Part shown: positions 1 to 45,987 of the stretch, in pieces
Position numbering within the stretch: the stretch's first letter is position 1
How the letters are laid out: the number at the start of each line of letters is the position of its first letter
NCBI GenBank assembly: GCA_903857795.1
Contig: CAIOGM010000101.1
Span: 1-45,987 of the forward strand
Origin: an uncultured Geobacter sp.
GTDB lineage: Bacteria > Desulfobacterota > Desulfuromonadia > Geobacterales > CAIOGM01
DNA length: 45,987 bases
Direction: 5' to 3'
The notes under the pieces: model-generated
Seen by the model: only the letters and a program-made list of their open reading frames with translations
Told to the model about the DNA's origin: nothing
Database searches by the model: none
Made by a program: the position numbers and the translations under genes

Positions 1-322
1 AGCCGGGGCGGGACAAGTCGTGCTTTGGGCATTCTCATTACCTCGTAGATTAAAATGAGTCAACGAGAAAATGCCGCCACCCTATAGGCCCGGTGTCAAG
101 TAAAAAATCGCCACCATAAGCTGTTTTTACTAATAATATTAGAAAGTTATGTTTTGCCTAGCCTCTGAAACTTACGGCTGTGATTCATACGGGACAAATC
201 GATGTCGCAGCTTTTCTTGGAATTTTATTAAGAAGCGAGATTTCAAAACAATCACGTTTTTAGATGGTTACAGCGTCAGCGGGAATAGCTGTCTAAGCCA
301 CGACTCTCCAAGGTTTCTTTCA
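1..322. other. AT-rich stretch without a recognisable gene
   Basis: No reading frame here looks like a protein I recognise. The frame at 149-370 runs through a terminator and has no family resemblance. The stretch is clearly richer in A and T than the genes that follow. Two short similar motifs, AAAATGCCGCCACC near 68-81 and AAAAATCGCCACC near 104-116, faintly resemble the internal repeats at IS21-type insertion sequence ends, but no transposase is present. It may be decayed accessory DNA or the 3' flank of a gene left of the window. Confidence 0.4.
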
Positions 323-351
323 CCGGGGGGCGCGTGCGCCCCCCGGTTTTT
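323..351 (+). terminator. Rho-independent terminator upstream of moaE
   Basis: A perfect GC-rich inverted repeat (323-333 against 336-346, very short loop) is followed by five T residues. It ends a transcript arriving from the left. Because it lies only 24 bases before the moaE start, with the ribosome binding site (GGAG near 364) in between, it could also act as an attenuator of the moaE-tup operon. Confidence 0.8.
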
Positions 352-374
352 AACAATCTCCGTGGAGTGACTCT

Positions 375-758
375 ATGCTCTTCATCATCACCGAACCGAT
401 CAACCCCGCCGACAGTTATCACCTCCTTGCAACCGTTACTTCCGGCTCGGTACTCCTGCATTATGCCGTGGTTAAGGGAGAGACCGGCGTCGGCAAGGCA
501 ACCATCTCAATCGACTACCGGTTCTCACCGGAGGCGCTTTCTGAGATGAACGGCATCGCTGCCGAGCTCAAGGAAAAGTGGCAGCTGGAGGATCTGCTGA
601 TAATCCGTCGGGAAGGATGTCTCTCCGTGGGGGAGATCATCTCCCTGGTGGCGGTCAGCGCCCCGGCCAGCGAGGACGCCTTCGAGGCGTGCCGCTATGG
701 CATCAGCCGCCTCAAGAAGATGTCCACCGTCACGAAAACCGAACGGTTCGACCTATGA
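375..758 (+). CDS. Divergent MoaE-like molybdopterin synthase subunit
   Basis: This 127-residue protein resembles the large (MoaE) subunit of molybdopterin synthase, which transfers sulfur from MoaD-thiocarboxylate to precursor Z. The best match is the C-terminal half: SVGEIISLVAVSAPASEDAF followed by EACRYGISRLKK, then a TVTKTE tail that aligns with the usual FWKRE lysine region. It is shorter than typical MoaE (about 150) and appears to lack the GxVRN segment and the HR pair of the classical active site, so activity is uncertain. A GGAG ribosome site precedes the ATG. Its stop overlaps the ATG at 758, just upstream of the preferred tupA start at 773. No moaD lies beside it. Confidence 0.72.
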   Translation: MLFIITEPINPADSYHLLATVTSGSVLLHYAVVKGETGVGKATISIDYRFSPEALSEMNGIAAELKEKWQLEDLLIIRREGCLSVGEIISLVAVSAPASEDAFEACRYGISRLKKMSTVTKTERFDL

Positions 759-772
759 TGAAAGGATCAACC

Positions 773-1618
773 ATGCGCCCCCTGGCAACAATCACCCTCC
801 TGCTCCTGCTGCTCATTGCCGTCGCCTCCCCGGCGCCGGCCGCTCCGTCAAAAATCATCATCCTCGCCACCACCACCAGCACCCAGGATTCCGGGCTCCT
901 GGATCTCCTCATCCCGCTCTTCGAGAAGGAGAGCGGCTACCTGGTCAAGAGCATCGCCGTCGGCTCCGGCCAGGCCATGAAGCTGGGGGAGAGAGGGGAG
1001 GCCGACCTCCTGCTGGTCCACTCCCCCGACGCGGAGAAGAAGTTCATGGCAGCCGGGTTCGGGGTCAACCGGCGGCTGGTCATGCATAACGACTTCATCA
1101 TCGTCGGCCCCCCTGCCGATCCGGCAAGGATCAAGGGGGCAAAATCCTCTTCTGCGGCATTCAAACTGATCGCCGCAACCGGTAGCCTCTTCGTTTCCCG
1201 GGGAGACAATTCGGGAACCCACGCCAAGGAGAAGGAGCTCTGGAAGGGGGTGGGGATCAACCCGGAAGGGGAGAAATGGTATCAGCAGAGCGGCCTGGGG
1301 ATGGGGCAGACCCTCGGCGTGGCTTCTGAGAAGAGGGGGTATACCCTGACGGATCGGGGGAGTTACCTGGCCATGAAGAAGAACCTGGGGCTTGCCATCC
1401 TGGTTGAAGGGGAGCCGCTCCTTCTCAACGTCTACCATGTCATCCAGGTGAATCCACACCTCTGGCCCAGGGTGAACGGCGCCGGCGCCCTGGCTTTCGC
1501 CGACTTCCTCCTCTCCCCAAAGGGTCAGGGACTCATCGCCAGGTTCGGCGTTGACAGATACGGCGCCCCCCTCTTCTTCCCCGACGCCGGCAAAAAGCCG
1601 GAATCCCTGGGGTTCTGA
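773..1618 (+). CDS. tupA: Tungstate ABC transporter substrate-binding protein
   Basis: This is the periplasmic binding protein that captures tungstate for the TupBC transporter. It begins with a signal peptide (about 24 residues, a long Leu/Ala core ending APAA). The mature protein opens with the ATTTSTQDSGLL motif typical of TupA oxyanion-binding proteins, and an RGDNSGTH segment follows as in the family. I chose the ATG at 773 over the one at 758 because AAAGGA lies six bases upstream and the shorter form starts directly with the signal peptide. The stop overlaps the tupB start by one base (TGATG), implying coupled translation. A sulfate or molybdate specificity is less likely given the TTTSTQDSG motif. 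Confidence 0.9.
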   Translation: MRPLATITLLLLLLIAVASPAPAAPSKIIILATTTSTQDSGLLDLLIPLFEKESGYLVKSIAVGSGQAMKLGERGEADLLLVHSPDAEKKFMAAGFGVNRRLVMHNDFIIVGPPADPARIKGAKSSSAAFKLIAATGSLFVSRGDNSGTHAKEKELWKGVGINPEGEKWYQQSGLGMGQTLGVASEKRGYTLTDRGSYLAMKKNLGLAILVEGEPLLLNVYHVIQVNPHLWPRVNGAGALAFADFLLSPKGQGLIARFGVDRYGAPLFFPDAGKKPESLGF

Positions 1619-2316
1619 TGGAACTCCTGATCCAAGGAATTATCGAGGCGCTGCGCCTCATCGTTACCCTCGACCGGGAGGTACTCTCCATAACGCTCCT
1701 CTCCCTCAAGGTCTCCGGCCTGGCCACCATCCTCAGCGTGCTCCTCGGCATGGGGGGGGGGACGGCCCTGGCCCTGTCGGATTTTCCGGGGAAAAGAATC
1801 CTGGTCAGCATGGTCAATACGGGGATGGGACTTCCGCCGGTGGTGGTCGGGCTCTTCGTCACTCTCTGCCTCTGGCGCAGCGGGCCCTTCGGTTTTCTGG
1901 AGCTCCTCTACACCCCCTGGGCCATGGTGATCGCCCAGTGCATCATCGCCTCCCCAATCGTCATGGGGATAACCATCGCCGCCATCCAGAACCTCCCCCC
2001 GAACCTGCGGCTCCAGATTCTGGCACTGGGGGCGTCGCGCCTCCAGCTCTACCTGCTGCTTCTCAGGGAGGCGCGGCTACCGCTCCTGGCAGCCATCATG
2101 GCCGGGTTCGGCGGGGTGATCTCCGAGGTCGGTGCAGCCATCATGGTGGGGGGAAACATCAAGGGGCAGACCCGGGTCTTGACCACGGCCACGGTCATGG
2201 AGTCGGGGAAGGGGAACTTCCACATCGCCATCGCCCTGGGGCTCATCCTCCTGCTCCTCTGTTTCGGGATCAACTACCTCCTCACGGTCGTCCAGCAGCT
2301 GGAGCGCCCCCGATGA
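1618..2316 (+). CDS. tupB: Tungstate ABC transporter permease
   Basis: This 232-residue integral membrane protein has about five or six hydrophobic segments. It belongs to the binding-protein-dependent permease family: the segment EVGAAIMVGGNIKGQTRVLT near residues 170-190 corresponds to the EAA loop region that docks on the ATPase. It forms the channel for tungstate delivered by TupA. Its start codon overlaps the tupA stop and its own stop overlaps the tupC start (ATGA), so the three are translated together. Confidence 0.9.
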   Translation: MELLIQGIIEALRLIVTLDREVLSITLLSLKVSGLATILSVLLGMGGGTALALSDFPGKRILVSMVNTGMGLPPVVVGLFVTLCLWRSGPFGFLELLYTPWAMVIAQCIIASPIVMGITIAAIQNLPPNLRLQILALGASRLQLYLLLLREARLPLLAAIMAGFGGVISEVGAAIMVGGNIKGQTRVLTTATVMESGKGNFHIAIALGLILLLLCFGINYLLTVVQQLERPR

Positions 2317-3077
2317 GCCGTAGAGTACTCCTGGAAGCCCGGGAACTCGCCGTGAGAAGAGGGGGGGCGGAGGTGCTCAACATCTCCTCCTTCACCATCC
2401 ATGAGAACGAGACCGTGGCCCTCATCGGCCCCAACGGCGCCGGGAAATCCAGCCTCATGCTCGCTCTGGCCGGCCTCATCCCGTCGGCCTCAGGAGTGCG
2501 CCTCTTCAGGGGAGAACCGATCCCCGTGGGGAGCGCCGCCACCGGTTATCGCCGCAGGATCGCCATGCTCTTCCAGGAACCGCTCCTCTTCGACAACACG
2601 GTATTCGGCAATGTGGCGTCAGGATTGAGAATCCGCGGAGTACCAGATCATGAGATCAGGGAGCTGGTCAACGCCTCTCTCCACCGGTTCAGGATCGCCC
2701 ATCTGGCAACGCGGTCGGCGCGCAAGCTCTCCGGAGGTGAAGCCCAGCGGACCAGCCTGGCCCGGGCCTTCGTTACCCGGCCGGAGCTGATCTTTCTGGA
2801 CGAACCGTTCGTTGCCCTGGACCCGCCGACCCGGCAGCTCCTCACCGATGACCTGAAACAGATTCTTGGAGAAACAGGGAGCGCCGCGCTCTTCTCTACC
2901 CACGATCAGTGGGAGGTCACGCGGCTGGCTGACCGGATGGTGGTCATGAACAACGGGATGATCGTCCAGAGCGGCGTCCCCGATGAGGTCATGACTCATC
3001 CGGTAACCGATTTTGTCGCCTCCTTTGCGGGGATGAGAAGCCGCTATGGGGAGATGGCGCTGCCGGAGAAAACGTGA
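2313..3077 (+). CDS. tupC: Tungstate ABC transporter ATP-binding protein
   Basis: This 254-residue ATPase powers tungstate import. Visible motifs in order are Walker A GPNGAGKSS (residues 39-47), a Q-loop glutamine in MLFQEP, the signature LSGGE, Walker B LIFLDEP and the switch histidine in STHD. The reading frame stays open far upstream through tupB, but the ATG at 2313 fits best: it overlaps the tupB stop, has CTGGAG eight bases upstream, and gives a normal length. The protein is short for a molybdate ModC and lacks its C-terminal molybdate-binding domain, consistent with TupC. Confidence 0.9.
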   Translation: MSRRVLLEARELAVRRGGAEVLNISSFTIHENETVALIGPNGAGKSSLMLALAGLIPSASGVRLFRGEPIPVGSAATGYRRRIAMLFQEPLLFDNTVFGNVASGLRIRGVPDHEIRELVNASLHRFRIAHLATRSARKLSGGEAQRTSLARAFVTRPELIFLDEPFVALDPPTRQLLTDDLKQILGETGSAALFSTHDQWEVTRLADRMVVMNNGMIVQSGVPDEVMTHPVTDFVASFAGMRSRYGEMALPEKT

Positions 3078-3124
3078 TACCTTCGCACCCCAGCCAAATT
3101 TCATTACCAGTGAGGATTTAATTG

Positions 3125-4342
3125 ATGCTGACATTCGAACAAGCCCGAACAGTGATCCTCGACTCCGTCTCCCCCTGTGGGATGGAGCAGGTGGAACTCC
3201 TGGCATCCCTCGGCCGCACCCTTGCCGAAGATATCCGTGCCCCCTGGGATCTCCCTGCAGCCGACAATTCGGCCATGGACGGCTATGCCTTGCGTGCCGC
3301 CGACTGTCGGGAGACGCCGGTCAGGCTGCGGGTCATCGGTCAGATCGCTGCAGGCGGGGAGCTTACCACCGCGGTCAGCTCCGGCTGCGCCATCAAGATC
3401 ATGACCGGCGCCAGGATTCCAACCGGGTGTGACGCGGTGGTGCCGGTGGAAGAGACCGAGACGCTGGACGGCTACGTAATCATCAAGGAGACGGTCCGGC
3501 GTCATCAGCATATCCGTTTCAAGGGAGAGGATGTACGGGAGGGGGAGACGGTCATCGAGGCCGGGAGAGTGATCCGCCCGGCGGAGATCAGCATGCTCGC
3601 CTCCTGCGGCAGGGCCCTCGTGCCGCTCTTCCGGAAACCGCGGGTGGCGATCCTCTCCACGGGGGATGAACTGGTCGAGTTGGGCGAACCGGCGCCGCCG
3701 GGAATGATCATCAACAGCAACGCCTTTTCCCTGGCAGCCGCGGTCAGGGAGGCTGGCGCCGAACCGGTACTCCTCGGCATAGCCCGGGACAGCCGGGAGG
3801 AGCTCCGACTGAAGATGGCGGAAGGGCTCAAGGCTGACGCCTTTATCACCTCCGCCGGAGTCTCGGCGGGTGATCACGATCATGTCCGGGAGCTCCTGGC
3901 GGAGCTGGGGGTGGAGCAGCAGTTCTGGAAAGTGGCCATGAAGCCGGGGGGGCCCACCGCATTTGGTCTGCGGGACGGCCGACCGGTCTTCTCCCTTCCG
4001 GGAAACCCGGTCTCCACCCTGGTGACCTTCGAACTCTTCGTCAGGCCGGCGTTGCTCCGGATGATGGGGCGACGCCGGGTTATCCGGAGCATGGTCAAGG
4101 TCACCCTGGCCGAGGAGTTCAAAAAGAAGGCGGGTAAGGCGCAGTTCATCAGGCTCAGGCTGGACCGGGAAGGGAAGGGGTTCTCCGGCCGCTCCAGCGG
4201 CGACCAGAACACCGGCATCCTCAAGACCATGCTCCTGGCCGACGCCATGGCGCTCCTCCCGGTGGAGAGAACCGTTTTCACCGTTGGCGAAGAGGTCGAC
4301 GCCTTCCTCCTGGGTGTGGAGAGCGGCATGGGGGAAAAATAG
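3125..4342 (+). CDS. moeA: Molybdopterin molybdenumtransferase MoeA
   Basis: MoeA inserts molybdate (or tungstate) into adenylylated molybdopterin, the last common step of cofactor synthesis. The 405-residue protein has the family hallmarks: SAMDGYAL near residue 53, KIMTGARIPTGCDAVVPVEE, the MogA-like segment with STGDELVE, SAGVSAGDHDHV and FSLPGNPVSTLVTFE, then a C-terminal beta domain. The ATG at 3125 has TGAGGA nine bases upstream; a TTG three bases earlier is an alternative. It follows tupC by 47 bases without a terminator, so it is probably co-transcribed, which would put tungstate uptake and metal insertion in one operon. Confidence 0.93.
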   Translation: MLTFEQARTVILDSVSPCGMEQVELLASLGRTLAEDIRAPWDLPAADNSAMDGYALRAADCRETPVRLRVIGQIAAGGELTTAVSSGCAIKIMTGARIPTGCDAVVPVEETETLDGYVIIKETVRRHQHIRFKGEDVREGETVIEAGRVIRPAEISMLASCGRALVPLFRKPRVAILSTGDELVELGEPAPPGMIINSNAFSLAAAVREAGAEPVLLGIARDSREELRLKMAEGLKADAFITSAGVSAGDHDHVRELLAELGVEQQFWKVAMKPGGPTAFGLRDGRPVFSLPGNPVSTLVTFELFVRPALLRMMGRRRVIRSMVKVTLAEEFKKKAGKAQFIRLRLDREGKGFSGRSSGDQNTGILKTMLLADAMALLPVERTVFTVGEEVDAFLLGVESGMGEK

Positions 4343-4345
4343 TTC

Positions 4346-4374
4346 TTGACTTCCCGCCCGGATTGTTTGATTGT
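4346..4374 (+). promoter_or_regulatory. Possible promoter of the rrf2-cysK unit
   Basis: TTGACT (4346-4351) stands 17 bases before GATTGT (4369-4374), in the 53-base gap between moeA and the Rrf2 gene. The -35 is good and the -10 poor. Rrf2 regulators often repress their own promoter, so an operator may overlap it, but I see no clear palindrome. Confidence 0.3.
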
Positions 4375-4395
4375 GACCTATCGGAGTTATAGACA

Positions 4396-4860
4396 ATGAT
4401 GCTCTCAAAGAAAAGCACCTACGGCCTCAGGGCCCTCATGAATTTAGCGCGCAACCTGGAGCGGGGACAGGTTCTCATCTCGGAGCTGGCCCAGGAAGAG
4501 AGGATCCCCAAAAAGTTTCTGGAGGCGATCCTTCTGGCGTTGAAGAACGGCGGAATTCTCGCAAGCCGGATCGGTAAAGGGGGGGGGTACTCACTCTCCG
4601 TCTCACCCAGAACGCTGACCATCGGCAGGATCGTCAAGATCCTGGAGGGTGATCTGGCTCCGGTCTCCTGCCTCAGCGGCGTCACCCCTGCCAAGTGCGA
4701 TGAGTGTGATGACCTGGCAAGCTGCGGCATCCGCCTCGTCATGGCGGACGTGCAGCGCGCCATGAACTCCGTGCTGGATACGGTCACCCTGGCGGAGATG
4801 GTGGAGCGTAGCGAGGCGGCACGACTGGCGGAGCGTGAGCTCTTCGACTACAGCATCTGA
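4396..4860 (+). CDS. Rrf2-family transcriptional regulator (IscR/CymR-like)
   Basis: This 154-residue protein has an N-terminal winged-helix domain beginning [15 protein letters not shown], standard for the Rrf2 family, with [10 protein letters not shown] forming the wing. A cysteine cluster follows ([19 protein letters not shown], four cysteines at about 95-113), in the position where IscR and NsrR bind an iron-sulfur cluster. CymR, the cysteine regulator of the same family, is also encoded beside cysteine-synthesis genes. Here cysK starts 40 bases downstream, so control of cysteine synthesis or of a siroheme/Fe-S enzyme is a reasonable inference. The ATG at 4396 has CGGAG upstream; the next codon is also ATG. 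Confidence 0.88.
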
Positions 4861-4900
4861 TACCGGTTTTTTCTCATTCCACGCACAAGGAGAAGAGCTG

Positions 4901-5851
4901 ATGAGCAGAATTTTTCAGGACAATTCCCAATCCATCGGCAACACCCCGCTGATCAGGCTAAACCGCGTCACCGTCGGCGCCCGGGGGATCGTCCTCGGCA
5001 AGGTGGAGGGGCGCAATCCCGCCTACTCGGTCAAATGCCGCATCGGCGCCAGCATGATCTGGGACGCCGAGGAGCGGGGGATACTTAAACCGGGGGTGGA
5101 GATCGTCGAACCGACCAGCGGCAATACCGGTATCGCTCTGGCCTACGTGGCTGCGGCCCGGGGGTACAAGCTGACCCTGACCATGCCCGAGAGCATGAGT
5201 GTGGAGCGGCGCCGGGTGCTGGCGGCCCTGGGGGCCAACCTGATCCTGACGCCGGCGACCGAGGGGATGAAGGGGGCGGTGGCCAGGGCAGAGGAGATCG
5301 CGGCCTCGGACCCCCAGCGGTGGTTCCTCCCCCAGCAGTTTAATAACCCGGCAAACCCGGCAATTCATGAAAAGACCACCGGCCCCGAGATCTGGGACGA
5401 CACCGACGGCGGGGTCGACGTCATCGTCTCCGGCGTGGGGACCGGCGGCACCATCACCGGCATCTCCCGGTACCTCAAGAGCAAGGGGAAACGGATCATC
5501 TCCGTGGCGGTGGAGCCGAAAGAGAGCCCGGTCATCACCCAGCAGCTGGCCGGCGAGCTGCTGAGGGCCGCCCCCCACAGGATTCAGGGGATCGGCGCCG
5601 GCTTCATCCCCGGGAACCTGGAGCTCTCCCTCATCGACCGGGTGGAGCTGGTGGAGAGCGGCGAGGCCATCGAATTCGCCAAACGGCTGGCCCGGGAGGA
5701 GGGACTCCTCGTGGGAATCTCCTCCGGCGCTGCGGCGTTGGCCGCGGTCCGGCTGGCCCGACTGGACGAGTTCAGCGGCAAGAGCATCGTGGTGATCCTC
5801 CCCGACCTGGCGGAGCGGTACCTCTCCACTCCGCTCTTTGACGAGATCTGA
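4901..5851 (+). CDS. cysK: Cysteine synthase A (O-acetylserine sulfhydrylase)
   Basis: This PLP enzyme makes cysteine from O-acetylserine and sulfide. The 316-residue protein shows [12 protein letters not shown], the PLP lysine in YSVKCR (K45; classical enzymes have SVKDR), the substrate loop [19 protein letters not shown], the phosphate cradle GTGGTITG and the C-terminal ISSGAA serine. The frame extends upstream into the Rrf2 gene, but AAGGAGA seven bases before the ATG at 4901 decides the start. A CysM or cystathionine beta-synthase-like role cannot be excluded, but length and motifs favour CysK. It sits between an Rrf2 regulator and a sulfite-reductase-like gene, which supplies a sulfide-based context. 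Confidence 0.92.
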
Positions 5852-5903
5852 CGTTATTGCCTGACCTTCGTGGATAACTGTTCTGTTGGATAATTCGACT
5901 ACC

Positions 5904-5939
5904 AACCCTCCATGGCTCCGAAAGCATGGAGGGTTTTTT
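5904..5939 (+). terminator. Terminator/attenuator between cysK and the siroheme reductase gene
   Basis: Arms 5904-5914 and 5925-5935 pair perfectly and are followed by T6. The Shine-Dalgarno of the next gene (AAAGGGA, 5944-5950) starts five bases later, leaving no room for a promoter downstream. The next gene must therefore be read through this hairpin, either from cysK or from a promoter in 5852-5903, where GATAAT (5889-5894) is a candidate -10. The arrangement suggests attenuation. Confidence 0.75.
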
Positions 5940-5955
5940 CACGAAAGGGAGCCAC

Positions 5956-7245
5956 ATGACCACCGACTGGCAAGCGCTGCGCATCGAAGGAATCTACCGG
6001 CAACCCCATGAGGGGTTCGCCATGCAACGGATCAAGCTCCCCGCCGGGCTCCTCTCGGCGGAGCAGGCCCACGGCGTCGCGGCCATTGCCGGAGAGTTCG
6101 CCCGCAGTGAGCTGCACCTCACCACCCGCGGCAGCATCGAGTTTCACTGGGTCAGCACGGAAAACCTGGGGAAGGTGAAGAGCCGGCTTGCGGCGTTGGG
6201 ACTCACCTCGCGGGGCGCCTGCGGTGGCGCCGTGCGCGGTGTCACCTGCGCCGGCCGGGGAGGAGTCGGCTTCCCCCTGATGGAAACCGTGGCTCGCCGG
6301 CTCCAACAGCAGTTTACCGGCAACCCCCGGTTCGAACGGCTCCCCAAGAAGTTCAAGATCGGCATCTTTACGCAAGAGTGCGACCGGAGCCATCTCATCC
6401 AGGATGTGGGGCTGGTGGCGAAGCCGGGTGACCAGGGGAGTTCAAATTACGATGTCTGGATCGGGGGGGGGCTGGGACGCGAACCTCAAGCCGGATTTCT
6501 CCTGGAGGAACGGGTCACCCAGGGGCGGCTCATCCCGCTCATTGAGGCGGTGCTTCAGGTCTATGGCGCCCATGCCGCGGCGGGGAAGCGGCTCAAGCAT
6601 GTCGTCCGGGAGTTGGGGGAGGAGCGCCTCCGGGAGCTTATCATGGCAGAGCCGTCAGCCACCGAAGAGCTGTCACCTCCGGCGGGGCTTCCTGACAGCT
6701 TCCTTCCCGGCGATCCAGCCCCCGCTCTGGAGGCGCCGCTCTTTGCCGGCGAACTTTCGGCCGATACTCTGGCCCGTCTGGCCGAATTTTCCCGGATCCA
6801 TGGGGGAGGTTGGATGGTCGTCACCCCTGACCAGAATATCACCTTCCGGATTCCCGGTGACGTCGAAGCTGCCAGCCAGGAGCTGCTCCGGCTCGGCTTC
6901 GGCGGTATGGAGAAGGAGGAGCAGGTAAGCTTCAGGATCTGTCCCGGCAGCCACGAGTGCCGGATGGGGCTGACGCCGACCCGCGACGTGGCCCGCCAGG
7001 TCATCGCCGCCATGGGGACCGTTGCCGGGGCCCTCCGGTGGGCTATCTCCGGCTGCCTCAACTCCTGTGCCCAGCCCCAGCTAGCCGACCAGGGGATCGC
7101 CGTCTCCGGCCTGGTAAAGGGAGATGACGGCAGCCGCTCTCCCCGGTTCGATCTCTACCGGCTCCCCAGCGAAGGGCTCGGCCTCCCCGCAGCGCGCAAC
7201 CTGACTCTTGAAGAGCTCCTTGCGCAGGTGCGAGAGCTGGGATGA
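5956..7245 (+). CDS. Siroheme [4Fe-4S] sulfite/nitrite reductase
   Basis: This cytoplasmic enzyme likely reduces sulfite (or nitrite) by six electrons. The 429-residue protein shows the NirA/CysI layout: a ferredoxin-like half-domain (about 15-70), a first siroheme domain with SRGACGGAVRGVTCAG, a second half-domain near 265-315, and a second domain with C329-x5-C335 and C367-x3-C371, the four ligands of the coupled cluster. It is shorter than plant-type NirA or CysI (about 550-570). The ATG at 5956 has AAAGGGA before it; an in-frame ATG at 5926 lies inside the terminator hairpin and is disfavoured. With cysK upstream, assimilatory sulfite reduction feeding cysteine synthesis is the best guess. 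The electron donor is not visible here. Confidence 0.85.
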   Translation: MTTDWQALRIEGIYRQPHEGFAMQRIKLPAGLLSAEQAHGVAAIAGEFARSELHLTTRGSIEFHWVSTENLGKVKSRLAALGLTSRGACGGAVRGVTCAGRGGVGFPLMETVARRLQQQFTGNPRFERLPKKFKIGIFTQECDRSHLIQDVGLVAKPGDQGSSNYDVWIGGGLGREPQAGFLLEERVTQGRLIPLIEAVLQVYGAHAAAGKRLKHVVRELGEERLRELIMAEPSATEELSPPAGLPDSFLPGDPAPALEAPLFAGELSADTLARLAEFSRIHGGGWMVVTPDQNITFRIPGDVEAASQELLRLGFGGMEKEEQVSFRICPGSHECRMGLTPTRDVARQVIAAMGTVAGALRWAISGCLNSCAQPQLADQGIAVSGLVKGDDGSRSPRFDLYRLPSEGLGLPAARNLTLEELLAQVRELG

Positions 7246-7258
7246 CGGGATCCCTTCG

Positions 7259-8485
7259 TTAGACGGTGGTTGGGGAGGAGCGGAGGTAGCAGATGGTCGC
7301 CATGGTGATGGCCAGGGGGAGGAGCGCCACCAGCCCAGCCGTGGCCGGTACCCCCAGATGCCAGAGCTCCGACAGGCCGACCGCCTGAACTCCCAGGGCG
7401 TTACCGATCTGCATCCCCATGAGGTAGACCATGGAGCGGGGGAGGAACTGTGTCGGAGACGATGAGTTGACGATGGAGGCGTAGATGCTGACGCTGGCGA
7501 TCCCCATGCAGAGTCCCGAGGCGAAGATGGGGAGTCCGGCCAGGATGAAGAGCCCCGAGGCGAGGCAGTAGGCCAGCCCCCCCAGGGAGATCAGGAGCGC
7601 GGCAACGGCCCGGGAAGGGAGCTGCGCCAACCGCTCTTCCCGGCGGGCGGCCCAGACGCTCCCCAGGATCGCCCCCGCAGAAGCGAGGACGGTCATCCCC
7701 CCCACGAAGAGCGGGCTCTTTCCCGCCTTGGCCTGCAGGTAGTCGGAGAAGAGGTACTCCGAGCCGACGATGAGGATGGAGACTGCCACCTGCCAGGCGG
7801 TCATGACCCTGACTATCTTCCTCCCCTGCTCCTCCTCCCCTGGAACCGCCGCCGCTGCATCCATCACAACCGGGCGCCGCCGGAGCCCCAGCCAGGCAAA
7901 GAGAGCGGTGGCTCCTGCCAGGCCGGCGTTGAGCAGGAAGAAGTGCCGCCACCCACCGGGAGAGAACTGGGCGAAGAGCGCCCCGACGATGGGGCCTGCC
8001 ACGACCCCCAGAGCCGCCCCCACCTCCCCCCAGACCAGTGGCGCCGTGATCCGCCACCGGTGATAGACCGTGAGGGTCCAGAGCTGACCGGCAAAGGAGA
8101 GCGCCCCCCCTACCCCCATGATTCCTCGACCGGCAAAGAACCAGGCCGGCGTGGCGGCGCAGGAGCAGATAATGTTCCCCGCGGCGAACAGCGCCAGTCC
8201 CGTCAGGAAGAAGCCCATGGGGTTGAAGGAGCGGCTGACCCTGCGGGAGAGGAACAACAGCAGCAGCATAACCGCGAAGAGCGGGTAGAGGTAGCTGTTG
8301 ATGATGTAACTTGAGAGCTCCTCTCGCAGCCCCAGACTTTCGGTGATCCGGGCGTTGGCCACGATCACCGCGGTCACCTCCAGGGCGGCAAAGGCCTCCA
8401 CCAGGAAGAACCCCACGTCGTAGAGCCGGTCGGTGAGCGACTCTCTCCGTTGCGGAGGGAGCCCCTGATCGGGAGAGGGGGTCAT
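7259..8485 (-). CDS. MFS transporter, DHA-type
   Basis: This 408-residue membrane protein has roughly 12 hydrophobic segments. GRGIMGVGGAL and VVAGPIVGALF resemble the motifs of drug:proton antiporters. The substrate is unknown. The ATG at 8485 overlaps the stop of the upstream gene (ATGA) and has GGAGGAG before it; an open frame continues upstream but is a shadow of that gene. It is the last gene of a three-gene operon with a Cache sensor and an HdeD/peptidase-like protein, so it may export a product or stress compound sensed or processed by those partners. That link is inference. It converges on the siroheme reductase gene with only 13 bases between. Confidence 0.82.
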   Translation of the reverse strand: MTPSPDQGLPPQRRESLTDRLYDVGFFLVEAFAALEVTAVIVANARITESLGLREELSSYIINSYLYPLFAVMLLLLFLSRRVSRSFNPMGFFLTGLALFAAGNIICSCAATPAWFFAGRGIMGVGGALSFAGQLWTLTVYHRWRITAPLVWGEVGAALGVVAGPIVGALFAQFSPGGWRHFFLLNAGLAGATALFAWLGLRRRPVVMDAAAAVPGEEEQGRKIVRVMTAWQVAVSILIVGSEYLFSDYLQAKAGKSPLFVGGMTVLASAGAILGSVWAARREERLAQLPSRAVAALLISLGGLAYCLASGLFILAGLPIFASGLCMGIASVSIYASIVNSSSPTQFLPRSMVYLMGMQIGNALGVQAVGLSELWHLGVPATAGLVALLPLAITMATICYLRSSPTTV

Positions 8486-9756
8486 GACTCCTCCACCACC
8501 CGCTGGAGCGCCACGGCGTAATCCAGCATCATGCCGGGGGTCCAGACCATCTCCCGCGCCTTCCACCGGATGAAATGAGCCACCCAGAGGTCCTTGTTGG
8601 TCAGCAGGTAGAGGAGGGTCCGGAAACGGTGTCCGGTATCGAGGCTTCCCATGAGGGCCGCCTCCAGGGCCAACGCCACCGCCACGGAGCAGTTCCGGTT
8701 GGTGAAGTTATACTCCGTCTCCCGGCGGTAGAGGGCCCAGAAGGTCCGGAGCTGCCCTTCGTTGAAGTTGTGAAAGCGGATGGTGGCCGACGGCAGGACA
8801 TAACTCTTCATCTCCTCCTCGAAGGAGGGGTGAAAGAGCCCCGGCACCTCCTTGCTGCGCAGTACCCCCAGCACCTCGTCATTGGCCATTTCGAAGGCGA
8901 TGGGATCGTTGTCGCAGTGGCTGATGTAGATGTCGGGATTCATCTCCAGGGCGGAGTGCCCTACGGTGAACTTTCCCTCGGCGTTGCGGGCGGCCACGTA
9001 GCTGTTGATCAGGTTGCCGGATGGTTTCAGGTTGGCGACGGTGGCGGGGGTCCAGATATGCACCTGCAGGCCATCGTGCTCCTGGCCGCTCTCCGGGGGG
9101 GCCGCCGGTTCCGCCGCCAGGTACCGTTCCCGGAACCGGCCGGCCACATGGAAGTCGAGAAAGTAGCGGATCGCCATCTCCGACTCTTCCCCCTCCCTCC
9201 CCTGCAGGTAGCGCCCCAGCCGGAGCGCCGTCCGGAGGGTGGTCAGACCGATAAGGATCATCCCCCCCCCCAGGAAGAGCGGCACCACCCATTTAGCCGC
9301 CTCCTTCCAGTCGAGGAAGAGGAGCCCGCCGAAGAGCAGGTGGCCGACACCGCTGACCACGAACCACCCCCAGTTGGGGTAGCGGATGACCAGGGCGGAG
9401 AGGAGCTGGTAGAGTCCGTTGAGGAGCAGAGCGAGACCGAAGAGCCAAGGGACCGCGTTTTCCGACTGCTGGGGGAAATCGGCGATGGCGATCCCCAAGA
9501 CGATGAAGATTATCCCCTGAACGCCGAAGAACGAGGGCATTCCCCCGCCGCCGGCGAGAATGGAGAATGCCAGCTTGGCGAGCCCCATGACCACCATCAC
9601 CCACCCGAAGGCCTCCAGGGTGATCAGGGTGACCGTGTCCGAGGCGTCGATGACGATGAAGAGGCCGACGCCGGAGAGGAGAGTCCCCAGGAGGGTGAGG
9701 TACCGGCGGCTCCGGTTCAGGTTCCCCGGGCCGAGCAGCAGCATTGCAAGGTTCAT
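8482..9756 (-). CDS. HdeD-like membrane protein fused to a probable permuted papain-like domain
   Basis: This 424-residue protein has two parts. Residues 20-180 hold about six membrane segments with the short repeated hairpins of the HdeD/DUF308 acid-resistance family. Residues 190-424 form a soluble domain with TVGHSALEM (His267) and, later, YNFTNRNCSVAVAL (Cys356). A histidine before a cysteine, and an NC followed by a helix, match circularly permuted papain-like folds such as DUF4105, YiiX and LRAT-type proteins, rather than ordinary NlpC/P60 order. The domain could be a peptidase, amidase or acyltransferase; the catalytic assignment is inference. The gene overlaps both neighbours by four bases, so the three products are probably made in fixed ratio. 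Which side of the membrane carries the domain is not clear. Confidence 0.66.
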   Translation of the reverse strand: MNLAMLLLGPGNLNRSRRYLTLLGTLLSGVGLFIVIDASDTVTLITLEAFGWVMVVMGLAKLAFSILAGGGGMPSFFGVQGIIFIVLGIAIADFPQQSENAVPWLFGLALLLNGLYQLLSALVIRYPNWGWFVVSGVGHLLFGGLLFLDWKEAAKWVVPLFLGGGMILIGLTTLRTALRLGRYLQGREGEESEMAIRYFLDFHVAGRFRERYLAAEPAAPPESGQEHDGLQVHIWTPATVANLKPSGNLINSYVAARNAEGKFTVGHSALEMNPDIYISHCDNDPIAFEMANDEVLGVLRSKEVPGLFHPSFEEEMKSYVLPSATIRFHNFNEGQLRTFWALYRRETEYNFTNRNCSVAVALALEAALMGSLDTGHRFRTLLYLLTNKDLWVAHFIRWKAREMVWTPGMMLDYAVALQRVVEES

Positions 9757-10904
9757 GGTCTCTCCTCCACGGTAATGGTCGGGTCAACGAGGCTCTTCCC
9801 CTCAAGGGTGGTTCCCAGGAGATTCAGCGCCTCCTCCAACTCCCGCAACTCCAAGGCGTCACTCCCCATGGCGGTGGTGGAGGAGAAGTCACCCGAGGCG
9901 TACTGCCGAGCCTGTTGGGCCAACCGGCGCAGGGGGCGGGTGATGTTGTCATCAAAGGTCCGGTTGAGAAACCAGAGGGCTGCTCCTCCCAGGAAAAGGT
10001 AGAGGACGAGCATCCGCCGCCCCATGGCAGTCAAGGGGGCCAGCCGCTTGTCCAGGGGCCAGCTCACGATGAGGGACCACCCCTCTCCCCCCCGTTCGGC
10101 CGACAGGGAGCGGATGGGGGACTCCACCACCCACGAGTTCCGGTGGCTGACCGGATCAACCATCTTGACCGTGTCGACCCCTTGGTGCGCCATGACCGCA
10201 GCCATCTCCCCCAGCCCCTGCTTTCCGGGAAGATCCGCCAGGGCCTTCAGGGCCGGGTGGGCCAGGATCTTCCCCGCCTTGTTGACCAGGTAGACCGTGC
10301 CGTCTCCGCCCGGCTTGAGGAAATGGAGCCGTTTCAGGAGACTCTCCAGATCCAGGTCCACTGCAACCATCCCCACCACGCCCCCCCCGCGCCGGATGGG
10401 GGCCACGTAGGTGACCATCAGCGCTTGCCCCCCCTCTCCGTAGTACGGCCTGATCCATTTCCCCCGGTCGTTCTGCCGGGTCAGTTCGTACCAGTCATGT
10501 TTCAGGTAGTCATAGGGGAGGACGATCTCGCTCTCCACCCCATTGCGCCGGAAAACGTAGGGGGCGAAACGGTTCAGGGAGGTCAACTCCGGATGCAGGG
10601 CGACGGCAATCCCGTAGATGTCCGGTGACTCGTGAAGGGTCCGGCGCAGCAGCTCCCGGACGACGTCGGCTCTCAGCAGCGGGTCGCTCTCCAGGGCGCG
10701 GACGACCCCTTCGGCGATGAGCCGGGGGGGATCGAAGGTCAGATCCATTTCGGCGGTTTCCAGCCGGGCGATCTGCAGCGCCTCCTGTTTCATCTCCGCC
10801 ACCAGGGTCTTGCGCCCGGTCTGGTAACTCTCATAGAGGAGCAGGAGGAGCGGAAGCCCCACCAGGAAGGCGAGGAGGATCTGGATCCGTTTGCGGAGGC
10901 TCAT
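9753..10904 (-). CDS. Cache-HAMP membrane sensor without an output domain
   Basis: This 383-residue protein has a membrane segment (about 9-26), a periplasmic double-Cache region (about 30-290), a second membrane segment (about 297-313) and a HAMP linker (about 314-370), and then stops. The Cache signature is visible in HDWYELTRQ and RPYYGEGGQALMVTYVAPI near residues 136-170, as in sensors of small organic ligands. Homologous sensors usually continue into a kinase, phosphatase, GGDEF or chemotaxis domain; here none follows, and the frame ends overlapping the HdeD-like gene. AAGGAGAA precedes the start. It may signal to the downstream membrane partner by direct contact, which is inference. Confidence 0.82.
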   Translation of the reverse strand: MSLRKRIQILLAFLVGLPLLLLLYESYQTGRKTLVAEMKQEALQIARLETAEMDLTFDPPRLIAEGVVRALESDPLLRADVVRELLRRTLHESPDIYGIAVALHPELTSLNRFAPYVFRRNGVESEIVLPYDYLKHDWYELTRQNDRGKWIRPYYGEGGQALMVTYVAPIRRGGGVVGMVAVDLDLESLLKRLHFLKPGGDGTVYLVNKAGKILAHPALKALADLPGKQGLGEMAAVMAHQGVDTVKMVDPVSHRNSWVVESPIRSLSAERGGEGWSLIVSWPLDKRLAPLTAMGRRMLVLYLFLGGAALWFLNRTFDDNITRPLRRLAQQARQYASGDFSSTTAMGSDALELRELEEALNLLGTTLEGKSLVDPTITVEERP

Positions 10905-11010
10905 GGCTGCTTCTCCTTGGTCATGTCGCTCTGCCGGCTATGACGGGTAACTCTGATGGCGGGTGCACCAGCCTGAGCGGGGACGCTGCTGGCTGGAACT
11001 GCCGGCGACA

Positions 11011-11040
11011 TAAAACGGCCCGCTGATGCGGGCCGTTTTA
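11011..11040 (-). terminator. Bidirectional-type terminator after the cytochrome gene
   Basis: A perfect 13-bp stem (11011-11023 with 11028-11040) with the loop TGAT carries A4 on one side and T4 on the other. It lies 29 bases after the stop of the five-heme cytochrome (minus strand) and separates it from the Cache-HAMP operon. The remaining gap to 10904 shows no strong promoter. Confidence 0.85.
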
Positions 11041-11068
11041 TCTTCGTCGGAGCGGCAGGTTCCCTCTC

Positions 11069-12331
11069 CTATTCGATCCGGATCGGAAGCGAGATGCTGC
11101 CGAAGACAGTCTGGTCAGCCGTTGCAGCCCGGTCGTTGTACCGGTTGAGATCATAGACCAGTGTAGAGTGAATGGTGTAGTTTCCCGGCTTCAACAGGGG
11201 CGACCAGGTGAGGGTCCGCTCTTCTCCGGCGCGGATGATCGGCTCGTGGGGGCCCTGGGCGTCGGCCTGCATGGCTGCCTTGGCATCCGGCCGTTTCTTG
11301 TCATCCTCCAGAAATGCCTTGTCATCGGGGCGGGATCCGTACCAGGGAGCAAACATCCAGTCGCTTCGGGCGGCAAGGATCCCCTGGGCGTCCCGCGCCT
11401 CTACCTGCAGATAGACGGCGCGCCGGTTGGAGCCGGTGGGGACCGAATGGCCCGCGCCGATGTTGATCAGATGGAGTTCGAACTTGGCGCTCCCCTGGTC
11501 AGGCTGGACGATCACCTGACTCAGGGCGTTCTGCAACCGCTGCAGCGACCGGCCGCCGGTCCAGAGATGCCGCGCCGCTACCCGGTCAGGGACGTCGTAC
11601 CCCTCGGCAAGGGAACGGACTGTCCGCGGCATATGACACTCCTGACAGTTCTGACTGCCGAGCCCCCTCTTCCAGAAATCGTCGCGCCACTCCAGGAAGG
11701 TCTGGGTCTGCTGTCCCACGTTCCGTTTTCCGAGGCTGTGGCAGTAGGCGCACATGACCGAGCTCCTCATCTTGACATCGGGAGCATTCTCGTGAGGCGC
11801 CCGCAGATTGTAGGGGCCACGGATCTTCCCTTCAGGGGTCAGGTGACAACTGGCGCAGGTGAGCCCTCCCGCCTCCTGGCTCTTGAGCCGCGGTTTCGGT
11901 TTGTAGGTCTCGCTGAGATCCATGTCCGGCAGGGCGAAGGCTTCGGGAAAGTGGCAGACATTGCATGATTTACCATCCGCCTCGCTCTCCCGGGCGTGCA
12001 GGGGAAACGGGTCGGTACCGGCCATGGCATGGGCGGTGGCCATGGATGAAATCGCGGCGGGAGGATGCCCGATATCGCGCCCTCCGGCTTCATCGCTCTG
12101 CAGGTCACGGGTGTGGATATCTGCGCCGAAGCCGTGGGCGAATTCACGATAAATGGCTTTGTGACACTCGCCGCAGAGTTCAGAAGGGGTGGCGGTTCCC
12201 TTGGGGAAGGTGACGGTGATGGTTGCCGGCACCGGCGCCTTCGGCGTGACCGCTCCGCTGACTGCAAGGGGAAAGAGCAGCAAGGCCAGGGGCAACAGGG
12301 GGACAATCGGCGAAAACTTCGATCTCTTCAT
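11069..12331 (-). CDS. Five-heme c-type cytochrome, periplasmic
   Basis: The 420-residue protein starts with a signal peptide (positive MKRSK, hydrophobic core, cleavage near SGA at 26). It contains five CxxCH heme-attachment motifs: CGECH, CNVCH, CASCH, CAYCH and CQECH, all in the first 240 residues. The C-terminal 170 residues have no heme motif and look beta-rich, with GAGHSVPTG, a GHxxPTG-type motif that I recall from other multiheme cytochromes. The likely role is electron transfer in the periplasm or outer membrane, as in metal- or anion-respiring bacteria; its partners are not adjacent. It stands alone between a terminator and its own extended -10 promoter. Confidence 0.9.
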   Translation of the reverse strand: MKRSKFSPIVPLLPLALLLFPLAVSGAVTPKAPVPATITVTFPKGTATPSELCGECHKAIYREFAHGFGADIHTRDLQSDEAGGRDIGHPPAAISSMATAHAMAGTDPFPLHARESEADGKSCNVCHFPEAFALPDMDLSETYKPKPRLKSQEAGGLTCASCHLTPEGKIRGPYNLRAPHENAPDVKMRSSVMCAYCHSLGKRNVGQQTQTFLEWRDDFWKRGLGSQNCQECHMPRTVRSLAEGYDVPDRVAARHLWTGGRSLQRLQNALSQVIVQPDQGSAKFELHLINIGAGHSVPTGSNRRAVYLQVEARDAQGILAARSDWMFAPWYGSRPDDKAFLEDDKKRPDAKAAMQADAQGPHEPIIRAGEERTLTWSPLLKPGNYTIHSTLVYDLNRYNDRAATADQTVFGSISLPIRIE

Positions 12332-12386
12332 GGGGCGCTCCTCTCGGGCAACATGGTGATACCGGGTGATTGGAAAACGAAGGGCG

Positions 12387-12395
12387 AGTATAGCA
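12387..12395 (-). promoter_or_regulatory. Extended -10 promoter of the cytochrome gene
   Basis: On the minus strand TGC-TATACT gives an extended -10 element 56 bases upstream of the cytochrome start, in the gap after the TVP38-like gene. No good -35 is seen at 16-18 bases, which is tolerable for an extended -10. Confidence 0.5.
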
Positions 12396-12409
12396 CAGTT
12401 CTGACCGGC

Positions 12410-13120
12410 TCACCCCCGGTTTTTCCTGCGGGTCCTGAACCGCCCGTGGATTACCGGAATGAGGGCGAAGAGCCCCAGGAGGGTGAAGGAGGCGACTACC
12501 CGCGGGGAGGCGATCTCCCTGAGAGTTGTAACGGTGGCCAGAGAAGCACCGGCATTGCAGAAGACGAAGCCGCCGGGGATGATTCCCACCAGGGTGCCGA
12601 TGACAAAGCTCTTCAGCGGTAGTCGCGTCATTCCGGCCGCAAGATTAATGAGAAAGAAGGGAAAGAGCGGCACCAGCCTCAGGAAGAGGAGATAGTTGAG
12701 CCCCCGCTCTTCCAGTTCCCGGTTAAGCCCCTCCAGCCTCGGACCGAACCTGGCCAGCACCAGGTCGCGCAGCAGGTAGCGGGTGACGAGGAAGGCCAGG
12801 GTTGCACCGATGGTGGCGGCGACGACGGCGCAGAGGGTGCCGGTGATTGCACCGAAAAGGGCGCCACCGGCCAGAGAGAGGATGGTCGCTCCGGGTAGAG
12901 ACAGGGCGGTCTGGACGATGTAAAGCGCCATGAAGCCGGCGGTCATGATGAACCGGTGACGGTTGTGGAACTCCTCCAGGAGTTGGCGGTTTCCCTTGAG
13001 CGCCTCCAGGGTCAGGAACCGCTGCATGTCGAACCGGAAAAAGAGGAGAATTAGCGCCACGGCAAAGAGCAGGAGCAGAAATTTTTTTAAATTCATCGGG
13101 AATAAGACCTCAAAAGCCAT
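12410..13120 (-). CDS. TVP38/TMEM64 (VTT, DedA-like) membrane protein
   Basis: This 236-residue membrane protein carries the VTT domain: LSLPGATILSLAGGALFGAITG, the short FLRLVPLFPFFLINLAAGMT segment and GTLVGIIPGGFVF are all family landmarks (about residues 75-185). Such proteins are membrane transporters or scramblase-like proteins of uncertain substrate. Two starts are possible, 13120 and 13096 (MNLKKFLLLL), neither with a strong ribosome site; the second begins closer to the first membrane segment. It follows rsmE by seven bases, so it is probably the third gene of the prmA-rsmE operon. Confidence 0.85.
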   Translation of the reverse strand: MAFEVLFPMNLKKFLLLLFAVALILLFFRFDMQRFLTLEALKGNRQLLEEFHNRHRFIMTAGFMALYIVQTALSLPGATILSLAGGALFGAITGTLCAVVAATIGATLAFLVTRYLLRDLVLARFGPRLEGLNRELEERGLNYLLFLRLVPLFPFFLINLAAGMTRLPLKSFVIGTLVGIIPGGFVFCNAGASLATVTTLREIASPRVVASFTLLGLFALIPVIHGRFRTRRKNRG

Positions 13121-13127
13121 GGCACCA

Positions 13128-13868
13128 TTATCCCAGATCCCCCCACGAGTATTGAAGAATCGACAGCACCGCCAGCCCGGCGGTCTCGGTCCTGAGGATT
13201 CGGGGGCCGAGGGTCACCGGGACGAACCCCGCCCTGATCGCCTCTTCTGCTTCTTCCCGGGAGAGCCCCCCTTCGGGTCCCACCAAGAGCGCCACGGAGA
13301 GCGGTGGCGTCATGGTTGCGATCAGTTCCCGCAACCCCTGCCGGCTCTCCTCTTCCCAGAGCAGCAGCTTCAGCTCCTGCCGAGCGCCGGCCAGGGCCTC
13401 GGTCAGCGTCGTGATCGCCTTGACCTCAGGAATATCGGACCGCCGGGATTGACGGGCCGCCTCCAGGAGTATCCGCTCCCAGCGCCGTACCCGCTCTGCG
13501 GCCCGGTCACCGGTAAGACGTGGGATGGTCCGGGAGGTGAGAACGGGGACAAAGCAGGCGGTTCCCAGCTCGGTCCCCTTCTGGAGGATAAACTCCATCC
13601 GCTCCCCCTTGGGGACCCCCTGAATGAGGGTCAGCGCCGGAGCCGGTCCGGATGCGGTGCTGACCACGTCCTCCACCACCCTGACCAGGGCCCGCTCCGG
13701 CTCCACGCCGGTGAGCTCCCCATGGTACTCTCTCCCCTCACCGTCAGCCAGGGTCATCACGGCGCCACTCTTCAGCCGGAGCACCGTGATCAGATGCCTG
13801 AAGAGTTCCCCCTCGATGAGGGCAACCCCTTCGACGATACACCTTTTGTCGATGAAGAAGCGGCGCAT
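13128..13868 (-). CDS. rsmE: 16S rRNA m3U1498 methyltransferase
   Basis: RsmE methylates U1498 of 16S rRNA. The 246-residue SPOUT enzyme begins MRRFFIDKR, has the PUA-like N-terminal part with HLITVLRLKSG, and ends with the knotted SAM site LLVGPEGGLSREEAEEA and LGPRILRTETAGLAVL, which is diagnostic. An open frame extends 11 codons upstream, but the ATG at 13868 shares one base with the prmA stop (TGATG) and starts at the conserved MRRFF. This prmA-rsmE order is common across bacteria. Confidence 0.93.
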   Translation of the reverse strand: MRRFFIDKRCIVEGVALIEGELFRHLITVLRLKSGAVMTLADGEGREYHGELTGVEPERALVRVVEDVVSTASGPAPALTLIQGVPKGERMEFILQKGTELGTACFVPVLTSRTIPRLTGDRAAERVRRWERILLEAARQSRRSDIPEVKAITTLTEALAGARQELKLLLWEEESRQGLRELIATMTPPLSVALLVGPEGGLSREEAEEAIRAGFVPVTLGPRILRTETAGLAVLSILQYSWGDLG

Positions 13869-14809
13869 CAGGCCGGGCGGCAGTAGACCAGACAGCTCCA
13901 CTCCCCCTCCCGTGCCGGCGCAAGCGGCTGGAGAGCAAACCGGGAGAAACCAGCGAAGACCAGAGGCTCCTTTTCGGTGAGAATCCCCGAAAGAAGGAGA
14001 AACCCTCCCGGCGCGATCCGCTGCACCAGGTGGGAGGCCATCCGGACCAGCTCCTCGGCCAGGATGTTGGCGACCACCACCCCGAAGGTTCCCTCCACTT
14101 GTTCCAGGGGGAGCGTGGAGAGTGTCATCTTATCCGCCACGCCGTTTAACTCTGCATTCTCCTGGGCCACCGTCACCGCCTCGGGATCGATGTCGATCCC
14201 GACCACCCAGTGGAACCCCAGGCGGAGGGCGCCGATCCCCAGAATTCCGGAGCCGCACCCCACATCAAGACAGCTGACCGGCGGTGGATAGTTCCCTCCG
14301 GCAAACGCTCCCGTACCCCGGCAAATCCCCTCGATGGCTTCCAGGCAGAGTTTGGTGGTCTCGTGGCTGCCGGTGCCGAAGGCCATCCCCGGATCGATCT
14401 CCAAGATCAGGTCCCCCTCTCTGGCCGCATACTCTTCCCACGTCGGTTTGACCACCAGCCGTTCCCCCACGCGAAACGGTTTGAAATGTTCCTTCCAGCT
14501 GTGAGCCCACTCTTCCTGCCTGACGAGCGTCACCACGGGGGGGGGGAAGAACCAGTCGGAGTTGGCCGCTGCCAGCTCCTCCAGCTGCGCCGACACCCGC
14601 GCCACCTGGAGCGGGAGGGTGTCGTCGGCCGGGAAGTAGGCGCTGATCGTGGCCTCCCGGCCGTCGTCGAGCCCTTCCACGGAAAAGGTGTCCACCTGCC
14701 GGTTCTCCGTGCAGACTCCTGCACCAGAGAGTTCGACCAGGTATGAGGAGAGGAGATCAACTGCGGCGGCTGGGGCCAGGCAGGTGACTTCGGCCCAGGA
14801 ATCGGTCAT
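13868..14809 (-). CDS. prmA: Ribosomal protein L11 methyltransferase
   Basis: PrmA trimethylates lysines of ribosomal protein L11. The 313-residue protein shows the N-terminal substrate-recognition domain and a class I SAM domain with DPGMAFGTGSHETT, CLDVGCGSGILGIGAL (motif I), VGIDIDPEAV and VVANIL (motif IV). Length and motifs fit the family. It is the first gene of the prmA-rsmE-VTT operon and is divergent from the M20 amidohydrolase gene, sharing a 134-base regulatory gap that holds a palindrome. Confidence 0.94.
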   Translation of the reverse strand: MTDSWAEVTCLAPAAAVDLLSSYLVELSGAGVCTENRQVDTFSVEGLDDGREATISAYFPADDTLPLQVARVSAQLEELAAANSDWFFPPPVVTLVRQEEWAHSWKEHFKPFRVGERLVVKPTWEEYAAREGDLILEIDPGMAFGTGSHETTKLCLEAIEGICRGTGAFAGGNYPPPVSCLDVGCGSGILGIGALRLGFHWVVGIDIDPEAVTVAQENAELNGVADKMTLSTLPLEQVEGTFGVVVANILAEELVRMASHLVQRIAPGGFLLLSGILTEKEPLVFAGFSRFALQPLAPAREGEWSCLVYCRPA

Positions 14810-14852
14810 TGTGGTCCTTTTTTTTAATGAAGAGGATGGCGAATTGAGGCAA

Positions 14853-14877
14853 TTACCGTAGCAAAATCATACGGTAA
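14853..14877. promoter_or_regulatory. Inverted repeat between prmA and the M20 gene (operator-like)
   Basis: TTACCGTA (14853-14860) and TACGGTAA (14870-14877) are perfect complements separated by nine bases. The repeat lies 14 bases upstream of the -35 of the downstream plus-strand gene and 44 bases upstream of prmA. No T tract follows, so a protein-binding site is more likely than a terminator. The regulator is unknown. Confidence 0.5.
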
Positions 14878-14891
14878 ACGCAATAAAAACC

Positions 14892-14920
14892 TTGACAACA
14901 ACCGGCAACAGGTGTAGTCC
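14892..14920 (+). promoter_or_regulatory. Promoter of the M20 amidohydrolase gene
   Basis: A consensus TTGACA (14892-14897) is 17 bases from TAGTCC (14915-14920). The -10 is weak, fitting a regulated promoter next to the upstream inverted repeat. The AGGAG ribosome site follows at 14933-14937. Confidence 0.45.
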
Positions 14921-14943
14921 TCATTAAAATTAAGGAGCTATGC

Positions 14944-16110
14944 TTGGAACGAAATGCAATAAAAGAGCGGGCGCTGGCAGAGGTGGCGCGGCAGGCAGAA
15001 CTCCTCAAGGGCATCGCTGCCGAGTTGCACGCAAACCCCGAGACCGGGCTGCAGGAGTACGCCGCTGCGGCCCTCCTCGCCGACACCCTGGAACGTCAAG
15101 GCTTCGTCGTTGAGCGGGGGCTCGCCGGCATGGCCACCGCCTTCCGGGCAACCTATGGGGAGGGAAGTCCGGCCATCGCCATTCTGGCCGAGATGGACGC
15201 TCTCCCCGAACTGGGTCATGCCTGCGGCCACAACATCATCGGGGCGGCTGCTGTCGGCGCAGCCCTGGCGCTGCGCCACATCTTCTCTCCCGACGCCATC
15301 CGGCTGGTCGTCTTCGGGACCCCCGCTGAGGAGCAGGGGATCGGGAAGGTTGAGCTCATCGAGCAGGGGGCCTTTAAGGGAATAGACTTCGCCATGATGG
15401 TCCACCCCTCGGCGCGGCGGACGGTCACCAAGTTCTACCTGGGGTTGGCCAAGGTCCGGTTCACCTTCTCCGGGAAATCGGCACACGCCGCGGCCTATCC
15501 GGAAGAGGGGATCAACGCCCTGGACGGGGTCATCCAGACCTTCAACGCAATCAACGCCCTCCGCCAGCAGCTTCGCCAGGACGTCCGGGTCCACGGCGTC
15601 ATCACCGACGGCGGGGTGGCCCCCAACATCATCCCGGCAAGGAGTTCCTGTTATTTCTACGTCCGCGCCGAGGATCTGACCATGCTGCAGCAGGTGAAGC
15701 AGCAGGTCATCTCTTGCGCCCAAGGGGCGGCCCTGGCCACGGGGTGCACCCTTTCGGTTGATGAGGAGCGACGGCTCTTGGCGCCGTTTCGGGTCAACCG
15801 CCCCTTTGCCGACCTCTACGCGGCACAGCTTGCCTATCTGGGGCTGGCCGAGGCCCAGAGCCCCCCTGACCGGGGAAGAGGGTCGTCGGACATCGGCAAC
15901 GTCTCCCAGGTGGTCCCCACCATTCACCCCCACGTCCCCATGGGGGACGGCATCCATATCCATACTCCGGGGTTTGCCGCGGCAGCCGGCTCACAACGGG
16001 GAGGAGAGGCGGTTCTGGAGGGAGCCCGGACCATGGCGCTTACGGCCATCGACCTCTGTCTCCTGGAGGAGTGGCGCCGACGAATCACCGACGATGAGGG
16101 ACTGAATTAA
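14944..16110 (+). CDS. M20-family amidohydrolase (ACY1L2/AbgB-like)
   Basis: This 388-residue metal-dependent amidohydrolase has ILAEMDALPELGHACGHNI (metal ligands around Asp and His), GTPAEEQGIGKVELIEQGAF (catalytic Glu pair) and MVHPS. These belong to the M20D/ACY1L2 branch that includes p-aminobenzoyl-glutamate hydrolase AbgB. The central insert is the dimerisation domain. Its likely substrate is an N-acyl amino acid or a peptide-like amide; which one cannot be told. The start is a TTG at 14944: AGGAG lies seven bases upstream, and the nearby ATG at 14940 is in another frame that does not encode this protein. Confidence 0.87.
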   Translation: MERNAIKERALAEVARQAELLKGIAAELHANPETGLQEYAAAALLADTLERQGFVVERGLAGMATAFRATYGEGSPAIAILAEMDALPELGHACGHNIIGAAAVGAALALRHIFSPDAIRLVVFGTPAEEQGIGKVELIEQGAFKGIDFAMMVHPSARRTVTKFYLGLAKVRFTFSGKSAHAAAYPEEGINALDGVIQTFNAINALRQQLRQDVRVHGVITDGGVAPNIIPARSSCYFYVRAEDLTMLQQVKQQVISCAQGAALATGCTLSVDEERRLLAPFRVNRPFADLYAAQLAYLGLAEAQSPPDRGRGSSDIGNVSQVVPTIHPHVPMGDGIHIHTPGFAAAAGSQRGGEAVLEGARTMALTAIDLCLLEEWRRRITDDEGLN

Positions 16111-16114
16111 TCTG

Positions 16115-16144
16115 TTGCGCTTAATATCGAAGATGGTGTAAGAT
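16115..16144 (+). promoter_or_regulatory. Possible promoter of the PEP synthase regulator gene
   Basis: TTGCGC (16115-16120), 18 bases, TAAGAT (16139-16144) lies in the 116-base gap after the M20 gene. A small CCTGC/GCAGG hairpin follows near 16151-16165. The match is moderate. Confidence 0.3.
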
Positions 16145-16226
16145 TCATGAACCTGCGCTTTGCAGGAGGGCCGCAGCACTCAGCTCTCCTCAGACTGTCC
16201 ATGATACCGCTGGAGAATCTTACCAT

Positions 16227-17039
16227 ATGCAACATATCTACCTCATCTCTGACTCCACCGGCGAGACCGTGGAGCGGGTCGTTCGGGCCGCACTCTCCCA
16301 GTTCAAGGACGTGGACTATCAACTGCACCTCCAGAACCGGCTCCGGACCAGGCAGTACGTCCAGCGGGCGCTGGACGAGGCGCGGGAGGTGGGGGGGATC
16401 GTGGTCTACACCCTGGTGGACTCCGCCCTGGCACAGATGGTCCGAGCCTGGGGGGAAGAGCATGAAATCATAACCCTGGATCTGATCACACCGCTCCTGT
16501 TCAAGCTCTCCGAATTTCTCCTGGTGGCGCCGCGACAGGAGCCGGGGCTGCTCCATCAGCTGGACGCCGATTACTACCGGAGGATTGAGGCGGTCAACTT
16601 TACGGTGCAGCATGACGACGGCCAGGGGGTAAACGCCATTGCCAAGGCGGATATCATCCTGGTGGGAATATCCCGAACCTCCAAGACCCCTCTCTCCATG
16701 TACCTGGCGCATCGCGGCTACAAGACCGCCAACGTCCCGCTGGTCATGGGGATTGAGCCTCCGGCCGAACTTAAAGAGGTAGATCAGAAGAAGATCATCG
16801 GACTGCTCATCGATCCGAACCGGCTCATCGAGATCAGGCGGGAGCGGCTTCGCTCCATGGGTGAGACCGAGCGGAGCAGCTACTGTGATTACGACCGGGT
16901 GGAGGAGGAGATGACCTTCTGCCGCCGCCTCTACCGGGCCAATCCCGCCTGGCTGGTCATCGACGTGACGCGCAAGTCGGTGGAAGAGTCGGCCTCTGAG
17001 ATCCTCAAAAAAAGGAACCTCAACCCTGGCAGCTATTGA
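16227..17039 (+). CDS. ppsR: PEP synthase regulatory protein (kinase/pyrophosphorylase)
   Basis: This bifunctional enzyme inactivates phosphoenolpyruvate synthase (or PPDK) by ADP-dependent phosphorylation and reactivates it with phosphate, releasing pyrophosphate. The 270-residue DUF299 protein begins MQHIYLISDSTGETVERVVRA and has the P-loop VGISRTSKTPLSMYLA and the C-terminal NPAWLVIDVTRKSVEESA, all diagnostic. Whether the target is PpsA or PPDK is not shown, since neither gene is in the window. The ribosome site is weak (TGGAG 12 bases upstream). An orphan response regulator follows 58 bases later. Confidence 0.92.
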   Translation: MQHIYLISDSTGETVERVVRAALSQFKDVDYQLHLQNRLRTRQYVQRALDEAREVGGIVVYTLVDSALAQMVRAWGEEHEIITLDLITPLLFKLSEFLLVAPRQEPGLLHQLDADYYRRIEAVNFTVQHDDGQGVNAIAKADIILVGISRTSKTPLSMYLAHRGYKTANVPLVMGIEPPAELKEVDQKKIIGLLIDPNRLIEIRRERLRSMGETERSSYCDYDRVEEEMTFCRRLYRANPAWLVIDVTRKSVEESASEILKKRNLNPGSY

Positions 17040-17097
17040 TATGTGATACGGAGTGATGCTGGAGGTAAACACACTAATGACAGGAAAGGGAAAAGAC

Positions 17098-17772
17098 ATG
17101 AAAATTCTGGTGGTGGAAGACGAGAAGAAGGTCGCGAGTTTCATCAAGCGGGGACTGGAAGAGGAGAAGTATGAGGTGGTTACGATCCATGATGGCGAAG
17201 AGGGGCTCAGCACCGCCACCGAAAAGTCGTTTGATTTGATCATCCTGGACGTGATGCTCCCCAAAATGGACGGCGTGACCATCATGAAGGAGCTGCGGAG
17301 CAGGAAGGTCCTGACCCCGGTCCTGATGCTGACCGCCAAAGGGGAGGTTGAGGACATCGTTGCCGGTCTCGACTCCGGTTCCGACGACTACTTGACCAAG
17401 CCGTTCGCTTTTGCCGAACTGCTTGCCCGGGTTCGGGCTCTGCTTCGACGGAGCGAGCTGGACCGGGGCGCGGAGATCCGTTTTGCCGATCTGCGCCTCG
17501 ATCCGGTCACGCACAAGGTCTGGCGGGCCGAGAAGGAGATCGACCTCACCGCCAAGGAGTATGCGCTCCTTGAATATCTGGTCCGCAACCCCAACCAGGT
17601 CCTGACCCGGACCATGATCGCCGAACATGTCTGGGATTACACCTTCGACAGCTTTACCAACATCATCGATGTCTATGTCAACTACCTCAGGAAGAAGATC
17701 GATCGGGACGCCGAAAAGAAACTGATTCACACCGTCCGCGGCGTCGGCTACATCCTTAAGGAAGAAGAGTAA
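17098..17772 (+). CDS. OmpR/PhoB-type response regulator, orphan
   Basis: This 224-residue transcription factor has a receiver domain (KILVVEDEKK, phosphoacceptor in LIILDVMLPKMDG at about D51, YLTKPFAF lysine) followed by an OmpR winged helix (LTAKEYALLEYLVRNP, DVYVNYLRKKID, TVRGVGYIL). It resembles the CusR/CopR branch. An ATG at 17053 is in frame, but GGAAAGGG seven bases before 17098 and the conserved MKILVVED start favour the shorter form. No histidine kinase gene is adjacent, so its partner is elsewhere. A hairpin follows the stop by 10 bases. Confidence 0.9.
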   Translation: MKILVVEDEKKVASFIKRGLEEEKYEVVTIHDGEEGLSTATEKSFDLIILDVMLPKMDGVTIMKELRSRKVLTPVLMLTAKGEVEDIVAGLDSGSDDYLTKPFAFAELLARVRALLRRSELDRGAEIRFADLRLDPVTHKVWRAEKEIDLTAKEYALLEYLVRNPNQVLTRTMIAEHVWDYTFDSFTNIIDVYVNYLRKKIDRDAEKKLIHTVRGVGYILKEEE

Positions 17773-17782
17773 CTCCCCCCGC

Positions 17783-17811
17783 CAGAGGCGCGGCCAGCGG
17801 TCGCGCCTCTG
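17783..17811 (+). terminator. Hairpin after the response regulator gene
   Basis: A perfect 10-bp GC-rich stem (17783-17792 with 17802-17811) and a nine-base loop follow the stop codon. There is no T tract, only a C-rich run, so it may be a weak or Rho-assisted terminator separating the regulator from the heat-shock operon. Confidence 0.5.
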
Positions 17812-17864
17812 CACCCTCCCCCTCCGGATTGCCCCTTTTCCCCTTGTGATACCGGTCAATCCCC

Positions 17865-17893
17865 TTGACAAAGAGACGCTCCATTGTTATCTA
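17865..17893 (+). promoter_or_regulatory. Promoter of the hrcA-grpE-dnaK-dnaJ operon
   Basis: TTGACA (17865-17870), 17 bases, TATCTA (17888-17893) is a good sigma70-type promoter. Transcription would begin at about 17900, inside the CIRCE operator, so HrcA binding would block initiation. Confidence 0.75.
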
Positions 17894-17897
17894 TGGT

Positions 17898-17924
17898 TTG
17901 GCACTCCAGATTCAGGAGTGCCAA
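17898..17924 (+). promoter_or_regulatory. CIRCE operator (HrcA binding site)
   Basis: TTGGCACTC, nine bases, GAGTGCCAA is a perfect inverted repeat. It matches the consensus TTAGCACTC-N9-GAGTGCTAA except for a symmetric A-to-G change. It overlaps the predicted transcription start and lies 17 bases before hrcA, the first gene of the operon, giving the standard autoregulated heat-shock circuit. Confidence 0.93.
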
Positions 17925-17941
17925 CTCTTTTCGGGGTACCA

Positions 17942-18994
17942 ATGACCGGCAATCTGAACGACCGCAGCAGGCAGATTCTCAAGGCGATCATCGAGAATTA
18001 CATCGCCACAGCCGAACCGGTGGGAAGCCGGACCATAACCCGGCAGCAGGGGGTTAACCTCTCTCCGGCCTCGGTGCGCAATGTCATGTCGGAGTTGGAG
18101 GAACTCGGATTACTTTCCTCGCCCCATACCTCGGCAGGGCGAGTCCCCACCGATCGGGCCTATCGCTTCTACGTCAATACCCTGCTCAAGGTGGGATCGG
18201 TCAGCGATGACCATGAGGAACAGCTCTTGGAGCGACTCCCGTTGCAGGGGGGAGACGCCTCGCGTATTCTCCGGGAGACGAGCAGGATGCTCTCGTCGCT
18301 GTCGCGTTACGCGGGGATCGTCCTTGCCCCGCGGTTCACCGAAAATGTCCTGAGGCATCTGGAGTTCGTGAAGCTCGGCGGGAAACGGCTCTTGGCCATT
18401 CTCGTAACAGAGCACGGCATCGTCCACAACAAGCTGGTGGAAGTGCAGGAGGAGATCTCGTCCGAGGAGCTGGTCCGGATGTCAAACTACCTCAATACGC
18501 TCCTCCAGGGTCTCCCCATGACCGAGGTCCGACGGAGGCTCATCGAGCAGATGCAGAGTGATAAGATAACCTGTGACGCCCTCCTGGACCGGGCGCTGCG
18601 TCTCTCCAAGCAGGCCTTGGCAGAGACCGAGGCCGACCTCTTTATCGAAGGGCAGGCAACCTTCTTCAATCAGCCCGAGTTCAGCGATACGGCCCGGATG
18701 AAAGAGATCTTCCGAGCCTTCGAAGAAAAGGGGCAGCTTTTGGAGCTGCTGGATCGCTCCCTGGCTGCTGACGGAATACAGATCTTCATCGGCAGCGAGA
18801 CGAACCTGGCTCCCGGCGGGATGAGCGTCATCACCTCCGTTTACCGGAGCGGTGCCCGCAAGCTGGGGGTTATCGGGATTATCGGCCCTACCCGGATGGG
18901 GTACGCCAGCGTAATTCCCATAGTGGACTACACCGCCCGTCTGGTAAGCCGACTGCTCCACTCCGGTGAGCAGCGACTCCCCGCTGTCATGTAA
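17942..18994 (+). CDS. hrcA: Heat-inducible transcription repressor HrcA
   Basis: HrcA binds CIRCE and represses chaperone genes until heat titrates its GroEL partner. The 350-residue protein has an N-terminal winged helix (DRSRQILKAIIENYIATAEP, then VGSRTITRQQ; SPASVRNVMSELEELG; SSPHTSAGRVPTDRAYRFYV), a GAF-like middle and C-terminal SVITSVYRSG with GIIGPTRMGYASVIPIV. The frame continues upstream through the operator, but the ATG at 17942 has GGGG just upstream and gives the conserved start. Confidence 0.95.
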   Translation: MTGNLNDRSRQILKAIIENYIATAEPVGSRTITRQQGVNLSPASVRNVMSELEELGLLSSPHTSAGRVPTDRAYRFYVNTLLKVGSVSDDHEEQLLERLPLQGGDASRILRETSRMLSSLSRYAGIVLAPRFTENVLRHLEFVKLGGKRLLAILVTEHGIVHNKLVEVQEEISSEELVRMSNYLNTLLQGLPMTEVRRRLIEQMQSDKITCDALLDRALRLSKQALAETEADLFIEGQATFFNQPEFSDTARMKEIFRAFEEKGQLLELLDRSLAADGIQIFIGSETNLAPGGMSVITSVYRSGARKLGVIGIIGPTRMGYASVIPIVDYTARLVSRLLHSGEQRLPAVM

Positions 18995-19064
18995 CTAAAT
19001 ACAAATCAAGCAACGAGGCCCCGTGCTCCGGAACTGGTTTCAGAATCGCAAAGGAGAGAAGGAC

Positions 19065-19625
19065 GTGAGCAAAAAACAGACGACCGAACAGCACATAGAG
19101 AGTACTCCCCCGGTGGAGGAGAGCGAGAGCGCTGTCCTTCCTGAAGAGTTGGAACCCGTCGTTACCCTGGAAGCGGCCCTGGCCGAAAAGGACGCCGAGG
19201 CCAAGGCCAACTGGGACAAGTTCCTGCGGGAGCGGGCAGATCTGGAAAACCTGAGGAAGCGGTTCCAGAGGGAGAAGGAAGAGCTCTTCAGGTACGGCAA
19301 CGAGAATCTCATTCAGGAACTCCTGCCGGCGGTGGACAACCTGGAGCGGGCGCTGGAGCATGCCGGTGACGACAACGCCTCGGCCATCATCGAAGGGGTG
19401 AAGATGACCCTTGTCATGCTTTTGTCTGCGCTGAAGAAGTTCGGCGCCACCCCCCTCGATACCAGGGGGGTGCTCTTCGATCCGGCTTTTCACCAGGCCA
19501 TGTCCCAGGTGGAGACCATCGAACAGGAGCCAAACACCGTGGTTCAGGAGTTCCAGAAGGGATACCTCCTCAACGACCGGCTTCTTCGACCAGCCATGGT
19601 GACCGTGGCTACGGCGCCTAAATAA
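19065..19625 (+). CDS. grpE: Nucleotide exchange factor GrpE
   Basis: GrpE releases ADP from DnaK. The 186-residue protein has an acidic N-terminus, a long helix ([47 protein letters not shown] in outline) that forms the dimer, and a C-terminal beta domain ending VEQEFQKGY-like [24 protein letters not shown] chose the GTG at 19065 because AGGAGAG lies seven bases upstream; an in-frame GTG at 19023 would add 14 residues without a good ribosome site. It follows hrcA by 70 bases, with no terminator between. Confidence 0.93.
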
Positions 19626-19629
19626 ACTG

Positions 19630-19705
19630 TTCAAGGTTCAAGGTTCAAGGTTCAATGTTAAAACCCTGAACCCTGAACCCTGAACCCTGAACCCTGAACC
19701 TCGAA
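19630..19705. repeat. Opposed heptad repeats between grpE and dnaK
   Basis: Three TTCAAGG units and a variant TTCAATG (19630-19657) are followed by five CCCTGAA units and a variant CCTCGAA (19664-19705). The two arrays are nearly reverse complements, with one A-C mismatch per heptad, so the RNA could fold into a long imperfect hairpin. It sits inside the heat-shock operon, four bases after grpE. The spacer arrangement is not that of a CRISPR array. Confidence 0.85.
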
Positions 19706-19801
19706 CCCCGTTTATAACTTTTTTCACCTTCACCCTTGTATTTTTTCGCGGGCGTTACTAGCTTGAATCCAGCAGCTTATAGATAAGGGAGGAACAGCAT
19801 C

Positions 19802-21718
19802 ATGAGTAAAGTTATCGGCATCGACCTGGGCACAACCAACTCCTGCGTAGCCATCATGGAGGGGGGGGAGCCGATCGTCATCGCCAACTCGGAAGGAACC
19901 CGGACCACACCGTCCATGGTCGCCTTCACTGAGAGCGGCGAGCGTCCCGTGGGGCAGCAGGCGAAGCGCCAAGCGGTCACCAATCCTGAGAACACCCTCT
20001 TTGCCATCAAGCGGCTCATCGGCCGTAAATTCGATTCGGAGGCGGTCCGCAAGGACATCGCCATCTCCCCCTTCAAGATCATCAAGGCCGACAACGGCGA
20101 CGCCTGGGTTGATGTCCGCGGCAAGAAGTACTCTCCGCCGGAGATCTCGGCCATGATTCTTTTGAAGATGAAGAAGACCGCCGAGGACTATCTGGGGCAA
20201 GAGGTGACCGACGCAGTCATCACCGTGCCGGCCTACTTCGACGACTCTCAGCGCCAGGCCACCAAGGACGCAGGGAAGATCGCGGGACTCAACGTCCTGA
20301 GGATCATCAACGAGCCCACCGCAGCGGCACTTGCCTACGGCCTGGACAAGAAGAAAGACGAGAAGATCGCGGTGTTCGACCTTGGAGGGGGAACCTTCGA
20401 CATCTCCATCCTGGAGCTGGGGGACGGGGTCTTCGAGGTCAAGTCCACCAATGGCGACACCTTCCTGGGGGGCGAGGACTTCGACCAGAAGATCATCGAC
20501 TGGATCGCCGACGAGTTCAAGAAAGACCAGGGGATCGACCTGAGAAGCGATAAGATGGCGCTCCAGCGGCTCAAGGAGGCGGGGGAGAAAGCAAAGTGCG
20601 AACTCTCCGGCACTATGGAGACCGACATCAACCTCCCCTTCATCACCGCCGATGCTACAGGCCCCAAGCATCTTAATCTGAAACTGACCCGGGCCAAGCT
20701 TGAGTCCCTCTGCGCCGAACTCCTGGGCAAGTTGGAAGGACCCTGCCGCACCGCCCTGAAGGATGCCGGACTCTCACCCAGCGATATCGATGAGGTTATC
20801 CTCGTGGGGGGGATGACCCGGATGCCTGCCGTAGCAGCGAAGGTCCAGGCGGTCTTTGGCAAGACTCCCAGCAAGGGGGTCAACCCGGACGAGGTGGTGG
20901 CCATCGGCGCCGCCATCCAGGGTGGGGTCCTGCGAGGGGACGTGAAAGACGTGCTTCTCCTGGACGTGACCCCGCTCTCCCTGGGGATCGAGACCCTTGG
21001 AAGCGTCATGACCCGGCTCATCGAGAAGAACACCACCATCCCGTGCAAGAAGAGCCAGACCTTCTCCACGGCGGCGGACAATCAGCCCGCGGTTACCATC
21101 CATGTTCTGCAGGGTGAGCGGGAGATGGCCGGTGACAACAAGACACTGGGTAACTTTGAGCTGACCGGTATCCCGCCGGCGCCTCGCGGCGTGCCTCAGG
21201 TGGAGGTTACCTTCGACATTGATGCAAACGGCATCGTTCATGTCTCCGCCAAGGACCTGGGGACCGGCAAGGAGCAGTCCATCAGGATCACCGCCTCTTC
21301 CGGCCTCTCCAAGGAGGAGATCGACAAGATGGTCCGCGACGCAGAGGCCCACGCCACGGAGGACAAGAAGAAGCGTGAGGGGATCGAAGCCCGCAATCAG
21401 GCCGACAGCCTGATCTATCAGACCGAAAAATCGCTGACCGAGCATGGGGATAAGATCGGCGCCGACGAAAAGAAAAAGATCGAAGGGGCTATCGCCGACC
21501 TGAAGAAGGCGCTGGAGAGCAACGATCCCGAGGCGATCAAGAGCAAGAGCGATGCACTCATGCAGTCGGCACACAAGCTGGCCGAGGCGGTCTATGCCCA
21601 GGCCCAGGCGGGTCAGGCCGAAGGGGGAGCCGGCGAGCACCCCCATCAGGAGTCCGGCCCCTCGGGAGAGAAGGTAGTAGACGCCGACTTCGAAGAGATC
21701 AAGGAAGAGAAAAAATAA
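19802..21718 (+). CDS. dnaK: Chaperone DnaK (Hsp70)
   Basis: The 638-residue Hsp70 begins [20 protein letters not shown] and has the ATPase motifs [42 protein letters not shown] and [13 protein letters not shown], the linker [15 protein letters not shown] and the substrate-binding domain, then a helical lid and an acidic tail ending [18 protein letters not shown] lies eight bases upstream of the ATG. TTGTAT-N17-TAGCTT at 19736-19764 could be a weak internal promoter. The operon partners are grpE upstream and dnaJ downstream. Confidence 0.98.
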
Positions 21719-21763
21719 CCGAGACCGGCTCTTGGCTCCGGGCTTAAAGGCTCTGGGTAAAAC

Positions 21764-21814
21764 CGGCAAAAGGCGAAAGGAGAGGCGTTACTGCCCTGCT
21801 TTCGCCTTTTGCCG
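21764..21814 (+). promoter_or_regulatory. Stem-loop between dnaK and dnaJ
   Basis: A perfect 16-bp inverted repeat (21764-21779 with 21799-21814) encloses a 19-base loop, 46 bases after dnaK and 49 before dnaJ. Only a short T run follows (TGGTTTTG), so it is probably a partial terminator or an mRNA processing/stability element that lowers dnaJ relative to dnaK. Confidence 0.7.
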
Positions 21815-21863
21815 TGGTTTTGCCGTAGCCTTCAGGCCCGGTGTCCCGCGCCCGGAGGTCATT

Positions 21864-22976
21864 GTGGCAGCAGCTGAAAAACGCGATTATTATGAGATCC
21901 TCGAAGTTCATCGGAACGCCGCCGAGGCGGAGATCAAGAAAGCGTACCGCCGATTGGCGGTCCAGTTTCACCCGGACAAGAACCCGGGGAACAAGGAGGC
22001 CGAGGAGAAGTTCAAGGAGCTCTCCGAGGCGTATGCCGTCCTTTCCGATGCCGAGAAACGGGCCACCTACGACCGGTTCGGCCACGCCGGGCTGAACAGC
22101 AGCGGCGGAGGCGGATTTTCCGGTGCAGGATTCGACTTCGGCGACATCTTCGGCGATATCTTCGGGGATATCTTCGGCGGAGGACGCCAGCGGGGCCGCG
22201 GTCGCCGGGGGGATGATCTCCAGTACAACCTGGAAATCAGCTTCGAGGAGGCTGCCTTCGGGGTCGAGAAGAGCATCGATATCCCCTACACCAAGGCGTG
22301 CGGAGTCTGCAAGGGGAGCGGCGCCAAGCCGGGGAGTGAAGCCAAGAGCTGCCCAACCTGCCGCGGGGCAGGGCAGGTCAGGTTCCAGCAGGGCTTTTTC
22401 AGCGTCAATCGCCCCTGTTCCGACTGCCGGGGCGAAGGGAAGATCATCGAATCCCCCTGCAGTGAGTGCCGCGGGACAGGGAGTATCAGGGATCGGAAGA
22501 ACCTGTCGGTGAAGGTTCCTCCGGGGGTAGAAACGGGAAACCGCCTGAAACTGACCGGCGAGGGGGGACAGGGAACTAAGGGGGGACAGGGGGGCGACCT
22601 CTATGTGGCCATCTCCGTGACTCCCCATCCGCTCTATGTTCGGCAGGGGAACGACGTCGTCTGCGAAATTCCCATCAGCTTTACCCAGGCAGCCCTGGGA
22701 TGCGAGGTGGAGGTGCCGACCCTGGACGGCAAGGTGAGCATGAAGATTCCCGAAGGGACCCAGTCCGGTAAGGCGTTTCGGCTCAAGGGGAAAGGGGTTC
22801 CGGTCCTCCAGGGGTACGGCCGTGGCGACCAGCACGTGGTGGTGAAGGTTGAGACCCCCAGCAACCTGAACCGGCGCCAGAAGGAGATCCTTGAGGAGTT
22901 TGCCCGGGAAGGGAGTGAAAACGCTCACCCCCTGAAGAAGAACTTCATCGACAAGGTGATGAGCGTATTTAATTGA
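21864..22976 (+). CDS. dnaJ: Chaperone DnaJ (Hsp40)
   Basis: The 370-residue co-chaperone stimulates DnaK ATPase. It has an N-terminal J domain ([15 protein letters not shown] in [17 protein letters not shown]), a Gly/Phe-rich stretch with three GDIFGDIF-like units, four zinc-binding CxxCxGxG repeats ([32 protein letters not shown]) and C-terminal substrate domains. The start is a GTG at 21864 with GGAGG six bases upstream; the open frame further upstream covers the dnaK-dnaJ hairpin and is not coding. Confidence 0.96.
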
Positions 22977-22982
22977 TACAAT

Positions 22983-23016
22983 GAGAAACGGGGCAAGCCA
23001 TCTTGCCCCGTTTCTC
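22983..23016. terminator. Terminator between convergent dnaJ and the ELWxSDGT gene
   Basis: A perfect 15-bp stem (22983-22997 with 23002-23016) with the loop CCAT starts seven bases after the dnaJ stop. It carries A3 on one side and T3 on the other, and can serve both converging transcripts. Confidence 0.85.
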
Positions 23017-23034
23017 GTCAGATCCAGTAACAAG

Positions 23035-26000
23035 CTACTTTATCGTAATATCCTCTATGGTCACCCCGCCGCTCTTGACAGTCATCTTCCCCTGTACCGT
23101 TGTCATCCCGCCGCTATTGGCAGTATGAGTGCCATTGTCGCCCCCCTTCAGGGTGATCCGCTTCCCCTGGTCAAGGAGAAGCTCCTCAACGAACGTGATC
23201 CCCCAGATCCTGATGATGGAACCGGACGTAGTCTCAGGCGCCTGGTAGGCGTCTCTAATTGCTCCGTAGTAAATCGGCGTTACCAGCACTGCGTGAGCAG
23301 AATCGAGGGGCAAATTTACCGTTGCCGTAACCGATGGGAGGGCCGGCATGATAAAGCTGCAGCTGCTGCCGCTGCAACTCCCCGTCCAGGTTCCCGGCAG
23401 GGAGTACTGGTCAGGCGTCGCCTGAAGAGTGACGGGATCACCGGCATAGAGCTGTGTCTGGCAGTTGGCGCCACAGACCAGACCCTGTTCAGTGAACGTG
23501 ACGCGTCCCCCACCGGTACCGGCCAAGTCGATGAAAAGGGTCCGCTGGGTACTGTCTATGTTGATAGTGATGCTTGCCGGCGTGATCTGTACATTGCCTG
23601 AACGGTCGGTGGATCGTGACCGGAGAGTATACTGACCGTTGACTGCCGGTAAGGTTACTATCCGCTGCCACAACCCGGCCCCGGAATTATAGGTCGCGCT
23701 CTGCCAGATACCGTTATTTACGGAAACTTCCACGAGTGCGACGCCGCTCCGATCATCTCCGGCAGTGACGCTGATCGTGGTGCTTGTCACGTGGAAGATG
23801 GAACCGCTGGCAGGTGTCGTGATGCTGCTGGTGGGAGCGACGTTATCGATGATGACGGTGCCGCTGGTAACCGGGCTCTGGACATTGCCGGAGCGGTCTG
23901 TCACCCTGCTCTTGATCGGGTAGGAACCATCGACCGGCAGTGGAGACCACGAGTATTGCCAGGTCGCAACAGCAGCGTTCAAAGGGGTAACGACCGCATC
24001 GTGCCATGTGGCGCCGTTGTCGGTGGAGAGCTCAACACGGGCGACCCCGCTCAGATTGTCGTTGGCTGTGCCGGTAATCAGACCGGTAGTTCCGCGATAG
24101 TAGCTCGGCGTCGTGACGGAGCCGACAGGAAGAGTGTTGTCTATCGTAATGGAAATGCTTGCCAGCGGGTTCTGGACGTTGGTCGCCAGGTCGGTGGCGC
24201 GGCTTTTGATGATGTAGACGCCGTCCGCCGGCAGCGGCGTCCAGGTGTACTGCCAGGTCGCCCAGGTTCCACCAGAGGTGTCGGTGGCATTATGCCAGGT
24301 GGCGCCGTTGTCCACAGATACCTCGACCAGCGTCACTCCGGTTCCGGGTATGGAGTCACCGGCTGTGCCGTTGATTGTCAGGCTCGTCCCACGAAGGAAC
24401 GCTCCATTCAGAGGAGAGGTGATGGCGCTGACCGGAGGAGTGAAGTCGAGGATGAAGAGTTCTCTGCCATAGAGCGGGTCGATGGCGCTGAAGAAGAGCG
24501 CCTCCTTGTCGATGCCGTTGGGAGGGGTGTTCGCCATGGTGAGACCTGCCGGCGCCGATCCGAAATCCCCCGGGAAGATATCCTTTACCTTTACGGTTCC
24601 CGCAGCGGTGCCGTCGCTGATCCAGGGTTCGGCACTATCATCGCGAGTCGGCAGGTAACTTTTGTCCATGAATGTGAACGCCAGGATGCCATGGACAGAC
24701 GTCAGTTCGGCTATGGAGGTATAGGTGTAATCGGCGGGAAGATCTTTGACCACCACCGTTCCTGCTGTGGTGCCATCGCTCTTCCAGAGCTGATCATGGG
24801 GCGGTGCGTTCCAGCTGTTCCATATTGAGAAATAGAGGGTGCCGTTGACATTGGTGAGATTCACCGGATGTGAACTTGCGCCCGCGGGATTGATGTCCTT
24901 CACCAGTACAGTGCCGGCAACGGTGCCGTCGCTTTTCCAGAGTTCATAGCCTAATGGGTTAGTCCACCCTTCAAAAAACAGGGTACTGCCGACTGCGGTG
25001 AGCTTGGTCGGATAGAGATTGTTTTTCAAAATTGTGGTGTTAACGCCGTCACTGACCCAGAGGGCATTGGTATTTGAGGCATCGTCCCCCTGAAAAAATA
25101 GTTTGCCATTCGCCAAAGTAAGATTTTCAACATTCTTGATGGTGCCGCTGACCCTGACGGTCCCGGCATCGGTGCCGTCGCTCTTCCAGAGTTGACCGTT
25201 GTTGAGAGTGTCGGCATTGGCGATGAAATAGAGAGTATTGCCAATTTTTACGAGATTTCTGACATCCGAACTGTTAGAACCGCTCTTGATCTCTTTCACC
25301 ATGACCGTGCCGAGCGCGGTGCCGTCACTCTTCCAGAGTTCATACCCGTGGGTGCTGTCCCACCCCCTGAAATAGAGGATGCCGTTAAGGTAGCAGACCA
25401 AGCGGGGATCATTGGTAGTCACGTTCGCTTTAACCAGAACCGCGGGGCTTGCCCCAACCCTTTTCCAGAGATCGTCGGAATTGGCGGCAAAGTACAACGT
25501 CCCCTCAGCATTGGCAAGCGGCACCGGATTTGAACCGGTCAAGCCTGGGACCATGCTGGTACCTGCGACTCTGCCGTTGGTCTGCCAGAGCTTGTTGCCG
25601 GTGTCATAATCGTCGGCGGCGAAATAGAGGGTGCCGTTCACATCGAGAGAAAATTGTGGATTTGAATCCTGGCTGCCGGGAGAGATGTTCTTGACCAGGA
25701 GTGTCCCGGCGTCAGTTCCATTGCTTTTCCAGAGTTGGGTGCCGGTGGCCGGTTCCGTTGCGGTAAAGAAGAGGGTGCCGTTCACATCGGTCATCAGGTC
25801 CGGGTGGCTATCAGCCGTTCCGAGAGCAATATCCTTCACCATTACGGTCCCGGCATTGGTGCCGTTACTCTTCCACAATTCGTACCCATGAACGGTGTCC
25901 CACCCCTCGAAGTAAAGTGTGCCGTTCACATTGGTGAACCGGTCCGGGTAGACCTCACTCTTCACCAGGACGGTGCCGGCGAGGGTGCCGTCGCTCTTCC

Positions 26001-26952
26001 AGAGGTCGCCACTGTTTCGGAAGAAGAGAACACCGTTCAAATTGAAGAGATTGGTCGGGTAAATGCCGCTCTTCACCACGGTCGGCGCCCCGGACACCAG
26101 TTTGACGAGGGACTGTCCATCAATGGGGTCATCGGCCGTAAAGAAGAGGGTGTTGTTGACTTCGGTGAGGTTGTCAGGTGTGGCGGCGTAGGGAAGCACA
26201 ACAGTGCCGCCGACTGTGCCATCGCTTGTCCAGAGGCGGTAACCGTTTACGCTGTCCCATCCATTGAAGTAGAGGGTGCCGTTAGCAGTGGTGAGCTGAG
26301 TCGGGTAAATGTCGACCTGCAACAAGATTGTGCCGGCGGTGGTCCCATCGCTTGTCCAGAGGTCGTTACCGTTGGTGAAATAGAGCCTGCCGGCCCCGGC
26401 AACAACCATATTATCGAGAGTGCCGATCCCTGAGCTGACTGCAACAGTTCCGGCAGTGGTGCCGTCTGTTTTCCAGAGACCGTCACTATAACCGCTGAAG
26501 TAGAGGGAACCGTTGAAGCTGACGAAACGTTCCGGATCGACATCCGCACTCACTTCCACGGTAGTGGCAGCGGTCCCGCCGCTCTTCCAGAGCGACCAGC
26601 CATTGGGACCATAGGCCTCGAAGTAGACGGAACCGTTCCAGTAGGTGAGGTAATCAGGGTCATGATATGAACTGTCCGACCCGGGGAGGATGTCCTTCAC
26701 CATGGCCGTACCGGCGGCGGTGCCGTCACTTTTCCAGAGTTCGTTTCCATGCGCCTGATCGTAAGCGGTGAAGAAGAGGGTGTTCCCGGCTGCCGCCAGG
26801 TTGCGGATGTTGGAATTATTCTTGATACGGGTGTTAATATCCTTGATCAGGACCGGTACCGATGCTCCCAGGGCGGTGGTTGCGCCCCCCCCGCAGAGGC
26901 AGGTGATACAAAGTGACATCAGCAGAAACCGGATACAGAGACGATTAGTCAT
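23035..26952 (-). CDS. Large secreted ELWxSDGT-repeat protein with Ig-like domains
   Basis: This 1305-residue protein starts with a signal peptide (hydrophobic core, ALGA cleavage near residue 30). Roughly the first 830 residues consist of about 17 units of some 40-55 residues, each with LYF...G.ELWKSDGT.AGT.LVKD; three units are degenerate. This is the ELWxxDGT/AGT repeat family, probably a beta-propeller-like surface module. Three Ig-like units of about 100 residues follow, each with VEVSVDNGATWH or a variant. A C-terminal region has GGRVTFTEQGLVCGANCQTQL and ends GKMTVKSGGVTIEDITIK. An adhesion or surface-structural role is plausible but unproven. I prefer the ATG at 26952 (GGAG upstream) over 27015, since only it places the signal peptide at the N-terminus. 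Confidence 0.87.
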   Translation of the reverse strand: MTNRLCIRFLLMSLCITCLCGGGATTALGASVPVLIKDINTRIKNNSNIRNLAAAGNTLFFTAYDQAHGNELWKSDGTAAGTAMVKDILPGSDSSYHDPDYLTYWNGSVYFEAYGPNGWSLWKSGGTAATTVEVSADVDPERFVSFNGSLYFSGYSDGLWKTDGTTAGTVAVSSGIGTLDNMVVAGAGRLYFTNGNDLWTSDGTTAGTILLQVDIYPTQLTTANGTLYFNGWDSVNGYRLWTSDGTVGGTVVLPYAATPDNLTEVNNTLFFTADDPIDGQSLVKLVSGAPTVVKSGIYPTNLFNLNGVLFFRNSGDLWKSDGTLAGTVLVKSEVYPDRFTNVNGTLYFEGWDTVHGYELWKSNGTNAGTVMVKDIALGTADSHPDLMTDVNGTLFFTATEPATGTQLWKSNGTDAGTLLVKNISPGSQDSNPQFSLDVNGTLYFAADDYDTGNKLWQTNGRVAGTSMVPGLTGSNPVPLANAEGTLYFAANSDDLWKRVGASPAVLVKANVTTNDPRLVCYLNGILYFRGWDSTHGYELWKSDGTALGTVMVKEIKSGSNSSDVRNLVKIGNTLYFIANADTLNNGQLWKSDGTDAGTVRVSGTIKNVENLTLANGKLFFQGDDASNTNALWVSDGVNTTILKNNLYPTKLTAVGSTLFFEGWTNPLGYELWKSDGTVAGTVLVKDINPAGASSHPVNLTNVNGTLYFSIWNSWNAPPHDQLWKSDGTTAGTVVVKDLPADYTYTSIAELTSVHGILAFTFMDKSYLPTRDDSAEPWISDGTAAGTVKVKDIFPGDFGSAPAGLTMANTPPNGIDKEALFFSAIDPLYGRELFILDFTPPVSAITSPLNGAFLRGTSLTINGTAGDSIPGTGVTLVEVSVDNGATWHNATDTSGGTWATWQYTWTPLPADGVYIIKSRATDLATNVQNPLASISITIDNTLPVGSVTTPSYYRGTTGLITGTANDNLSGVARVELSTDNGATWHDAVVTPLNAAVATWQYSWSPLPVDGSYPIKSRVTDRSGNVQSPVTSGTVIIDNVAPTSSITTPASGSIFHVTSTTISVTAGDDRSGVALVEVSVNNGIWQSATYNSGAGLWQRIVTLPAVNGQYTLRSRSTDRSGNVQITPASITINIDSTQRTLFIDLAGTGGGRVTFTEQGLVCGANCQTQLYAGDPVTLQATPDQYSLPGTWTGSCSGSSCSFIMPALPSVTATVNLPLDSAHAVLVTPIYYGAIRDAYQAPETTSGSIIRIWGITFVEELLLDQGKRITLKGGDNGTHTANSGGMTTVQGKMTVKSGGVTIEDITIK

Positions 26953-27166
26953 TGTGGGGCTCCTTTTTAAAACGTTTTCCAACGCTCTATCATAGAAGTC
27001 ATTCTTTTGCAACACTGTTTTATCAGTTTGCTCCCACTCTGTTATCCCACTCTGGTGGTCCCCCCATTGTGATGGGAGTTTACATCCGTGGCTGAAAGGC
27101 TTCGCCCGCCAATCAGATTACTCCTTCCCCTTCGATTTCTGTTTTCTTCAGTTCCGAGAGGGCTTC

Positions 27167-27916
27167 TTATTTTTTCTCGGGCCAGTAACTCCCCCCCACC
27201 AGCTTGGCGGTGATGCTGCCGATTTTCACCTTTGATTTCATCTTTACCGGGATGTGCCGTTCATCGTCGGTGAGCCAGATATAGAGGTCGCCGCTCTTGC
27301 TGAAGATGCCGTTGGTCTTCAGGATCGGCATGATGACGATGGTCTTGAACGTCCCCACGGCCGTCTCCACCTCCTCCCGGCGGAGGACCTTTACCTCGGT
27401 GTTGTGCAGCCGTTTGCCGTCGAAAACGTCCACATAGTATGATTTTCCGATCTCCGGGTTCTGCAGTCGCGCGAAGTAGAAGCAGGAGAGAGAGTCATAG
27501 GTGATGGGGGTGATGGCAAAATTGCTGCGGCTGTTGTCCAGATAGTTGACGATGAGGGCGGTGCGATTTGCATGATCGAAGGTGACCTCCTTGTTGAAGC
27601 GGGTCCGCCCTTCACTGAGATTCTCCCGGTAGATGCGGGGGACGCCGAAGAGCTGACCGTTCTCGCCCTTGGTCATCACCGCCTCCATATGGTCATCGAC
27701 CTTATAGAAGACCGAGAGCCAGTCGGCCGATTTTGCGGTGGAGGTGATGGTGACCGCATCGCCTATCTGGGCTATCTCCTGGACGGCGGTCCCGGCCTTG
27801 ATGCTGCTCCAGCTGACCTCGAAGACAAGCCGCTCGGGAAGGGCAAAAGCCCCCCATCCGGAAACAGCGGTGGAGATAACCATCAACAGGGCGCTTACAA
27901 CGATCCGTAGGGACAT
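27167..27916 (-). CDS. DUF3108 family periplasmic protein
   Basis: This 249-residue protein has a signal peptide (to about AFA at 25) and the DUF3108 pattern: ERLVFEVSWSSIKAGTA near the start, YYVDVFDGKRL in the middle, and YIWLTDDERHIPVKMKSKVKIGSITAKL near the end. The family is beta-rich and periplasmic, of unknown function. AAAGGAG six bases before the ATG at 27916 decides the start over an in-frame ATG ten codons upstream. A 214-base gap separates it from the ELWxSDGT gene, in which I see no clear promoter or terminator. Confidence 0.82.
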   Translation of the reverse strand: MSLRIVVSALLMVISTAVSGWGAFALPERLVFEVSWSSIKAGTAVQEIAQIGDAVTITSTAKSADWLSVFYKVDDHMEAVMTKGENGQLFGVPRIYRENLSEGRTRFNKEVTFDHANRTALIVNYLDNSRSNFAITPITYDSLSCFYFARLQNPEIGKSYYVDVFDGKRLHNTEVKVLRREEVETAVGTFKTIVIMPILKTNGIFSKSGDLYIWLTDDERHIPVKMKSKVKIGSITAKLVGGSYWPEKK

Positions 27917-28044
27917 GGCAGACTCCTTTGGCCGCCACTCTACCACACCTCGGGAAAATTTTCTCCCGGAATCTCCAAATGGCGCTCAGGCCTCCATCTT
28001 CTCATGAAATGCACGTCCTTGAGTCGTCCGGATGTCGATTTTGG

Positions 28045-28074
28045 TTGACTGTCGGGTGCTCCCCACCGTACAAG
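28045..28074 (+). promoter_or_regulatory. Promoter of the FKBP isomerase gene, with leader palindrome
   Basis: TTGACT (28045-28050), 18 bases, TACAAG (28069-28074) is a plausible sigma70 promoter. A small palindrome, ACGGCC-TC-GGCCGT (28082-28095), lies in the predicted leader, before the AAGGAAAGG ribosome region at 28104-28112. Confidence 0.45.
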
Positions 28075-28123
28075 AGAAGTAACGGCCTCGGCCGTACATT
28101 TACAAGGAAAGGTATTACTTATC

Positions 28124-28648
28124 ATGGCACAGGCAAAGCAGGGCGATAAGGTAAGGATCGACTACACCGGCACACTTAATGACGGCAGCGTGTTTGACTC
28201 CACCCTGGAAGAGGACGAAGAGTGTTCCTCTGAAGAGTGCGGCGACGACTGCGACTGCAGCAGCGACGAATGCGACGATGAAGGATGCGGCTGCGGCGAC
28301 CACGAGAGCGGACCTATGGAGCTGACCATCGGCTCCGGCGACTTCTTTCCCGAGATCGAAGAAGCGATCATCGGTATGACCCCCGGCGAAAAGAAGACGT
28401 TGGTTATCCCCGTTGATGATGCCTTTGGCGAATATGACGAAGAGCGGGTCTTTACCGTCTCCCGGAAGGATCTACCCGATGATCTCAATCCGGAAGTCGG
28501 CGACCAGTTGGGGCTTGCTGACGAAAACGACGAGACCATCGGCGTCACCGTGATGGAGGTAACCGAGGAGAGCATCACCTTCGACGCCAATCACCCCCTG
28601 GCGGGTGAAGACCTCACCTTTGCCATCGAGCTGATCGAGATTCTCTGA
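28124..28648 (+). CDS. SlyD-like FKBP peptidyl-prolyl isomerase with Cys/acid-rich insertion
   Basis: The 174-residue protein has the SlyD-type FKBP fold: VRIDYTGTLNDGSVFDST at the N-terminus, then MELTIGSGDFFPEIEEAIIGMTPGEKKTLVIP with AFGEYDEERVFTVSRKDLP, the insert-in-flap domain near 100-150, and FAIELIEIL closing the sheet. Between FDST and MELTIG it carries an unusual 35-residue insertion (about 29-63) with seven cysteines (34, 39, 43, 45, 50, 55, 57), one histidine (60) and many Asp/Glu. E. coli SlyD instead has its metal-binding residues in a C-terminal tail, absent here. A metal-storage or metallochaperone role for the insertion is inferred. The SD (AAGGAAAGG) is 11 bases from the ATG, slightly far. 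Confidence 0.88.
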   Translation: MAQAKQGDKVRIDYTGTLNDGSVFDSTLEEDEECSSEECGDDCDCSSDECDDEGCGCGDHESGPMELTIGSGDFFPEIEEAIIGMTPGEKKTLVIPVDDAFGEYDEERVFTVSRKDLPDDLNPEVGDQLGLADENDETIGVTVMEVTEESITFDANHPLAGEDLTFAIELIEIL

Positions 28649-28658
28649 GTCGCCTCCC

Positions 28659-29693
28659 GTGATAGAAACCGTAGAGAATAACCAGCAGCAGAGGCGGCCT
28701 CAGGCCGCCTCTGCTGTCTCCGGGGAGTGCCACGACCGAGCGCTCCCCTGGTCGGCCGGCACTCCTCCGCTGATGCTGGCCCCCATGCAAGGGGTGACCA
28801 ACCGGAGCCTGAGGGCTCTTTTCATCGAGCGGGTGCGGCCTGATGTGGTCTTCACCGAGTTCATGCGGGTGAATGCTGCCGCTGCCGTCCGGCGTCTCTC
28901 AGCGGTTGACCTGCGTGAGATTGCGGCCGCCGAAGAGGGGGTGCCGCTGGTGGTGCAACTGGTCGGTCATGGCAAGGAGCCCCTCGTCTCTGCGGCTCTG
29001 GCGGCCCAGGAAGCCGGGGCCGTCCATCTTAACCTGAACATGGGGTGTCCCTACGGTCGGATGACCTCTGGTTTCACGGGGGGGGGGATGCTCCGTCGAC
29101 CCCGGGAGTTGGAGGAGATCATCCCGGCCCTCCGACGGGCCATCCGCGGCAGCTTCTCTGTGAAGCTCCGCTCCGGCTACGATGACCCCGACCAGATCTT
29201 CTCTCTCCTCCCGCTCTTCGAAGATGCTGGTGTCGATTTTCTCGTACTCCACCCCCGCACCGTGGTTCAGGAGTACACGGGAAGAGCCGACCACGGCGTG
29301 ACCGCCCAGGTTGTCCGGCGGACCCGACTGCCGGTCATCGCCAACGGCGACATCAGGAGCGCGGCCGATGGGAAACGACTGCTTCGAGAGAGTGGAGCGG
29401 CCGGGCTCATGCTGGGGAGAGGGGCCATTGCGGACCCGCTCCTGTTCCAGCGGCTGCGCGGCCGAGCGTCTGCCGAGCCTGACCGGGCGGAGCGGGGAGA
29501 GCAGCTGCGGCTCTACCTCCAGGCGCTCCTTCGTTCTTACAGGGAGCTCTTCTGCGGCGACAGCCAGGTGCTGGGGAAGTTCAAGGCGGTGCTGGTCACC
29601 ATGGATGACCCGGATTTTGAAGATGAGCGCAGACGGCTCAAGCGAGCCAAAAGTCTGGCTGAGGTCGTTTCAGTTCTGGAACGGATCGGGTGA
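28659..29693 (+). CDS. tRNA-dihydrouridine synthase (Dus family, DusC-like)
   Basis: This FMN enzyme reduces uridines in tRNA. Visible landmarks are LMLAPMQGVTNRSLRALF, VQLVGHGKEPLVSAAL, NLNMGCPYGRMTSGFTGGGML (catalytic Cys), FSVKLRSGYDD, HPRTVVQEYTGRADH and VIANGDIRSAADG with GLMLGRGAIADP. The start is uncertain. The GTG at 28659 has no ribosome site and its first 20 codons contain a 14-bp hairpin; the ATG at 28773 (MLAPMQG) would fit a DusC-like N-terminus but also lacks a ribosome site. The DUF3820 gene follows three bases after its stop. Confidence 0.85.
   Translation: MIETVENNQQQRRPQAASAVSGECHDRALPWSAGTPPLMLAPMQGVTNRSLRALFIERVRPDVVFTEFMRVNAAAAVRRLSAVDLREIAAAEEGVPLVVQLVGHGKEPLVSAALAAQEAGAVHLNLNMGCPYGRMTSGFTGGGMLRRPRELEEIIPALRRAIRGSFSVKLRSGYDDPDQIFSLLPLFEDAGVDFLVLHPRTVVQEYTGRADHGVTAQVVRRTRLPVIANGDIRSAADGKRLLRESGAAGLMLGRGAIADPLLFQRLRGRASAEPDRAERGEQLRLYLQALLRSYRELFCGDSQVLGKFKAVLVTMDDPDFEDERRRLKRAKSLAEVVSVLERIG
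28686..28716 (+). terminator. GC-rich hairpin after the FKBP gene, at the start of dus
   Basis: A perfect 14-bp stem (28686-28699 with 28703-28716) with a very short loop follows the FKBP stop by 37 bases. There is no T tract. It is either a weak terminator or a leader element for dus; if a terminator, dus would start downstream of it. Confidence 0.55.
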
Positions 29694-29696
29694 ACC

Positions 29697-29945
29697 ATGG
29701 AGAGTGATGTCCCGTTGGATCACCAGTCGCTGAAAGAGCTAGCCGGTATGCGGATGCCCTATGGAAAGTATGCAGGGCGGTTGCTGGTAGATCTCCCGGA
29801 ACCGTACGTTATCTGGCTGAGCCGGCAGGGGTTCCCCGAAGGGAAGCTGGGGAGGATGCTGGGGGCCATCTACGAGATCAAGGTCAACGGCTTGGAATAC
29901 CTGTTGAAGCCGCTCTGCCCCACCGGTGACCACTACCGGCGGTGA
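29697..29945 (+). CDS. DUF3820 family small protein
   Basis: This 82-residue protein has the DUF3820 core: MRMPYGKYAGRLLVDLPEPYVIWL, GFPEGKLGRML, YEIKVNGLEYLLKPL. The function is unknown; the GKYxGxxLxDLPxxYLxW pattern is shared with small proteins linked to DNA or RNA processing. It starts three bases after the dus stop and is presumably co-transcribed. It converges on the ABC exporter gene with only 11 bases between and no terminator visible. Confidence 0.85.
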   Translation: MESDVPLDHQSLKELAGMRMPYGKYAGRLLVDLPEPYVIWLSRQGFPEGKLGRMLGAIYEIKVNGLEYLLKPLCPTGDHYRR

Positions 29946-29956
29946 CCTTCCCCGAT

Positions 29957-31663
29957 TCAGAGCCGCTCTATCTCCTGTCTCAGCTGCTGCTCCCGGTGGA
30001 GCGCGGCGTAACTCCCTCCCCTGGCCAGCAGTTCCGCAGGACTCCCCTCTTCCTTGATCCGCCCCTCTTCAAGCAGCACGATCCGGTCGCACCCCTGAAC
30101 CGCCGAGAGGCGGTGGGAGACGATGATGACGGTTCGAGTGCCGTAATAGTTCTCCAGCCCGGCGAGGATCGCCTCCTCGGTGGCGGCATCCACCGAGGAG
30201 AGGGGGTCGTCCAGGATCAGGATCGGCGGCTGGGCGAGGAGCGCCCGGGCGATGGCGGTCCGCTGCTTCTGCCCCCCCGACAGGGTGACCCCCCGTTCCC
30301 CCACCTGGGTGGCGTACCCGTCGGGGAAGGAGTCGATCTCCCGGGTTAACTGGGCCAGTTCCGCCGCGACGGCTACGGCGTCATCGTCGGCCCCCTCCCT
30401 GCCGCAGGCGATGTTCTCTCTGATGGAGCGGGAGAAGAGAAACCCCTCCTGGGGGACGAAGCCGATGGCCCCCCTCAGGTCGGAGAGCCTCATCCGGTTG
30501 ATATCGATGCCGTCGATGAAGAGGGTTCCCTCCGGCACGGGGAAGAGCCGGGCGACGAGCCGGGCGAGGGTGGACTTGCCGCTCCCCACCGGGCCGACGA
30601 TCCCCGTCTTCGTCCCCGCAGGGAGATGGAGGGTGATGTCGTGGAGGACCGGACCGTTATCACCGTAGCCGAAGGTCAACTTATCTAGCCGGATCTCTCC
30701 CCGGACCGGGGCTGTCAGGGGCAGATCCCCCTCCCCGATGACCGCCCTGGCGTCCAGCACTCCGTTGAGACGGCTCATGGAGGCCGCGCCCCGCTGGATC
30801 AGGTTGAGAATCCACCCCATCATGACGGTGGGCCAGACGAGCATGGCCAGATAGCCGTTGAAGGCGACAAAATCTCCCAGGGTGATGCTCTTATGGATGA
30901 CCATCCGTCCCCCCAGGAAGAGGACGATGAGGGTCCCGGCCCCGGTGGCGCTCCCCATGATCGGCAGGACGAACCCCCGAAGCCGCGCCAGCTTCATGCT
31001 GAGTCGCCGGTACTGTTCGTTGGCGTTGCGAAAGGCGGCGCTCTCGGCCTCCTCCCGACAGTACCCCCGGATGACGGCGGCGGCGGTGACGTTCTCCTGA
31101 ATCCTGCTGGAGAGGGCCGCCAGCTGCTCCTGGACCAAAAGGGAGTGGCGAAAGATCCGGTGACTGACCCGTTTGACCACGTACATCATGATGGGAAAGG
31201 GAATGACGGCCCAGAGGGTGAGGAGGGGGTTGATCCCCACCATGATAACGAGGCCGGCCACGTAGAGGATGAAGGTATTGATGCAGCTCAATACCCCGAA
31301 CCCCAGGAGCATCCTGACGTTGGTGAGGTCGTTGGAGAACCGGGAGAGGATGTCGCCGGTTCGTTCCCGGGAGAAGTAGGGGAGATCCAGGGAGAGAAGC
31401 TTCCCGTAGAGCTCCTCCCTGATCCGGAACTCGATGGTGCGGCCGGCGTTGAGCATGGTGGTGCGCGAGAAGATCCGGATGACACCGTGGCAGAGGGCCG
31501 CCAGGATGATGAGCGCCGCGTAAAACCCCGGCGACCTCCCGGGGAGGGGGTGCTGGAAACTCTGGATCGCCAGCTTCAGCAGCCAGGGGATAAGCAGAGC
31601 AAAGCCGTTGGTAAGGAGCAGCAGGAGCCCCCCCAGGAGGTAGGCGTTGCGGCACCCCATCAT
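29957..31663 (-). CDS. ABC exporter half-transporter (MsbA/MdlA-like)
   Basis: The 568-residue protein has an N-terminal six-helix membrane domain and a C-terminal ATPase with Walker A GPVGSGKSTL, Q-loop PQEGFLF, signature LSGGQKQR, Walker B ILILDDP and SHRLSA, the usual exporter motifs. FRIREELYGKLLSLDLPYFS with RTGDILSRFSND marks the coupling region. The ATG at 31663 starts almost at the first membrane helix; the frame is open upstream into truD (SDLTRLFGA precedes) but holds no canonical start codon, so the N-terminus is slightly short. The substrate could be lipid, peptide or drug; no partner half-transporter is adjacent. It follows truD by 17 bases. Confidence 0.88.
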   Translation of the reverse strand: MMGCRNAYLLGGLLLLLTNGFALLIPWLLKLAIQSFQHPLPGRSPGFYAALIILAALCHGVIRIFSRTTMLNAGRTIEFRIREELYGKLLSLDLPYFSRERTGDILSRFSNDLTNVRMLLGFGVLSCINTFILYVAGLVIMVGINPLLTLWAVIPFPIMMYVVKRVSHRIFRHSLLVQEQLAALSSRIQENVTAAAVIRGYCREEAESAAFRNANEQYRRLSMKLARLRGFVLPIMGSATGAGTLIVLFLGGRMVIHKSITLGDFVAFNGYLAMLVWPTVMMGWILNLIQRGAASMSRLNGVLDARAVIGEGDLPLTAPVRGEIRLDKLTFGYGDNGPVLHDITLHLPAGTKTGIVGPVGSGKSTLARLVARLFPVPEGTLFIDGIDINRMRLSDLRGAIGFVPQEGFLFSRSIRENIACGREGADDDAVAVAAELAQLTREIDSFPDGYATQVGERGVTLSGGQKQRTAIARALLAQPPILILDDPLSSVDAATEEAILAGLENYYGTRTVIIVSHRLSAVQGCDRIVLLEEGRIKEEGSPAELLARGGSYAALHREQQLRQEIERL

Positions 31664-31680
31664 GGCGCCAAAAAGTCGGG

Positions 31681-32904
31681 TCAGGTCGGAGATGGGAGGC
31701 TCCTTGCCGGCGTCTTCATCACCTCCCCCAACACGGTGGTGGCGTAGGAGCCCTTGGGAAGAGAGAAGGAGAGGAGCAGGTCGCTCCCCTCCTTCTCCAG
31801 CTCCGGTTCCCCCAGAGGGATCCGGAAGGGGCGGCGTTCCCCCTCCATCCGGAGTCCGCCGGGAAGGTCGAACCGCTCCAGGGTGAGCCCCTCGTCGGCC
31901 AGGAGTCGCTCTTCCCGTAGCAGCACCTCCCCGGCAGGGAGGGTCATCTTGCAGCCGAAGAGGGGGCCGGTGGGAGAGATTTCCAAGCGGCTGGCCCGGT
32001 CGGCCTCGGCTGCGGCGTCGGTCACCAGGAAGCAGGCGCCGTTGTCGTGCCTGAAGGCCAGATCCCCCTCCTCCACCCGGTCGAAAGCGGGGAGCCGCTC
32101 ATCCAGCAGACGGTCGAAGAGCCACGACTGGAGCGCGGAGAGGTAGAGCTTCTTCAGCCGGGGGTTGACGGCGTTGAACGCCTGCTCAAAAGAGTCGGGA
32201 CGGCTGACGAGCCGCTGTACCACATCCCGTTCGGTGCGGCAGAAGCCGGGAAAGAGCCGGGCACTCTCCTGATACTCTCCCCGCCGGTATGCCGCCACCG
32301 CCTCCTGCCACCGCTGGTCCGTGATCGCAGCCGGATCACCCATGAGTCTGTCCACCACTTCCTTGAACTCCTGTTGCAGCAGAGCCCGGCCGATGAGGTG
32401 GGAATTCCCCTGACCACCGTAGCGCTGGCTGCCGAAGTAATTGGGAACCCCCCGCTCTTCAAGAACCCTCAAGACCGCCAGGGCGTGCTCGCCTCCCCCC
32501 TCCTCCACGTCGCGGAGCCGGACCTTGAACCGGTTCCCCCGCAGGTGCCCCAGCTTCAGCTTGTTCTTGTGGCGCAGGGCGCTGAGGATCCGGATACCGG
32601 GGAGCTCCAGCCCCAGGGCTGCTTCGGGCCGGATCCGGGGGAGGGAGAAGCTCTGTCGGGTGACCCCGCGGCTATCCTTCATCCCGGCGTAGCCGATATC
32701 CCGTTCAGGGATTTCCAGGGCGCGGCTGAGCCGGCGCAGCGCCTCCGGGGTGGTTATCCCCCGTTTCTCGATCTCCACATAGAGGTGTTCCCCCTCGCCG
32801 CAGGGGAGATAGGCGGGGATCTCGGCCACGAGGAAATCCTCGTCGGCCTCCTTGAAGAGGCCACCGGTTCCGGGGAGCTGCGCTGTCAGGTAGCGGTTGG
32901 TCAT
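31681..32904 (-). CDS. truD: tRNA pseudouridine(13) synthase TruD
   Basis: TruD isomerises U13 of tRNA-Glu. The 407-residue protein shows the family motif [18 protein letters not shown] (catalytic Asp), [27 protein letters not shown], and the TruD insertion domain with [21 protein letters not shown]. The GMKD motif separates it from other pseudouridine synthase families. Its start overlaps the trmB stop by four bases (ATGA), so the two are translated together. Confidence 0.93.
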
Positions 32905-33527
32905 GGGGTATCCTTCTGGTAATGGATGAAGTGAATCTGCTTCCCCTGTGCCAGGAACTTCTCCATATACCGGGAGAGGGGATAGCCGGGCCGCTCATAC
33001 CGAAAGAGCTCCGGGGCAAGGAGGTTGGTCATCCCTGAGAGCTGCGGCATGAAGTCGGCAACGTCGAGGCCGTAGTCGTCGAAGTCGGTGGCGAAGAAGA
33101 ACTCCCCGCCGGGCGCCAGATAGGGGAGGAGGAACTCCAGGAACTCTCTGCTAACCAGTCGTCGCTTCCGGTGGCGTTTCTTGGGCCAGGGGTCGGGGCA
33201 GTTGATATGAACCGTGGAGAGGGAGTGCAGGGGAATCCGCTCCAGGAGGAACTGGCGCGCCTCTTCGCGGAGGACCCGGACATTGGTGAGTCCCAGCCGT
33301 TCCAGGCGGCGGCAGGTTTTGTAGCACCCCTTGTTGTAGTAGTCGATGGCGATGAAGTTCTGCTGGGGCTGCTCTCCGGCCAGGGCTGCCACGAAGTCGC
33401 CGGTGCCGGAACCGATCTCCAGGGTGATGGGGTTGGCGTTGCCGAACACGAACTGCCAGTCGGCGGGGGAGGAGAGCTCTTCGGCGCGAAGGTAGAAGGG
33501 GGAGTCGATCTGGATAACAGTCTGCAT
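32901..33527 (-). CDS. trmB: tRNA (guanine-N7-)-methyltransferase TrmB
   Basis: TrmB makes m7G46 in tRNA. The 208-residue SAM enzyme has motif [24 protein letters not shown], and the diagnostic [17 protein letters not shown] with the catalytic Asp. It is the first gene of the trmB-truD-ABC exporter operon. The 202-base gap to degP contains the degP terminator and no other gene. Confidence 0.92.
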
Positions 33528-33660
33528 CGCGGATCCTCACTGCGGGATAGGGTGGCCGAACTGTATCACAGAAGGGGGGTGGAGCAGAAGCCGTTTTGCA
33601 GAGGAGAGCACTACGTTCATTTCTCCCAAAGGGATTGCCTCGTCGCTTCGCTCCTCAAAT

Positions 33661-33700
33661 AGCAACGCCCCCGGCGGTCAATCCGTCCAGGGGCGTTGCT
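33661..33700 (-). terminator. Terminator after degP
   Basis: An 11-bp perfect stem (33661-33671 with 33690-33700) with an 18-base loop lies 30 bases after the degP stop on the minus strand. The T tract is poor. The rest of 33528-33729 shows nothing recognisable. Confidence 0.6.
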
Positions 33701-33729
33701 TTGTGCTGCTGCTCACTCTATTGGCGAGA

Positions 33730-35142
33730 CTATTCGATGGCGAAGGCGACGTAGCGGTGGCTGTTCCCGTGCCTGAGCCGAATGCTCATGGTCGACCCCT
33801 TCTTCGCCGTGGTGACCGCCTTGTCATAGGCCGCTAGAGAGGCGATGGGGAGGTTGTTCACCTCCAGGATCAGATCCCCACGAGCGATCCCCACCGTCTC
33901 GGCTAACCCGCCGGGCTTGACTTCGGTGACCACGACCCCGCTGCTCTCCTTGATCCCGAGTTTGGCGGCCAGCTCCTTGGTCAGCTCACTGGCCACCATG
34001 CCGAGCCGCTCTTCCCCTGCGACTCCTGCAGTATCTCCATCACTCCCGTCGGCAAGCTTCTCCACCATGAGTTGGACGCTCATGAACTTGCCGTCACGGT
34101 AGAGCTTCACCGGAACCTTGCTCCCCACCGCCGTACCGGCCACGGTCTTTGGCAGCTCGTTCATCTCCGCGATCGGCTTGCCGTTGAATTCGACGATAAT
34201 GTCGCCGTTCCTGATCCCCGCCTTCTCCGCGGGGCTCTCCTTGGAGACATCGGCGACCAGCGCCCCGGTCTCGCTCTCCAGGGAGAAGGCCTTGGCCAAC
34301 TCCGGGGTCACCGGCTGAACACTGACCCCCATCCATCCACGCGTAACCTTCCCCTTATCCCGCAACTGTTCCACGACCCCCTTGGCCAGGTTGACCGGGA
34401 TGGCGAAGCCGATCCCCCCTCCGCCACCGGCAATGATGGCGGTGTTGATGCCGATGACCTCGCCGTTCAGGTTGAAGAGAGGACCGCCGGAGTTGCCGGG
34501 GTTGATGGAGGCGTCGGTCTGGATGTAGTCGTCATAAGGGCCGCTTCCGATGACCCGCCCCGTGGCGCTGACGATCCCCGCGGTGACGGTCTGGGAGAGT
34601 CCGAAGGGGTTGCCGATAGCCATGGCCCACTCCCCCACCTCAGTCCGGCTGCTATCTCCCAGGGGAGCAAAGGGGAGCGTCTCCTTTGCCTCGATCTTGA
34701 GGAGCGCTAGGTCCAGCTTCTCGTCGTACCCCTTGACGACGGCCTTGTAGTCGCCATGATCGCCGGGAATGGTGATCTTCACCTTTACCTCATCCATCCC
34801 CGCCACCACATGGTTGTTAGTGAGGATGTAGCCATCGGCGCTGATGATGAAACCGGAGCCGAGGCTCTTCTGCTCCCGTTGCCTCGGTTGGTTGTTGTAA
34901 AACTGGTCGAAGAACTCCTGAAACGGTTCGTTGAAGGGGTTCGCCTGGGGTCTGCGGGGCTGTTGCTGGGCCTGACGGGGGTGTTTGGTCGCGCTGACGT
35001 TGACCACCGTCGGCTTCAGCTTCTTGACCAAGTCGACGAAGTCGGGGCCGACCGCCTTGGCAAACGCCGGTGGCGTGGCGAGCGCCGTCAGGAGCAGGGT
35101 GGCCAGCGTCAGCCGGCCCAATCGGTGTGTTGCGGTGAACAT
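33730..35142 (-). CDS. degP: Periplasmic serine protease DegP/HtrA
   Basis: This 470-residue protease-chaperone degrades or refolds misfolded periplasmic proteins. It has a signal peptide (AFA near 28), a trypsin-like domain with the triad H111 (LTNNHVV), D144 (LDLALLKI) and S218 (GNSGGPL), and two PDZ domains (about 275-365 and 385-465), each with a GV or GL-type carboxylate-binding loop. A Gln/Pro/Arg-rich linker lies at 57-90, where DegP has its LA loop. GGAGG lies six bases upstream of the start. It is monocistronic, with its own strong promoter. Confidence 0.95.
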   Translation of the reverse strand: MFTATHRLGRLTLATLLLTALATPPAFAKAVGPDFVDLVKKLKPTVVNVSATKHPRQAQQQPRRPQANPFNEPFQEFFDQFYNNQPRQREQKSLGSGFIISADGYILTNNHVVAGMDEVKVKITIPGDHGDYKAVVKGYDEKLDLALLKIEAKETLPFAPLGDSSRTEVGEWAMAIGNPFGLSQTVTAGIVSATGRVIGSGPYDDYIQTDASINPGNSGGPLFNLNGEVIGINTAIIAGGGGGIGFAIPVNLAKGVVEQLRDKGKVTRGWMGVSVQPVTPELAKAFSLESETGALVADVSKESPAEKAGIRNGDIIVEFNGKPIAEMNELPKTVAGTAVGSKVPVKLYRDGKFMSVQLMVEKLADGSDGDTAGVAGEERLGMVASELTKELAAKLGIKESSGVVVTEVKPGGLAETVGIARGDLILEVNNLPIASLAAYDKAVTTAKKGSTMSIRLRHGNSHRYVAFAIE

Positions 35143-35177
35143 GGGAACCTCCGGTCCGTGGTGTGATCTGCCGCTTC

Positions 35178-35206
35178 AATGTAATGAGCCCTGGCGAATT
35201 TGTCAA
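35178..35206 (-). promoter_or_regulatory. Promoter of degP
   Basis: On the minus strand TTGACA, 17 bases, TACATT stands 36 bases before the degP start. Both hexamers match sigma70 well. No CIRCE-like repeat or sigmaE-type GAACTT motif is evident. Confidence 0.75.
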
Positions 35207-35258
35207 CGGGAACGCTGCGGCCTGTACCGGATGAGCTGTAGGGTCGTGGTGCGTGAGG

Positions 35259-36233
35259 TCAGTCGTCGGCCTTTACGGAGTTGGGATCAACTCGGACACA
35301 GTTACGTCCGGACGACTTGGCTGCGTAGAGCGCGCGATCCGCGCGATCGAAGAGATCTCGTGCGGCCCTGAACCCCTCATCTGTTGCGGCTGCAACGGTG
35401 TCCGCCGACTCCATCTCCTCTTTACCGGCGAAGACGGGAACTCCTCCGGCTACGCCGATGCTGATGGTAACTACCCGGTTTGCACGGGAACGGTCGTGGG
35501 GGATAGCGAGGAGACGTACGGCTTCGCAGATCTTCTCTGCTACGATGGCAGCCTGTGTCGGCGTACTTGCCGGCAGGAGCACGGCGAACTCTTCTCCGCC
35601 ATAGCGCGCAGCCAGATCTCCTGCCCGGTTGGCCGATCGGTCGATGACTTGCGCCACTTGGATGAGGCAGCTGTCTCCCTGGACATGGCCATAGCGGTCG
35701 TTGTAGGCCTTGAAATCGTCAATGTCAATGAAGAGCATGGAGAGAGGAGCGCCAGACCGCTGGGCGCGCTGCCATTCGCTCATGGTCCGCTCATCAAGAA
35801 ATCTCCGGTTGGCGATACCGGTGAGCGGATCACGCGTGACCAGGGTTCGCAACTGGTCACTCTGTTCCTTGAGCTTCAGGTGGGCGCTCACTCTCGCCCT
35901 GACCACCGGCGGGCTGATCGGTTTGCTGATGAAATCGACGGCGCCGGCTTCCAGGGCACGGATCTCGCTGGTGAGATCGCTGGCTGCGGTGATGAAGATC
36001 ACCGGAACTTCAGGGTAATCCCGGTGGATGGCGGCGCAGGTGGTAAAGCCGTCCATGACCGGCATCTGAGCGTCCAGCAGCACCAGATCCGCCGGATGCA
36101 GGGAGAGCATGGCCAGGGCCTGCTGACCGCCGGTGGCGAAATAGATCTCACCGGTCTCCTCCAGGGCGGCGTAGAGGAGATGAATTGCGATGGGGTCGTC
36201 GTCAACAATCAGGATTCGGGCTTGTGATTTCAT
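35259..36233 (-). CDS. REC-GGDEF response regulator (diguanylate cyclase)
   Basis: The 324-residue protein has a receiver domain (D54 in LVLLDAQMPVMDG) joined by a coiled segment to a GGDEF domain. The active-site loop is RYGGEEF (212-216), a functional variant, and an RxxD inhibition site (203-206) lies five residues before it, so it probably makes c-di-GMP from two GTP and is inhibited by its product. The upstream hybrid kinase gene ends 36 bases away on the same strand, so phosphotransfer from that kinase is the likely input. Its stop is at 35259; the gap to degP holds the degP promoter. Confidence 0.9.
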   Translation of the reverse strand: MKSQARILIVDDDPIAIHLLYAALEETGEIYFATGGQQALAMLSLHPADLVLLDAQMPVMDGFTTCAAIHRDYPEVPVIFITAASDLTSEIRALEAGAVDFISKPISPPVVRARVSAHLKLKEQSDQLRTLVTRDPLTGIANRRFLDERTMSEWQRAQRSGAPLSMLFIDIDDFKAYNDRYGHVQGDSCLIQVAQVIDRSANRAGDLAARYGGEEFAVLLPASTPTQAAIVAEKICEAVRLLAIPHDRSRANRVVTISIGVAGGVPVFAGKEEMESADTVAAATDEGFRAARDLFDRADRALYAAKSSGRNCVRVDPNSVKADD

Positions 36234-36269
36234 TGATGAACATACCTTTTTGCGAGGGGTCGCCTCAGG

Positions 36270-39200
36270 TCATGACCTGCGTTCCAGGAGCGTGAGAAGC
36301 TTGTCGAAGCGGAGCGTCGCTATCGCCTCGGCCATGGCCCGACACTCTTCCTGGCCAAAAAACCCCGCGAGTGCGGGTTCAACTGTGGCAAAGAGTTCCA
36401 GGGCCGACAGGTCGTTACGCTTCACCGCGGAGCGGAGCGCCTTAAGCAGGAGCGGGTCCAACACTGGCGCCACGTTGGAGAGCGGCGCGGGCTCACACCG
36501 TGCTCGGAGCCAGGGGGCGCTCGCCTCAATGAGGGGGGCGAACTGCGCTGCAAACTGTTCCAGCAGGGGGAACGGATCGTTCTGACCGTCAGTAATCTCC
36601 TGTTCAAGTGTCTGGGCGCAGCGCATCAGCTCCAACGCCCCCAGATTCCCCGCCGTCCCCCGCAAATTATGGAGCAGCCGGGTCGCTCGGCTCCGGTCCC
36701 CGTCAGCCAGCGCGGTCCGAATCTGTTGAGTCGCGTCGCCGAACTGAGAGATGAATAGCCCCAGCAGCTTCAGGAAGTGGCCCCGGTTATTGCCGAAGAT
36801 AAGGCGAAGACGGGAGGAGTCGATGCCGGGAATCTCGGGAAAACCGCTCGCAGGAGCGCTCTCTTCTCCGACCTCTTCAGGCGTCGGTGACACCGCTGCC
36901 GGAGCCGGTCCCTTCTCCGCAGCAACAGAGGCGCCGATCCAGCGGAGCAGCAGGGCGACCATCTCTTCCAGCTTCACCGGTTTGGGGAGGAAGTCGTTGA
37001 CGCCGGCCTCCAGCGCCTTCTGTCGCTCTTCCTGCAGGACGCCGGCGGTGACGGCGATGATGGGGAGAGCGGTCAGGCCAAGCTCCTGGCGAATGAGACG
37101 GGTGGCGGTGAGACCGTCCATGACCGGCATCTGCACATCCATGAGTACGGCATCGAATTCGCGGGGGGTTCTTTTCAGAAAGGAGAGCGCCTCCAGGCCG
37201 TTGTACGCCAGGGTAGTGTCGGCCTTCTCCAGGGTAAGGACGCGATCGATCAGATCCAGGTTGATGCTGTTGTCGTCCACCACCAGGATCTTCCTCCCCG
37301 CCAGGCGTGGCCCGACAGGAGGGGTTAATGCGAGTGAGGGGGACAACGGTAACGCTGCATCGTCTGCCCGCCCGAAGGGAAGTTCAAACCAGAAGATGCT
37401 CCCCTCCCTTTCCCGGCTCTCCACACCGATCTCTCCTCCCATAAGGTTGACCAAGCGTCTGCAGATGGAGAGTCCCAGCCCGGTGCCGCCGAAGCGTCGT
37501 GAGATGCTGCCGTCGGCCTGGCTGAAGGGGGAGAAGAGGAGAGCCAGCTTTTCCAAAGCGATGCCGATGCCGGTATCGATGGTCTCGAAGCGGAGTCGGG
37601 CGAAGGTCGAGGTCAGCTCCAGCGGAAGAATCCTGACGGTGATCTCCCCCTGTTCAGTGAATTTGAGGGCGTTGCCCACCAGGTTAAGGAGAATCTGCTC
37701 CAACCGGAGGGGATCGCCAATGAGGCAGCCGGTCGGCAGGGGGGACATCTCGATGCGGAACGTGAGCCCCTTGACCCGCGCAATTTTTCCTTGCAGACTG
37801 TCCAGATGATCCAGCAGAGGGGCCAAGGCGAAGGGGAGAGACTCGATCCGGAGTTGACCGGCCTCTATCTTGGCGAAGTCAAGAAGATCGTTGAGGATGC
37901 CGAGCAGGCTCTGACCGGATGCGCGGATCTGCAGCAGCATCTCCCGCTGGTTGGGGGAGAGGGGTTCCTGCTCCAGCAGTTGCGCCAGTCCCAGGACGGC
38001 GTTCATGGGAGTCCGGATCTCGTGGCTCACGTTGGCCAGGAATTCGCTCTTGGCCCGGTTGGCGCTCTCGGCGGCGTCACGGGCCTGCTTCAGCTCAAGC
38101 TCATACTTTTTCCGCTCCGTGATCTCCTCCACCATGGCCAGATGGCGGGCTCCCTCTGACAACAGTACCGGTGCGCAGGTGAGGCTGACCCAGACCACCT
38201 CGCCATCCGGACGGATCCAGCGGCTGTTCATCTGGAAGCCGGATATTTCTCCGCTCCTCATTCGCGCCAGATTCTGCAGTTTGGCGGGGAGGTCGTCCGA
38301 ATGGGTTATCCGCATCCAGTCGATGGCGGCAAGCTCCTCGCGACTCCGACCGGCGATCTCGGCAAAACGCTCATTGACTTCATAGATCCGTCCGGTCAGA
38401 GAATCGGTCAACGCCACCCCCAGGGGAGCCTGCTCGACCATGGCCCGGTAGAGCGCCTCCGACTTGGTCATCCGGTCGAGCGCAGCCACGGCACGCTCTT
38501 GTGACGCCACTAATTCGGCGGTCCGCTCCTTCACCTTCAGTTCCAGACCGGCGTTGAGCCGGAGGATTTCCTCTTCCGCATGCTTGCGTGCAGTGATGTC
38601 ACCGGTGACCCCCTCCAGTCGCAGCAGGGTTCCGCTGTCACCATAGTACGCCCGACCGCTGGCGGCGATCCACCGCTCCGAACCGTCCGGCCACTGGACG
38701 CGGTACTCGGCCTGATAGTCACACTGCTCGTCGATGGCGCGGCGTATGGCGCGTTCCGTTGGTTCCCGGTCTTCCGGGTTGAGCAGTGATAGAAACCGTT
38801 CACTGGTCATCACTGTGCTGGGCGGAAGTCCGGACTGGACGCAGCAGATGTCCGATGCCACCACTTCGTTGGCTACGACATCCCAGTGCCAGCTCCCCAG
38901 CCGGGCGCCGTCAACTGCCAGGCGCAACCGTTCTTCGCTCTGCCGAAACCAGGCCTCGGATTGGGCTACCTGTCGCAGCGCCTCTTCGGTGCTGGCCTGG
39001 GCCGCTACCAGTTCGTTGCTCCTCATTTCCAGGCGGTAATGGACTTGGGCGATCAGGAACCCGACAGCGGCAAACACGAACATGATGGCCGCCTGCAGAC
39101 CGCTCTCAGGAATAAACGTGTGCGTTGGTTTCAGGAAGAGCCATTTTACCAGGGCCACGGAGAAGAGGGTGGCGACTACCCCTCCGCAGCGCCCCCCAAG

Positions 39201-39347
39201 CCAGCTGCTGAAAAAAACAGCGGGAAAGAAGAGAAAGAAGGCGACGTAGGGAACCTTTTCCCAAAAGAGGCTCTGGAGCAGAGCAGCCAGGAAGGGGAGC
39301 ATGATGGCCAGGATCAGCTTCAGCCGGCGACGGGAAGGGAAGGTCAT
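36270..39347 (-). CDS. Hybrid sensor histidine kinase with PAS, REC and Hpt domains
   Basis: The 1025-residue protein starts with three or four membrane segments (about 11-105, VPYVAFFLFFPAVFFSSWLGG, resembling the DUF4118/KdpD membrane domain). PAS domains follow at about 140-260 and 297-415, with a PAC-like LRLEGVTGDITARK. A HisKA domain carries H442 in NVSHEIRTPMN, the ATPase has GTGLGLSICRRLV, a receiver carries D737 in AVLMDVQMPVMDG, and an Hpt domain carries H893 in LLHNLRGTAGN. This gives a full His-Asp-His relay in one chain, needing only a terminal Asp, which the adjacent REC-GGDEF protein could supply. The signal sensed is unknown. Confidence 0.92.
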   Translation of the reverse strand: MTFPSRRRLKLILAIMLPFLAALLQSLFWEKVPYVAFFLFFPAVFFSSWLGGRCGGVVATLFSVALVKWLFLKPTHTFIPESGLQAAIMFVFAAVGFLIAQVHYRLEMRSNELVAAQASTEEALRQVAQSEAWFRQSEERLRLAVDGARLGSWHWDVVANEVVASDICCVQSGLPPSTVMTSERFLSLLNPEDREPTERAIRRAIDEQCDYQAEYRVQWPDGSERWIAASGRAYYGDSGTLLRLEGVTGDITARKHAEEEILRLNAGLELKVKERTAELVASQERAVAALDRMTKSEALYRAMVEQAPLGVALTDSLTGRIYEVNERFAEIAGRSREELAAIDWMRITHSDDLPAKLQNLARMRSGEISGFQMNSRWIRPDGEVVWVSLTCAPVLLSEGARHLAMVEEITERKKYELELKQARDAAESANRAKSEFLANVSHEIRTPMNAVLGLAQLLEQEPLSPNQREMLLQIRASGQSLLGILNDLLDFAKIEAGQLRIESLPFALAPLLDHLDSLQGKIARVKGLTFRIEMSPLPTGCLIGDPLRLEQILLNLVGNALKFTEQGEITVRILPLELTSTFARLRFETIDTGIGIALEKLALLFSPFSQADGSISRRFGGTGLGLSICRRLVNLMGGEIGVESREREGSIFWFELPFGRADDAALPLSPSLALTPPVGPRLAGRKILVVDDNSINLDLIDRVLTLEKADTTLAYNGLEALSFLKRTPREFDAVLMDVQMPVMDGLTATRLIRQELGLTALPIIAVTAGVLQEERQKALEAGVNDFLPKPVKLEEMVALLLRWIGASVAAEKGPAPAAVSPTPEEVGEESAPASGFPEIPGIDSSRLRLIFGNNRGHFLKLLGLFISQFGDATQQIRTALADGDRSRATRLLHNLRGTAGNLGALELMRCAQTLEQEITDGQNDPFPLLEQFAAQFAPLIEASAPWLRARCEPAPLSNVAPVLDPLLLKALRSAVKRNDLSALELFATVEPALAGFFGQEECRAMAEAIATLRFDKLLTLLERRS

Positions 39348-39458
39348 GGTCAGGTTGCCTGATGCGGCGTCGGAGGGGTGAGCTTCATGGGGATGATTCC
39401 CGAAAACGGCATCTGAACCAAGCGGCCCAGCTACACGGCGAAATTCGTATTTTGAAGC

Positions 39459-39487
39459 ATAATATTCGCTTTTTAAAGCTTGTTCAA
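39459..39487 (-). promoter_or_regulatory. Promoter of the hybrid kinase - GGDEF operon
   Basis: On the minus strand TTGAAC, 17 bases, TATTAT lies 112 bases before the kinase start, immediately after the rsmB stop. The spacer includes a TTTAAAAAG run. Confidence 0.65.
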
Positions 39488-39490
39488 GAA

Positions 39491-40840
39491 CTAACCGCGC
39501 TTGCGCAACCGCGCGGCAAAGAAGCCGTCCATGCCGTCATGCCGGTGGGGCCAGCTCCGGAACATCCCCCGTTCGGTGAAGAGCTCTTCCCATGGGGGAA
39601 AGAGCTCCCGGCAGCTCTCCAGGACAAACTCCGGCCGACGGGCGAGAAAATCATCGACCACCGCCTCGTTCTCCACCTCGCTGGTGGAGCAGGTGGCGTA
39701 GAGGAGCACTCCTCCGGGGGCTACGCAGCCGGCTGCAGCCTTCAGGATCTTCTTCTGGGTCAGCGCAAGCCGCGCCAGGTCTTCCGGACCCTTGCGCCAC
39801 TTCCCCTCGGGGTTGCGACGGATGACGCCGAGACCGGAGCAGGGGGCGTCAACCAGCACCCGGTGGTAACCGTGCAGAAACCCGGCAGGAGGGGAGACGG
39901 CGTCCCCCCGGAGGGTGGAGATGATGGAGATACCGAGCCTGAGCGAACTCTCCTCCACCAGGCGCAGCTTGGCGTCGGTGAGGTCGCATGCGGTCACCTC
40001 ACCGCTATCTCCCATGAGCTGGGCGATGGCGCCGGCCTTGCCACCGGGGGCGGCGCAGAGATCGAGGAGCCGCTCACCAGGGCGTGGGTCGAGAAGCCGG
40101 ACGGCCAGCTGGGATGACTCATCCTGAATGGTGAAGAGCCCCTCCCGGAAACCGGGAAGCCGCTCCACCGTCCCCCCTCCATGGATTCTGAGCCCCAACG
40201 GGGAGTAGCGGCAGGGAGTTGCGGTTATCCCTGCGGTTGCGAACCGGTCTGCCAGCTCCCCACGGGTCAGCTTCAGGGTGTTGACCCGGGCCGTGAGGGG
40301 CGGCTGCTCCGCCATGGCAGCCGCCAGCAGCTCGGCCTCAGTGGGGCCTAACTGCGCCAGCCACTGCTCAGCCAGCCAGCGGGGATGGGAGTAGCGGGCA
40401 GCCAAAAAGCCGGCAGGGTCCAGCTCCCGGTCCGGGTAGACGATCGTATCCCGTCCCCGCTCTGCGGAACGGAGCACGGCGTTGATGAACCCCTTTGCCC
40501 GGGGGATCATCGCCTGGGCCAGGTTGACGGTTTCGTTGACCGCCGCCGATGCGGGGATCCGCTCCAGAAAAAAGAGCTGATAGAGCCCGGTGCGCAGGAG
40601 AATCCGGACGAGCGACTCCAGCTTCTCCGGCGGCTGTGTGGAAAACTGCCCGATGATCAGGTCGAGGGTTCCCTGGCGGCGGAGGACTCCATAGACCAGC
40701 TCGGTAAAGAGCCCCCGGTCGGGGCCGCAGAGTGCTCCGGCGTTCAGCTCCCTGTCGATGAGGAGGTCGGCAAAGCCCCGTTTCTGTTCGACCTGAAGGA
40801 GGAGGGAGGCTGCGGCGTGGCGGGGATTGGCTGATGGCAT
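39491..40840 (-). CDS. rsmB: 16S rRNA m5C967 methyltransferase RsmB
   Basis: RsmB methylates C967 of 16S rRNA. The 449-residue protein has an N-terminal NusB-like helical domain (about 5-140: AASLLLQVEQKRGFADLLID, AVNETVNLAQ, FINAVLR), and a SAM domain with LLDLCAAPGGKAGAIAQLM, VLVDAPCSGLGVIRRNPE and YATCSTSEVENE, which holds the two catalytic cysteines. The frame extends upstream by 69 codons, but the ATG at 40840 has GGAG six bases upstream and begins at the NusB-like domain. It ends the aminotransferase-htpX-lipoprotein block. Confidence 0.93.
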   Translation of the reverse strand: MPSANPRHAAASLLLQVEQKRGFADLLIDRELNAGALCGPDRGLFTELVYGVLRRQGTLDLIIGQFSTQPPEKLESLVRILLRTGLYQLFFLERIPASAAVNETVNLAQAMIPRAKGFINAVLRSAERGRDTIVYPDRELDPAGFLAARYSHPRWLAEQWLAQLGPTEAELLAAAMAEQPPLTARVNTLKLTRGELADRFATAGITATPCRYSPLGLRIHGGGTVERLPGFREGLFTIQDESSQLAVRLLDPRPGERLLDLCAAPGGKAGAIAQLMGDSGEVTACDLTDAKLRLVEESSLRLGISIISTLRGDAVSPPAGFLHGYHRVLVDAPCSGLGVIRRNPEGKWRKGPEDLARLALTQKKILKAAAGCVAPGGVLLYATCSTSEVENEAVVDDFLARRPEFVLESCRELFPPWEELFTERGMFRSWPHRHDGMDGFFAARLRKRG

Positions 40841-40911
40841 GCAGGCTCCATGTGTGGGAGGATTGGAATGAGTACGGGAGCAAGAGTTTACCCTGTCTGC
40901 AATCGAGGGGG

Positions 40912-41547
40912 CTACTCCGGCTTGCAGATATTGACTCTTTTTGAACAGAGACGATCTCCGGGGCCGTTGTTGCCGGCGACGAAGGCGGTCACTTCGGTGA
41001 CACACCCACCGTATACGACCCCTTTGAGCGCCACGGGCTGGGTCCACTCCCTGAGCAGCACCACGGTCATCCCTCCCTCCGCCGCAGCCTTTACTGCAGT
41101 GGACATGACCGAACGTTCAAATGAAACGTCCGGGAACGGTTCCAGACAGGGCCCCTGTACGGCATGGATTCGACCGGATGCGACCAGGTACCGTACAATT
41201 TTCTTCGTGGCAAAGCAGTCGCTCCGCTCATGCTCCTCACGCTCCTCATTCTCCTCGACGGTGACAACGAGGGCATCTATCTTGTCATCTGAGACGTAGG
41301 CGACCAGCAGATCCTTCTCCACCATGCTCCGACGATTGATCGCCGCCTTGACTACCAGCTCCTCTATCCTGTTGCAGGGGAGCCTCGGTTCCAGTTCACG
41401 TCTCCACTGCAGCTCCTCCGACTGCCGCATGTTGCCGTTCAACGGTCTGATGAGGGCATAGTTGCCGCAACCGGAGAGAAGGGCAGCGATAAGACAGAAG
41501 AGGGAGCGAAGGCTCAGGAACCGCCGGTAGCCAGGAATCCGGTTCAT
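40912..41547 (-). CDS. Putative lipoprotein, unknown family
   Basis: This 211-residue protein has an N-terminal positive region, a hydrophobic stretch and a lipobox LLSGC (Cys at about 27), so it is probably lipidated and exported. The mature part has repeated helices and a segment [17 protein letters not shown]. Its start overlaps the htpX stop by four bases (ATGA), so it is translated with htpX. I do not recognise its family; a partner role for HtpX in the envelope is only a guess. Confidence 0.65.
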
Positions 41548-42404
41548 CCTCTCGGTCCGTAGGCCATGCTCTCCAGCCGTCTGACCCGCTCCGCCATGGG
41601 GGGGTGGGTGGAGAAGAGGGCCGTGAAACCGCTGCCGGTGAGAGGGGAGACGATGAACATGTGAGCGGTCGCCTCGTTGGCGCCTGCCATGGGAATCTGC
41701 CGATTGGCCATCTCCAGCTTTTTCAGGGCGTTGGCCAGATAGAGAGGGTTGCCTGAGATCTCGGCTCCCCCCTTGTCGGCGGCGTACTCTCGCGATCGCG
41801 ATATGGCCATCTGGATCAGCATGGCGGCCAGCGGGGCGACGACGACCATGACGATCAGGCCGAACATCCCTCCTCCTCCCTCTTCATCCCGATCCCTGCC
41901 GCCGCCGAAGAGGGCGGCCCACTGGGCCATATGGGCCAGGTAGGTGATCGCCCCGGCGATGGTGGCGGCAATGGAGCCGATGAGGATGTCCCGGTTGCGC
42001 ACGTGGGTCAGCTCATGGGCCATGACCCCCATGAGCTCTTCACGGGTCAGGATCCTCATGATGCCGGTAGTGGCGGCCACGGCGGCATGCTCGGGGCTGC
42101 GTCCCGTGGCAAAGGCGTTGGGGCTCTCCGATTCCATGAGGTAGACCTTCGGCATGGGGAGCCCCGCCTGGAGCGCCAGTTGTCGGACCATGCCGTAGAG
42201 CTGGGGGGAGTGCGCCTCGGAGACCTCCCGGGCGCCGTACATGGCCAGAACGATCTTGTCGGAAAACCAGTAGGAGACAAAATTCATCACCCCGGCCATG
42301 AGGAGGGCCATGGTCATGCCATTTCTGCCGCCGATGGCGCCGCCGGCCAGGACCAGCAGCAGCGTCAGTAGCCCCATGAGGAGAGTCGTCTTCAGGATGT
42401 TCAT
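41544..42404 (-). CDS. htpX: Membrane metalloprotease HtpX
   Basis: The 286-residue zinc protease clears misfolded membrane proteins. It has two N-terminal membrane segments, [19 protein letters not shown], the zinc motif HELTH (130-134), two more hydrophobic segments, and [14 protein letters not shown], with the third ligand glutamate. SRSREYAAD is typical of the M48B family. It lies 21 bases after the aminotransferase gene and overlaps the lipoprotein gene. Confidence 0.95.
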
Positions 42405-42425
42405 GATCGTTCTCCTTCTTTACGG

Positions 42426-43730
42426 TCAGGAGCGGAGGTACTCTCCGATCTTTTCCGCCAGGGTCCGGTAAATCCGCCGGCACTCCTGCTCGTCTTTCTC
42501 CAGGAGGGTGACCCTGAACCCCTGGAGCGGCGTGGAGAAGGAGGAGAGGGGGACGATGCAGATCCCGGTGGTGGCGAGGATGTAGTAGACGAACCGCTTG
42601 TCCGGCGAGACGCCGGGGGCGTTGACCAGCGTTTCCACCAGCTCCCGGATCTCCGGGTTGGCGATGGAGAGCGACTGCCGGTGGGTCAGGAACCCCTCCT
42701 GGAAGGCCACGGCCATATAGAAGGCGCCGTTGGTCCGGTTGACCATCAAGCCGGGGAGTTGGCGGAGGAAGTCGTAGGTGATGCCGCTCATCTTCTCGTA
42801 GCAGGCGGAGCGCTCCGCCAGGTAGTTCGGGTAGTTCGGGTGCCCCATGATGGCCGGGATGCAGCGCTGGGGGAGGGTGGTGGAGCAGACTTCGTTCATC
42901 TTCAGGGTCAGGATCGAGGTGATGTATTTGTCGAAGTTTGGATCCTTACCGGAATTGTAGACCTCAATCCAGCCGCAGCGGGAGCCGGGCCAGGGGAACT
43001 CCTTGGAGATCCCCTTGAGGGAGATGGCCGGGACGTCGCCGATGACGTCGGAGAGGGGAACCGTCGCCTGGCCGTTATAGACGATGTTGATGTAGACCTC
43101 GTCGGCGATGATGAAGAGGTCGTATTTGCGGGCGATGGCGACGATCTTCTCCAGGGTTTCTCTGGGATAGACCATCCCGGTGGGGTTGTCCGGATTGATG
43201 AGCATGATCCCCGAGACATTCTGATTGTACCGGATATGGTTTTCCAGGTCGTCCAGGTCGGGGGCCCAGCCATCCTCGGGGTTGAGGCGGTAATGGACCG
43301 GCACGGCGTGGATATGCCGGGCCTCACCCAGGGTGTGGGTGGTATAGGAGGGGGAAGGCATGATGACCCGTGACTCGGGGTGGAGTCCGCCGTAGAGCTT
43401 GGCGATGGCGTCGCCGAGACCGTTGAAGAAGATGATGTCGTCGGGAGTGATCTGCGCCCCCCCACGGTTATTGGTCTGGCCGCAGATGAATTCACGGGTG
43501 GCCAGGACCCCCCGGGTATGGCAGTATCCCCAACTGTCGTTCTGCATTACCTCATGGGCCACGATCTCCTTCATCCAGGTGGGGATCTGCTCCCCCTTGA
43601 CGATGGGATCGCCGATGTTCTCCCAGTTGATCTTCACCCCATGTTTCTGGAGCTTTTCCGCCACGTTGACGATGTTGCGGATCTCATAGGTAAGCTCTCC
43701 GGCTCCCGGAACTACGATATCGTTTCTCAT
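42426..43730 (-). CDS. PLP-dependent aminotransferase, class I/II
   Basis: The 434-residue fold-type I enzyme shows the family features: ISPDN-type MLINPDNPTGMVYP, DLFIIADEVYINIVY (Asp binding PLP) and SLKGISKEFPWPGSRCGW with the Schiff-base lysine, then an arginine near the C-terminus (GFRVTLLEKDE). It could be an alanine or aspartate-type aminotransferase; the substrate cannot be fixed by eye. It heads the block aminotransferase-htpX-lipoprotein-rsmB, though the metabolic link to those genes is unclear. Confidence 0.88.
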   Translation of the reverse strand: MRNDIVVPGAGELTYEIRNIVNVAEKLQKHGVKINWENIGDPIVKGEQIPTWMKEIVAHEVMQNDSWGYCHTRGVLATREFICGQTNNRGGAQITPDDIIFFNGLGDAIAKLYGGLHPESRVIMPSPSYTTHTLGEARHIHAVPVHYRLNPEDGWAPDLDDLENHIRYNQNVSGIMLINPDNPTGMVYPRETLEKIVAIARKYDLFIIADEVYINIVYNGQATVPLSDVIGDVPAISLKGISKEFPWPGSRCGWIEVYNSGKDPNFDKYITSILTLKMNEVCSTTLPQRCIPAIMGHPNYPNYLAERSACYEKMSGITYDFLRQLPGLMVNRTNGAFYMAVAFQEGFLTHRQSLSIANPEIRELVETLVNAPGVSPDKRFVYYILATTGICIVPLSSFSTPLQGFRVTLLEKDEQECRRIYRTLAEKIGEYLRS

Positions 43731-43774
43731 GATGCACTCCCTTATGCAGAATAGCCCTTGCCGGACCGGTTCAT

Positions 43775-43874
43775 CCGGACGGAATCAACTGACAGCTTTA
43801 CCAAACAGATAATTATTCCCAGGAACCGGACGGATCAACTGACAGCTGTACCAAACAGATAATTATTCCCGGGA
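43775..43874. repeat. Tandem duplication of the methyltransferase gene 3' end
   Basis: Copy one (43775-43824, 50 bases) and copy two (43826-43874, 49 bases) differ by one indel and two substitutions. Copy two contains the last 13 codons and stop of the methyltransferase gene; copy one lies just beyond the stop. It is a recent duplication or slippage product rather than a known mobile element. Confidence 0.85.
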
Positions 43875-44785
43875 ATATGTTCGATCCGCCGGTCATGCCA
43901 GGCGATATCCTGCCTGCCCCTCTTCCATGCGTCGAAATATTCCATGTTATCCAACTCTCTGAAGCTCTCCTGATACGCGATGAGGAACAGCCGGAATCCT
44001 GACAACAGCCCCGTCACCTGTTCTCTCGTCTTGAGCGGTGATTCGCTCAGAGCCCATGTGGAGAGAAAGAGCGCAGGGCCTGAACTGCTGGTTACTGAAA
44101 GCAGCGATTGCAACTGGTTAATATCAGAGATGCAGAACACTCCGTGCAGCGACTCGGCACCATCGCTCTCCGACGCAACATCCAGCCCGATGCTCCTGAG
44201 ATAATACCGTTGCAGTGCGCTGAATGCCGGCAGGTCGAACAGGAGGTACCGGCCGTTGAATCCGAGGTTGTGAAACAGGCGGCACATGCTGCCATAGCCG
44301 CCGCCGAATTCCAATACCAGATCGATATCTTGTATGTTGACCCCGGACTGTTCCTGGAACAGGGCCGCATGATAAGCGTGATGTATCAGATTCCCGCTGC
44401 TGGCAGGGTGGAAAAGATAGGGAATCGGACGGCCAGAGGCGGACTCCCTGATCGCCGACTTATACAGTCCGCGCCAGGCAGGCTGCTGCCTGAGGTAGTT
44501 CAGTTCATGGGAGACAAAACGGGCATTGGAGATGAACATTGTGGCGGCAATCACGTCCCATTGCAAAAACTCCCTCGGTTCGCGGCTCAACACGAGTTCT
44601 CTGAGTCGGTTTGCGTTGCGTGACCACGCCTCGTCGGAGAGTGATGCTGTTGCGACACTCTCCACGGGAATGTCATGAAACGCCGCCTTGAGCTCCGCCG
44701 CGAAGGGATCTCTGTCTCCCGAAGGATACGGTCGCACCTTGTCAATGATGAAGTCGAGCATCCCCATTATGTTACGCTTGAGCAT
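43835..44785 (-). CDS. Putative sugar O-methyltransferase (SAM-dependent)
   Basis: This 316-residue protein has a class I SAM motif LEFGGGYGSMCRLFHNLGFNGRYLLFDLP (about 155-185; glycine-rich loop then acidic end) and a downstream FLSTWALSESPLKTR segment. It fits the putative sugar O-methyltransferase family that acts on surface polysaccharide sugars. That assignment comes from the motif pattern alone. It stands isolated, flanked by a duplicated tail and a terminator upstream, and its codon use is less GC-rich than its neighbours, which suggests later acquisition. GAGAG precedes the ATG at 44785; TAAAAT near 44810 is a possible -10. Confidence 0.72.
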   Translation of the reverse strand: MLKRNIMGMLDFIIDKVRPYPSGDRDPFAAELKAAFHDIPVESVATASLSDEAWSRNANRLRELVLSREPREFLQWDVIAATMFISNARFVSHELNYLRQQPAWRGLYKSAIRESASGRPIPYLFHPASSGNLIHHAYHAALFQEQSGVNIQDIDLVLEFGGGYGSMCRLFHNLGFNGRYLLFDLPAFSALQRYYLRSIGLDVASESDGAESLHGVFCISDINQLQSLLSVTSSSGPALFLSTWALSESPLKTREQVTGLLSGFRLFLIAYQESFRELDNMEYFDAWKRGRQDIAWHDRRIEHIPGNNYLFGTAVS

Positions 44786-44845
44786 ACGGTGCTCTCATTT
44801 TAGCTGTTGCGGTGTAATCTGTTTGCCCGGCTCTGCACGCAAACC

Positions 44846-44873
44846 AAAAAAGCCATGGGGATCTCCCCATGGC
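44846..44873 (-). terminator. Terminator reading leftward from the clpB upstream gap
   Basis: A perfect palindrome (44852-44873, ten-pair stem) is followed on the minus strand by T6 (44846-44851). On the plus strand there is no T tract, so it works for leftward transcripts only. No known gene lies to its right on that strand, which points to an unannotated transcript. Confidence 0.8.
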
Positions 44874-44908
44874 CTCTGTGATCGGTAATTGCGGCTTTTC
44901 AGCGCGGC

Positions 44909-45001
44909 TTACACAAGGCAGAAGGGGAGGCATGCGGCATTGGCCGCTGCGGTGGTAGCTCGAATCGTTGCACCTCTGATGGTCCGTCCCGTCACATTCA
45001 T
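44909..45001 (-). CDS. Candidate 30-residue peptide or small RNA in the clpB upstream gap
   Basis: A 30-codon minus-strand frame starts at an ATG at 45001 and stops with TAA at 44909. The peptide starts [10 protein letters not shown], has an Ala/Thr-rich middle, and ends CLPFCLV with two cysteines. A -35/-10 pair lies directly upstream and a terminator 35 bases downstream, so the region is probably transcribed. There is no Shine-Dalgarno, and the predicted start of transcription is only two bases from the ATG, so the transcript may be leaderless or may be a noncoding RNA of about 150 bases. Confidence 0.3.
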
Positions 45002-45009
45002 GACCGAGT

Positions 45010-45038
45010 CGAATATCACAGCGCTACAGGCAAGTCAA
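45010..45038 (-). promoter_or_regulatory. Minus-strand promoter of the small unit
   Basis: Read on the minus strand, TTGACT (45033-45038), 17 bases, TATTCG (45010-45015). Both hexamers are reasonable. It is divergent from the clpB promoter, with 49 bases between the two -35 boxes. Confidence 0.5.
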
Positions 45039-45087
45039 CAGGATTTATCCCGGAGGATGATTGACGTGGCTCCGGACGCCGCGCACC

Positions 45088-45116
45088 TTGACACCATCTC
45101 TCTCCATTCCTATATT
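45088..45116 (+). promoter_or_regulatory. Promoter of clpB
   Basis: TTGACA (45088-45093), 17 bases, TATATT (45111-45116) is a near-consensus sigma70 promoter. No CIRCE repeat lies beside it, so HrcA probably does not control clpB directly. Confidence 0.75.
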
Positions 45117-45146
45117 CATATTCAGAAACAACCAAAGGAGCAGCCC

Positions 45147-45987
45147 ATGATCAGCCCCGACAAGATGACCATCAAGACCCAGGAAGCGCTCTCCGCGGCC
45201 CAGCAGGACGCCTCCCGCCGGGGAAACGGCGCGGTGGAACCGGAACATCTCCTTCTGGCGCTGCTGGAGCAGGAGGGGGGGCTCGTCTCCCCCGTCCTGC
45301 AGAAGATCGGCGCCACCCCCGGGAGCGTCCGGAGCTCCCTGGAGACGGCGCTCAAGCGGCTCCCCCAGGTCTCCGGGGCGGCCCAGCTCACCCTCTCACA
45401 GCCCCTCTACCGGGTGCTGGAGGGGGGGCTCAAGGAGGCGGACCTCCTCAAGGATCAGTTCGTCTCCACCGAGCATCTCCTTCTGGCGCTCATCGAGGTC
45501 AAGGGGACCGGGGCGGGGAAGATTCTCGCCGATCAGGGGGTCAGCCGCGACGCCGTGCTCAAGGCGCTTCAGGAGCTGCGGGGGGACGAGCGGGTGACGG
45601 ACCAGAATCCAGAGGAGAAGTACCAGGCCCTGGCCAAGTACGCCCGTGACCTCACCGACCTGGCCCGGAAGGGGAAGCTGGATCCGGTCATCGGCCGCGA
45701 TGATGAGATCCGGCGGGTGATCCAGGTCCTCTCCCGCCGGACCAAGAATAATCCGGTCCTCATCGGCGAGCCGGGGGTGGGGAAGACCGCCATCGTGGAG
45801 GGGCTTGCCCAGCGGATCATCTCCGGCGATGTCCCCGAGTCGCTCAAGAACAAGCGGCTGGTCTCTCTGGACATGGGGGCGCTCATCGCCGGGGCCAAGT
45901 ATCGCGGGGAGTTCGAGGACCGGCTCAAGGGGGTGGTGAAGGAGGTCACCAAGTCTGAAGGGGCGATCATCCTCTTCATCGATGAAC
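45147..45987 (+). CDS. clpB: ATP-dependent disaggregase ClpB (5' part, cut by the window)
   Basis: ClpB works with DnaK to dissolve protein aggregates. About 280 codons are present before the window ends. The N-terminal Clp domain has two repeats ([16 protein letters not shown] with [24 protein letters not shown] with [10 protein letters not shown]), then the start of NBD1: [21 protein letters not shown], Walker [10 protein letters not shown], and a Walker B region ILFIDE at the edge. AAAGGAG lies six bases before the ATG. The middle domain and NBD2 lie outside the window. No missing residue is seen in the part shown. Confidence 0.95.

Follow-up and report, generated by a model that had tools for sequence, protein, structure and literature searches.

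The LplT-Aas system provides for lysophospholipid flipping and re-acylation. Ordinary HdeD acid-resistance proteins are about 200 amino acids long, carry a DUF308 domain, and lack an enzyme domain. In SiaA-type proteins, a Cache domain and a HAMP domain are joined to a PP2C phosphatase. DUF4105 is a permuted NlpC/P60 enzyme, exemplified by Lnb, the lipoprotein N-acyltransferase of Bacteroides; in Tox-Act1, its sister clade, the enzyme acts as a phospholipase (PMC12994826). DUF4105 and RTE1 are both classed as papain-like (PMC10318531).

Three consecutive genes on the minus strand of contig CAIOGM010000101.1 from an uncultured Geobacter sp. (positions 7259-10904 of the window, the whole stretch of 45,987 nucleotides that was analysed) encode a Cache-HAMP sensor, a fusion of an HdeD domain with a soluble Cys-His domain, and an MFS transporter (Table 1). 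Each part of this trio belongs to a known family, and there is a reasonable chance that together they form a new type of signalling system; no description of the fusion or of the three-gene set was found in the open-access literature searched. Tentatively, we favor the reading that the operon encodes a sensor-gated, HdeD-anchored permuted-papain-like acyl hydrolase or transferase, with the MFS protein moving the product. The genes are tightly packed, and the four-base overlaps that an earlier note had reported at both junctions are present. At other loci the fusion/MFS junction is a four-base overlap (L003, L115, L116) or a single base (L004). The MFS start used here is an ATG; starting instead from a GTG that lies in frame at 8566 would lengthen the protein to 435 amino acids.

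Table 1. Positions of the trio genes and their features in the window.
Feature	Position	Strand	Description
Sensor, 383 aa	9753..10904	-	TM, periplasmic dCache (MCP-like_PDC_1), TM, HAMP 320-368, then 15 residues and stop
Fusion, 424 aa	8482..9756	-	HdeD/DUF308 six-TM domain (~1-180) and soluble Cys-His domain (~226-422)
Putative permuted-papain-like domain of fusion	8491..9081	-	Residues 226-422; used in alignments and DUF4105 profile comparison
MFS transporter, 408 aa	7259..8485	-	MFS_1; exporter-type motif C-like GVVAGPIVGALF
Sensor stop/fusion start overlap	9753..9756	-	ATGA, 4 bases; kept in 7/7 loci
Fusion stop/MFS start overlap	8482..8485	-	ATGA, 4 bases in window
His267 codon	8956-8958	-	Fusion gene
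Cys356 codon	8689-8691	-	Fusion gene

The trio is a real, cassette-like unit, beyond what chance would give. Orthologues of the fusion, the MFS protein, and the sensor occur in an identical six of the 141 genomes of the order (G000, G002, G003, G068, G103, and G104); at the cut-offs used, the rest hold none save weak partial relatives, namely two matches to the HdeD half of the fusion (G022 and G055) and one sensor relative at 30% identity (G122). An additional MAG (locus L002) also carries the trio, and in every one of the seven loci the genes are contiguous. Identity to the window proteins across these loci is 64-76% for the sensor, 70-84% for the fusion, and 70-78% for the MFS protein. The surroundings vary: neither the window nor L002 has a flank in common with the other loci, and the sulfite/nitrite reductase gene that neighbors the trio in the window sits on a separate contig in G002 and G003. 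Because the three genes co-occur amid differing flanks, and none of them (0/3) is present in the congener G001, the trio behaves as a cassette. Conservation in other genomes, on which the earlier note had staked its reading of the operon, is borne out by these six genomes and the seventh MAG.

The sensor is a dCache-HAMP protein that ends without an output domain. It matches the Pfam families MCP-like_PDC_1 (5e-21), dCache_1 (2e-16), and HAMP (2e-8), with Cache and HAMP over cut-off, and hydropathy places its transmembrane segments at residues 7-25 and 299-317. Lengths of 380-383 amino acids are seen at the other trio loci with an unambiguous start. That the protein stops after its HAMP domain, as had been noticed from the sequence, can be set against the whole genome: among 26 measurable HAMP proteins it is the sole output-less one, with a 15-residue tail beyond residue 368, while the other 25 all have tails of at least 130 residues, the next shortest being 130. 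The lack of output is therefore unusual within the genome, and it is conserved among the seven trio loci. The closest relative of the sensor in the order outside the operon (L082, 30% identity) has a dCache-HAMP arrangement and then a C-terminal domain resembling a SpoIIE/PP2C-type phosphatase; an output apparently kept in this relative is thus missing from the trio sensor. The sensor also has a weak NCBIfam match to SiaA. A periplasmic Cache domain and HAMP are common to the sensor and SiaA-type phosphatases, but the phosphatase output is absent from the sensor.

The fusion family extends well outside this lineage. Plasmid searches recovered full-length homologues with 27-33% identity on alpha-, beta-, and gammaproteobacterial plasmids, whose hosts, alphaproteobacterial genera included, are Agrobacterium, Roseomonas, Chelatococcus, Ochrobactrum, Phyllobacterium, and Methylobacterium, and further Burkholderia, Caballeronia, Pandoraea, Cupriavidus, Pantoea, Cedecea, Providencia, and E. 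coli. There are three occurrences among 5,426 complete E. coli genomes, all plasmid-borne and annotated as "HdeD family acid-resistance protein"; annotations across the family are only "HdeD family", "protease", "MFS", or "TctB". Viral contigs gave 12 pattern matches and no relative. Within the phylum (a sample of 395 genomes), the remaining fusion matches are limited to the HdeD half.

On these plasmids, association of the fusion with a sensor or an MFS gene recurs through different protein families, though not universally. In Cedecea, Providencia, and two Pantoea plasmids, the gene immediately preceding the fusion encodes a MASE1 protein that ends without an output domain; this protein includes a PAS domain in Providencia and both Pantoea plasmids and lacks one in Cedecea. 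In Agrobacterium the upstream gene encodes a substrate-binding protein in which a glutamate-receptor-like Lig_chan insert is weakly matched, and the fusion is followed by an MFS gene. MFS genes also adjoin the fusion in Roseomonas, Phyllobacterium, Chelatococcus, and Ochrobactrum. These alphaproteobacterial transporters form a subfamily separate from the window MFS protein, with no phmmer match between them, and no relatives of the window protein were found on plasmids; a single ancestral MFS partner gene was accordingly rejected. Neither an adjoining sensor nor an adjoining MFS gene was found for the Burkholderiales copies and several of the Pantoea copies, so neither partner is obligatory everywhere. 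The remains of a disrupted sensor gene were also considered for the E. coli locus and rejected, as nothing was found upstream of the fusion.

Coupling between sensor and enzyme, which gene order in a single genome had first suggested, gains support from three sides: the perfect co-occurrence of the trio in six of 141 genomes, the rarity of output-less HAMP proteins in the genome, and the unrelated output-less MASE1 or MASE1-PAS sensor in the equivalent position in enterobacteria. The first and last of these, together with the conserved four-base overlap of sensor and fusion, speak against the alternative of mere co-expression. There, the proteins would share an operon and a setting without touching, the fusion would be constitutively active, and the sensor would serve as a decoy or act with another partner. 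Many proteobacterial fusion loci have no neighboring sensor and the coupling is deduced from neighborhood, as this alternative would have it; on balance we hold it to be improbable.

The membrane half of the fusion is HdeD-like. DUF308 is matched at 4e-9 (37 bits against a cut-off of 25), and hydropathy gives six hydrophobic segments ahead of the enzyme domain. As in HdeD proteins, DUF308 is over cut-off, and the six helices are predicted to start from an inward N-terminus; ordinary HdeD proteins and the relatives elsewhere in the phylum differ in having no enzyme domain. Across 26 full-length homologues, the mean number of lysines and arginines is 2.96 in the N-terminus, 0.38 in the first loop, 1.08 in the second, 0.08 in the third, 1.69 in the fourth, 0.46 in the fifth, and 3.12 in the C-terminal part. 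Because this alternation follows the positive-inside rule, both the N-terminus and the enzyme domain are predicted to be cytoplasmic, which would place the enzyme on the side of the membrane where the HAMP domain of the sensor lies.

The joining of this membrane domain to a soluble domain in which His267 precedes Cys356 was described correctly in the earlier note, and both residues are invariant in all 26 homologues. So are Gly266, Leu270, Glu271, Tyr277, Ser279, Trp340, Tyr349, Asn350, Asn355, and Ser357. The GHxxLE motif precedes RNCS. Only two Pfam families recur as matches to the domain, both weakly and both over the Cys motif: Lnb_N/DUF4105 in 14 of the 26 members at E <=0.01 (best 9e-5), and RTE1 in three of the 26 (E 0.014-0.13). 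In the window fusion itself, Lnb_N lies below the family cut-off (E 0.004; 17.2 bits against 22.2). A profile comparison to 38 DUF4105 domains, which covers the Cys motif only, aligned Cys356 with their cysteine (P 0.0016, probability 16%); the probability was 2.6% when six DUF4105 domains were used.

This motif order, in conjunction with weak matches solely to papain-like families, points to a permuted-papain-like fold. It is in this part that the earlier note is backed by motifs and matches and not by structure, as AlphaFold2 with five input sequences gave a pLDDT of 45 for the full fusion and 38 for the soluble domain alone, with values below 50 across the soluble half. Profile searches of the PDB with the whole fusion and with the soluble domain returned no useful relative. 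An unrelated alpha/beta domain with a conserved His and Cys, for instance one that binds a metal or a cofactor, would fit these last two results, but it is very improbable: both recurring Pfam matches are papain-like and span the Cys motif, and the low-confidence model of the soluble domain does present a His in a strand followed by a Cys at the start of a helix.

If the fold is of this kind, it is probably a lipid-handling one. The fusion resembles Lnb (DUF4105, PF13387) in the order of His and Cys, in the YN-x-x-T-x-NC(S/T) motif, in the hydrophobic Cys helix, and in membrane anchoring. It differs in scoring below the threshold of the family, in carrying its enzyme domain after six DUF308 helices, and in having no Lnb transmembrane domain detected. 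Moreover, the enzyme domain is predicted to be cytoplasmic from the charge bias of the 26 sequences, whereas that of Lnb is periplasmic; we take the side of the membrane as a defining difference, and for this reason the fusion is not classed as an Lnb. The Tox-Act1 and TseH phospholipase effectors belong to the permuted NlpC/P60 superfamily, in which the fusion would also fall, and have a His and Cys catalytic pair (PMC12994826), but they are secreted toxins, whereas the fusion is an integral inner-membrane protein without a neighboring secretion or immunity gene. By analogy with such enzymes, lipid-type chemistry is suggested for the fusion.

The third protein retains the exporter-like character first ascribed to it, with a Pfam MFS_1 match of 2e-16 and an exporter-type motif C-like GVVAGPIVGALF. 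NCBIfam comparison gave MdtD-type, 2_A_01_02, and general multidrug models, all of them scoring below cut-off. An LplT-type lipid flippase was rejected for want of an LplT family match in NCBIfam. Coupling of an MFS protein with a cytoplasm-facing acyl enzyme would share the logic of LplT-Aas; the trio departs from that system in its transporter, in an enzyme that is not a PlsC-type acyltransferase, and in the addition of a sensor.

An exporter also suits a role in detoxification or resistance, in which a Cys-His amidase, peptidase, or acyl-modifying enzyme would alter a toxic amphiphile or peptide, the MFS protein (an SMR protein elsewhere) would expel it, and the sensor would tune the response. 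SMR/Qac-type genes do lie near the fusion on Providencia, E. coli, and Cedecea plasmids. These SMR genes are frequently on the strand opposite to the fusion, and the nearest enzyme relatives of known chemistry work on lipids; detoxification appears unlikely. An anti-phage defence system was rejected, as none of the three trio proteins (0/3) matches a PADLOC model.

In the favored reading, that of a sensor-gated acyl enzyme, the trio proteins would form a membrane complex or relay. The dCache-HAMP sensor, having lost its output domain, would read a periplasmic ligand, and movement of its helices would pass to the HdeD-anchored enzyme via contacts in or just under the membrane. The enzyme, facing the cytoplasm, would be a Cys-His hydrolase or acyltransferase related to the permuted NlpC/P60 (DUF4105-like) proteins, and its substrate would probably be a lipid of the membrane or some other acylated amphiphile. 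The MFS protein may then carry the product, or a by-product resembling a lysolipid, across the inner membrane; both export and its direction are assumed from the family of the transporter. A wider and more doubtful version is that signalling is modular, with interchangeable output-less sensors (Cache-HAMP, MASE1 or MASE1-PAS, perhaps the glutamate-receptor-like protein) docking on a cytoplasmic Cys-His lipid enzyme with an HdeD anchor, through which the signal would alter lipids or give rise to an exported acylated product. An external signal might in that case, though we hold it doubtful to the same degree, change membrane lipids directly, without phosphorylation or a second messenger.

Should the sensor gate the enzyme, the operon would represent a direct pathway from ligand to membrane enzyme, and the HdeD domain, long unexplained, could be understood as an anchor competent for signalling. 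The fusion family spans Proteobacteria, E. coli plasmids included, and Geobacter-like bacteria. The trio hypothesis is testable through the invariant Cys356 and the seven conserved operons.

Three points lie beyond the first reading of the locus, namely the presence of the family outside the lineage, the predicted cytoplasmic side of the enzyme, and a frequent outer-membrane barrel gene. The last encodes a signal-peptide beta-barrel protein of the DUF6268 family (over cut-off) and directly follows the MFS gene in five of the seven trio loci (L001, L003, L004, L115, and L116), with a four-base overlap in L004. The barrel may carry transport onward to the outer membrane and could act there in most relatives. 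The window trio has no adjoining DUF6268 gene, and a homologue with 70% identity is located on another contig (C135) of the same genome. Each of the six genomes of the order that carry the trio has a DUF6268 homologue, as do three more genomes without the trio.

Separate, genuine DUF4105 genes (the family of the lipoprotein N-acyltransferase Lnb) adjoin the HdeD-enzyme fusion on the Cedecea and Ochrobactrum plasmids, an adjacency which suggests that the two enzyme types act in the same pathway. The genome of the window also encodes two genuine Lnb_N/DUF4105 proteins, with no linkage to the trio. On the Agrobacterium plasmids, the gene upstream of the fusion encodes a substrate-binding protein. 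That of L021 has a weak Lig_chan (ligand-gated-channel) match inserted within its binding domain, in likeness to a bacterial glutamate receptor.

A DUF6268 outer-membrane barrel gene comes after the trio in 5/7 trio loci. In the window's genome, the DUF6268 gene lies on another contig and neighbors an adenylylsulfate-kinase-like gene. Upstream of the trio in the window is a multihaem c-type cytochrome gene, present in only two of the four genomes of the genus and with a second copy (68%) on contig C92 of the same genome.

Long open frames run antisense to the fusion and sensor genes and most likely arise just from the G+C-rich codon usage. Elsewhere in the window, a 1326-aa protein with bacterial Ig-like domains is probably a surface protein.

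Coordinates of genes and open frames in the window, its genome (G000), and related loci
Feature	Location	Remark
DUF6268 barrel	L003:8496-9428	trio locus of a relative
DUF6268 barrel	L004:8534-9481	trio locus of a relative
DUF6268 barrel	G000:C135:199-1128	L126
Genuine Lnb_N/DUF4105	G000:C123:61682-62131 and 31140-31556	L063, L064
DUF4105 beside fusion	L019:6687-7310; L027:3559-4557	Cedecea, Ochrobactrum plasmids
Substrate-binding protein	L021:4143-5351; L066:3134-4351; L067:3227-4276	Agrobacterium plasmids
Multihaem cytochrome	window 11069-12331 (-)	
Antisense frame	window 8575-10002 (+)	475 aa
Antisense frame	window 9744-10628 (+)	294 aa
Ig-like protein	window 23035-27015 (-)
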